Positions 1-44,827 of a stretch of DNA of 44,827 nt are shown piece after piece (position 1 is the stretch's first letter; each line of letters begins with the position of its first letter). This DNA is from Rhodospirillales bacterium. GTDB taxonomy: Bacteria; Pseudomonadota; Alphaproteobacteria; Acetobacterales; Acetobacteraceae. The stretch is from positions 1 to 44,827 of the forward strand of contig CANFKS010000022.1 in the NCBI GenBank assembly GCA_947447625.1. The letters are read 5' to 3'. A program made the position numbers and the translations under genes. The notes below the pieces were generated by a model that was given only the letters and a program-made list of their open reading frames with translations, did not search any database and was not told the DNA's origin.

Positions 1-9
1 AAACACCTC

Positions 10-975
10 ATGCGACATGCCCTTCTCATCATCGGCCCCAGCCGCTCCGGCAGTTCCGCCCTCACCGCCGTGCTCTCGATGCGGGGGGCCGCTTTGCCTG
101 CCACGCTCATGCCCCCCGGACCCGGCAACCTGCAGGGCCATTTCGAGCCCCAGCGCCTGGTGGACCTCAACGATGAGGTCCTGGCGGCCCAGGGTATCAG
201 CTATTTCGACCCCTTAACCATCTCCCCCGCCTGGTTTGCCAGCAGCGAAGCCGCTGCCTTTACCCGCCGCATCGCCGAGACCATCAGCGCCGAGTATGCC
301 GACACGACCTTGCCCATCATCAAGGACCCGCGCCTGTGTCGCCTCGCCCCGCTCACCATCGCGGCCCTGAGCAGCCTTGGCTATAGGCCGCGTGCCATCA
401 TCCCGCTCCGCCATCCCGCCGCCGCCGCAGCCTCGCTGAGTGCCCGCGACAACATCCCGGCTCAGACCGCTGAACTGCTGCAGATCCGCGAACTGCTCGG
501 CGCCGAGTTCCACACCCGCGCGATCCCTCGTGCCTGGAGCCGCTACGATTCTCTGCTCGCGGATTGGCGCGGCACCACCGAGGCCATCGCCGAGACCCTT
601 GGCCTGACCTGGCCGATCCCGTCCGAAGCCGCGGCCCCTGCCATCGACGCCTTCCTCGCCCCTTCGCTGCGCCACCAGACCGGGGACTCGTCCTCCAGCC
701 CTCTTGCCGATGCCCTCTATGCCGCCGCTATCGGCGGCGATGCCGCAGCGCGTGCAACTTTTGGCACCCATGGCGCTGTCATCGAGGAAACCGACCGCCT
801 GCTGCATCCCTGGCTGTCCGCGCTGCGCAGCCGCCTTGCCACCCTGGAGGTGATCAGCGCCACAGGGACAACCCAACTCCACGGAAAACCCGCCCCGCAC
901 GCCGCCACCCTGCATGCACGGCGCTTCACCGCCGTGCTGCGCACCCTCGCAAGCCGACTGCGCGGCAGCCGATAG
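10..975 (+). CDS. Sulfotransferase-family protein (P-loop)
   Basis: A 321-residue protein. Residues 8-16 read IGPSRSGSS, which fits the 5'-phosphosulfate (PAPS)-binding loop of sulfotransferase-family P-loop proteins. A later IIKDPRLCRL segment (about residue 98) and PLRHP (about residue 132) match the usual second and third family motifs. The family transfers sulfate from PAPS to carbohydrates or other acceptors, but many bacterial members have unknown acceptors and none can be named here. There is no signal peptide, so it is probably cytosolic. The ATG lies 9 bases into the window, so upstream context is missing. The gene ends 143 bp before the CDGSH gene and is probably not in its operon. 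The family call is fairly safe; the substrate is unknown. Confidence 0.72.
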   Translation: MRHALLIIGPSRSGSSALTAVLSMRGAALPATLMPPGPGNLQGHFEPQRLVDLNDEVLAAQGISYFDPLTISPAWFASSEAAAFTRRIAETISAEYADTTLPIIKDPRLCRLAPLTIAALSSLGYRPRAIIPLRHPAAAAASLSARDNIPAQTAELLQIRELLGAEFHTRAIPRAWSRYDSLLADWRGTTEAIAETLGLTWPIPSEAAAPAIDAFLAPSLRHQTGDSSSSPLADALYAAAIGGDAAARATFGTHGAVIEETDRLLHPWLSALRSRLATLEVISATGTTQLHGKPAPHAATLHARRFTAVLRTLASRLRGSR

Positions 976-1118
976 CCGTCCCGCGGACCGATGCTCCCTG
1001 CGGCGGTGTTCGTGTTGTTTCAACCCAACCCTGACCCATTCCGGTTGGCGCTGGCGCCGCGCAGGGCTAGCATGCCGGCAACCGGCCCGACCTGGGCCGC
1101 ACAACACCGGAGAGCGCC

Positions 1119-1361
1119 ATGTCCGAATCCCCCGTCGTCGCCGCCAAGGCCCCCATGAAAATCGCCGTCGAGGCGGGCAAGGATTATTGGTGGTGCTCCT
1201 GCGGCAAGTCCGCCAGGCAGCCGTTCTGTGACGGCAGCCACAAGGGCGGCAGCTTCACCCCTCAGAAATGGACCGCCGAAAAAACCGGTGACGCGTGGTT
1301 CTGCGCCTGCAAGGCCACCGGCAAGGCCCCGCTCTGCGACGGCAGCCACAAGGCCCTCTAA
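1119..1361 (+). CDS. Double CDGSH-type iron-sulfur protein
   Basis: An 80-residue protein made almost entirely of two CDGSH motifs: CSCGKSARQPFCDGSH at about residues 27-42 and CACKATGKAPLCDGSH at about 62-77. Each has the C-x-C-...-C-D-G-S-H ligand set (three Cys, one His) known to hold a 2Fe-2S cluster in mitoNEET-like proteins. Bacterial tandem-CDGSH proteins are small and soluble and are thought to act in electron or cluster transfer. A GGAGAG ribosome site sits 4 bases before the ATG. The stop is only 4 bases before the creatininase-family start, so the two are probably co-transcribed. The family assignment is strong; a role in the downstream pathway is only inferred from the neighbourhood. 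Confidence 0.9.
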   Translation: MSESPVVAAKAPMKIAVEAGKDYWWCSCGKSARQPFCDGSHKGGSFTPQKWTAEKTGDAWFCACKATGKAPLCDGSHKAL

Positions 1362-1365
1362 GACC

Positions 1366-2169
1366 ATGGACCGCGCCGCCAGCCCCCTTGCCTTCGCCGC
1401 CCACACGGCGCCGGAGCTCCGCGATCTCGCGGCGCGGGACGCCATCGTCCTCATCCCCTTCGGTGCCACCGAGCAGCACGGGCCGCATCTTCCCGTCATG
1501 GTCGATCACCGGCTTGCCACCGAAGCCGCCTTCCGCGCCGCCGGCATCCTCGATGAGGGGGGCCACCCCATCCTCGTCACCCCCACCGTCTGGACCGGGT
1601 TCTCTGAACACCACATGGAGTTGGGCGGCACCATCACCATCGACTACGCCACCCTGCACGGCCTGATCCGCGGCATCGTCCGCTCGCTGGTCCGCGGCGG
1701 GTTTCGGCGCATCTGCATCGTCAACGGTCATGGCGGCAACATCGCGCCCCTCACGGTCTGCGTCAGCGAATTGACCGTCGAACTTCGTATCCCCCTGGTC
1801 AGCCTCACCTATTACGAGACCAACGACACCGCCACGCGAACCATCCTCACCACCCAATCCGCCGTTCTGCACGCCTGCGAAGCCGAAACCGCCATGATCA
1901 TGGCCTCCGAGCCCGCCCTCGTGCGCCACGAGCACCTTCCCACCGCCCATGGCCCGGACCAGGACCGCCCCGAAATCGAAGCTCTCGTCGGACCCAAGGT
2001 GTTCCGCTGGCAAGCCCTCAACGCCCGCGCCCGCAGCGGCGTCATCGGCAATGCCGCCGCCGCAACGCCGCAAACCGGCGAACGCCTGCTCACCGCCTAT
2101 GCCGCCCGCCTTGCCGAAATCCTTGCAACCCCCGCCCTTTGGGAGGCCAAGGCCTCCGATCACTGGTGA
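1366..2169 (+). CDS. Creatininase-family amidohydrolase
   Basis: A 267-residue protein with the metal-site signature of the creatininase family: GATEQHGPHLP at residues 33-43 (E36, H38), D47, the NGHGGN loop at 120-125, and an acidic HACEAETAM segment at 169-177. Family members hydrolyse cyclic or linear amides with Zn/Mn (creatininase, the FAPy deformylase of riboflavin biosynthesis, MftE peptidase), so the substrate cannot be read from sequence. The reading frame is open further upstream into the CDGSH gene, but the ATG at 1366, four bases after that gene's stop, gives the usual family length. The DapA-like gene starts 9 bases downstream. The context suggests a small catabolic operon acting on an amide or lactam. 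Confidence 0.85.
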   Translation: MDRAASPLAFAAHTAPELRDLAARDAIVLIPFGATEQHGPHLPVMVDHRLATEAAFRAAGILDEGGHPILVTPTVWTGFSEHHMELGGTITIDYATLHGLIRGIVRSLVRGGFRRICIVNGHGGNIAPLTVCVSELTVELRIPLVSLTYYETNDTATRTILTTQSAVLHACEAETAMIMASEPALVRHEHLPTAHGPDQDRPEIEALVGPKVFRWQALNARARSGVIGNAAAATPQTGERLLTAYAARLAEILATPALWEAKASDHW

Positions 2170-2177
2170 CCCCCTCC

Positions 2178-3098
2178 ATGCCCCGCCTCGACGAAACCGC
2201 CAACGGCGTCTACATCATCGCCATCACCCCGTTCACCGACACCGGCGCCATCGACTTGGCCAGCACCGACCGGCTGATCGAATTCTACCTCGAACACGGA
2301 GCCACCGGCCTCACCATTCTTGGTATGATGGGCGAGGCCCCCAAGCTGTCCGGCGCCGAAGCCATCGCCTTCTCCCGCCACGTCGCCGCCCGCCTTGCCG
2401 GGCGTGTGCCCCTCGTGGTCGGCGCCTCAAGCCCAGGCTTTGCTGCCATGGGCGAACTCGCGCGGGCCGTGATGGACGATGGCGCCGCCGGCGTGATGAT
2501 CGCCCCGCCCGGCAGTCTGCGAACCGACGACCAGATTTTTGCCTATTTCCGCCAGACCGCCGAAACCCTGGGCGACACGCCTTTCGTTCTGCAGGACTTC
2601 CCCCAGGCCAGCGGCGTGCAGATCGCGCCTGCCGTCATTCGCCGCATCGTCGACGCCCTGCCCACCTGCGTCATGCTCAAGCATGAGGACTGGCCCGGCT
2701 TGGCCAAAATCACCTGGCTGCGCGAGGCTGCCGGCATGCGCCGCATCGCCATCCTGACCGGCAATGGCGGCGTGTTTTTGCCGGAGGAACTGCGCCGCGG
2801 GGCCGACGGCGCGATGACCGGCTTCGCCTTCCCCGAAATGATGTCCGGCGTGCTTGCCGCCCACCGCGCCGGCGATGCGCAGCGTGCCTCGGATATTTTC
2901 GACGCCTATCTCCCGCTCGCCCGCTACGAACAGCAGCCGGGCCCCGGACTCGCCGTGCGCAAACATATCCTCCACCGCCGCGGTGCCATCGGCTCGCCGG
3001 CGCAGCGTGCCCCGCGTGTCAGCCTCACCGCCCGTGAACTGGCCGAGATCGACTTCCTGCTCGACCGCCAAACCCGCCGCCTGGCCAGCCTTGCCTGA
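2178..3098 (+). CDS. DapA/NanA-superfamily lyase with altered active site
   Basis: A 306-residue (beta/alpha)8 protein of the dihydrodipicolinate synthase/N-acetylneuraminate lyase superfamily. The Schiff-base lysine appears to be K168 in VMLKHED. The loop that is GTTGE in true DapA reads GMMGE (residues 49-53), and the YNxP position carrying the catalytic tyrosine reads QDFP (139-142). The usual Thr-Thr and Tyr of lysine biosynthesis are therefore absent. It is unlikely to be a real DapA and is better called a pyruvate-type aldolase/dehydratase of unknown substrate. The ATG at 2178 was chosen over an upstream in-frame ATG that overlaps the creatininase gene. Its 3' end overlaps the GNAT gene, which supports one transcript. 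Confidence 0.85.
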   Translation: MPRLDETANGVYIIAITPFTDTGAIDLASTDRLIEFYLEHGATGLTILGMMGEAPKLSGAEAIAFSRHVAARLAGRVPLVVGASSPGFAAMGELARAVMDDGAAGVMIAPPGSLRTDDQIFAYFRQTAETLGDTPFVLQDFPQASGVQIAPAVIRRIVDALPTCVMLKHEDWPGLAKITWLREAAGMRRIAILTGNGGVFLPEELRRGADGAMTGFAFPEMMSGVLAAHRAGDAQRASDIFDAYLPLARYEQQPGPGLAVRKHILHRRGAIGSPAQRAPRVSLTARELAEIDFLLDRQTRRLASLA

Positions 3099-3585
3099 AA
3101 CGGCACGGCTGAGCCTGCGGACACCGCGCCTTGCGGATACCGAGGCGCTGTTTCGCTTCATGGGGGACCCTGCCGTCATGCGGCTCACCCATTGCCACCC
3201 CTCGCTGCGAGCCCTGCGCCGCACCCTCGCCGCCCATGCGTGTCAGCGCGGCAAGACCGGGTTCGGTCCCTGGACGGTGATCGAAACCGCCACTGCCCGC
3301 ATCATCGGCTTCGGCGGGCTTTACGAGGACCCGTTCGATCCCGGCTGGGGTCTGGAGGTCGCTTATTTCCTGGCGCCCGTCGCCCAGGGCCGGGGATTGG
3401 CGCGCGAACTGGTGGCTGCCAGCCTTGCCGCCGCCTGGGCCGGCGGGGCGGCCCGCGTCGATGCGTTCGCCCATCCGGACAACGGGGCGTCCCGCGGCGT
3501 GCTGCTCGCCAGCGGGTTTCGCGAATACCGCCATGTGCCCGAGATGGTGCGCGTCCTCTATCGCCATGACAGACCCGCTTCATAG
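3091..3585 (+). CDS. GNAT family N-acetyltransferase (RimJ/RimL-like)
   Basis: About 164 residues if translation starts at the TTG at 3091, which overlaps the stop of the DapA-like gene by 8 bases. The N-terminus then reads ETARLSLRTPRL, the usual beginning of RimJ/RimL-type acetyltransferases, which is why I prefer it to the internal ATG at 3160. Acetyl-CoA-binding motif A is visible as PVAQGRGLARELV (Q-x-x-G-x-G/A). A later NGASRGVLLASGF segment fits the motif B helix (N...S/A...L...GF). The acceptor cannot be predicted. The overlap indicates translational coupling to the upstream genes. The start codon is uncertain; the family is not. Confidence 0.78.
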   Translation: MPETARLSLRTPRLADTEALFRFMGDPAVMRLTHCHPSLRALRRTLAAHACQRGKTGFGPWTVIETATARIIGFGGLYEDPFDPGWGLEVAYFLAPVAQGRGLARELVAASLAAAWAGGAARVDAFAHPDNGASRGVLLASGFREYRHVPEMVRVLYRHDRPAS

Positions 3586-3634
3586 CGGCATGATGGTTTC
3601 CCACGTCCCGGCAAAACCTGTCACACTGCGAATC

Positions 3635-4690
3635 ATGGACATCCCGCCCTCCCGTCCGACCTCCTCCCTCGATGCCCGCGCTTCCGCGGTGCTGCGCGAA
3701 ATCGTCGAGCAATACGTCGAAACCGGCGAGCCCGTGGGCAGCCGCACGCTGTCCCGGCGGTTGCCGATGGGGCTGTCGCCGGCCACGATCCGCAATGTGA
3801 TGTCCGATCTCACGGATGCGGGCCTGCTTTTTGCGCCCCACACCTCGGCCGGCCGCCTGCCGACCGATCTGGGCCTGCGGCTGTTCGTCGACGGGCTGTT
3901 GCAATTCGGCGAACTGACCGAGACCGAGCGCGAGTCGATCTCCGCCAAGCTCGCCCTCTCCGGGCGCAGCATGGAAGATACGCTGACCGAGGCCTCCGCC
4001 ATGCTCTCAGGCCTTTCGGCCGCCGCGGGCATGGTTCTGGCGCCGAAATCCGAGGGCCCGCTGCGCCACATCGAATTCGTCCCGCTCGGTCCGGGGCGGG
4101 CCCTGGTGATCCTCGTCAACGCCGAGGGCCATGTCGAAAACCGGGTGATCGCGATCCCGCCGGGGATGCCGCCCTCGTCCCTGCAGCAGGCGAGCAATTA
4201 TCTCAATTCCCGCCTCACCAACCGCGCGCTGCCTGAACTGCGGCAGATCGTGAGCACCGAGATCGCCGAGAACCGCACGGAGCTTGATGCGCTGTCGGAG
4301 AAAATCGTCGAAGCCGGCCTCGCCACCTGGACCTCCGAAGGCCGCGGCGGCTCGCTCATTGTGCGGGGTCAGGCCCGTTTGCTTGCCGATATCACCCAGA
4401 TCGAGCGGCTTTCCGCCATCCAGAACCTGTTCGAACGGCTCGAAACCCAGGAGACCATGCTGCGCCTGCTCGAACTCGCCGAGGGATCCGAGGGCGTGCG
4501 CATCTATATCGGCGCGGAAAGCAGCCTGTTCGGCACATCGGGCGTCTCGATGGTGGTGGCGCCGGCGCGCAATGCCGCCAACCGCATCGTGGGCGCCATC
4601 GGGGTGATTGGCCCCACCCGGATCAACTACGGCCGCATTATACCGGTGGTCGACTACACCGCACGGGTCATCGGCCGCCTTCTCGGATAG
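3635..4690 (+). CDS. hrcA: Heat-inducible transcriptional repressor HrcA
   Basis: A 351-residue protein beginning with a winged-helix domain (residues about 10-80) containing the hallmark HrcA segments EPVGSRTLSRR, SPATIRNVMSDL and GLLFAPHTSAGRLPTD. The rest is the GAF-like effector domain. HrcA represses heat-shock operons through CIRCE operators and is stabilised by GroEL. It is followed by grpE, dnaK and dnaJ, the usual partners. The reading frame is open far upstream into the GNAT gene; the ATG at 3635 gives the family length. I searched by eye for the CIRCE pattern (TTAGCACTC-N9-GAGTGCTAA) upstream of hrcA, grpE and dnaK and saw none, so its targets are probably elsewhere (for example groESL). 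Confidence 0.95.
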   Translation: MDIPPSRPTSSLDARASAVLREIVEQYVETGEPVGSRTLSRRLPMGLSPATIRNVMSDLTDAGLLFAPHTSAGRLPTDLGLRLFVDGLLQFGELTETERESISAKLALSGRSMEDTLTEASAMLSGLSAAAGMVLAPKSEGPLRHIEFVPLGPGRALVILVNAEGHVENRVIAIPPGMPPSSLQQASNYLNSRLTNRALPELRQIVSTEIAENRTELDALSEKIVEAGLATWTSEGRGGSLIVRGQARLLADITQIERLSAIQNLFERLETQETMLRLLELAEGSEGVRIYIGAESSLFGTSGVSMVVAPARNAANRIVGAIGVIGPTRINYGRIIPVVDYTARVIGRLLG

Positions 4691-4747
4691 GCCCCATGCT
4701 TGAAGCGGTCTTGCAGCGGCGGGGCGCGATGACTAACTGACGCAATC

Positions 4748-5362
4748 ATGAGCACCGAACACACGATCCCCGATCCGAACGCTCCCGCCGCGACATCCGG
4801 CGAGAGCATCTCCATCGAGACGCCGCCCCCGGCGCAGGATGATCCGCCTGCCGATCCGCGCATCGCCGAGATCGAGGCCGATCTCGCCGAGATGAAGGAT
4901 CGCTGGATCCGCGCCGAGGCCGAGACCCAGAACGTGCGCGCCCGCGCCAAGCGCGATGTCGATGATGCGCGGCAATATGCCGTGCAGGGCTTCGCAAAGG
5001 ATGTCGCCGAGGCGGCCGAGAATATTCGCCGCGGCATCGATGCGATGCCCCCCGCGGGCGATAACGAGATCATCGAAAAGCTGCGCAACGGGTTCATCGG
5101 CGTCGAGCGCAGCTTTCTCGGGCTGCTCGAACGCCACGGCATCAAATCGCAGGATCCGACCGGCGCGCTGTTCGATCCCAATCTGCACCAGGCGATGCAG
5201 GAGCAGGAATCGGCCGACCATCCGGCGGGGACCGTGCTGCAAGCCTGGACCCAGGCCTGGACGCTGCATGGCCGGCTGCTGCGCCCCGCCATGGTGGTGG
5301 TTGCCAAGGCCCCAGCCGCGGCGCTGGGTGGCGAAGCCTCCGTGAAAGACGACGACGGTTAA
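4748..5362 (+). CDS. grpE: Nucleotide exchange factor GrpE
   Basis: A 204-residue protein: an acidic, proline-rich N-terminal tail (about 35 residues), a long coiled-coil helix (about 37-90, with AETQNVRARAKRDVDDARQ) and the C-terminal beta domain ending in GTVLQAWTQAWTLHGRLLRPAMVVVAK. GrpE releases ADP from DnaK. It lies 57 bp after hrcA and 133 bp before dnaK, so it can be read with hrcA while dnaK keeps room for its own promoter. No strong ribosome site precedes the ATG; the N-terminal length is normal for the family. The assignment is secure. Confidence 0.95.
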   Translation: MSTEHTIPDPNAPAATSGESISIETPPPAQDDPPADPRIAEIEADLAEMKDRWIRAEAETQNVRARAKRDVDDARQYAVQGFAKDVAEAAENIRRGIDAMPPAGDNEIIEKLRNGFIGVERSFLGLLERHGIKSQDPTGALFDPNLHQAMQEQESADHPAGTVLQAWTQAWTLHGRLLRPAMVVVAKAPAAALGGEASVKDDDG

Positions 5363-5395
5363 CCTTTGATTTGCACAAAATATGCGCACATGGCC

Positions 5396-5424
5396 CTTGT
5401 CCCTGGGCATCGCGCTGAATACAT
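5396..5424 (+). promoter_or_regulatory. Candidate sigma-32 (RpoH) promoter for dnaK
   Basis: CTTG at 5396-5399, a 17-base spacer, then GAATACAT at 5417-5424, roughly 70 bp before the dnaK ATG. Alphaproteobacterial heat-shock promoters have a CTTG -35 core and a C-Y-T-A-T-like -10 at about this spacing. The -35 and spacing fit well, the -10 only partly. This is a visual match only and no transcription start is known. Confidence 0.35.
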
Positions 5425-5495
5425 CGGGGACGTGACACATTCGGGGATCCGGCCGGTGCTTCGGGCTGACCTGATCCGCTAGCAAGGAGACTATC

Positions 5496-7424
<1,929 letters not shown>

Positions 7425-7448
7425 CCTTTCGCGACGATCGTGTAACCC

Positions 7449-7490
7449 GTCGCGCCCGTGCTTCCACGAAGCCGGGCGCGACGTCGTTTT
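7449..7490 (+). terminator. dnaK-dnaJ intergenic hairpin (attenuator or mRNA-stabilising)
   Basis: Arms GTCGCGCCCG-T-GCTTC (7449-7464) and GAAGC-CGGGCGCGAC (7468-7482) pair over 15 bp with one bulged T and a CAC loop, followed by GTCGTTTT (7483-7490). The T run is short, so termination would be partial. It lies 25 bp after the dnaK stop and 60 bp before dnaJ, where a partial terminator or processing barrier would keep DnaK in excess of DnaJ. The structure is seen directly; the role is inferred. Confidence 0.55.
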
Positions 7491-7550
7491 GACGGCCCGG
7501 CCCTGGCTGGGCATTGAGCAGCCGGCTGGACCGGACCGAAGAGGACTGAG

Positions 7551-8696
7551 ATGGCGAAACCTGATTACTACGCCACCTTGGGCGCCGCCCGGGAGGCCAG
7601 CGCCGATGACCTCAAGAAGGCATATCGCAAGGCCGCGATGCAGTATCACCCCGATCGCAACCCGGGGAATCCGGCAGCCGAGGCCAAGTTCAAGGAGGTC
7701 AACGAGGCCTATGACGTCCTGAAGGACGAGCAGAAACGCGCGGCCTATGACCGCTTCGGCCATGCCGCGTTCGAAAACGGCGGGGGGGCGCAGCAGCCTG
7801 GTTTCGGCGGCGGGGAAGGCCTCGGCGATATCTTCGATCAGATGTTCGGCGAATTCATGGGCGGCAACGGCGGTCGCGGGAGGCGGGGCCCGCGCGGCGG
7901 GGCCGATGTGCGCGCCGGCGTCGAGATATCGCTTGAGGAGGCGTTCAAAGGGGCCAAGCGGACGATCCGCGTGCCGACGCGGGTGGCGTGCGAGGCGTGT
8001 GTCGGCACGGGTTCGGAATCAAAGGAAAAAGGCAGCGAGACCTGCACCGGGTGCGGCGGCGCCGGAAAGGTGCGGGCGCAGCAGGGGTTCTTCATTGTCG
8101 AGCGGACCTGCCCGACCTGCGGCGGCGCAGGGCGCGTGGTGCGCAATCCATGCCGCATCTGTGCCGGGGCCGGCACCGTGCAGCGCGAGCGTTCGCTCAG
8201 TGTCGATATCCCCGGCGGTGTCGAGGATGGCACGCGGATCCGGCTTACCGGGCAGGGCGAGGCCGGCGGTCCTGGCGCGCCGGCGGGGGATTTGTATGTG
8301 CATGTCGGCGTGCAGGCGCATGAGATCTTCCAGCGCGAAGGCGCCAATATCATGTGCCATGTGCCGATCCGCATGACGCAGGCAGCCCTGGGCGCGGAGG
8401 TTGAGGTGCCGTCGATCGACGGGTCGAAGGCGCGGGTGAAGATCCCGGCGGGCACGCAGACCGGGGCGCAGTTCAGGTTGCGCAGCAAAGGGTTCTCGGT
8501 GCTGCGCTCGAACCAGCGCGGCGACATGTTTATCCAGATCGCGGTTGAAACGCCGCAGCACCTCACGCCGGGGCAGCGCGACCTGCTCGAAAAATTCGAG
8601 GGCGAGGCGCAGGGGCATCACAAGGGCTCACCGGAGACGCATGGGTTCTTTGCCAAGGTTCGGGAGTTTTTTGATCGGAATACGAAGGCGGGGTAG
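7551..8696 (+). CDS. dnaJ: Chaperone protein DnaJ (Hsp40, type I)
   Basis: A 381-residue type I DnaJ. The J domain (residues 1-70) has the HPD motif in [12 protein letters not shown] Gly/Phe-rich linker follows (about 75-125). The zinc-finger region has four CxxC pairs (CEAC, CTGC, CPTC, CRIC; about residues 145-205). The C-terminal substrate-binding domains include [18 protein letters not shown]. It stimulates the DnaK ATPase and delivers clients. It is translated from an ATG shortly after an AGAGGA site. It converges with the GNAT gene at 8713 with only 16 bp between stops, leaving little room for a terminator. Confidence 0.97.
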
Positions 8697-8712
8697 GAGA
8701 AGAAAGCCCTCC

Positions 8713-9270
8713 TTACGTCCCCGTCGGCACCCAGAATACCAATTGCAGCTCCCGCGGAAATACCGGATGCGTGTCGCTCCGTTCCAGCACTCCGTCGGCG
8801 TTTTCGATGATCCGGCGTGATGCGACGTTGTGATCCGAGCAGGTGATCATCACCCGAGCGAGGCCCACTTTCCCGGCTTCGATGAGCATCAGCCGCAGGG
8901 CGGCGGTGGCGTAGCCGCGCTGGCGTTTCCAGGGCACCACGGCGTAGCCGATATGGCCGAGGACGTAGGGCGGCAACGCCTCGGTGCCAGGCTGGTGGCG
9001 AAATCCGATCGACCCGCAGAAGGTGCCATCGGAGATCCAGTGCCGGAAGCCGGGGAGTTTGGGGACAACGCGGCCGTCGTGCAGGGTGATGGTGCCGGTC
9101 TGGTCGAGTTGGCTGGCGAGGAAGGCGGCCGAATCGGCGCGGAGGGCGGCGAGTTGCTCGGTGCTGACATCGCGGGTGTTGTCGGGCGACCAGCCCTGTT
9201 CGAGAGCAGTTGCGTAGCTGTCGAGCAGTTCGAAGCAGGGCGGAACGAGGCTTATGAGATGGGCCGCCAC
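8713..9270 (-). CDS. GNAT family N-acetyltransferase
   Basis: A 185-residue protein. The start is the GTG at 9270: reading the minus strand, a full AGGAGGT ribosome site lies about 5 bases upstream, which overrides the longer open frame that continues to 10092 and is only antisense to the RraA-like gene. Acetyl-CoA motif A appears in VPWKRQRGYATAALRLML (R-x-x-G-Y-A), with GHIGYAVVP before it and a CSDHNVASRRIIENAD segment after it, as in RimJ/RimL-like enzymes. The acceptor is unknown. It is divergent from the RraA-like gene, with 81 bp between starts that must hold both promoters. Confidence 0.82.
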   Translation of the reverse strand: MAAHLISLVPPCFELLDSYATALEQGWSPDNTRDVSTEQLAALRADSAAFLASQLDQTGTITLHDGRVVPKLPGFRHWISDGTFCGSIGFRHQPGTEALPPYVLGHIGYAVVPWKRQRGYATAALRLMLIEAGKVGLARVMITCSDHNVASRRIIENADGVLERSDTHPVFPRELQLVFWVPTGT

Positions 9271-9351
9271 GCGGACCTCCTGGTGTTGCGAGGCATGAAT
9301 TTGGCGCAAGCGGGGTGGCGCTGCTAGCCTGGACAAAACCGGAGGATGCCG

Positions 9352-10065
9352 ATGACCGAATTCACCGCCGCATGCACCGCGCGCCTCAAGCGGGTGAGCA
9401 CAGCGACGATCACGACGCAGTTGTTCAAGCGCGGCTTGCGCAACTGCTTCATCCAGGGGGTCCGCCCGCTCGGTGTGCTGGGCGAGAACATGGTGGGGCC
9501 GGCTTATACGCTGCGCAATATCCCTTCCCGCGAGGATCTGGATCATGTCGGGGTGTTTGCCAATCCGGAGCATCCGCAGCGCAAGGCGGTTGAACAGGCG
9601 CCGGCGGGCCGGGTGCTGGTGATAGATTGCCGCGGGGATACGCGGGCGGCGTCGGGCGGTGAGATTCTGATGACGCGCCTCACGATAAGGGGCGCGGCGG
9701 GGGTGGTCAGCGATGGCGGGATGCGCGATGCGGCGGCGATCGGGCGGATGACGCTGCCGGTCTATTGCGCGGGGCCGTCGGCGCCGCTCAATCTGGCGCG
9801 ACATCATGCGGTGGATATCGACGTGCCGATCGCATGCGGGGGCGTGCCGGTCTATCCGGGCGACATGGTGGTGGGGGATGCGGATGGGGTTGTCGTGATC
9901 CCGGCGCATCTGGCGGAGGAGGTGGCGCGGGATTGCGCGGAGCAGGAGGTGCTGGAGGAATTCCTGTTGACCCGCATCCAGGGGGGGGCGCGGCTGCCGG
10001 ACACCTATCCGCCGAACGAGGAGACCAAGGCTGCGTTCGAGGTGTGGCGCCGCGCGCGCGAATAA
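9352..10065 (+). CDS. RraA-family protein / HMG-CHA-type aldolase
   Basis: A 237-residue protein of the RraA/4-hydroxy-4-methyl-2-oxoglutarate aldolase fold. The family core GVVSDGGMRDAAAI (residues 117-130) retains Arg125-Asp126, and GGVPVYPGDMVVGDADGVVV (163-182) is the C-terminal signature. Retention of the Arg-Asp pair favours a metal-dependent aldolase/oxaloacetate decarboxylase over the RNase-inhibitor paralogue. Two in-frame ATGs occur at 9346 and 9352. GGAGG (9341-9345) directly abuts the first, so the second, 6 bases downstream, is the better start. It lies 81 bp upstream of glcB on the same strand, so a link to glyoxylate/pyruvate metabolism is possible but not shown. Confidence 0.82.
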   Translation: MTEFTAACTARLKRVSTATITTQLFKRGLRNCFIQGVRPLGVLGENMVGPAYTLRNIPSREDLDHVGVFANPEHPQRKAVEQAPAGRVLVIDCRGDTRAASGGEILMTRLTIRGAAGVVSDGGMRDAAAIGRMTLPVYCAGPSAPLNLARHHAVDIDVPIACGGVPVYPGDMVVGDADGVVVIPAHLAEEVARDCAEQEVLEEFLLTRIQGGARLPDTYPPNEETKAAFEVWRRARE

Positions 10066-10146
10066 CCCGACTGCGATATTGCCACTCGACAAACCGGGCT
10101 TCTTTCCCGCAAAGCTTTTGACTCAAACTCCCACCGAGGTATCCCG

Positions 10147-12312
10147 ATGGATCATGTGCCGGCCCATGGCGTTCATGTCTCGCGCCTTTTGAAGGATTTC
10201 ATCGACACCGAGGCTCTGCCGGGCACTGGGGTCGACAGCACTGCCTTCTGGTCCGGGCTGGCCAAGATCGTCGATGCGTTTGCGCCCAGGAATGCGGCGC
10301 TGCTGGCCAAGCGGGATGATTTTCAGGCGCAGATCGATGCCTGGCATTTGGCGCGGCGTGGGCAGGCGATCGATGCGGCCGAATATGCCGATTTTCTCCG
10401 CGGCATCGGCTATCTGTTGCCGGCGCCGGCGGCATTCAGCGTGGCGACGGAGAATGTCGACCCCGAGATCACCTCGATCGCCGGGCCGCAGCTTGTCGTG
10501 CCGGTCAGCAATGCGCGCTATGCGTTGAATGCCGGCAATGCGCGCTGGGGCAGTCTGTATGACGCGCTCTACGGCACGGATGCGATTGGCGAGGAGGACG
10601 GCATGGAGCGGGCGGGGGCGTATAACCCGGTTCGTGGGGCCGCGGTGGTGGCCAGGGCGAAGGCGGTGCTGGATGGCGCGGCGCCGCTGGTGCAGGCGAG
10701 CCATGCGGATGTGACGGGGTATGCGATCATCGGCGGGGTGTTGCAGGCGAGCCTGAACAGCGGGGCGACGACGACGCTCGCGGCAGCGGGCACGCTCGCG
10801 GGCTATCAGGGCGAGGCGGCGGCGCCGTCGGCGATCTTGTTGAAGAACCATGGCTTGCATATCGAGTTGCGCATCGACCGGTCGCATCCGATCGGATCGA
10901 CCGACGCGGCAGGGCTTGCCGACGTGGTGTTGGAATCGGCGATCACGACGATCATGGATTGCGAGGACAGTGTCGCGGCAGTGGATGCCGAGGACAAGGT
11001 CGAGGTGTATCGCAATTGGCTCGGCCTGATGAACGGCACGTTGTCGGCCGATCTGGAAAAGGGCGGGCGCAAGATCACGCGGCGGCTCAATCCGGACCGG
11101 GCGTATACGAGCCCGTCGGGCGAGACCGTGACGGTGGCGGGGCGGTCTTTGATGCTGGTGCGCACTGTCGGGCATCACATGTTCACCGACGCGGTGACGA
11201 ATGACGAGGGGGACGATATTCCCGAGACGATCCTCGATGCGGCCGTCACGTCCCTGATCGCGCTGCATGATCTCAAGGGCACGCATGCGCTGCACAACAG
11301 CCGGGCCGGCTCGGTCTATATCGTCAAGCCCAAGATGCATGGGCCGGACGAGGTGATGTTCGCGTCGGATCTGTTTGCCGCCGTAGAGGACATGCTGGGC
11401 ATGGCGCGCAACACCCTCAAGATGGGGATCATGGACGAGGAGCGGCGCACCACGATCAATCTCGCCGCCTGTATCCATGCCGCTCGGGAGCGGGTGGTGT
11501 TCATCAACACGGGCTTCCTCGATCGCACCGGCGATGAGATCCATACCTCGTTCGAGGCTGGGCCGATGATCCGCAAGAACGACATGCGGGCGGCGGCCTG
11601 GATCGGGGCGTATGAGAACAACAACGTCGATGTCGGCCTGCACAGCGGGTTGCGCGGGCGGGCGCAGATCGGCAAGGGGATGTGGGCGGCGCCGGACCGG
11701 ATGGCGGACATGCTGGCGCAGAAGATCGGCCATCCCCGCGCCGGGGCAAATACGGCGTGGGTCCCCTCGCCCACGGCGGCGACGCTGCATGCGCTGCATT
11801 ATCACCAGGTCGATGTCGCGGCGCGGCAATCCGAGTTGGCGGACCGGGTGCCGGCCGATCTCGGTGCGATCCTGACGATCCCGCTGGCGGACCGGCCGAA
11901 CTGGTCGGCCGAGGATTTGCAGCAGGAACTCGACAACAACGTCCAGGGCATCCTGGGCTATGTGGTGCGCTGGATCGACCAGGGCGTGGGCTGCTCCAAG
12001 GTGCCGGATATCCATGATATCGGGCTGATGGAGGACCGCGCGACGTTGCGGATTTCGAGCCAGCATATCGCGAACTGGCTGCATCACGGCATCGTCACCG
12101 AGGCGGCCGTGATGGATACGCTGCTGCGGATGGCGGGCGTGGTCGATCGGCAGAACGAGGGCGATCCGCTCTACACGCCGATGGCGCCGGCGTTCGACGG
12201 GGTGGCGTTCATGGCGGCGTGCGATCTGATTTTCAGGGGGCGCAGCCAGGCCAACGGATACACCGAGTTCGTGCTGCATGCCCGGCGCAAGGAAGCGAAG
12301 GCCAACCGGTAG
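10147..12312 (+). CDS. glcB: Malate synthase G
   Basis: A 721-residue protein, the normal length for the G isoform (isoform A is about 530). Recognisable blocks are [19 protein letters not shown] (about residue 262), [19 protein letters not shown] (about 385), [18 protein letters not shown] with the glyoxylate/Mg region, and [20 protein letters not shown] near the C-terminus. It condenses glyoxylate with acetyl-CoA to malate in the cytosol, completing the glyoxylate bypass or glycolate use. GAGGT lies 5 bases before the ATG. No isocitrate lyase gene is in the window. A MaoC-like gene begins 11 bases after the stop. Confidence 0.97.
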
Positions 12313-12323
12313 GATCGCACGCC

Positions 12324-12770
12324 TTGGACCTTCGCTATCTGGAGGACCTGGAATTGGACCGGCCGTTTGCGTGCGGCGGGTTCAGTTTCACGCGAGACGA
12401 GATCATCGATTTTGCCGCGCGCTTTGATCCGCAGCCGTTCCACCTCGATGAGGACGCGGCGCAAAAGACGTATTTCAAGGGGTTGAGTGCCTCGGGCATC
12501 CATACCCAGGCGGCGGCGCTGGGCTGTGTGGTGCGGCGGCTGGATGATATTGCGGTGATTGCAGGGGCGTCGCTCGATCGGGCGATGTTCCATGTTCCGG
12601 TGCGGCCCGACCGGCATTACGCGGTTTCGGCCTGGTGGCACGAGGTGCGGCCGTCGTCGCGCAATCCGGCTCGCGGCGTGGCAGCGCTCAAGGGCGAGGC
12701 ACGGCAGGAGGATGGGGCGGTGGTGTTGGAATTCGGCGTGACTTACGTGATGGCGCGGCGGCCGGGCTGA
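12324..12770 (+). CDS. MaoC-like hot-dog dehydratase
   Basis: A 148-residue protein if started at the TTG at 12324, 11 bases after the glcB stop; an AGGA lies about 9 bases upstream. The open frame extends back into glcB, but homology-like sequence begins near ...LEDLELDRPF. FSFTRDEIIDFAARFDPQPFHLD is the classic MaoC/R-hydratase beginning, with the Asp and His of the hydratase motif, and GLSASGIHTQA follows. Such proteins hydrate enoyl-CoAs or act as mesaconyl/itaconyl-CoA hydratases. The substrate is unknown. Its stop overlaps the next ATG by one base (TGATG), so the HD gene is translationally coupled. Confidence 0.8.
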   Translation: MDLRYLEDLELDRPFACGGFSFTRDEIIDFAARFDPQPFHLDEDAAQKTYFKGLSASGIHTQAAALGCVVRRLDDIAVIAGASLDRAMFHVPVRPDRHYAVSAWWHEVRPSSRNPARGVAALKGEARQEDGAVVLEFGVTYVMARRPG

Positions 12771-13351
12771 TGTTCAGCGGGATCGATGCTCGTCTGGCCG
12801 GGCTCAGGGCGCGCTATGCCGAGCCGGGGCGGGCCTATCACGGGCAGCGCCATATCGACATTCTGCTTGGGCTGTTCGGCGAGATCAGGGGGCATCTGGC
12901 GGCGCCGGATGCGGTTGAGGCGGCGATCTGGTATCATGATGCGGTCTATGTGCCGATGAGCACCGACAACGAAATCGAGAGTGCCGCATTGCTGCGGGCG
13001 GATCTCGCGGGGCTGGCTGATCCGGGGCTGATCGAGACGGCGGCGGCGCTGGTGCTGGCCACCCGGTTCCATGCTATTGCCCCGGGTCTGCCGCCGGATG
13101 TGGCAGCGGATTCTGCGTGGTTTCTCGACATGGACCTTACCATCCTGGGCGCGGATGAGGCGACATTCGCATGGTATGACGCAGCGATCAGGCTGGAATA
13201 TGCCGCCGTTGCGGAGGATGTGTGGCGGGCGCGGCGGCCGGCCGTGCTGGGCATGTTCCTTGCGCGGGAGCGGTTGTATCTGACGGATTATTTCCATGAC
13301 CGCTGCGACGCACAAGCGCGGGCCAATCTGCGGCGGGCGATCGGGGGCTGA
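12770..13351 (+). CDS. Predicted HD-superfamily metal-dependent phosphohydrolase
   Basis: A 193-residue protein. The start is the ATG that shares one base with the MaoC-like stop. The metal ligands of the HD fold are visible: H28 in YHGQRHIDILL, H56-D57 in WYHDAVY, a mid-protein ATRFH, and the acidic FLDMDLTILG segment. This matches the uncharacterised family described as predicted metal-dependent HD-superfamily hydrolases, whose substrates are unknown. Overlap with the MaoC-like gene indicates co-expression with it, and perhaps with glcB. Confidence 0.75.
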   Translation: MFSGIDARLAGLRARYAEPGRAYHGQRHIDILLGLFGEIRGHLAAPDAVEAAIWYHDAVYVPMSTDNEIESAALLRADLAGLADPGLIETAAALVLATRFHAIAPGLPPDVAADSAWFLDMDLTILGADEATFAWYDAAIRLEYAAVAEDVWRARRPAVLGMFLARERLYLTDYFHDRCDAQARANLRRAIGG

Positions 13352-13422
13352 GGCGGGGTTGCGGTAGAGGGCGCTCCGACGGTACTAGACCCCGTCATTC
13401 ACTGTCTGGCTGGAACACACCC

Positions 13423-14193
13423 ATGAGCACCGCCTTGTTCGACTTGACCGGCCGCACCGCCCTGATCACGGGGTCGGCGCGGGGCATTGGCCTGGCGCTG
13501 GCGCAGGGGTTGGCGCAATCCGGCGCGCGCGTGATCGTCAACGGGCGGCAGGCCGGGAGTTCCGAGGCGGCGGCTTCAGGACTGCGGGCGATGGGTTTGC
13601 AGGCGCAGAGTGCGGCGTTCGATGTCGCCGATGCTGCCGCGGTCGAGGCCGCCTTCGCGGGGTTCGATGCGGCTGGCCTGGAGATCGATATCCTGATCAA
13701 CAACGCCGGCATCCAGCATCGCCAGCCCATGCTCGACCTCGCATTGGCCGATTGGCAGCGGGTGATCGACACCAATCTGACCGCGGCGTTCCTGGTGGGG
13801 CGAGAGGCGGCGCGGCGGATGATCGCGCGCCAGCGGGGCGGCAAGATCATCAATATCGGATCGCTCACCAGCGAGGCAGCGCGCGCCACGGTGGCGCCGT
13901 ATACGGCGGCGAAGGGCGGGATCAAGCTGCTGTCGCGCTCGATGGCCGCCGAATGGGCGCAGTTCGATATCCAGGCCAATGCGATCGGGCCTGGCTATAT
14001 TCTGACCGACATGAACCAGGCGCTGGTGGATAATCCGCAATTCGATGCCTGGGTGAAGGCGAGCAATCCTGCCCAGCGCTGGGGACGGCCGGAGGAACTG
14101 GTGGGGGCTGCGGTGTTTCTGGCGTCGAAGGCGTCGGGCTATGTGAACGGGCAGATCATTTATGTGGATGGGGGGTGGTTGGCGGTTTTGTAG
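13423..14193 (+). CDS. SDR oxidoreductase, gluconate 5-dehydrogenase-like
   Basis: A 256-residue classical short-chain dehydrogenase. The nucleotide-binding loop is TGSARGIG (about residues 16-23), with NNAG near 93, the catalytic Ser in GSLTSE and YTAAK (Tyr-x3-Lys) near 158-162. The N-terminus FDLTGRTALITGSARGIG and the C-terminus SGYVNGQIIYVDGGW resemble gluconate 5-dehydrogenases, which interconvert gluconate and 5-ketogluconate in acetic-acid-bacterium relatives. Substrate assignment in SDRs from sequence alone is weak. The stop is followed within about 6 bp by a palindromic element. Confidence 0.75.
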   Translation: MSTALFDLTGRTALITGSARGIGLALAQGLAQSGARVIVNGRQAGSSEAAASGLRAMGLQAQSAAFDVADAAAVEAAFAGFDAAGLEIDILINNAGIQHRQPMLDLALADWQRVIDTNLTAAFLVGREAARRMIARQRGGKIINIGSLTSEAARATVAPYTAAKGGIKLLSRSMAAEWAQFDIQANAIGPGYILTDMNQALVDNPQFDAWVKASNPAQRWGRPEELVGAAVFLASKASGYVNGQIIYVDGGWLAVL

Positions 14194-14198
14194 GAAGG

Positions 14199-14323
14199 AA
14201 GGGCTTCTTTTTTGAAAAAAAGAAGCAAAAAACTTTCCCCCGTTTTGGACGATGCTATGTCGCCCTTGCTGAACGGATAAAGTTTTTTTGCTTCTTTTTT
14301 TCCAAAAAAAGAAGCCCTTGCTT
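14199..14323. repeat. Tail-to-tail pair of poly-A/T palindromes (copies 1 and 2)
   Basis: Copy 1 (14199-14238, plus orientation) has arms GCTTCTTTTTT (14203-14213) and AAAAAAGAAGC (14216-14226), then AAAAAACTTT. Copy 2 (about 14275-14323) is the same element inverted, including a shared flank that reads ATCCGTTC in element orientation. Each copy begins just after a stop codon: copy 1 after the SDR gene, copy 2 after korB. The two copies can also pair with each other as one long hairpin around a 40-base spacer. It probably acts as the bidirectional terminator for the convergent genes; it also looks like a REP-type dispersed repeat. Confidence 0.8.
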
Positions 14324-15377
14324 ACCGCAGCGACGCGTTCAACTTCTCAAGCGCCGCCGACCCCGGACACAGCATATCATCGTTCATCCCATTGAGCGGA
14401 TGCTGCGCGGTGCCGAGCAGGTCATGCATGTCGCCGGACTCACCGTCCACATAAAGCAGGCCGGTGACGATTTCGCCGCGGGCGTGATGTTGCTGCAGGA
14501 AGTTCATCGCGGCGATGCGGTCGGTGGCGTCGTAGTCGTTGGCGAGTTTGCGCAGCTTGAGCAGCGAGCCGTCGTGCTGGCGGACGATTTCGACGGAGCC
14601 GGCGGGGTAGTCGGCGGTGATCTCCTCGCGGCCTTCGATGACGTCGAGGAAATTCACGGCGGCGTTGTGTTCGCGGACATAGTCGAAGCTTTTGGTCGAA
14701 CCTTCATGGTTGTTGAAGGTCACGCAGGGGCTCAGGCAGTCGATGAAGGCAGCGCCTTTGTGGGCGAGCGCGCCTTTGATGAGGGGGATGAGCTGGGCTT
14801 TGTCGCCGGAGAAGCTGCGGCCGACATAGGTGGCGCCGAGTTGCAGGGCGACGGCGACGAGGTCGATGGCCTCGTCGTTGTTGGCGACGCCCTTTTTCGA
14901 CTTGGCGCCCTTGTCGGCGGTGGCGGAGAACTGGCCCTTGGTGAGCCCGTAGACGCCGTTGTTTTCAACGATATACGTCATGTTGACGCCGCGGCGGATG
15001 GAGTGGGCGAACTGGCCGAAGCCGATCGAGGCGCTGTCGCCGTCGCCGGAGACGCCGAGGTAGATGAGGTCCCGGTTGGCGAGGTTGGCGCCGGTCAGCA
15101 CCGAGGGCATGCGGCCGTGGACGGAGTTGAAGCCGTGCGAGTTGCCGAGGAAGTAGGTCGGCGTTTTCGACGAGCAGCCGATGCCGGAGAGTTTGGCGAT
15201 GCGGTGGGGCGGCAGGTCGAGCTCGAAACAGGCATGGATGATGGCAGCCGAAATACTGTCATGGCCGCACCCGGCGCAGAGGGTCGAGATCGAGCCCTCA
15301 TAGTCGCGGCGGGTGAAGCCGAGGCCGTTTTCGGCGAGCTTGGGGTGGTGGAGCTTGGGCTTGGGAAGAAAGGTCAT
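14322..15377 (-). CDS. korB: 2-oxoacid:ferredoxin oxidoreductase, beta (TPP) subunit
   Basis: A 351-residue beta subunit. The thiamine-diphosphate motif is GDGDSASIG followed by VENNGVYGLTKGQ. Cysteines in CAGCGHDSI (about residue 34) and GIGCSSKT (about 67) are the usual 4Fe-4S ligands. The family oxidatively decarboxylates 2-oxoacids to acyl-CoA while reducing ferredoxin; the sequence most resembles 2-oxoglutarate (KorB) types, but 2-oxoacid choice is not certain. Its ATG overlaps the korA stop (ATGA), so it is translationally coupled. It ends at an inverted hairpin facing the SDR gene. Confidence 0.9.
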   Translation of the reverse strand: MTFLPKPKLHHPKLAENGLGFTRRDYEGSISTLCAGCGHDSISAAIIHACFELDLPPHRIAKLSGIGCSSKTPTYFLGNSHGFNSVHGRMPSVLTGANLANRDLIYLGVSGDGDSASIGFGQFAHSIRRGVNMTYIVENNGVYGLTKGQFSATADKGAKSKKGVANNDEAIDLVAVALQLGATYVGRSFSGDKAQLIPLIKGALAHKGAAFIDCLSPCVTFNNHEGSTKSFDYVREHNAAVNFLDVIEGREEITADYPAGSVEIVRQHDGSLLKLRKLANDYDATDRIAAMNFLQQHHARGEIVTGLLYVDGESGDMHDLLGTAQHPLNGMNDDMLCPGSAALEKLNASLR

Positions 15378-17212
15378 GATACGGCCTTCCGGAGCGGAAC
15401 GATTTTGAGGGAAGCGGCGGTGTCTTCGATGGCGCCGGCGATGAAGGAGGCGGTGATCGGCGAGCCGTCATAGTGCAGGACACGCTGGAGCTTCTTCGGG
15501 TTGATTTCCAACTCGTTGATCAGCAGCGTGCGCATCTGGGCGTCACGGTTTTGTTCGACGACGAACACTTGGTCGTGTTCCTCGATGAATGTCTCGACTT
15601 CGGCGCCAAAGGGGAAGGCGCGGATGCGCAGCGCGTCGATGGCGATGCCCGTGGCGGCGAGCATGTCGATCGCCTCGTCCATCGCAGGCGCCGTGGAGCC
15701 GAAATAGATGGCGCCGAGTTTGGTGGCATCCTTCGCGTCGCGGCGGATGGCGGGGGGGACGATGGTGGCAGCGGTGCGGAACTTCTTGAGCAGACGCTCC
15801 ATGTTGTCCTGGTAGGCCGCGCCCTCTTCGGTATAGCGCGCATAGCGGTCGCGCGAGGTGCCGCGGGTGAAGAAACTGCCCTTGGTGGGGTGGGTGCCGG
15901 GGTAGGTGCGGTAGGGGATGCCATCACCGTCGACGTCGAGGTAGCGACCGAAATCGCGGCCGGCGTCGAGTTCGGCGGCGGTCATCACCTTGCCGCGGTC
16001 CATGCGCTTGGTGTCGTCCCATTTGAAGGGGGCGCAGAGGCGGTCGTTCATACCGATGTCGAGGTCGAGCATGACGAAGACCGGGGTTTGCAGACGATCC
16101 GCGAGGTCGAAGGCCTGGGCGCCCATCACGAAGCACTCGTTCGGGTCTTCGGGGAAAAGCAGGATGTGCTTGGTGTCGCCGTGGGAGGCGTAGGCGGCGG
16201 AGAGCACGTCACATTGCTGGGTGCGGGTCGGCATGCCTGTGGAGGGGCCGGCGCGCTGGACGTCGAACAGCACGGCGGGGATCTCGGCGAAATAGGCCAG
16301 GCCGAGGAATTCCTGCATCAGGGAAATGCCGGGGCCGGAGGTTGCGGTGAAGGCGCGCGCGCCGTTCCAGCCGGCACCGATGACCATGCCGATGGAGGCA
16401 AGTTCGTCTTCGGCCTGGATGATGGCGTAGCGCTTTTCGCCGGTTTCCTTGTCCTTGCGGAACTTCTCGCAGTATTTGGTGAAGCCCTCGGCGAGGGAGG
16501 TGGACGGCGTGATGGGATACCAGGCGCAGACTGTGGCGCCGCCATAGACGGCGCCGAGGCCGGCGGCGGCATTGCCTTCAAAGAGGATGCGATCGCCGAT
16601 CTGGTCGGCGCGGCGCACGGTGAGGCCGATCGGGCAGGCGAGGTTTTTCAGCGCATAGTCGCGGCCGAGTTCGAGGGCGTTGTAGTTGGCCTGGATCAGC
16701 TTGTCGCGGCCGCGGAACTGTTCGGCCAGCAGGCCCTTGATGGCATCGGGGTCGATGTCGAGCAGGGCCGAGAGGGCGCCGACATAGATGATGTTTTTAA
16801 ACAACTGGCGTTCACGGCTGAGCGTGTACTGCGCGTTGCAGATCGCGGTCAGCGGCACGCCGATGACGTTGACGTCAGCCCGGAACTTCGAGGGCGGGAT
16901 GACGCGGGTTGAATCATAGAACAGGTAGCCGCCTGGGACGATGGACTTGATGTCCTGGTCCCAGGTTTGCGGGTTCATGGCGACCATCAGGTCGGTGCCG
17001 CCGCGGGCGCCCATATAGCCCTTTTCCGAAATCCGCACTTCGTACCAGGTGGGCAGGCCCTGGATGTTGGAGGGGAAGATGTTGCGCGGCGTCGCGGTGA
17101 CGCCCATGCGCAGGATGGATTGGGCGAACAGCTTGTTGGCGCTGGCGGAACCGGATCCGTTGACGTTGGCGAATTTGACGACGAAGTCGTTGACGGCTTG
17201 CAGCTGGCTCAC
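15374..17212 (-). CDS. korA: 2-oxoacid:ferredoxin oxidoreductase, fused gamma-alpha subunit
   Basis: A 612-residue fusion. Residues about 10-190 are the gamma domain (NGSGSASANKLFAQS, YMGARGGTDLM). From about residue 225 comes the alpha/pyrimidine-binding domain (AWYPITPSTSLAEG, ATSGPGISLM, QRAGPSTGMPTRTQQ) and a C-terminal domain with VFVVEQNRDAQMRTLL. The start is the GTG at 17212, which overlaps the upstream TGA (GTGA) and is preceded by GGAGG at about 7 bases. The open frame beyond it is antisense noise. With korB it forms the CoA-dependent oxidoreductase. The gamma-alpha fusion is common for KorA. Confidence 0.9.
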   Translation of the reverse strand: MSQLQAVNDFVVKFANVNGSGSASANKLFAQSILRMGVTATPRNIFPSNIQGLPTWYEVRISEKGYMGARGGTDLMVAMNPQTWDQDIKSIVPGGYLFYDSTRVIPPSKFRADVNVIGVPLTAICNAQYTLSRERQLFKNIIYVGALSALLDIDPDAIKGLLAEQFRGRDKLIQANYNALELGRDYALKNLACPIGLTVRRADQIGDRILFEGNAAAGLGAVYGGATVCAWYPITPSTSLAEGFTKYCEKFRKDKETGEKRYAIIQAEDELASIGMVIGAGWNGARAFTATSGPGISLMQEFLGLAYFAEIPAVLFDVQRAGPSTGMPTRTQQCDVLSAAYASHGDTKHILLFPEDPNECFVMGAQAFDLADRLQTPVFVMLDLDIGMNDRLCAPFKWDDTKRMDRGKVMTAAELDAGRDFGRYLDVDGDGIPYRTYPGTHPTKGSFFTRGTSRDRYARYTEEGAAYQDNMERLLKKFRTAATIVPPAIRRDAKDATKLGAIYFGSTAPAMDEAIDMLAATGIAIDALRIRAFPFGAEVETFIEEHDQVFVVEQNRDAQMRTLLINELEINPKKLQRVLHYDGSPITASFIAGAIEDTAASLKIVPLRKAVS

Positions 17213-19005
17213 GCGAGCGCCTCCACTTTGGCCGGGACAGGGTTGACCTGAGCCATGTCGAGCAGAAAGCGCTGCATATCCCAGGCGCCGGTGGGGCATC
17301 GCTCGGCGCACAAGCCGCAATGCAGGCAGACATCCTCGTCCTTGGCCATGATGCGGCCGGTCTTGAGGCCATCGGAGACGTAGATGTCCTGGCTGATGTT
17401 GTCGGCCGGGGCGTTGAGGCGGCCGCGCAATTCGGCTTCCTCGCCATCCTCGGTGAAGGTGATGCAATCGACCGGGCAGATATCGACGCAGGCATCGCAT
17501 TCGATGCACAGCTTGGGGGCAAAGACGGTCTGCACATCGCAGTTCAGGCAGCGCTGGGCTTCCTTGAAGCCGAGCACCTGGTCAAAGCCGAGTTCGACTT
17601 CGGTCTTGATGTCGACGAGGGAGACCTCCTTGTCGCGGTGCGGCACTTTGAAGCGCAGATCGATCGAGACATCGTTGTCGTAGCTCCACTCGTGGATGCC
17701 CATCTTCTGGGATGCGAGGGTGACGCCCGGCGGCGGACGATCATTGATGTCCTGGCCCTGGCAGAAGCGGTCGATCGAAATGGCGGCCTGGTGGGCGTTG
17801 GAGACGGCCCAGATGATGTTTTTCGGGCCGAAAGCGGCATCACCGCCGAAGAAGACCTTGGGATTGGTCGACTGGAACGTGACGGGATCAACCTTGGGCA
17901 TGCCCCAGCGGTCGAACGCGATGCCGATGTCCTGCTCGATCCAGGGGAAGGCGTTTTCCTGGCCGATGGCGACGAGCACATCGTCGCAGGCGTATTGCAC
18001 GATTGCACCGGTCGGGATCAGGCTGCGGCGGCCCTTTTCGTCGTAGGTGGCTTCAACCTTGTCGAAGCTCATGCCGACGATTTTGCCGTGCTTGTGGATG
18101 ACTTCCTTGGGAACGAGGAAGTTGATGATGGGGATGTCCTCGTGGATCGCGTCCTCCTTTTCCCAGGGGGAGGCCTTCATTTCCTCGAAGCCGGAGCGGA
18201 CGATGACTTTCACCTCGGTGCCGCCAAGGCGGCGGGCGGAACGGCAGCAATCCATCGCGGTGTTGCCGCCGCCGAGCACGATCACGCGCTTGCCGATCGA
18301 GGTGATGTGACCGAAGGACACCGAGGAGAGCCAGTCGATCCCGATATGGATGTTCGCGGCGGAGTCCTGCCGGCCGGGAACATCGAGTTCGCGGCCACGG
18401 GGCGCGCCCGAGGCGACGAAGACGGCGTCGTAACCGTCGTCCATCAGGCCCTTGAGGCTTGAGATATAGGAATTATAGCGGGTCTCGACGCCAAGGTCGG
18501 TGATGTAGCCGACTTCCTCGTCGATCACCGAATCGGGCAGGCGGAACTTGGGGATCTGGCTGCGGATGAAGCCGCCGCCCTTGGGGGCGCTGTCGAACAC
18601 CGTGACCTGGTAGCCGGCGGGCACGAGATCCCGCGCGACGCCGAGACCGGCGGGGCCGGCGCCGACGATGGCCACGCGCTTGCCGTTGCTGGCGAAGGGC
18701 CCCTGCGGCATCAGGCGATGGACGTCGCCCTTGTTGTCGGCGGCGACGCGCTTGAGGCGGCAGATCGCAACCGGCTCTTCATCGACACGGCCACGGCGGC
18801 AGGCCGGCTCGCAGGGCCGGTCACAGGTCCGCCCCAGGATGCCGGGGAAGATGTTGGACTTCCAGTTGACCATATAGGCGTCGTCATATCGGCCGGCAGC
18901 GATGAGGCGGATATATTCGGGGACCGGGGTATGGGCGGGACAGGCCCACTGGCAATCTACGACTTTATGGAAATAGTCGGGATCACGTATGTCGGTTGGC
19001 TTCAA
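17209..19005 (-). CDS. GltD-like FAD oxidoreductase with two C-terminal [4Fe-4S] clusters
   Basis: A 598-residue protein. The N-terminal GltD/DPYD-type iron-sulfur domain has Cys at 18, 22, 61, 65 and 69. The FAD-binding motif is VAIVGAGPAGLG (111-122), the NAD(P)-binding motif VIVLGGGNTAMD (241-252) and the second FAD motif GGDAAFGPKNI (387-397). The C-terminus carries two ferredoxin clusters: CIECDACVDIC (500-510) and CLHCGLCAERC (560-570). It is not glutamate synthase, since no large subunit is present. Coupling to korA (4-base overlap) suggests it shuttles electrons between NAD(P)H and the 2-oxoacid oxidoreductase or ferredoxin. The start is the TTG at 19005; no better in-frame start lies upstream. 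Confidence 0.85.
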   Translation of the reverse strand: MKPTDIRDPDYFHKVVDCQWACPAHTPVPEYIRLIAAGRYDDAYMVNWKSNIFPGILGRTCDRPCEPACRRGRVDEEPVAICRLKRVAADNKGDVHRLMPQGPFASNGKRVAIVGAGPAGLGVARDLVPAGYQVTVFDSAPKGGGFIRSQIPKFRLPDSVIDEEVGYITDLGVETRYNSYISSLKGLMDDGYDAVFVASGAPRGRELDVPGRQDSAANIHIGIDWLSSVSFGHITSIGKRVIVLGGGNTAMDCCRSARRLGGTEVKVIVRSGFEEMKASPWEKEDAIHEDIPIINFLVPKEVIHKHGKIVGMSFDKVEATYDEKGRRSLIPTGAIVQYACDDVLVAIGQENAFPWIEQDIGIAFDRWGMPKVDPVTFQSTNPKVFFGGDAAFGPKNIIWAVSNAHQAAISIDRFCQGQDINDRPPPGVTLASQKMGIHEWSYDNDVSIDLRFKVPHRDKEVSLVDIKTEVELGFDQVLGFKEAQRCLNCDVQTVFAPKLCIECDACVDICPVDCITFTEDGEEAELRGRLNAPADNISQDIYVSDGLKTGRIMAKDEDVCLHCGLCAERCPTGAWDMQRFLLDMAQVNPVPAKVEALA

Positions 19006-19173
19006 GACGCAGACACTCCCATCTCGTGCGGCCCCGCCGCTTGGTGTATTCTGATCGGCGCCGGGTGAACCGGGTTGCCGACTATGCCATCGTGCCCAAC
19101 GCGCCGGTAGGGGGCCAAGTCTGCATCCACCTAGGGGCTGGTTCGTCGGTTGGGAAGGGGGGATGATGCGGTG

Positions 19174-20040
19174 ATGCGATGGTTTCCGGTTTTATGGCTG
19201 CTCCTGTCCGCCCTGCTGCCCCCCCTTCCCGCCCTCGGCGCGGAGCTCAAGGTCGCGACCTGGAATGTGGAATGGCTGACCGCGCGGCCCCAAGGCGATC
19301 CGGCGCTGCCCAAGGACGTGGTGCCGAAGGGCCCGGCCGATCTGGCGCGGATGGCGCGCTATGCCGAGATGCTGGCGGCCGATGTGGTGGCGCTGCAGGA
19401 GGTGGATGGACCCGAGATGGCGGCGAGGCTGTTCCCGGCCGGCCGCTATCACATTCATATAACGAAGGATCATGTCGTCCAGCGCGTTGGTTTCGCGGTT
19501 CGACAGGGGCTGGCGTTCACCGCCAATCCGGATCTGGTGAGCCTCGATACCGCCCATGGCGCGGGGCGGCATTTGCGCAGCGGGGCCGATATCACGCTGG
19601 ACCTGCCCGGAGCCAAGCTGCGGCTGCTCGCAGTGCATCTGAAGTCAGGATGCCGGCAGGACCCGCTGGCGCATTCGGCGCGGCCGGAATGCGCGACCTT
19701 GCGACTCCAACTGGTGGCCATGCAGGGCTGGCTTGCGCAGCGCCGGGGCGAGGGGGTGCCGTTCGCGATCGTGGGAGACTTCAATCGCTGGATGGATAAC
19801 GGGGATGCGTTCTGGGCGGGGCTGCGCCAGGCCGCACCGCTCGTGCGGGCGACCGAGGGGGCCTCTTCGCCGTGCTGGGGCGGCGGCGGGTTCATCGACC
19901 ACGTGATCGCGGGCGGGCCGGCGCAAGGCTGGCTGGTGCCGGGATCGCTCAAGGTGATGGTGTATCGCGAGACGGCAGCGGGAATGAAGGCGCATTTGTC
20001 GGATCATTGCCCCGTATCGGCGCTGTTCCGCATTCCCTGA
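19174..20040 (+). CDS. Exported endonuclease/exonuclease/phosphatase-fold protein
   Basis: About 288 residues. The N-terminus MRWFPVLWLLLSALLPPLPALGA is a Sec signal peptide with predicted cleavage near ALGA|E. The mature part has the EEP-superfamily motifs: ATWNVEWL, VVALQEVDG (metal-binding Glu), LAVHLKSGC, IVGDFNRWM and a terminal LSDHCPV (catalytic His). The fold covers DNases, phosphodiesterases and sphingomyelinases; an extracytoplasmic phosphoesterase or nuclease is most likely. A GTG at 19171 is an alternative start with a slightly better distance to the purine-rich GGGGGG stretch. It is divergent from the flavoprotein gene, with a 168-bp spacer that shows no clear operator. Confidence 0.82.
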   Translation: MRWFPVLWLLLSALLPPLPALGAELKVATWNVEWLTARPQGDPALPKDVVPKGPADLARMARYAEMLAADVVALQEVDGPEMAARLFPAGRYHIHITKDHVVQRVGFAVRQGLAFTANPDLVSLDTAHGAGRHLRSGADITLDLPGAKLRLLAVHLKSGCRQDPLAHSARPECATLRLQLVAMQGWLAQRRGEGVPFAIVGDFNRWMDNGDAFWAGLRQAAPLVRATEGASSPCWGGGGFIDHVIAGGPAQGWLVPGSLKVMVYRETAAGMKAHLSDHCPVSALFRIP

Positions 20041-20203
20041 ACACCACGCTCGGCCGCTTCGCGCGGATCACGCTGCCGCAGGCCAGGCTGCTGCTCGATT
20101 TGGCCGCGCCGCGCCGGGCGGCCTGTGCGCTGAACACAGGCTTGCATCCGGCACTGCCAAACCCGCAGAGTGAGGCGGTTCGAACCGGGATAGGGATAAG
20201 GCG

Positions 20204-21094
20204 ATGGCCAAATTGCCCGCACGAAAATTGCTCGATCGCTACCGGGTGACCGACGGCAAGACTTTCCGGCTTGCAGATCACGATCCGGCCGATGTGGCGC
20301 CCAAACTGGTCAACCCGGCAGACTCGGCGGCTTTGCTGGCCCAGGGGGTGGCGCGGCTGTCGGCGTTGCAGGAACTGCTCTACGCCCAGCGCTCCTGGAG
20401 CCTGCTCGCCGTGTTCCAGGCGATGGACGCGGCGGGCAAGGACGGCACCATCAAGCATGTGATGTCCGGGGTGAACCCGCAGGGAGTGCGGGTGAAGGCG
20501 TTCAAGGCGCCGGGCGAGGAGGAGTTGGCGCATGATTTCCTGTGGCGCGTGATGCGCGAACTGCCGGAGCGCGGGCAGGTCGGGATTTTCAACCGCAGCC
20601 ATTACGAGGAGGTCCTGGTGGTGCGGGTGCATCCCGAGATGCTTGACCGCGAGCGCCTTCCCGGCGCGTTGCGCGGCCGCAAGATGTGGCAGCACCGGCT
20701 GGAGGATATCGCCCATTTCGAGACCTACCTGGCGCGGCAGGGCCTGGTGGTGCTGAAGTTCTTTCTCCACGTGTCGCGCGAGGAACAGCGGCGGCGGTTG
20801 CTCGACCGGCTCGATCAGCCCGACAAGACCTGGAAGTTCAGCGCCGGCGATGTGATCGAGCGGCAGCACTGGGACGAATACATGCAGGCCTATGAGGCCG
20901 CGATCCGGGCCACGGCATCGGACGATGCGCCGTGGTTCGTGGTGCCGGCGGATCATAAATGGTTCACCCGGCTTGTCGTGGTGGCCGCGATGGTGGATGC
21001 ATTGGAGAAGCTGGATCTGAAGGTGCCGAGCGTTCCGGAGCAGACCCGGCTGGGGCTCGCTGCGGCGCGGGCGGAATTGATCAAGGAGGGATGA
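20204..21094 (+). CDS. ppk2: Polyphosphate kinase 2 family protein
   Basis: A 296-residue PPK2 protein. Walker A is DAAGKDGT (residues 75-82), the Walker B/DNR-like region is GIFNRSHYEEVLVVRV (127-142), and the lid is rich in Arg/Lys (RGRKMWQHRLEDI). The C-terminal FVVPADHKWFTRLVV is typical of the family. PPK2 enzymes use polyphosphate to phosphorylate nucleoside mono- or diphosphates (classes I-III); the class cannot be fixed reliably by eye. The ornithine-cyclodeaminase-like gene starts at its stop codon, so the two are coupled. Confidence 0.9.
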   Translation: MAKLPARKLLDRYRVTDGKTFRLADHDPADVAPKLVNPADSAALLAQGVARLSALQELLYAQRSWSLLAVFQAMDAAGKDGTIKHVMSGVNPQGVRVKAFKAPGEEELAHDFLWRVMRELPERGQVGIFNRSHYEEVLVVRVHPEMLDRERLPGALRGRKMWQHRLEDIAHFETYLARQGLVVLKFFLHVSREEQRRRLLDRLDQPDKTWKFSAGDVIERQHWDEYMQAYEAAIRATASDDAPWFVVPADHKWFTRLVVVAAMVDALEKLDLKVPSVPEQTRLGLAAARAELIKEG

Positions 21095-22053
21095 TGCGCA
21101 TTCTCAACCGGGCCGATATCCGCGCGCTCGTCGATGTGGCGGCGCTGGTGCCGGCGATACGCGCGGCGATGCAGCGGGTTTCGCAGGGCAAGACCGACAT
21201 GCCGCTGCGCAGCATGATCCCGGTCGGCGGCGGGCGGCTGTTCGGTATCATGACCGGAGCGATGCGGGAGCCCGACGTGCATGGCGCCAAGCTGCTCAGC
21301 CTGTATCCGGACAACCCAAACCACGGGCGATCATCCCATTGCGGGGTTGAGGTGATTTTTGATGCCGAAACGGGGTTGCCCTCGGCCTGCATCGACGCGG
21401 CCGAACTGACCGCGATCCGCACGGCGGCAGCGACCGCGGTGGCGACCGATGCGCTCGCCCGGCCCGATGCGACGCGGCTTGCGCTGATCGGGTGTGGCGA
21501 GCAGGCGCACAGCCATATCGCGGCGATGCGCGCGGTGCGGCCGATCACCTCCATCGTCGTGTGGGGGCGCGATGCGGCCAAGGCGGCAGCGTTCGGGCGC
21601 GAGAACGGCGTCGAGGTGGCGGGGTCGGTCGCCGCGGCGATCGAGGGGGCGGATATCGTCTGCACCACCACGCCGGCGCGCGAACCTTTGCTGATGCGCG
21701 CGATGCTGCGGTCGGGCTTGCACATCAACGCAGTCGGCGCCTCGATCCCGACGATGCAGGAAATCGCCACCGATGTGGTGCCGGCGGTTCATCTGGTGAC
21801 GGACTACCGTCCCTCGCTCGAGGCCCAGGCGGCCGAGGTGATCGACGCGCGGCGCACAGGCTTGGTGGGGCCGGACGTGACCTTCACCGAAATCGGCGAG
21901 GTGCTGAACGGCGCGCGGCCCGGCCGGATGACGGCCGCGGACATCACGCTCTATCGCTCGCTCGGCGTCGCAGCCCAGGATCTCGCCGGCACCATGGCAA
22001 TCCTGGCACTTGCCGAGGCGGCAGGACGCGGGACCGTGGTGGCGTGGGATTGA
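21094..22053 (+). CDS. Ornithine cyclodeaminase / mu-crystallin family protein
   Basis: A 319-residue Rossmann-fold protein. The NAD(P)-binding loop is LALIGCGEQAHSHIAAM (about 125-141), with SLYPDNPNHGRSSH earlier and the C-terminal YRSLGVAAQDLA segment diagnostic of the family. Members include ornithine cyclodeaminase, alanine dehydrogenase and delta1-pyrroline-2-carboxylate reductase; specificity is not predictable here. ATGs at 21091 and 21094 are both possible. AAGGAGG at 21083-21089 is too close to the first, so I use the second. It overlaps the ppk2 stop by one base. Confidence 0.85.
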   Translation: MRILNRADIRALVDVAALVPAIRAAMQRVSQGKTDMPLRSMIPVGGGRLFGIMTGAMREPDVHGAKLLSLYPDNPNHGRSSHCGVEVIFDAETGLPSACIDAAELTAIRTAAATAVATDALARPDATRLALIGCGEQAHSHIAAMRAVRPITSIVVWGRDAAKAAAFGRENGVEVAGSVAAAIEGADIVCTTTPAREPLLMRAMLRSGLHINAVGASIPTMQEIATDVVPAVHLVTDYRPSLEAQAAEVIDARRTGLVGPDVTFTEIGEVLNGARPGRMTAADITLYRSLGVAAQDLAGTMAILALAEAAGRGTVVAWD

Positions 22054-22092
22054 AATCGACCAAAACCGTGCCGTGATATGAAGGAACCCGTG

Positions 22093-22656
22093 ATGCGCCA
22101 TCTCACCCTCCTCGCCGCCGCGCTCCTCGCCTCCGGCGCCGTGCAGGCACAAACGGCGGCGTGCCTCGCGCCCACCGGCCCGCAGGATGGCCCGGTCGCG
22201 ATCCGCGACGCCAAGATCGTGGTCTATGACACCGCCATGCCGGGCGGAGGTCCCCAATCGCGCCAAACCATCGTTCAGTTGCAGGCCTGCGCCGCCATCT
22301 CGGGCAGCGCCGCGGTCTACGCCCTCTCCTATCGGCCCGTCCTGTTTTCCGCCGACGGGCACCTCCTTCAGGGCGGCTCCCTGGTGAGCGTCCTCAAAGT
22401 GCCGGCCGATGACGCCAAAGGCGGACCCGGGCACGCGCTGATCAACGAGACCTTCCAGGTCGGCTATGCGATCGACCGGGCCAAACTGCCGCGCAGCATC
22501 ATGATCACCGCACTGGCCGCCGGAACCTGCGTGCCGGCCGGGACCGGCTGCGCGCCCCTGCCGGGGGATACGGCGGTACGGACGGTCACGGTGCCGCTGT
22601 GCGTCGCCGATGGGAGCGTTCCGCCGGCCGCGGAATGTCCGGCGGCGGCGAAGTAA
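22093..22656 (+). CDS. Small exported protein of unknown function
   Basis: A 187-residue protein that I do not recognise. It begins with a Sec signal peptide (MRHLTLLAAALLASGAVQAQ, cleavage near AQA|Q). The mature part has several cysteines (ACLAPTG, LQACAAIS, GTCVPAGTGCAPL, PLCVADG, AECPAA), compatible with periplasmic disulfides. No catalytic motif is visible. An in-frame ATG at 22078 exists, but AAGGA at 22081-22085 sits 7 bases before the ATG at 22093, which I choose. It ends about 10 bp before a palindromic element that faces the flavodoxin-like gene. Confidence 0.65.
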   Translation: MRHLTLLAAALLASGAVQAQTAACLAPTGPQDGPVAIRDAKIVVYDTAMPGGGPQSRQTIVQLQACAAISGSAAVYALSYRPVLFSADGHLLQGGSLVSVLKVPADDAKGGPGHALINETFQVGYAIDRAKLPRSIMITALAAGTCVPAGTGCAPLPGDTAVRTVTVPLCVADGSVPPAAECPAAAK

Positions 22657-22665
22657 GGGGGAAGG

Positions 22666-22828
22666 GAAGCACTTCTTTTTTGAAAAAAAGAAGCAAAAAA
22701 CGTTTCCCCGTTTGGGGCGGGGGGATTGCGGATAGAAGACGGCGCATCTGATGATTCCATCGGAATTTCCCGGTAACTCATTGATTGTAAAGTTTTTTAT
22801 TCGTTTTTCGAAAAAGAATCGCTTGCTT
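22666..22828. repeat. Tail-to-tail pair of poly-A/T palindromes (copies 3 and 4)
   Basis: Copy 3 (22666-22705) has arms CTTCTTTTTT (22672-22681) and AAAAAAGAAG (22684-22693), then CAAAAAACGTTT. Copy 4 (about 22787-22828) is inverted and diverged: in its own orientation it reads GATTCTTTTTCG / CGAAAAACGAAT followed by AAAAAACTTT, so the stem is kept although its sequence has changed. Copy 3 follows the exported-protein stop and copy 4 follows the flavodoxin-like stop, the same placement as copies 1 and 2. About 80 bp lie between them. Likely termination of convergent transcripts. Confidence 0.7.
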
Positions 22829-22832
22829 CGTC

Positions 22833-23321
22833 TCAAAACACCCCCATCGCCACCCCCGCCGCCATCGCCGCCCCCAGCTCCGCACAGCGCGCGAGATCCA
22901 CGGGCCCAATGATTTTCGGCGCAAGAATGGCCTCCTTGGTCTGGGCGAAGGTGCAGACAACCAGGGGCGGCGCAATTTCCCGCAGGCGCCAGCCGGTCAG
23001 GATGCGGGCGAGTTGGCGGGCGGCATTGCTGCCGTCGGAACCAGCGCAGATCAGGCCGGCATAGGGGCGCCCGTTGAGGCGCTCGAGGCAGGGGTAGTAG
23101 CAGCGATCGAGCATGTCCTTCATTGCGCCGGAAAGGGCGGACAGGTTTTCCGGCGCTGCGAAGATGTAGCCGTCGGCGGCAATGAGGTCCTCGGCGGTGG
23201 CGTGTTCGGCGGCAAGATGGCGGACGATGACGGGTTCGCCGCGCGCGGCTGATGCGGCGGCTTCGGCCATCTGGCGCGCGCCGCCGGTGCGGGAATGGCT
23301 GACGAGGAGGAGGGTTTTCAT
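22833..23321 (-). CDS. Flavodoxin-like NADPH-dependent FMN reductase family protein
   Basis: A 162-residue protein with a flavodoxin fold. The phosphate-binding loop is LVSHSRTGGARQMAEA (residues 6-21). YIFAAPENLSALSGAMKDMLDR (about 52-73) is the flavin-isoalloxazine region of WrbA/NADPH-FMN-reductase-like proteins, and AGLICAGSDGSNAARQ follows. It is probably a cytosolic FMN-dependent quinone or flavin reductase, with substrate unknown. It is divergent from argC with 98 bp between starts. It ends at palindrome copy 4. Confidence 0.82.
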   Translation of the reverse strand: MKTLLLVSHSRTGGARQMAEAAASAARGEPVIVRHLAAEHATAEDLIAADGYIFAAPENLSALSGAMKDMLDRCYYPCLERLNGRPYAGLICAGSDGSNAARQLARILTGWRLREIAPPLVVCTFAQTKEAILAPKIIGPVDLARCAELGAAMAAGVAMGVF

Positions 23322-23419
23322 CGGTTACGCCTCATGACGCGCAATCCTGGCCACCGCAGTTGGTGCTTGCAACGGGGGCGTCGGGCTGGTCAGCATAAGA
23401 CAGCGGAAGGAGCGCTTAC

Positions 23420-24376
23420 ATGGTCAAAAAGACGGTCTTTATTGATGGCGAAGCTGGGACGACGGGGTTGGGGATTCGCGAGCGTCTGCTGCGCGTGCCC
23501 GGGCTCGCGCTGCGCTCGATCGCCGAAGACCGACGCAAGGACCCTGGCGCGCGGCGCGAAATGATGGAGTCGGTCGATCTCGTGGTCCTCTGCCTGCCCG
23601 ATGCGGCAGCGAAGGAAAGCGTGGCGCTGGCCGACAGCCTCGGCGCCAAGGGGCCGCGCATCATCGATGCCTCCACCGCGCATCGGGTCGATCCGAACTG
23701 GGTCTATGGTTTTCCCGAAATGGCACCCGGCCAGGCCGAGAAGATCGCGGCAGCGACCCGGGTGAGCAATCCGGGCTGCTATCCGACCGGGGCGATCGGG
23801 CTGCTGCGGCCGCTGGTCGCAGCCGGCGCGATGGCGACCGATTTTCCGGTCACGATCAATGCGGTGAGCGGCTATTCCGGCGGCGGCAAGTCGATGATTG
23901 GCGAACATGCCTCCAGCGGCGGGCCGGCGTTCGAATTGTATGGGCTGGGTCTTGAACACAAACATGTGGCGGAGACCCAGAGCTATAGCGGGCTCACGCG
24001 GCGGCCGATTTTCGTGCCCTCCGTCGGCCATTACGCGCAGGGCATGATCGTCTCGGTGCCGCTGCATCTCGACACACTGGCGCCCGGCACCAGGGGCAGC
24101 GACCTGCACGACATTCTCGCCGGCTTTTACGCCGGCCAGCGCCTGGTGCGTGTGCTGCCGCCAACGGCGGATGCCAAGCTCGAGCCGGAAGCCCTCAATG
24201 ACACCGATGTGCTGGAACTCAGAGTCTACGCCAACGAGAACCGGCGCCACGCGATCCTGGTCGCGCGGCTCGACAATCTCGGCAAGGGCGCCTCGGGCGC
24301 GGCAGTGCAATCGATCGGGCTGATGCTCGGCCTCGGCGAGACCGCCATCGGCAGCAAGGAGATGGCCCATGGGTGA
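23420..24376 (+). CDS. argC: N-acetyl-gamma-glutamyl-phosphate reductase (type 2)
   Basis: A 318-residue protein, matching the shorter type 2 ArgC. The N-terminal FIDGEAGTTGLGIRERL (residues 7-23) is the type 2 version of the NADP-binding loop. The catalytic cysteine is in SNPGCYPTGAIGL (about residue 118). HYAQGMIVSVPLHL lies in the C-terminal domain. It reduces N-acetylglutamyl phosphate to the semialdehyde in arginine biosynthesis. GGAAGGAGC lies 6 bases before the ATG. No other arg gene is adjacent. It overlaps the gamma-carbonic-anhydrase-like gene by 8 bases. Confidence 0.95.
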   Translation: MVKKTVFIDGEAGTTGLGIRERLLRVPGLALRSIAEDRRKDPGARREMMESVDLVVLCLPDAAAKESVALADSLGAKGPRIIDASTAHRVDPNWVYGFPEMAPGQAEKIAAATRVSNPGCYPTGAIGLLRPLVAAGAMATDFPVTINAVSGYSGGGKSMIGEHASSGGPAFELYGLGLEHKHVAETQSYSGLTRRPIFVPSVGHYAQGMIVSVPLHLDTLAPGTRGSDLHDILAGFYAGQRLVRVLPPTADAKLEPEALNDTDVLELRVYANENRRHAILVARLDNLGKGASGAAVQSIGLMLGLGETAIGSKEMAHG

Positions 24377-24914
24377 CGTCACACCGACCCGGGACCGCCC
24401 GCCGCTCTATGGGTTCGAGGGAAAATTCCCCGTCGTGGCGCCCGATGCGTTCATCGCGCCCACCGCAGCCGTGATCGGCGATGTCACCATCGGCGAGAAA
24501 TCCGGCATCTGGTTCCATTGCGTGCTGCGCGCCGACACCAACTACATCCGCATCGGCGCGCGCTCCAACATCCAGGACGGCACCATCATCCACGTCAATG
24601 CCGGGCGCGAGATGACCATCATCGGCGACGATGTGACGGTCGGCCACGCCTGCATCATCCACGCCTGCACCCTGGAGAACCGCGCCTTCGTCGGCATGGG
24701 CGCCACGGTGCTTGACGGTGCGGTGATCGAGGAGGGCGGCATGCTCGCCGCCGGCGGGTTGCTCACGCCGGGCAAGCGGATCGGCCGCAACGAGTTGTGG
24801 TCGGGCGCGCCGGCCAAGCTCTGGAAAGTGATGGACGCCGACACCCGCGCCCGCTTCGACAAGACGGCAATCCACTACGCCGATCTCGGCCAGCGCTTCC
24901 GCGCCGGACGATAA
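24369..24914 (+). CDS. Gamma-carbonic anhydrase-family hexapeptide protein
   Basis: A 181-residue left-handed beta-helix protein. Hexapeptide repeats run from FIAPTAAVIGDVTIG to about residue 140 (for example AVIGDV, VTVGHA, AFVGMG), with His in TIIHVNAG, TVGHACIIHACTL in the positions of the zinc ligands, and the terminal helix LWSGAPAKLWKVMD. Such proteins (YrdA/PaaY/CaiE-like) bind zinc as trimers, but only some are active carbonic anhydrases; others hydrolyse thioesters. The 8-base overlap with argC implies co-translation. The functional link to arginine synthesis is unclear; bicarbonate supply is a speculative option. Confidence 0.88.
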   Translation: MGDVTPTRDRPPLYGFEGKFPVVAPDAFIAPTAAVIGDVTIGEKSGIWFHCVLRADTNYIRIGARSNIQDGTIIHVNAGREMTIIGDDVTVGHACIIHACTLENRAFVGMGATVLDGAVIEEGGMLAAGGLLTPGKRIGRNELWSGAPAKLWKVMDADTRARFDKTAIHYADLGQRFRAGR

Positions 24915-25001
24915 TCCCCCTCTGCCGCAAGCACAGCGGCCGCTTCCGCGCTGCAATTGCCCCTGATCTGAACATCATTTCGGCGGGCGGGGATCGCCTG
25001 T

Positions 25002-25045
25002 GGCCTCAGCCCCCAGCGGGCCCAGGGCAAAGCCCTGCCCTTGCT
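25002..25045. repeat. Diverged copy of the GC-rich hairpin element
   Basis: Within the 160-bp gap between the carbonic-anhydrase-like gene and the tRNA. CAGGGC (25023-25028) and GCCCTG (25032-25037) form a perfect 6-bp stem with an AAA loop. Read on the minus strand, AGGGCTTTGCCCTGGGCCCG then CTGGGGGCTGAGGCC aligns with the two-hairpin element at 28544-28747. It may terminate the argC transcript. No other feature is visible in this gap. Confidence 0.5.
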
Positions 25046-25076
25046 TTCTCTGCGCTGTCCGATCGACAGCGAACAA

Positions 25077-25153
25077 TGGCGCACCCGGAAGGACTCGAAC
25101 CTCCAACCCCCAGATTCGTAGTCTGGTGCTCTATCCAATTGAGCTACGGGTGC
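25077..25153 (-). tRNA. tRNA-Arg (anticodon ACG)
   Basis: A 77-nt cloverleaf on the minus strand. The acceptor stem GCACCCG (25153-25147) pairs with CGGGTGC near the 3' end, followed by discriminator G and an encoded CCA (25079-25077). D arm AGCTCAATTGGATAGAGC, anticodon stem CCAGA/TCTGG around the loop CTACGAA (anticodon ACG, probably deaminated to ICG), and T arm with GGTTCGAGTCC. It decodes CGT/CGC/CGA arginine codons. No integrase or duplicated 3' end is seen nearby, so it is not an evident integration site. Confidence 0.95.
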
Positions 25154-25214
25154 AGCAGAGAGCGCGCTATGTAGTTGATGATGGGGGGCCTAGCAATACC
25201 CCGAACGCATGGGA

Positions 25215-25242
25215 GGGCGGATAGTTTTCACCCTATCCGCCC
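25215..25242. terminator. Hairpin after leuB
   Basis: GGGCGGATAG (25215-25224) and CTATCCGCCC (25233-25242) form a perfect 10-bp stem with an 8-base loop, 15 bp beyond the leuB stop on the minus strand and 60 bp before the tRNA gene in that direction. There is no T run, so it is either a factor-assisted terminator or an RNA 3'-end stabiliser for the leu transcript. Confidence 0.55.
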
Positions 25243-25256
25243 GATATCCGATTCGC

Positions 25257-26369
<1,113 letters not shown>

Positions 26370-26400
26370 GTTGGATCCTTGAGGCTATCGCGAAAAAGAA

Positions 26401-26446
26401 AGGGCTTCTTTTTTGAAAAAAAGAAGCAAAAAACTTTTATCCGTTC
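26401..26446 (+). repeat. Poly-A/T palindrome, copy 5, inside the leu operon
   Basis: GGGCTTCTTTTTT-GA-AAAAAAGAAGC followed by AAAAAACTTTTATCCGTTC, nearly identical to copy 1 over the palindrome and to copy 2 in the flank. It lies alone between leuD and leuB. Unlike the other four copies, its orientation is opposite to transcription of the gene upstream (leuD), so it is not simply that gene's terminator. It could reduce leuB expression or be a neutral insertion of the repeat. Confidence 0.75.
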
Positions 26447-26453
26447 ATGACGA

Positions 26454-27077
26454 TCAAACGGAAATGCCGGGCATCCAGGATTTATCGGCCCGCTGTGACG
26501 CCTCGTAGGCATCGATCGCCGGCGCGTGCTGCAAGGTCTGGCCGATATCGTCCAAGCCGTTCAACAGCAGATGTTTGCGGAACGGGTCGATCTCGAAGGG
26601 GATCCGCTCGCCATTCGGCCGTACCACCACCTGCTCCGCCAGATCCACCGTGATCCGGGCGTTCTCGCCAAGCTTCGCATCCTCCATCAGCTGATCGCAG
26701 ATCTCCCGCGACAGCTTGATCGGCAGAATGCCGTTCTTGAACGTGTTGGTGTGGAAAATATCGGCGAAATCAGGCGCGATCACGCAGCGGATGCCGAAAT
26801 CAAGCAACGCCCAAGGCGCATGCTCGCGCGACGAGCCGCAGCCGAAATTCTCATGCGCGATCAGAATCTCGGCCTTGCGATAGGGCTCCCGGTTCAACAC
26901 GAAATCCGGCCGCTCCCGGCCCTCAGCGTCATACCGCAGCGTGTCGAACAAATGCACGCCAAGCCCGGTGCGCTTGATCGTCTTGAGGAAGCGGGCCGGA
27001 ATGATCTTGTCGGTATCGACATTGGCCATCGGCATCGGCGCCGCAATGCCGGTGAGTTTGGTGAAGGCGTCCATCAT
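26454..27077 (-). CDS. leuD: 3-isopropylmalate dehydratase, small subunit
   Basis: A 207-residue protein, as expected for LeuD. The segments [16 protein letters not shown] near the N-terminus and [17 protein letters not shown] (the aconitase swivel-domain signature), followed by [20 protein letters not shown], are diagnostic. With LeuC it isomerises 2-isopropylmalate to 3-isopropylmalate. The open frame is longer upstream, but the ATG at 27077 overlaps the leuC stop (ATGA), with GGGAG about 6 bases before it. A second ATG follows at once and is an alternative. Confidence 0.96.
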
Positions 27078-28486
27078 GCATACTCCCGCGGATCGACCAG
27101 ATGGCCCGCAATCGCCGCCGCAGCCGCCATGGCGGGAGACACCAGATGCGTCCGCCCCCCTGGCCCTTGCCGCCCCTCGAAATTGCGGTTGGATGTGCTG
27201 GCACAACGCTGCCCCGGCGTCAGCTTGTCCGGGTTCATCCCCAGACACATCGAACAGCCCGGCTCGCGCCACTCGAAACCGGCCTCGATCAACACCTTGT
27301 CGATGCCCTCGGCCTCCGCAAGATCGCGCACGATGCCCGAACCCGGCACAATCATCGCCCGCACACCCGGCGCCACCTTGCGCCCCCGGGCAATCGTCGC
27401 CGCCGCGCGGATATCCTCGATCCGCCCGTTCGTGCAGGATCCGATGAACACCACATCGATCGGCAGATCCGTCATCTTCTGCCCGACCGTGAGACCCATG
27501 TATTCAACCATGCGCGTCAACTGCACGCGCCGGCCCTCATCGGCCTCGGCCAACGGATCCGGCACCACGCCATTGATCGCCACCACCGCCTCGGGATTGG
27601 TCCCCCATGTCACCATGGGCATGATCTCGGCGGCATCGAGCACCACCGTCTTGTCATAAACCGCCCCCTCATCCGACGGCAGGGACCTCCACCAGGCCAA
27701 CGCCTTGTCCAGCGCCGCGCCCTTCGGCGCATACGGGCGCCCCGTCACATACGCGAACGTGGTCTCGTCCGGCGCAATCATGCCGGCCCGCGCGCCCGCC
27801 TCGATCGACATGTTGCAAACCGTCATGCGGCCCGCCATGTCGAGCGCGCGGATCGCGGAACCGCCGAACTCGATCACATGCCCGGTGCCGCCCGCAGTTC
27901 CGATTTTGCCGATGATCGCCAGCACGATGTCCTTCGCCGTCACACCGACGGGCAGATCACCATCCACCCGCACCAGCATGTTCTTCGCCGGCCGCTGCAA
28001 CAACGTCTGCGTCGCCAGCACATGCTCGACCTCGGACGTGCCAATCCCAAACGCAAGTGCGCCCAGCGCCCCATGCGTCGAGGTATGGCTGTCCCCGCAG
28101 ACGATCGTCGTGCCCGGCAGCGAAATCCCCTGCTCCGGCCCGATGATATGCACGATGCCCTGCTGCGGGCTCAAAATGGGGAAATAAGGGACCCCGAACT
28201 CAGCAACATTGCGCTCCAGCGTCTCCACCTGGATGCGGCTGTCGTCTTCGAGGATGCCCTGGGCCCGGCCCATGGTCGGAATATTGTGGTCTGCCACCGC
28301 AATCGTCGCATCCGGCCGGCGCACCGTGCGCCCCGCCAGCCGCAACCCCTCAAACGCCTGCGGCGACGTCACCTCATGGACGAGATGGCGGTCGATATAC
28401 AGCACACACGTGCCATCCGGCAGCCGTTCCACCACATGCGCATCCCAAACCTTGTCAAACAAGGTCCGCACCTTCGATCCCGCCAT
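27074..28486 (-). CDS. leuC: 3-isopropylmalate dehydratase, large subunit
   Basis: A 470-residue aconitase-family protein. [38 protein letters not shown] and [11 protein letters not shown] contain the three cysteines that hold the 4Fe-4S cluster; [18 protein letters not shown] is the N-terminal signature. It works with LeuD in leucine biosynthesis. The upstream 285 bp to rplS hold an inverted pair of GC-rich elements, so leuC may be read through from the ribosomal operon or may have its own promoter near 28490-28540. I see no clear leader peptide with leucine codons. Confidence 0.97.
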
Positions 28487-28543
28487 GTCGTCTCCCTCAA
28501 GATGCAGGCGGCGGATTGAGGCCGCCTGGTAGACAGTGAGCTA

Positions 28544-28747
28544 GGCGGGGGCTTTGCCCCTCGACCCCACCAAGGGCTGAGCCCTTGGAACCCCATACCG
28601 AAGATAAGGGCTCAACCGGCAAGAGGGCCAACACAGCGCTGGCAACCGCTCCGTAGGCCCCCTTTTTTGTTAAGCCCTTACAACTTCGGGCATGAAGGCC
28701 CAGGGGCTCGGCCCCTGGCGGGGGTCGAGGGGGCGAAGCCCCCCGCC
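28544..28747. repeat. Inverted pair of a GC-rich two-hairpin element
   Basis: Copy A (28544 to about 28616) has GGGGC-TTT-GCCCC, the spacer TCGACCCCA, then CCAAGGGC-TGA-GCCCTTGG, then a tail with CCGAAG...AAGGGCTCAAC. Copy B (about 28669-28747) is the same in inverted orientation with compensated changes: GGGGC-TTC-GCCCC, CCAGGGGC-CGA-GCCCCTGG, tail CCCGAAG...AAGGGCTTAAC. About 50 bp lie between them, including CCCCCTTTTTT at 28658-28667. The whole fills the rplS-leuC gap. It looks like a REP/BIME-type repeat that may also form RNA structure between the two transcription units. Confidence 0.75.
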
Positions 28748-28771
28748 TTCCTTGCCTTGTGCCCGAACGCC

Positions 28772-29161
28772 TCAGCTCGCCGCCGGCGTCTCGGCGACGA
28801 CGTCACGGGGCCGTTCGGCGATACGCGCCGACTTGCCGCGCCGGCCGCGGAGGTAATAGAGCTTCGCGCGGCGCACATCGCCGCGACGGACGACCGCGAT
28901 TTCCGCGATGGTCGGCGCGTACAGCGCGAACACACGCTCCACGCCTTCTCCATAGCTGATCTTGCGCACGGTGAAGTTCGAATGCAGGCCCTTGTTGGAG
29001 CGGGCGATGCACACGCCTTCAAAATTCTGCAGGCGCGAACGCTCGCCTTCGACCACCTTCACGGCGACGCGCAGCGTGTCGCCCGGGCGGAAATCAGGGA
29101 CTTTGCGTTCGGCGGTGAGCTTCTCGATCTGCTCCGCTTCGAACTGCTGGATGATATTCAT
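28772..29161 (-). CDS. rplS: 50S ribosomal protein L19
   Basis: A 129-residue protein matching L19: [60 protein letters not shown] and [17 protein letters not shown]19 sits at the 30S-50S interface near the A site. The tail [14 protein letters not shown] is a short extension common in alphaproteobacteria. AAAGGA lies about 8 bases before the ATG. It closes the ffh-rpsP-rimM-trmD-rplS run, 27 bp after trmD. Confidence 0.97.
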
Positions 29162-29188
29162 GGGGTTGGTCCTTTCGTCGGATTTCGT

Positions 29189-29923
29189 CTAGGGCGCGGC
29201 GGGGGCGGCGGCAGCCGCTCCCGCCTGGCCGGTTGTGTGATGGGCTTGATAGGCTGACCAAAGATCGGGACGCCGGTCCCGGGTGATGCGTTCGGCTTCC
29301 GCCCGGCGCCAGGCCGCGACGGCGCCATGATGGCCGGAGAGCAGCACGTCCGGCACGGCGTGGCCCTGCCAGTCCGCAGGGCGCGTGTAGTGCGGGTATT
29401 CGAGCAGAAAGCTGGCGAAACTCTCCTCATCGGCGCTTTCCGCCGCCCCCATCACGCCCGGAAGCAGGCGGATGCAGGCATCGAGCAGCACCAAGGCGGC
29501 CGGTTCGCCGCCCGAGAGGATGTAATCGCCGATGCTGACCTCCTCGAGACGCCGCGCCGCGATCACCCGCTCGTCGATCCCTTCGTAGCGGCCGCACAAC
29601 AGCACCGCACCGGGCCCGGCAGCGAGGGCACGAACCCGTTGCTGGCTGAGCGGACGGCCCCGCGGCGTGAGGTAGATCATCGGCCGCCCGTCATCGAACC
29701 CGGCAAGCGCCGCGTCGATGATATCGGGCCGCATGACCATCCCGGCGCCGCCGCCGAACGGCGTATCGTCCACCGTGCGATGCCGATCGGTGGCGAAGGA
29801 CCGGATATCCCGAGCCTCCAGCGACCACACCGCGCGCTCCAGCGCCCGTCCCGCCAGCGACGTGCCGAGCGGACCAGGGAACATCGCAGGAAACAGCGTC
29901 AGCACGGACGCGCGCCAGGTCAT
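29189..29923 (-). CDS. trmD: tRNA (guanine37-N1)-methyltransferase
   Basis: A 244-residue SPOUT methyltransferase. Knot-region motifs are [50 protein letters not shown] and [19 protein letters not shown]. It methylates G37 of tRNAs to prevent +1 frameshifts. The ATG at 29923 overlaps the rimM stop (ATGA), with GGGAGG about 7 bases before it; an upstream in-frame start inside rimM is rejected. The C-terminus has an Ala-rich tail ([11 protein letters not shown]) of no evident function. Confidence 0.97.
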
Positions 29924-30438
29924 GCCCGGGCCTCCCCGTCGACCACGATTTCCCCGGGCGGACACACCGTCACCCGCCCGGCTCCGATATCGACATCCGG
30001 CACCGCCGCACGCGTGAACGGCACCAGCAGCGGCCCGATCTCCAGGCTCGCCCCAGCGCCGTAATCATGCACGGCGGCAATCGTGCCGAGTTCCCGCCCA
30101 TCCGGCGCAAAGGCCGCGAGGCCCACCAGATCTGTCAGATAGAACTCGTCCTCGGCCGGTGCCGGCAAGCGGTCGCGCTCGACGAGCAACCTCGTGTTGG
30201 TCAACTTCGCCGCATCCTCGCGGCTGCTGACCCACACCGGCTTGCCATCGACGATCTCGGCCACGCGCGCCACCCCTTCCGCCTGCCAGCGCAGACGGAA
30301 CAACCGGCCCCGCCCATCGGCGAGCAGGCCGTAGCCAGCGATATCGGCCGGATCAGCGGTGTAGCTCGTGACATGCACGAACCCCTGCACCCCGTGAGGG
30401 CGGCCGATCACGCCGAGCAGGATGGTGCGCTCGGGCAT
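29920..30438 (-). CDS. rimM: Ribosome maturation factor RimM
   Basis: A 172-residue protein. [20 protein letters not shown] is the N-terminal RimM signature. [14 protein letters not shown] and [12 protein letters not shown] begin the PRC-barrel domain and [20 protein letters not shown] completes it. RimM binds S19 and helps assemble the 30S head. It lies between rpsP (8-bp gap) and trmD (4-base overlap), the standard order. The assignment is secure. Confidence 0.95.
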
Positions 30439-30446
30439 CTAATGGC

Positions 30447-30776
30447 TCAGCCGTTCGCCTTGGCGCGTTCCTGCGCCTTCTTCTTCGGCGCCGACTGGAC
30501 GGGCTGCTCGCTGTAGACGGGCATCGGCGCAAGCCCGGCATGGCCAAGGAACTTCGCCACGCGTTCGGTCGGCAGCGCGCCGTTGCTCAGCCAATGCGTG
30601 ATGCGCTCGCCCTGCAGGCGGATACGGTCGGTATGCTCCTGCGGCAGCATCGGGTTGTAGCTGCCCACCTTCTCGATGAAGCGGCCATCGCGCGGCGAAC
30701 GGCTGTCGGCGACCACGATGTGGTAGTAAGGGCGCTTCTTGGCACCGGCGAGAGCGAGGCGGATCTTAAGTCCCAT
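30447..30776 (-). CDS. rpsP: 30S ribosomal protein S16
   Basis: A 109-residue protein: [40 protein letters not shown] and [20 protein letters not shown] are S16 hallmarks. It is followed by a C-terminal extension rich in Lys/Ala that is usual in alphaproteobacteria. S16 is needed for 30S assembly. AAGGAG lies about 10 bases before the ATG. It is 95 bp downstream of ffh, probably in the same transcript. Confidence 0.97.
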
Positions 30777-30871
30777 CAGTCGGATACTCCTTCGAATTCA
30801 GTCATCTAAAGGCGATGTTCACAACGGCCACCGGCCGCATTCACTCCAAACGGCCAACCGCCGCTATCTCT

Positions 30872-32239
30872 TCAAAACGGCCTTCTGCCCTGCGGCATCA
30901 GGGCCGAAAGCCCCTGCCGCATCAGGCCCTTCTGGCCGAGCTTGCTCATCCGTTTCATCATCGTCGACATGTCATCGAACTGCTTGAGCAGCTTGTTGAC
31001 CTCCTGCACCGTGGTGCCGGACCCCGCCGCGATGCGCTTCTTGCGGGACGCCTTGATGATATCGGGCAACTTGCGCTCCTTGGCCGTCATCGACGAAATA
31101 ATCGCCGCCTGCCGGCCCAGCACCTTGGTATCGAGGTTCTTGTCGCCGATCTGCGCCTTGAGCTTGTCGGCGCCCGGCAACATGCCCAGGATCGACGAAA
31201 TACTGCCCATCTTGCTGATCTGTTTGAGCTGCGAGGCATAATCCTCCAGATCGAACGTCCCCTTCGCCATCTTCCTGGCGAGCTTCTCGGCCTCGGCCTC
31301 GTCGATCGTCTCGGCGGCGCGCTCCACCAGCCCGACCACATCGCCCATGCCCAGGATCCGCCCGGCCACGCGCTCGGGATGGAACTCCTCAAGCGCATCG
31401 AGCTTCTCGCCGGTGCCCACCAGCTTGATCGGCGCCCCGGTGATCGAACGCATCGACAGCGCAGCGCCGCCCCGCGCATCGCCATCCATCCGGGTCATGA
31501 CGATGCCGGTCACACCGACCGCCTCGTTGAACGCCTTGGCGGTATTGACCGCGTCCTGCCCGGTCATCGCATCGACCACCAACAGGGTCTCGGCCGGATT
31601 GGTCGCGCGCCGGATGGCGGCCACCTCCGCCATCAACACCATATCAATCGACAACCGGCCCGCGGTGTCGAGAATAACGACGTCGAACACCTCGCGCCGC
31701 GCCGTATCCATCGCCCGCTCGGCGATCTGCAGCGGCGTCTGCCCCATGATGATCGGCAGGCTCGTCACACCGGCGCGCTCGGCCAATTGCTGCAACTGCA
31801 ACTGCGCCGCCGGCCGCTGCGTATCCAGGCTCGCCAGCAGCACTTTCTTGCGATCGCGCTTGGCCAGCCGCATCCCGAGCTTGCCCGCCGTCGTCGTCTT
31901 GCCCGAGCCCTGCAACCCCACCATCAGGATCGGCACCGGCGCCGCCGCGGCCAAATTGATCGGCACCGCCCCCGCGCCGCCCAAAGCCTCGATCAGAACG
32001 TCATTGACGATCTTGATGACCTGCTGGCCCGGCGAAACCGACGCCAGAACCTCCTGCCCGACCGCCCGCTCCCGCACCTTGGCGATGAAATCGCGGACAA
32101 CATCGAGCGCCACGTCGGCATCGAGCAGCGCGAGGCGCACTTCGCGAAGCGCCTCCGTCACGTCGGCCTCGTTCAGCGCGCCCCTCTGGCGCAGCCGATC
32201 GAACACCCCGGAAAGCTTGCCCGTCAAACCTTCGAACAC
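30872..32239 (-). CDS. ffh: Signal recognition particle protein Ffh (SRP54)
   Basis: A 455-residue protein with the N domain (1-90), the G domain (GLQGSGKTTTAGKLG P-loop, LDTQRPAAQLQLQ, ILDTAGRLSID, TRMDGDARGGAALS) and the methionine-rich M domain (GSGTTVQEVNKLLKQF, MMKRMSKLGQ) ending after ALMPQGRRPF. It binds signal sequences and 4.5S RNA and, with FtsY, delivers ribosomes to SecYEG. It heads the rpsP-rimM-trmD-rplS run; the promoter should lie in 32240-32330. No 4.5S RNA gene is seen here. Confidence 0.97.
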   Translation of the reverse strand: MFEGLTGKLSGVFDRLRQRGALNEADVTEALREVRLALLDADVALDVVRDFIAKVRERAVGQEVLASVSPGQQVIKIVNDVLIEALGGAGAVPINLAAAAPVPILMVGLQGSGKTTTAGKLGMRLAKRDRKKVLLASLDTQRPAAQLQLQQLAERAGVTSLPIIMGQTPLQIAERAMDTARREVFDVVILDTAGRLSIDMVLMAEVAAIRRATNPAETLLVVDAMTGQDAVNTAKAFNEAVGVTGIVMTRMDGDARGGAALSMRSITGAPIKLVGTGEKLDALEEFHPERVAGRILGMGDVVGLVERAAETIDEAEAEKLARKMAKGTFDLEDYASQLKQISKMGSISSILGMLPGADKLKAQIGDKNLDTKVLGRQAAIISSMTAKERKLPDIIKASRKKRIAAGSGTTVQEVNKLLKQFDDMSTMMKRMSKLGQKGLMRQGLSALMPQGRRPF

Positions 32240-32366
32240 GCGTCAAACCTCTCAATGCAAATCGCGCCGCTGCGCGAACCTTCGCGGAGCGGCGGACTGA
32301 CCTCCATGCGGTATGCCCCCCCTATCCCCTCAAGTCAAGCACACCCAAGCCGCCCCGGACGCCTCT

Positions 32367-32408
32367 CGATCACCGCCCCTCGATCACCGCCCCCCGATCA
32401 CCGCCCCG
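32367..32408. repeat. Three tandem 14-bp repeats
   Basis: CGATCACCGCCCCT at 32367-32380 is repeated with one final-base change at 32381-32394 and 32395-32408. It lies in the 266-bp gap between ffh and the FAD oxidoreductase gene. The rest of the gap is C-rich and shows no gene. The length is exactly 14 bases per unit, not a coding triplet multiple. It could be slipped-strand noise or a protein-binding array. Confidence 0.7.
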
Positions 32409-32505
32409 GCCAGCAACCCGCCCGGCGAGCAACCCGTCGGATGTCTGCGGGTCCACCAGCAAAGCCACCCCCGGCTCACCCCTTCTATCGAGCGCCACCC
32501 GGTTC

Positions 32506-33717
32506 TCATCCGCCGGACTCGGCTCCACCCCCAGCCCCGCCAAGACCAGCCCCGCCATCCCCAGCCCCGCCAACACCAGCGCCCCCTGCAACCACGCTGC
32601 CCGCGTCGGCCCCCATCGGCCGCAACGCCTGATACATCGCCATCCAGCGCCGATCGATCCACGCCTTCCAGTGCGCCACCCAGACCCCCTCCACCGCCAG
32701 CCTCCCGCGCCACGCCACCGCCCGCCCCGCGCCAAGCCCAAGAATTGCCACCGCATCGCGCTGCGGCCGCCAGGACTGCAACGCCCGCCCCTGCGCAGCC
32801 CGCCGCAGATTCTCCGCCAGCGGCGCGCCCGCCCGCACCGCCCACACCCCCGCCTTGGGCCGCCCGCCCCCTTCGACCGACGCGCAATCCCCCGCCGCAA
32901 ACACGCCGTCATGGCTCACGCTGCGCAACATCGCATCAACGCGCACACAGCCCAGCGCGTCACACGCCAGCCCCGACTCGGCCAGCAACCTCGGCCCCCG
33001 CACCCCCGTTGCCCACAGCGCCGCATCGGCCACGATCTCCCGCCCATCGTCGAGATAAAGCCGCCCCCCCTCATGGCGAACCGCCCGCCCCCCGCTCACC
33101 ACCGCCACCCCCGCCGCCGCCAATCCCCGCGCCACCGCCCGTCGCACCAGCCCCGGCGCCCCCGCCAACACCTCACTCGCCGCACTCACCAACACCACCA
33201 CTGCCCGCCCCCGCAGCCGGATCGCCACCGCAATTGCCAACTCCGCCCCGCTCGCCCCGCCACCCACCACCGCTATGCGCCCCCCGGCCTCGATCCGCGA
33301 CTCCAGTTCCGCGAGCCGCGCCAAAAACCGCCCGATCGGCTTCACCGGGATTCCCCCCGTCCCCGCCTGCGGCTCCCCGCCGACATCGATCGACAACAGA
33401 TCGAACGGCAAATCCGGCCGCGCCCCGAACCGCACCGCCCGCCCCACCGGATCGATCCCCGTCGCCGCAGCCAAAATCAGCCGCGCCCCCGCCGCCGCCG
33501 CCAGCCGCGCGCAATCCAGATGCGCCTCCTCATGGCGATATTCGCCACGGACCAACCCAGGCAGCATCCCCGAATACGGCGTCTCCGCCTCCCGCGCGAT
33601 CAGCGTCACCCGCACCCCCGGCAGCGGGCGCATCGCCGCCTGACGCAACACCTCGGCATGGGCATGCCCGGCGCCAAGCAGAACAAGATCGGTGTGAACG
33701 GGCATCACGGGCTGCAT
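32506..33717 (-). CDS. Pyridine nucleotide-disulfide oxidoreductase of the SelD-associated type
   Basis: A 403-residue flavoprotein. The N-terminal FAD loop is LVLLGAGHAHAEVLRQ (residues 11-26), with TPYSGMLPGLVRGEY (47-60) typical of the NADH-dehydrogenase-like family that is often fused or adjacent to selenophosphate synthetase (SelD). The NAD loop is IAVVGGGASGAELAIAVA (148-165), and VFAAGDCASVEG is the second FAD motif. No selD gene is present here. The last 30 residues are Gly/Ala-rich repeats that seem disordered. ATGs at 33717 and 33705 are both possible and neither has a strong ribosome site. The redox partner is unknown. Confidence 0.78.
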   Translation of the reverse strand: MQPVMPVHTDLVLLGAGHAHAEVLRQAAMRPLPGVRVTLIAREAETPYSGMLPGLVRGEYRHEEAHLDCARLAAAAGARLILAAATGIDPVGRAVRFGARPDLPFDLLSIDVGGEPQAGTGGIPVKPIGRFLARLAELESRIEAGGRIAVVGGGASGAELAIAVAIRLRGRAVVVLVSAASEVLAGAPGLVRRAVARGLAAAGVAVVSGGRAVRHEGGRLYLDDGREIVADAALWATGVRGPRLLAESGLACDALGCVRVDAMLRSVSHDGVFAAGDCASVEGGGRPKAGVWAVRAGAPLAENLRRAAQGRALQSWRPQRDAVAILGLGAGRAVAWRGRLAVEGVWVAHWKAWIDRRWMAMYQALRPMGADAGSVVAGGAGVGGAGDGGAGLGGAGGGAESGG

Positions 33718-33795
33718 CGCGCAAGTCTAGGCCAAACAGCCCCACCACCGAAACAGGGGCTTGCCGGGGAACCCATTAGCGGCTCAATTTCCACC

Positions 33796-34515
33796 ATGAC
33801 CTGGTCCATCCTCGCTCGCGATCCCACCACCGGCGCACTCGGCGCCGCCGTGGCCACCCGTTTCTTCGCCGTCGGCGCCATCTGCATTCATGTCGAGGGC
33901 GGCGTCGGTGCTCTGGCGACGCAGGCGCTGATCAACCCGATGTATGCCGTCCACGGCATGCCTCGCCTGCGCCTGGGCGAACCGCCCGGCCATCTCTCGG
34001 CCGCCCTGCTCGCCGCCGATGCCGGGCGCGAACACAGGCAATTGCACATATTGGATGCACAAGGCCGCATCTCCCAGTTCACCGGCAGCGCCTGCATCAC
34101 CTGGGCCGGACACCTCGCCGGCCATGACGTCAGCGTCGCCGGCAACATGCTGGCCGGCCCCGATGTCGTCGCCCACACCCTGGCGGCCTGGCGCGCCAGC
34201 ACCGGCACCATGGCCGAACGCCTCCTCACCGCCCTCGAAGCCGGCGAAGCCGCCGGCGGCGACAAGCGCGGCAAACAATCCGCCGCCCTCAAGATCTGCA
34301 CCAACGACCCCTACCCCGACCTCGACATCCGTGCCGACGACCATCCCGATCCGCTCGCCGAACTGCGCCGCCTCCACGCCGTCAGCCGCGAGCGCTACGC
34401 CACCTTCCGCACCTTCCTCGCCGGCCGCGACAGCCCCTGCGGCCTCTATGACCGCGCCGAGATCGACGCCGCCATCGCCGCCGCCGAAGCCGCCACCGCC
34501 AAGGGCCTGGGCTGA
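33796..34515 (+). CDS. DUF1028 family protein (Ntn-hydrolase-like)
   Basis: A 239-residue protein that begins MTWSILARDPTTGALGAAVA. GGVGALATQALINPMYAVHG and VAGNMLAGPDVV are hallmarks of DUF1028. The family is thought to have an Ntn-hydrolase-like fold and some members sit near peptide transport or pterin/secondary metabolism genes; its reaction is not established. The reading frame is open upstream to 32671, but only because it is antisense to the oxidoreductase gene. The ABC transporter genes follow 117 bp later on the same strand, so a link to imported peptides or amides is a reasonable inference. Confidence 0.8.
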   Translation: MTWSILARDPTTGALGAAVATRFFAVGAICIHVEGGVGALATQALINPMYAVHGMPRLRLGEPPGHLSAALLAADAGREHRQLHILDAQGRISQFTGSACITWAGHLAGHDVSVAGNMLAGPDVVAHTLAAWRASTGTMAERLLTALEAGEAAGGDKRGKQSAALKICTNDPYPDLDIRADDHPDPLAELRRLHAVSRERYATFRTFLAGRDSPCGLYDRAEIDAAIAAAEAATAKGLG

Positions 34516-34632
34516 CTGGCGCACGTCTTGCTTGACCACGCCTTGCCGCCTGCCGCTTCCGTGACACATAACGGCAACACCACCTCTGACCGGCTCAACC
34601 GGCCGCAACCGCCGACCACCAAGGGGATCACC

Positions 34633-36168
34633 ATGACGCGCCCGTCGCTGCTCGCTACCGCCCTGCTCGCCGCCGCCCTCGCCTCCCTTGTGCTGGCCCC
34701 TCTGCCCGCCCTTGCCCAAGACAGCTCGACGTTGCGCATCGGCCTCGCCGATGACCCCGACCTGCTCGACCCCACGCTTGGCCGCTCCTTCGTCGGGCGC
34801 ATCGTCTTCGCCGGGCTGTGCGACAAGCTCGTCGACATCGACGCCAACCTGAACATCGTCCCCCAACTCGCCGCCTCCTACGCATGGACCGACAGCAAAA
34901 CCCTCGTCTTCAAGCTGCGCCCCGGCGTGAAATTCCATGACGGCACCGATCTCGACGCCGCGGCCGTCAAATTCAGCATGGAACGCCACCTCACCATGCC
35001 GGGCAGTGCCCGGCGCGGCGAAATCTCCACCCTCGATCGCGTCGAGGTGGTTGACCCGCTCACGGTGCGGATGGTCCTCAAAACCCCCACCGCCCCCTTC
35101 CTCGCGGCGCTGACCGACCGTGCCGGCATGATCATCTCCCCCAAGGCCGCCGAGGCCGCCGGCAAGGACTTCCCGAACAAGCCGGTCTGCGCCGGCCCCT
35201 ACAAGTTCGTCGAACGCGTCGCCCAGGACCACATCACCCTCGAGCGCTTCGACGGCTACTGGAACGCCGCCGCCATCAAAATCAACCGCATCATCTACCG
35301 CACCGTCATCGACCCCTCCGTGCGCAACGCCAACCTCCAGGCCGGCGCGCTGGACATGGCCGAACGCATCCAGCCGACCGATGTCGACGCCATCAGAAAA
35401 AACGCCAAGCTCGCGCTCGCGGTGTATGACGGCCTCGGCTACCAGGGCATCACCTTCAACGTCGGCCATGGCGATCGCTCCAAAACCCCGCTCGGCCAAT
35501 CCGCCCTCGTCCGCCAGGCGCTCGACGCCGCGATCGACCGCGAAGCCCTCGTCCAGGTCGTCTACGCCGGCATGTTCACCCCATCGGCCCAGGCGATCCC
35601 CTCGGCCAGCCCGTTTTATGACCCCAGCACCCCCGCCCCCAAGCGCGACCTTGCCCGCGCCAAAAAACTTCTCGCCGAATCCGGCATGAAACTCCCCGTC
35701 ACCGTCGAACTCACCGTCACCAACTCGGCCGATCAGGTGCAGACCGGCGAAGTCATCCAGTCGATGGCCAGCGAAGCCGGTTTCGATGTCAAGGTCCGCG
35801 CCATGGAATTCGCCGCCTCCCTCGATGCCGATGACCGCGGCGACTTCGCGGCCCACCTCATCGGCTGGTCCGGCCGCGCCGACGCCGATGGCAATCTCTA
35901 CAACTTCCTCCACACCGGCACGCCGCTCAACGTGGGCCGCTACAGCAGCAAGGACGTCGATGGCTGGCTTGATGAAGCCCGCGCCGTCACCGACGTCAAA
36001 TCCCGCCAAGCCCTCTACGCCAAGGTCGCCAAGGCCCATATCGCCGACGTCCCCCTGATGTATCTCTACATCAACAAGTGGATCACCGGCATGTCCACCC
36101 GCGTCGAAGGCTACATCCCGGTCGCCGACGGCATCATCCGCCCACAGGGCATCACGCTCGCGAAGTAA
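34633..36168 (+). CDS. ABC transporter substrate-binding protein, peptide/nickel (SBP_bac_5) family
   Basis: A 511-residue periplasmic binding protein. A 28-residue signal peptide (LLAAALASLVLAPLPALAQ) is followed by LRIGLADDPDLLDPTLGRSF, LVFKLRPGVKFHDGTDLDAA and the family signature ITLERFDGYWNAA. This is family 5, which binds oligopeptides, dipeptides, glutathione, nickel chelates or sugars; the ligand is unknown. AAGGGG lies 6 bases before the ATG at 34633. It is followed by two permease genes in one operon. The cognate ATPases are missing from the window. Confidence 0.9.
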   Translation: MTRPSLLATALLAAALASLVLAPLPALAQDSSTLRIGLADDPDLLDPTLGRSFVGRIVFAGLCDKLVDIDANLNIVPQLAASYAWTDSKTLVFKLRPGVKFHDGTDLDAAAVKFSMERHLTMPGSARRGEISTLDRVEVVDPLTVRMVLKTPTAPFLAALTDRAGMIISPKAAEAAGKDFPNKPVCAGPYKFVERVAQDHITLERFDGYWNAAAIKINRIIYRTVIDPSVRNANLQAGALDMAERIQPTDVDAIRKNAKLALAVYDGLGYQGITFNVGHGDRSKTPLGQSALVRQALDAAIDREALVQVVYAGMFTPSAQAIPSASPFYDPSTPAPKRDLARAKKLLAESGMKLPVTVELTVTNSADQVQTGEVIQSMASEAGFDVKVRAMEFAASLDADDRGDFAAHLIGWSGRADADGNLYNFLHTGTPLNVGRYSSKDVDGWLDEARAVTDVKSRQALYAKVAKAHIADVPLMYLYINKWITGMSTRVEGYIPVADGIIRPQGITLAK

Positions 36169-36180
36169 GGAACACGCTCC

Positions 36181-37125
36181 GTGCGCGGTCATCTCGGCAT
36201 ACGCATCCTCCAGGTCGTCCCGACCCTGCTGCTGGTCAGCATCTACGTCTTCTGCCTCCAGCAGCTGATGCCGGGCGACCCAGCCCTCGTCCTCGCCGGC
36301 GAGGAGCGGGACCCCCAGGTTCTCGCCCAGATCCGTGCCGAGCTGTGGCTCGACCGCCCCCTGGTGATTCAGTATTTCCACTGGATCGGCAACGTGCTGA
36401 CCGGCGATTTCGGCTTCTCCTGGCGCATCCGCCAGCCCGTTGCCATGCTCATCGGCCAGAAACTGCCGGTCACCCTGCAACTCGGCTCCATGGCCTTCAT
36501 CATCGCCATCTCCATCGGCGTGCCGATGGGCATCATCTCGGCGGTCAACAAAAACGGCTTCCTCGACTACCTCGCCAACGGCATCGGCCTCGCCGGCCTA
36601 TCCACGCCCAATTTCTGGCTCGGGATCATGCTGATCCTGCTGGTCTCGGTCCAACTGGGCTGGCTGCCCCCCTCCGGCTACGTCCCCCTCTCGGAGGACT
36701 GGCGCCAGTCGCTGGCCACCACCATCATGCCCGCCTTCGTCCTCGGCAACGCCATCGCCGCCGTGTTGATGCGCCACACCCGCTCCGCCATGCTCACCGC
36801 CCTCGAACAGGACTATGTCCGCACCGCCCGTGCCAAAGGCCTGCGCGAATGGACCGTCGTCATCCACCACGCGCTGCGCAACGCCCTCGTCCCGGTCGTC
36901 ACCCTCGGCGCCCTCGAACTCGGCACCCTGCTCTCCGGCGCCGTCCTCACCGAACAAGTCTTCTCGGTCCCCGGCTTCGGCAAACTCATCGTCGATGCCG
37001 TCTTCAACCGCGACTATCCGGTCGTCCAAGGAGTCGTCCTCGTGACTGCAACCGTCTACGTCTCGCTCAATCTCATCGCGGATGTGCTCTACGTCCTCAT
37101 CAACCCGCGGCTGCGCGGCGCATGA
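36181..37125 (+). CDS. ABC transporter permease (DppB/OppB type)
   Basis: A 314-residue inner-membrane protein with about six membrane helices, starting at GTG 36181 (MRGHLGIRILQVVPTLLLV). FCLQQLMPGDPALVLAGE is the DppB-type N-terminal region. The EAA loop near the C-terminus reads YVRTARAKGLREWTVVIHHA, which contacts the transporter ATPase, followed by LRNALVPVVTLGA. With the adjacent permease it forms the channel for the family 5 binding protein. It lies 12 bp after the binding-protein stop and overlaps the second permease start (ATGA). Confidence 0.92.
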   Translation: MRGHLGIRILQVVPTLLLVSIYVFCLQQLMPGDPALVLAGEERDPQVLAQIRAELWLDRPLVIQYFHWIGNVLTGDFGFSWRIRQPVAMLIGQKLPVTLQLGSMAFIIAISIGVPMGIISAVNKNGFLDYLANGIGLAGLSTPNFWLGIMLILLVSVQLGWLPPSGYVPLSEDWRQSLATTIMPAFVLGNAIAAVLMRHTRSAMLTALEQDYVRTARAKGLREWTVVIHHALRNALVPVVTLGALELGTLLSGAVLTEQVFSVPGFGKLIVDAVFNRDYPVVQGVVLVTATVYVSLNLIADVLYVLINPRLRGA

Positions 37126-38003
37126 GCGCGACCCTGGCCACCCCGGCCGCCCTCAAAATCGTCTCCCTCAGCCCCAAGCGCCTCGCCTGGCAACGCTTCT
37201 GCAAACGCCCCGCCGCCGTCGCGGCCCTGGTCGTGGTCGCCCTCTTCATTTTCGTCGCCGCCTTCGCCCCCTGGGTCGCCCCCTTCGACCCGATCAAAAC
37301 CAGTTGGACCCTCATCCGCAAAGCCCCCTCCTGGGCCCACTGGATGGGCACCGACGAAAACGGCCGCGATGTGCTCTCCCGCGTCATCTTCGGCGCCCGC
37401 GCCTCCATGACCGCCGGCGTGATCTCCGTCACCATCGCCGCCGGCATCGGCGTGCCCGTCGGCCTCATCGCGGGCTTCGCCGGCGGCTGGACCGACACGC
37501 TCGTCGGGCGCATCGTTGACGCCATGCTCGCCTGCCCCTTCCTCATCCTCGCCATCGCCATGGCCGCCTTCCTCGGCCCGTCCCTGCAAAACGCGATGAT
37601 CGCCATCGGCGTCACCGCCGCCCCCGTCTTCGTCCGCATCTCCCGCGGCGCCACCATCGACGCCGCCACCAACGACTACGTCGAAGCCGCCCGCGCCCTC
37701 GGCAACCCCGCCTGGCGCGTCGCCGCCCGCCACATCCTGCCCAACATCGTCCCCCCCGTGATGGTCCAAGCCACGCTGGCCATCGCCGCCGCCATCATCG
37801 CCGAAGCCTCCCTCTCCTTCCTCGGCCTCGGCCAGCAACCCCCCGCCCCCTCCTGGGGCTCCATGCTCAACTCCGCACAACGCTTCCTCACCCAAGCCCC
37901 CTGGCTCGCCGTATTCCCCGGCGCCGCCATCTTCCTCGCCGTCCTCAGCTTCAACCTCGTCGGCGACGGCCTCCGCGACGCCCTTGACCCCCGCGCAAAG
38001 TAA
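37122..38003 (+). CDS. ABC transporter permease (DppC/OppC type)
   Basis: A 293-residue permease. It has an N-terminal cytoplasmic tail and first helix (PAAVAALVVVALFIFVAAF), then GTDENGRDVLSRVIFGARAS, a hallmark of DppC/OppC proteins. The EAA loop is YVEAARALGNPAWRVAARHI with LPNIVPPVMVQATL. It pairs with the upstream permease. The open frame runs back to 36078, but the ATG at 37122 overlapping the previous stop is the real start. No dppD/dppF-like ATPase genes follow; a modA-like gene overlaps the end. Confidence 0.92.
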   Translation: MSATLATPAALKIVSLSPKRLAWQRFCKRPAAVAALVVVALFIFVAAFAPWVAPFDPIKTSWTLIRKAPSWAHWMGTDENGRDVLSRVIFGARASMTAGVISVTIAAGIGVPVGLIAGFAGGWTDTLVGRIVDAMLACPFLILAIAMAAFLGPSLQNAMIAIGVTAAPVFVRISRGATIDAATNDYVEAARALGNPAWRVAARHILPNIVPPVMVQATLAIAAAIIAEASLSFLGLGQQPPAPSWGSMLNSAQRFLTQAPWLAVFPGAAIFLAVLSFNLVGDGLRDALDPRAK

Positions 38004-38814
38004 CGGTTTCGCCCGATCGGTAGGCACGACGGATGCGCCAGGCGGCAGCCGAAGGGCAGCCTCCTGGCGGGTTTTCCTGCTGATGGCCTTGCTGCTCGCA
38101 CCGCTGCCGGCGCTGGCCCAAGGCCTCACGATCTTCGCCGCAGCCAGCCTGACCGACGCGATGAAGGACATCGCGACACTCTGGCTGAAGGCAGGCCACC
38201 CGCCCCTGCGCCTGTCGTTCGGTTCGAGTTCGACACTGGCCCGCCAAATGGAGCAGGGGGCGCCGGCTCATCTGTTCGCCTCGGCCGACGAAAAATGGAT
38301 CGACTACCTGGCCGCGCGCTCCCTGCTTGCAGAAGATACCCGCCGATCCCTGCTCGGGAACGATCTCGTCCTCATCGTGCCGGCCGACAAGGCGCGCAAA
38401 ATCACGATGGATGCCACACTCGATGTGGCGGCATTGCTCGGGCCAAACGGACGTCTCGCGACCGGCGATCCCAAGCATGTGCCGGTGGGGATCTATGCCC
38501 AGCAAGCCCTGCGCACACTCGGCCTGTGGGACACGCTACAACCCCGCCTCGCCAGCACCGCGGATGTCCGCACAGCCCTCCTCCTGGTGGAACGCGGCGA
38601 AGCCCCGGCTGGCATCGTCTATGCCACCGATGCGGCAGTCGCCACGGGGGTGATGATCGCCGGCGTATTCCCCGACGCGAGCCATGATCCGATCTCCTAT
38701 CCCTTCGCCGTAACCAAAGCGGGGGACACTGCCGAGGCACGCGCCTTCATGGCCTTCCTCGCCGGCCCCGCCGCGCGGAAGGTCTTCGTGCAGCGCGGCT
38801 TCAAGCTTCGGTAG
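37984..38814 (+). CDS. modA: ModA-like molybdate-type substrate-binding protein
   Basis: About 276 residues from the TTG at 37984, which overlaps the permease end by 20 bases; the ATG at 38083 is a shorter alternative that leaves a weak signal. Residues about 30-45 (FLLMALLLAPLPALAQ) form a signal peptide. The mature protein begins LTIFAAASLTDAMKDIA and has FGSSSTLARQMEQGAPAHLF and ASADEKW, matching periplasmic molybdate/tungstate binding proteins. The oxyanion contacts fit the Ser/Ala pattern of ModA. No modB or modC is nearby. It is terminated by the hairpin at 38840. Family likely; start uncertain. Confidence 0.8.
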   Translation: MTPAQSNGFARSVGTTDAPGGSRRAASWRVFLLMALLLAPLPALAQGLTIFAAASLTDAMKDIATLWLKAGHPPLRLSFGSSSTLARQMEQGAPAHLFASADEKWIDYLAARSLLAEDTRRSLLGNDLVLIVPADKARKITMDATLDVAALLGPNGRLATGDPKHVPVGIYAQQALRTLGLWDTLQPRLASTADVRTALLLVERGEAPAGIVYATDAAVATGVMIAGVFPDASHDPISYPFAVTKAGDTAEARAFMAFLAGPAARKVFVQRGFKLR

Positions 38815-38839
38815 CCGACGCGTCAGATCGCCCGATTCA

Positions 38840-38865
38840 GATTTTTGGCGATGCCGCCAAAAATC
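38840..38865. terminator. Bidirectional hairpin between modA and secF
   Basis: GATTTTTGGCG (38840-38850) and CGCCAAAAATC (38855-38865) form a perfect 11-bp stem with an ATGC loop. The A/T runs in the arms give a T tract on either strand. It lies 26 bp past the modA stop and 84 bp past the secF stop on the other strand. A good candidate for termination of both converging transcripts. Confidence 0.7.
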
Positions 38866-38949
38866 ATCAGGCTCTCGTCATGGCCCCATGAACGCTTCAT
38901 CACTGCGGCAGCAGCGTATCCGGAACACCGCCGCGGTCCTGAAACGCCC

Positions 38950-39894
38950 TCAGCCGGCCTTCACCGCCACGGGTGCCATGTCGCGGCGGAGGCGGTTTTC
39001 GCCGAGGAAGAGCAGGATGGGCGCAGCAATGAAAATCGAAGACGACGTGCCCACCACGATGCCGAACAGCATCACCCAGGCAAAGCCCGAGAGGGTCGTC
39101 CCGCCAAACAGGGCCAGCGGCAGCGCTGCGAGAAACACCGTCATCGAGGTCCCAAGGGTCCGGTTGAGGGTTTCGTTGATCGACAGATCGATCAACTCGC
39201 GCAGCGGCATCGTCTTGTATTTACGCAAATTCTCCCGCATCCGGTCGTAAACCACCACTTTATCGTTGGTGGAGTAGCCGATGATCGTCAAAATCGCGCC
39301 CACCATCACCAGGTCGAATTCAAACCGCGTCAGCGCGAGAAATCCAATCGCCTTGGTCACATCGAGAATCAGCGTCGCAACCGCGCCCACCGCGAACTGC
39401 CACTCGAAGCGGAACCAGATATAGACGAGGATCATCAACAAACTGACACCAAGCGCCAGCATGCCGTCGCGGAACAACTCGGACGACACCGAGGCCCCGA
39501 CCGCATCGGTCCGCAGCACCTTGGACCCCGGTTGCGCCTGCTCAACGGCGCTGCGCACCTTGGTGACGATGATCTGCGTGGCGGCCTCAGTCGGTTGCGC
39601 CGGCAGGCGGATCAACACCGATGTCTCTTCGCCAAACCGCTGCACGCCGGGTTCCTTGACCCCCTGGGCATCGAGCGCGGCGCGGATCCTGGTGAAGTCC
39701 GCAGGCTGCGGCGTGCGCACTTCCATGATGATGCCGCCCGAGAAATCGATGCCGAAATGCAGCCCGGGCGTGATGAACAGGATGACCGAGGCAAGCGACA
39801 ACAGAGCCGAGACAATCAGCCCCGCATGCCGCCCCTTCATGAAGTTGATTTTGGTGTGGTCCGGAACAATCCGAAGCAGAGGACGGAAAAACAT
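38950..39894 (-). CDS. secF: Protein translocase subunit SecF
   Basis: A 314-residue membrane protein with six helices. ITPGLHFGIDFSGGIIMEV is the first periplasmic region, MILVYIWFRFEWQFAVGA lies in the RND core and IGYSTNDKVVVYDRMREN is the SecF signature. FGGTTLSGFAWVMLFGIVVG lies near the C-terminus. With SecD it uses the proton gradient to aid late steps of protein export. AGGAGAG lies 4 bases before the ATG. It is 9 bp downstream of secD and co-transcribed. Confidence 0.97.
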   Translation of the reverse strand: MFFRPLLRIVPDHTKINFMKGRHAGLIVSALLSLASVILFITPGLHFGIDFSGGIIMEVRTPQPADFTRIRAALDAQGVKEPGVQRFGEETSVLIRLPAQPTEAATQIIVTKVRSAVEQAQPGSKVLRTDAVGASVSSELFRDGMLALGVSLLMILVYIWFRFEWQFAVGAVATLILDVTKAIGFLALTRFEFDLVMVGAILTIIGYSTNDKVVVYDRMRENLRKYKTMPLRELIDLSINETLNRTLGTSMTVFLAALPLALFGGTTLSGFAWVMLFGIVVGTSSSIFIAAPILLFLGENRLRRDMAPVAVKAG

Positions 39895-39903
39895 GGCGCT
39901 CTC

Positions 39904-41481
39904 CTACACCGGCAGCGCCGCGGGACGGTTGCGACCGTACCACTGCACCATCAACATCCGTGCCAGCATCGTGGCCGTAAACATCGTCGTAACAATGCCC
40001 ACAGTGATCGTCACCGCGAACCCGCGCACCGGCCCGGAGCCGAAGATGAACAACATCACATGCGACAGGAACGTCGTCGCGTTGCTGTCCACAATCGTCG
40101 AGAACGCCCGCTTGAAACCGGTCTCCATCGCATTCAGCGGCGTCCGCCCGTTATGCGCCTCTTCGCGGATACGCTCGTTGATCAGGATGTTCGCATCCAC
40201 CGCCATGCCCAGCGTCAGCAGCATCCCCGCCATGCCCGGCAGCGTCAGCGTCGCCTCCAGCAGCGACAATATCGCAACCATCAACACCAGATTGGCGAGC
40301 AGCGCGATATTGGCAAACCAGCCGAACAACCCATAAAAAACAGCCATATAGACCATCACAAGCACGAATCCGACCGCCAGCGCCACAGCACCCGCCTTGA
40401 TCGCATCCGCCCCCAGCTCCGGCCCCACCGAGCGCTCCTCCACCACCGTCAGCGGCGCCGGCAGCGCCCCAGCCCGCAGCAGAACCGCCAGATCCGTCGC
40501 CGAGCGCGCCGTGAAATTCCCGCTGATCTGCCCCCGCCCCGCGGTGATCGCCTCGCGGATATTGGGCGCCGAAATCACCTTGTCATCGAGCACGATCGCA
40601 AACGGATGCCCCACATTGTTGCGGCTCACTTCGGCAAACCGCCGCGTGCCGATGGAATCGAAGGTGAAATTCACCACCCATTCCCCGCTTTGCGGGCTCT
40701 GCCCGGCCCGCGCATCCGTCAGGTTCGCGCCATCCACCTCCACCCGCCGCCGCACCGCGACCTTGCCCCCCGGCCCGCCCTCCTGCACCAGAAAATCCAC
40801 CCCCGGCGGCGGCACCGGATTGTTCACATTGGCCGTCTCATCCGTCAGCCGGAACGTCATCCGCGCCGTCTTGCCCAACAAATCCTTGATCCGCTTGGGA
40901 TCCTCCACCCCCGGCAACTGCACCACGATCCGGCTGTCGCCCTGCGCATTGATCAACGGATCCACCACCCCGGTCTCATCAATCCGTCGCCGCACGATTT
41001 CGATCGACTGCTGCACCGCGCCCCGCGCCTTCTCCACCAGCGCCGGCGCCGAAAGCGTCACAATGATCTGCCCCGGCGTCGATTCAAACTCCAGATCCGG
41101 CCGCGCCACCGCCGCAGTGCCGACAATCTGGCCCAACTCCTGCAACGCCTTCAGCGCCGCATCCTGCTTGGACTGGTCATCGATGCGCACCACAAGCCGG
41201 TTCTGCGCCGCCTGCGGCGTCACCACGAAGCGCGCCACGCCGGCCCGGCGCAGCCCCTGCCGCGCCGAATCGGCCATGCTGTCGAGCCGCTCCTTGATCA
41301 CCGCCGCCATATCCACCTCAAGCAGCAGATACGACCCGCCCCGGAGATCCAACCCGAGATGAACCGCCCGCCACGGCACCCATGACGCAGGGGCCGCCAA
41401 AAGATTGGGCAGCGCAAACACCAACCCAAGCAAACAAGCCCCGAGAACAAGGGTCGTCTTCAGACGCGAAAAATACATCAT
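39904..41481 (-). CDS. secD: Protein translocase subunit SecD
   Basis: About 525 residues from the ATG at 41481 (MMYFSRLKTTLVLGACLLG); a second ATG three bases later is possible, and a longer in-frame start is rejected. HLGLDLRGGSYLLLEVDM is the first SecD motif. The large periplasmic P1 domain follows (residues about 60-330, with RIVVQLPGVEDPKRIKDLLG), then six membrane helices with GMAVDANILINERIREE and GIVTTMFTATMLARMLM at the C-terminus. It works with SecF in protein export. No yajC is adjacent upstream, where the Gfo/Idh gene is divergent. Confidence 0.96.
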   Translation of the reverse strand: MMYFSRLKTTLVLGACLLGLVFALPNLLAAPASWVPWRAVHLGLDLRGGSYLLLEVDMAAVIKERLDSMADSARQGLRRAGVARFVVTPQAAQNRLVVRIDDQSKQDAALKALQELGQIVGTAAVARPDLEFESTPGQIIVTLSAPALVEKARGAVQQSIEIVRRRIDETGVVDPLINAQGDSRIVVQLPGVEDPKRIKDLLGKTARMTFRLTDETANVNNPVPPPGVDFLVQEGGPGGKVAVRRRVEVDGANLTDARAGQSPQSGEWVVNFTFDSIGTRRFAEVSRNNVGHPFAIVLDDKVISAPNIREAITAGRGQISGNFTARSATDLAVLLRAGALPAPLTVVEERSVGPELGADAIKAGAVALAVGFVLVMVYMAVFYGLFGWFANIALLANLVLMVAILSLLEATLTLPGMAGMLLTLGMAVDANILINERIREEAHNGRTPLNAMETGFKRAFSTIVDSNATTFLSHVMLFIFGSGPVRGFAVTITVGIVTTMFTATMLARMLMVQWYGRNRPAALPV

Positions 41482-41636
41482 AGTGCGGCAGGAGGCTCCA
41501 TCCAGGCCGCCCCACAATGCCGCCAAGGCCGCCGATAAGCAACGTCTTGCAGCACGATACCCGCCCTCGCCCCACTCTGGCCGATCGCCCGCCCCCCATG
41601 CTACGCGACACCTCCCATCGAACCGGACCCCTGCCC

Positions 41637-42608
41637 ATGACCTCCCCTCTGCGCATCGGCGTCATCGGCGCCGGCCATTTCGGCCGCTTTCATACCCAGA
41701 AAATCGCCGCCAACCCGCGCGCAACCCTCTCCGGCCTGCACGACGCCGCCCCCGCCCGGGCCGCCGCCGTCGCAGCCGAGATCGGCTGCCCCGCCTTGTC
41801 CCTCGATGGCCTCCTCGCCGCGTCGGACGCCGTTGTCATCGCCGCCCCCGCAGCCCTGCATCATTGCCTCACGCTGCAGGCGCTGGCCGCCGGCAAACAC
41901 GTCCTCGTCGAAAAACCCATCGCCGCCACCCTCGCCGAAGCCGACGAAATGGCCGCCCTCGCCGCCCGCAACGGCCTCGTCCTGCAAGTCGGCCATCTCC
42001 TGCGCTACACCGCCGAACACGCCGCCATCACCGCCCGCCTGCCCAACCCGTTCTATATCGAATGCATCCGCATCGCGCCCTTCAAACCCCGCGGCACCGA
42101 TGTCTCCGTCGTGCTTGACCTGATGATCCATGACATCGACTTCGTGCTCTCCCTCGTCGACAGCCCCGTCACCGCCGTCGACGCCATCGGCGCCCCCGTC
42201 GCCTCCGCGCAGGACGACATCGCCAACGCCCGCATCCGCTTCGCCAACGGCTGCGTCGCCACCCTCACCGCCAGCCGCGTCTCCCTCAAGCAGGAACGCC
42301 GCATGCGCCTCTTCGGTCAGGACCTCTATCTGAACGTCGACTTCGCCGCCCGCTGCCTCACCGCCATCGGCGCCACCAACGGCACCCCGATCCCCCTCCT
42401 CGAAGGCGCCCGCCTCGAGGAAACCACCTGGTCCGACACCGACCCGATGGCCGCCGAACACGCGGGCTTCTCCGCCGCCATCCTCGATGGCGCCCCCGTC
42501 CTGGTTGACGCCGCCGCCGGCCGCCGCGCGCTTGACGTAGCCCTGCAGGTCAGCACCTCGATGGCCGCCACCCGCCATCTCGCCCAGGCATCCGGCCTGT
42601 TGCGCTAG
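41637..42608 (+). CDS. Gfo/Idh/MocA oxidoreductase, GnnA-like
   Basis: A 323-residue protein. The Rossmann loop is [17 protein letters not shown] (about 7-23), and [19 protein letters not shown] (about 88-106) has the family EKP motif with the catalytic Lys. [20 protein letters not shown] with the following DIDFVLSL (about 142-168) closely resembles UDP-GlcNAc 3-dehydrogenases (GnnA), which with GnnB make the diamino sugar for amide-linked lipid A. No gnnB aminotransferase or lpxA is in the window, so the substrate remains a guess. It is divergent from secD. The ATG at 41637 gives the family length; the upstream open frame is not supported. Confidence 0.78.
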
Positions 42609-42614
42609 AGCCGG

Positions 42615-42640
42615 ATGCCTTCGCCGATCAGAAGGCATCG
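42615..42640. terminator. Hairpin after the Gfo/Idh gene
   Basis: GATGCCTTC (42615-42623) and GAAGGCATC (42632-42640) form a perfect 9-bp stem with an 8-base loop, 7 bp after the stop of the oxidoreductase gene and 70 bp from the stop of the convergent gene at 42710. There is no T run. A plausible terminator or mRNA end for convergent genes. Confidence 0.5.
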
Positions 42641-42709
42641 CGCTCCAAACCAGCGCTCACCATCAACTGCCATAAAGCCGGGAAGAACGGGCCTTTCCGG
42701 AGATCCGTA

Positions 42710-44188
42710 TCAGTTCCCGCCCGAGAGAAGCGCCGACAAATCCTGCCCGTTCACCAACACCTTGTTGGCCGCATAGGTGATCCGCCACACCGTCTCCGTG
42801 CCCTTCTGCTCGCCCAATCCCTTCAGCATCAACAACACCGGCCCGGCCATCGCCGCCTCCGGCACCTTGCCGAGCGTGCGGATCAGCGCATCAAGCCCCG
42901 TCATCCGCACTTCGCCCTTGCCCGTCACATCCTCCGCCGACGCCACCGCCAACTGCCCGCTCGCCCGCAGCCGCGACATGCCCAGATCGATCTCCAGCCC
43001 ATCGAGCGACACGACCGCCGGATTGCCGGCCAACAGCTGCATCGCCTCATCCGCCATGTCGAAATCGTCATCGCCCGCATTGTCGATCGCCCGCTCCAGC
43101 AGCGCGACCACATCGGCCTTCTTCGGGCCCGACACCCGCGGCGCCAGCATCACCCGCTTGGGCATCAACTCCCGCATGGCCCCCTTCGGCACCATCGCCG
43201 AGTCGAACCCCGCCACCTCCAGTTTCAGCCCGAACTCCGTCTTGCCCCCCGGCGCACCCATCGCAGTGCCGAACGTCACCGTCTCCAGACTGCCACTCAT
43301 CGCCTCGCTCATCAGGCTCACACCCGACCAGGTCTGGTCCATCTCCACCCGGGCGAACACCTCGCTCGCCTCGGCCAGCAGCGCATGCAACATCTTGCGC
43401 TGCGCCGCCGACGGCTGCCCATCCGGCGCCTGGCTCGCCTGCACACTGGCCGCAAGCCGCGCCACCAGGCGCATCGCCCCCGCAAACCGGTCCGGCCGCA
43501 TGGCCTCGCCCCGTGTCGTCGCCGCAATCTCGCGCGCCTTGAGCATCAGCACCGTGCCATCCGGCAACGTCTCGCGCGCGTCATAGCCCGTCATCCGGCT
43601 TTCGCCTGACATCGCCATCATCCCGCTTGCGCCCGGCTGCCACTGGGTCCTGGTGCTGATCTGCGCAATTTTGCTGACGCTCTCGCCGCCCTTCAAAATC
43701 TGCTCGATCTGGCTGTATTCCGCCTCGCCGCGGCTCGCCGTCGCCAAGGTCGTGTCGATCTCCAGCCGCGCTCGCTGCGTGCCGATGCGCAGCGAATAGA
43801 ACGGCGTCTTCTCATCGGCCATCATCACATCGAGCTGCGCCGGCATGGTGAACGCCTCCATTGCCCAGCGCCCATCCCCCAACCCGCGCAAAAACGCCCC
43901 CGCCGGCCGATCCATCGTCACCGTCATCCCCGGCACCGGCATTGCGCCGAATTCCATCCTGAACCGGTCCCCCGCCGGCACCACCGTCACCGGCACCTGC
44001 CCCGCCTCCACCAGCGGGCTCAACAACCCCACGATCCACCCCCGCAAATCGCGCTGCACGCCAGCCGCCTGCTCCGCCGTCACATCGGCCCACGCCGCTC
44101 CCGCCCACGTCACACCCACCATCGTCATACCCGCCAGCACCGCACCCGCCAGCATCGCTGCACCGAACCGCGTTCCACACCCACGCAT
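42710..44188 (-). CDS. Exported protein of unknown function (492 aa)
   Basis: Not confidently recognised. A signal peptide is visible (AAMLAGAVLAGMTMVGVTWA, cleavage near AWA|D), and the mature part is a beta-rich, acidic protein of about 455 residues without catalytic motifs. The C-terminal LDGLEIDLGMSRLRASGQLA then GKGEVRMTGLDALIRTLGKV resembles the repeating style of DUF2125/DUF945/AsmA-like periplasmic proteins, a weak similarity only. It may act in the envelope. It is convergent with the Gfo/Idh gene and faces away from the transposase end. Start ATG at 44188. Confidence 0.65.
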   Translation of the reverse strand: MRGCGTRFGAAMLAGAVLAGMTMVGVTWAGAAWADVTAEQAAGVQRDLRGWIVGLLSPLVEAGQVPVTVVPAGDRFRMEFGAMPVPGMTVTMDRPAGAFLRGLGDGRWAMEAFTMPAQLDVMMADEKTPFYSLRIGTQRARLEIDTTLATASRGEAEYSQIEQILKGGESVSKIAQISTRTQWQPGASGMMAMSGESRMTGYDARETLPDGTVLMLKAREIAATTRGEAMRPDRFAGAMRLVARLAASVQASQAPDGQPSAAQRKMLHALLAEASEVFARVEMDQTWSGVSLMSEAMSGSLETVTFGTAMGAPGGKTEFGLKLEVAGFDSAMVPKGAMRELMPKRVMLAPRVSGPKKADVVALLERAIDNAGDDDFDMADEAMQLLAGNPAVVSLDGLEIDLGMSRLRASGQLAVASAEDVTGKGEVRMTGLDALIRTLGKVPEAAMAGPVLLMLKGLGEQKGTETVWRITYAANKVLVNGQDLSALLSGGN

Positions 44189-44200
44189 CGCAAGCCTCCT

Positions 44201-44228
44201 GATCGAATCGCGCTGATCGAATCGCGCT
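44201..44228. repeat. Exact 14-bp tandem duplication
   Basis: GATCGAATCGCGCT occurs twice without a gap (44201-44214 and 44215-44228), just upstream of the exported-protein gene and 21 bases from the transposase stop. IS630 elements duplicate only TA, so this is not a typical target-site duplication. It could be slippage or an operator repeat for the gene at 44188. Confidence 0.65.
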
Positions 44229-44248
44229 TCTCTAGCCGATTGTCGGAC

Positions 44249-44779
44249 TTAAGCAGAGATTTGCAGCCCGTCCAAAGGAACGGGCATGCGCTCTGAATTG
44301 AGAGCTTGGACGGCGTTATGGATGGCGTGGTCAAGGGCGCCGGCGAAGCTTTGGTGAGCGAGGTGATGGGCTTTGCGGTCGCGCCAAAATGTTTCGTTTT
44401 CGGTCTGATCTGGCGCGTATCCGGGCAGCCGTTCGACGATGCGCCAGTGCGCCCGCACAGCGCGCGCTGCCCGGGAGAGTTTGCTTGTGCGGCGTGGGCC
44501 ATTGTCCCCGACCGGCACGACGGGCCTGGCGGGCTGTCCCGGCTTGGGACCGTAAAGCCGGTCGAACTGTTCGAGATGCACGACGAAGTCACTGCTGCGC
44601 CTGGTCTTGGAGGCGTGCACGATGAGCAGGCGGGTCGTGTGATCGAGAGATCCCAGCATCGCGACCTTCTGCACCTGCCCCGGTGCGGGAACGCGCAGGT
44701 CCGCTCCTCTCTTCGCCCAGGCACGGGCGAGGTAGCACTGCGTCAGTGCCTCGCTTTCGTCGCCGGAGAGCAATGTCAA
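44249..44779 (-). CDS. IS630-type transposase, DDE domain (partial or second ORF)
   Basis: About 176 residues covering the catalytic half of an IS630/Tc1-mariner-type transposase. Candidate acidic residues are in LLSGDESEAL (D7/E8), VVPVGDNGPRR (D92) and the terminal PDQTENETFW (E129), where LPGYAP...E..W matches the family end block. The helix-turn-helix half is missing: the same frame has a TAG at 44803-44801, so either this is the second of two frameshift-linked ORFs or the copy is decayed. The window ends before this can be settled. TTG at 44779 is only the first possible start. One IS end probably lies near 44231-44248. Confidence 0.75.
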   Translation of the reverse strand: MTLLSGDESEALTQCYLARAWAKRGADLRVPAPGQVQKVAMLGSLDHTTRLLIVHASKTRRSSDFVVHLEQFDRLYGPKPGQPARPVVPVGDNGPRRTSKLSRAARAVRAHWRIVERLPGYAPDQTENETFWRDRKAHHLAHQSFAGALDHAIHNAVQALNSERMPVPLDGLQISA

Positions 44780-44827
44780 TGTTGACGTGCCGTGGCTTCC
44801 CTACCGATTTCCCTGTGGTAGGCTGCG

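Follow-up and report, generated by a model that had tools for sequence, protein, structure and literature searches.

The locus described here raises the question of what kind of enzyme is encoded when the gene for a GltD-like flavoprotein, with a ferredoxin domain of its own, directly precedes the genes for the KorA and KorB subunits of a 2-oxoacid:acceptor oxidoreductase, and of what such an enzyme would do in a member of the Acetobacteraceae. The genes lie within the window, by which we mean the whole stretch of 44,827 nucleotides that was analysed (contig CANFKS010000022.1 of a Rhodospirillales bacterium). The original prediction proposed that the 2-oxoacid oxidoreductase is linked to NAD(P) by the flavoprotein, its dedicated electron exchanger, and the sequence comparisons reported below support that proposal. 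The enzyme kind is already known, as the NADP-linked three-subunit 2-oxoglutarate:NADP+ oxidoreductase (KGOR), and the window very probably adds a conserved, ordinary member to it.

Gene organization and conservation

The three genes follow one another on the minus strand without gaps, in the order flavoprotein, KorA, KorB, and each junction is an overlap of four bases (Table 1); all of the open reading frames and both overlaps read as they had been predicted. The TTG at the start of the flavoprotein gene is the first start codon past the preceding stop, and this position is almost always (90 % or more) occupied by a start codon when the window is aligned with 40 relatives; the start codons chosen for the flavoprotein in 80 relatives were ATG (33), TTG (29) and GTG (18). 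With this mechanical choice of starts the flavoprotein and korA genes overlap in 66 of the 80, by exactly four bases in just six, and korA and korB overlap by exactly four bases in 48 of 69 relatives, with an interval of 1195 bases at most. A promoter scan gave one promoter-like site, which is not upstream of the operon (0.9 in shuffles), and a terminator scan gave seven terminator-like sites, all on the plus strand (4.4 in shuffles). The paired AT-rich palindromes beyond korB, which lie outside the enzyme genes, possibly act as a two-way terminator.

Table 1. Features of the operon and of its 3′ boundary, in coordinates of the window
Feature	Coordinates	Strand	Remarks
Flavoprotein, GltD-like FAD/NAD(P), with C-terminal 2x[4Fe-4S] ferredoxin domain (probable KGOR FAD subunit)	17209..19005	-	598 aa, TTG start
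KorA, 2-oxoacid:acceptor oxidoreductase fused gamma-alpha subunit	15374..17212	-	612 aa, GTG start
KorB, 2-oxoacid:acceptor oxidoreductase beta subunit	14322..15377	-	351 aa, ATG start
GTGA overlap, flavoprotein stop and korA GTG start	17209..17212	-	read in sequence
ATGA overlap, korA stop and korB ATG start	15374..15377	-	read in sequence
Paired AT-rich palindromes between convergent korB and SDR genes	14195..14323		repeated element of genome

At least 597 relatives of the flavoprotein are present in GTDB contigs, and the best 80 of these, with 72–79 % identity, were analysed. Conservation of the gene order was the second of the two points on which the original prediction had offered itself for refutation, and the order recurs widely: KorA follows the flavoprotein in 80/80 of these relatives and KorB was found in 69/80, and in the remaining 11 no more than 50 bases of sequence are left beyond the KorA match. 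Plasmid 2 of Aromatoleum aromaticum EbN1 (4890–9594) also carries this triplet, again with two 4-base overlaps. In a phylum-wide sample, 25 of 397 genomes, the window's genome included, have a flavoprotein match at E≤1e-100, and KorA adjoins it at 24/24 of the other loci, which are too short to reach korB. Taken with the 18 flavoprotein cysteines that are kept in 106/106 family rows, this conserved order is more than chance.

Among 299 genomes sampled from the order, each of them listed in one family, 76 carry flavoprotein relatives of at least 71 % identity; these carriers are counted by the flavoprotein alone, and two of them (G239 and G273) hold fragments. A total of 126 genomes pass E≤1e-50, and beyond the 76 there are only paralogues of 31–35 % identity, a clear gap. 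The operon is therefore not odd for the family. The original prediction had set it against a genome whose other genes look aerobic, and 2-oxoglutarate dehydrogenase (OGDH) E1, the sole probe of this aerobic character, is present. Among the matches listed, the nearest flavoprotein relatives are labelled Acetobacteraceae, and the same triplet is present at loci from Bradyrhizobium, including one (L042) with the label B. japonicum. Flanks of at least 3 kb extend upstream in 63 and downstream in 53 of the 80 relatives; no flanking protein family, compared by family and not by function, is shared by more than 14 of 82 loci, which suggests that the conserved unit consists of the three genes alone.

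The flavoprotein and its cysteines

The flavoprotein has the Pfam domains Fer4_20 and Pyr_redox_2, followed by a C-terminal two-cluster Fer4_7 (residues 500–574). It is under the cut-off of its best NCBIfam model, NF009410 (391.7 of 516 bits), and below those of the GltD models TIGR01316/1317/1318 (266/173.5/201.2 vs 471.75/447.7/482.95 bits). Its best solved matches are 9n5u (NfnA), 9bov and 8oh5, and then NfnI chains, dihydropyrimidine dehydrogenase (DPD) and GltD; Fer4_20 and the FAD/NAD(P) core are common to the flavoprotein and the NfnB/GltD/DPD family. An Nfn partner subunit, with its second FAD and [2Fe-2S], is absent among the three genes of the operon.

The N-terminal GltD cysteines (C18, C22, C61, C65 and C69) and the two C-terminal 4Fe-4S motifs (C500/503/506/510 and C560/563/566/570) are where they had been placed, and to these can be added three further invariant cysteines that went unmentioned, C82 and the pair C486/C489, which are possible cluster ligands. 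Compared with the NfnB/GltD/DPD family, the flavoprotein lacks the CxxC that comes first in the N-terminal domain; this CxxC may sit at C486/C489, directly ahead of the two-cluster ferredoxin domain, and in a weak side alignment (8.7 bits) the CxxC that opens the N-terminal domain of NfnI pairs with these two residues. In the alignment with NfnI, Lys85 stands where a Gln/Glu ligand, as assigned in DPD, is usually found, and the invariant Cys82 lies three residues before it. The predicted structure has a mean pLDDT of 61.3, with values below 50 at residues 1–28, 62–82, 486–515 and 557–588; because these stretches hold all of the candidate cluster cysteines except C61, the cluster geometry is unreadable in the model.

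KorA, KorB and their probable substrate

KorA contains both POR (19–184) and POR_N (220–387) and so represents fused gamma and alpha subunits; it scores above the cut-off of NCBIfam TIGR03710, the 2-oxoacid:acceptor oxidoreductase alpha subfamily (570.3 vs 482.75 bits). KorB, with the Pfam domain TPP_enzyme_C, is below the cut-off of TIGR02177 (PorB_KorB; 202.3 vs 261.9 bits), but its possession of this domain and of the four ligands of one [4Fe-4S] cluster (C34, C37, C68 and C218, kept in 61/61 rows) suggests a divergent beta subunit. For both proteins 6n2n is the solved structure that matches best, with KorA residues 8–574 aligning with chain A; we take 6n2n and 6n2o to be the OGOR of Magnetococcus, a 2-oxoglutarate enzyme. 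The fused gamma-alpha and beta organization, the YPITP motif and the single [4Fe-4S] cluster in beta are shared with this OGOR and with the Sulfolobus OFOR (5b46–5b48), and to our knowledge the Magnetococcus enzyme is without a flavoprotein subunit. StOFOR uses a separate dicluster ferredoxin (PMC5020499), and in the window's enzyme the C-terminal ferredoxin domain plausibly stands in for free ferredoxin between KorB and FAD.

Residues named in PMC5020499 were mapped onto KorA and KorB through the structure-match alignments. T235 (in YPITP), R320 (the carboxylate-binding Arg) and T325 of KorA are conserved in 70/70 rows, and K71 and L145 of KorB, equivalent to StOFOR K49b and L123b, are kept in 61/61. 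StOFOR R344a is likewise retained along with K49b and L123b, and D468a is replaced by Thr, this residue being T452 of KorA, found in 69/70 rows. StOFOR1 accepts both pyruvate and 2-oxoglutarate, and its K49bI and D468aA mutants lost the 2-oxoglutarate activity and kept that with pyruvate; the 2-oxoglutarate-specific KorAB of H. thermophilus has Leu at the D468a position (PMC5020499). Judged by these comparisons 2-oxoglutarate is likely to be the substrate of KorAB, with T452 counting against it, so that pyruvate or some other 2-oxoacid may be used. That the enzyme combines a different 2-oxoacid (pyruvate, branched-chain or aryl) with NADP+ nevertheless seems unlikely: K71 and L145 are as in StOFOR1, which takes both substrates, and the residue needed there for 2-oxoglutarate is Thr, but the KGOR host genus has a similar triplet and the best-matching solved structure of both subunits is one that we take to be a 2-oxoglutarate enzyme. 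The known phenylglyoxylate:NAD+ oxidoreductase, PadEFGHI, joins an OFOR to a GltD-like NAD-linked subunit, with the subunits separate, and the PadG and PadI models match the window's proteins weakly (46 and 21 bits, with cut-offs of 700), which also counts against a different 2-oxoacid.

Relationship to KGOR and proposed role beside OGDH

The KGOR of Azoarcus evansii, described by Ebenau-Jehle, Boll and Fuchs in 2003, is reported to have subunits of 63, 62 and 37 kDa, to contain FAD, iron-sulfur and thiamine diphosphate, and to reduce NADP+ and not NAD+; its subunits reportedly resemble three adjacent ORFs of Bradyrhizobium japonicum. The window similarly has a GltD-type FAD/FeS subunit, an OFOR alpha (with gamma) and a beta subunit encoded by three adjacent genes, and the computed masses of the flavoprotein, KorA and KorB (65.7, 67.1 and 37.5 kDa) fit those reported for KGOR. 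R270 of the flavoprotein is invariant in the alignment of the window with 40 relatives, and this residue, together with the specificity attributed to the A. evansii enzyme, suggests a preference for NADP over NAD. Whether such a set has been characterised, which the original prediction left undecided, can be answered in kind: both PMC8163825 and PMC10134865 cite the J Bacteriol paper of 2003 on this A. evansii enzyme. The species is now placed in Aromatoleum (PMC9765128), and PMC10134865 names the KGOR alpha subunit (KGOR-alpha) in one of its lineages of GltD-like homologues. The triplet of the congener EbN1 has 68/67/72 % identity to that of the window; in the family tree it groups among the other members, on a branch that is long and uncertain.

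Compared by way of EbN1 and of the description of KGOR, the operon is very probably an ordinary member of this enzyme kind, and since the triplet matches the three-subunit A. evansii enzyme, the NAD(P) link that had been proposed is plausible and known in kind. If clusters are bound at C18/C22/C61/C65/C69/C82/C486/C489, the iron content would be above that reported for A. evansii, and this would count against the assignment to KGOR.

With good confidence, then, we read the operon as encoding a cytoplasmic three-subunit CoA-succinylating 2-oxoglutarate:NADP+ oxidoreductase that works in the oxidative direction, as an NADPH route beside OGDH. What was observed is the set of three genes with their domains, the conserved ligands and the order of the genes; from these the reading proposes which substrate and cofactor are used, how the electrons travel, that the subunits form a complex, the direction of the reaction and its physiological role. 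KorA and KorB would decarboxylate 2-oxoglutarate on thiamine diphosphate to give succinyl-CoA, and electrons would exit singly via the KorB [4Fe-4S] cluster to the C-terminal two-cluster domain of the flavoprotein, which would serve as a built-in ferredoxin, and from there to the N-terminal cluster(s) and the FAD, where NADP+ would be reduced. Run in the oxidative direction, this would give the cell a second route, one that yields NADPH, in addition to the NAD-linked OGDH. The possible use in reductive carboxylation that the original prediction had raised is not supported; on general thermodynamic grounds the reducing power of NADPH is too low for the carboxylation of succinyl-CoA, so that this reaction is unlikely with NADPH alone.

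The window's genome (96.36 % complete) contains a complete OGDH E1 (1118 bits), and the operon is therefore an addition. The genome has no match to HGD-D (PF06050, benzoyl-CoA-reductase-type), its best nifH hit (23.9 bits) is below cut-off, and for these reasons, together with the presence of E1, the role proposed for Azoarcus does not simply carry over. The same searches bear on the alternative that the complex acts mainly as a 2-oxoglutarate:ferredoxin oxidoreductase and the flavoprotein balances reduced ferredoxin with NADPH, with a low-potential sink such as benzoyl-CoA reductase or nitrogenase. The korAB genes lie within an anaerobic aromatic-degradation cluster in two R. palustris strains (PMC9973337), and the EbN1 triplet is near acyl-CoA dehydrogenase genes, as such a role would favour, but with neither sink found in the window's genome, a single BadF-type protein (42.7 bits, cut-off 31.5) and the lack of a widely recurring flanking family, we regard this alternative as quite improbable. 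The KorAB proteins of Thauera and Rhodopseudomonas are of the same KorA/KorB class; they are tied to anaerobic benzoate degradation and described as ferredoxin-linked, and the terms 'GltD' and 'KorC' are absent from the main text of that report (PMC9973337).

It could also be that the operon replaces OGDH as a step of the TCA cycle. OGDH E1 is matched at E≤1e-100 in 295 of the 299 genomes (294 over cut-off), and the four that remain are all flavoprotein carriers (p about 0.004, hypergeometric); in one of these, G176 (listed as 100 % complete, 50 contigs), E1 (best 25.4 bits) and E2 (264.7 of 378.65 bits) are both below cut-off. This four-of-four signal mostly dissolves on inspection, because the other three look like assembly gaps: in G157 a piece of E1 (302 bits) lies where a contig ends, the E2 of G238 scores over cut-off (442.8 bits), and G196, an assembly of 770 contigs, retains a scrap of E1 (21.3 bits). 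With a full E1 in the window's genome and an E1 match in 72 of the 76 carriers, replacement of OGDH is very unlikely. G176 remains as a loose end.

A combined proposal, that the operon is the only 2-oxoglutarate-oxidising step in some aerobic Acetobacteraceae (with G176 as the candidate) and that the flavoprotein is a rearranged GltD, is likewise improbable. If it were true, the TCA cycle would give NADPH rather than NADH at the 2-oxoglutarate step, the C-terminal CxxC (C486/C489) would complete the N-terminal cluster and Cys82 would replace the usual Gln/Glu ligand.

On the favoured reading, as a KGOR beside OGDH, an enzyme that was described for the anaerobic degradation of aromatic compounds would be common as a stand-alone module among Alpha- and some Beta/Gammaproteobacteria, frequently together with OGDH, as in most carriers of the family sample; candidates for its role there include NADPH supply, function at low oxygen and bypass of OGDH. 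Among titles and abstracts we recognised no paper on a role of the triplet in aerobes or bacteroids, or as a Pad-like enzyme. In a transcriptome of Methylosinus trichosporium a '2-oxoacid ferredoxin oxidoreductase' is listed as expressed (PMC3615186).

A repeated AT-rich palindrome element

The repeated element consists of two AT-rich palindromes (GCTTCTTTTTTN2-8AAAAAAGAAGC), one at each end of a larger inverted repeat whose interior is short. When the window's own pair was compared with 12 others, chosen as pairs among the matches listed, the arms of all 13 could be aligned, while the interior varied in both length and sequence from pair to pair and the element spanned 99-167 bases. The palindrome is present in 8 of 40 genomes, including the window's own, which has 139 copies as against none for the reversed control; four genomes of the same genus have 216, 21, 11 and 10, and three from other genera 15, 4 and 3. 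The element could be terminator-like or a mobile element of the REP type.

Neighbouring and additional genes

Coordinates of the palindrome element and of other genes and domain matches
Feature	Location	Strand	Remark
hrcA	window 3425-4690
NAD-GH (PF10712) match	window 5142-7763	-	Pfam, 665 bits; ORF antisense to 642-aa ORF
642-aa ORF, probably dnaK	window 5496-7424	+	behind hrcA
Malate synthase G	window 10147-12312	+
Palindrome element	window 14195-14323 and 26404-26427		also at loci L121-L132
DUF6537 match	G000:C66:17173-17799		above cut-off
DUF6537 match	G000:C170:1204-1797		above cut-off

Malate synthase G, encoded near the operon, is an enzyme of the glyoxylate shunt. PF10712 is probably a spurious family built from antisense dnaK frames. 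The two DUF6537 matches, in the window's genome (G000), perhaps represent additional 2-oxoacid oxidoreductase genes, this domain being found in fused indolepyruvate-type oxidoreductases.

The flavoprotein in other genomes

A genome of the same family (G176, listed completeness 100 %) encodes the flavoprotein (73 % identity), and neither the E1 nor the E2 subunit of 2-oxoglutarate dehydrogenase was found in it above the cut-off. In the flavoprotein tree, a contig titled Frankia sp. RB7 (L057) is placed deep within the Bradyrhizobium rows, and this record is likely to be mislabelled or contaminated.
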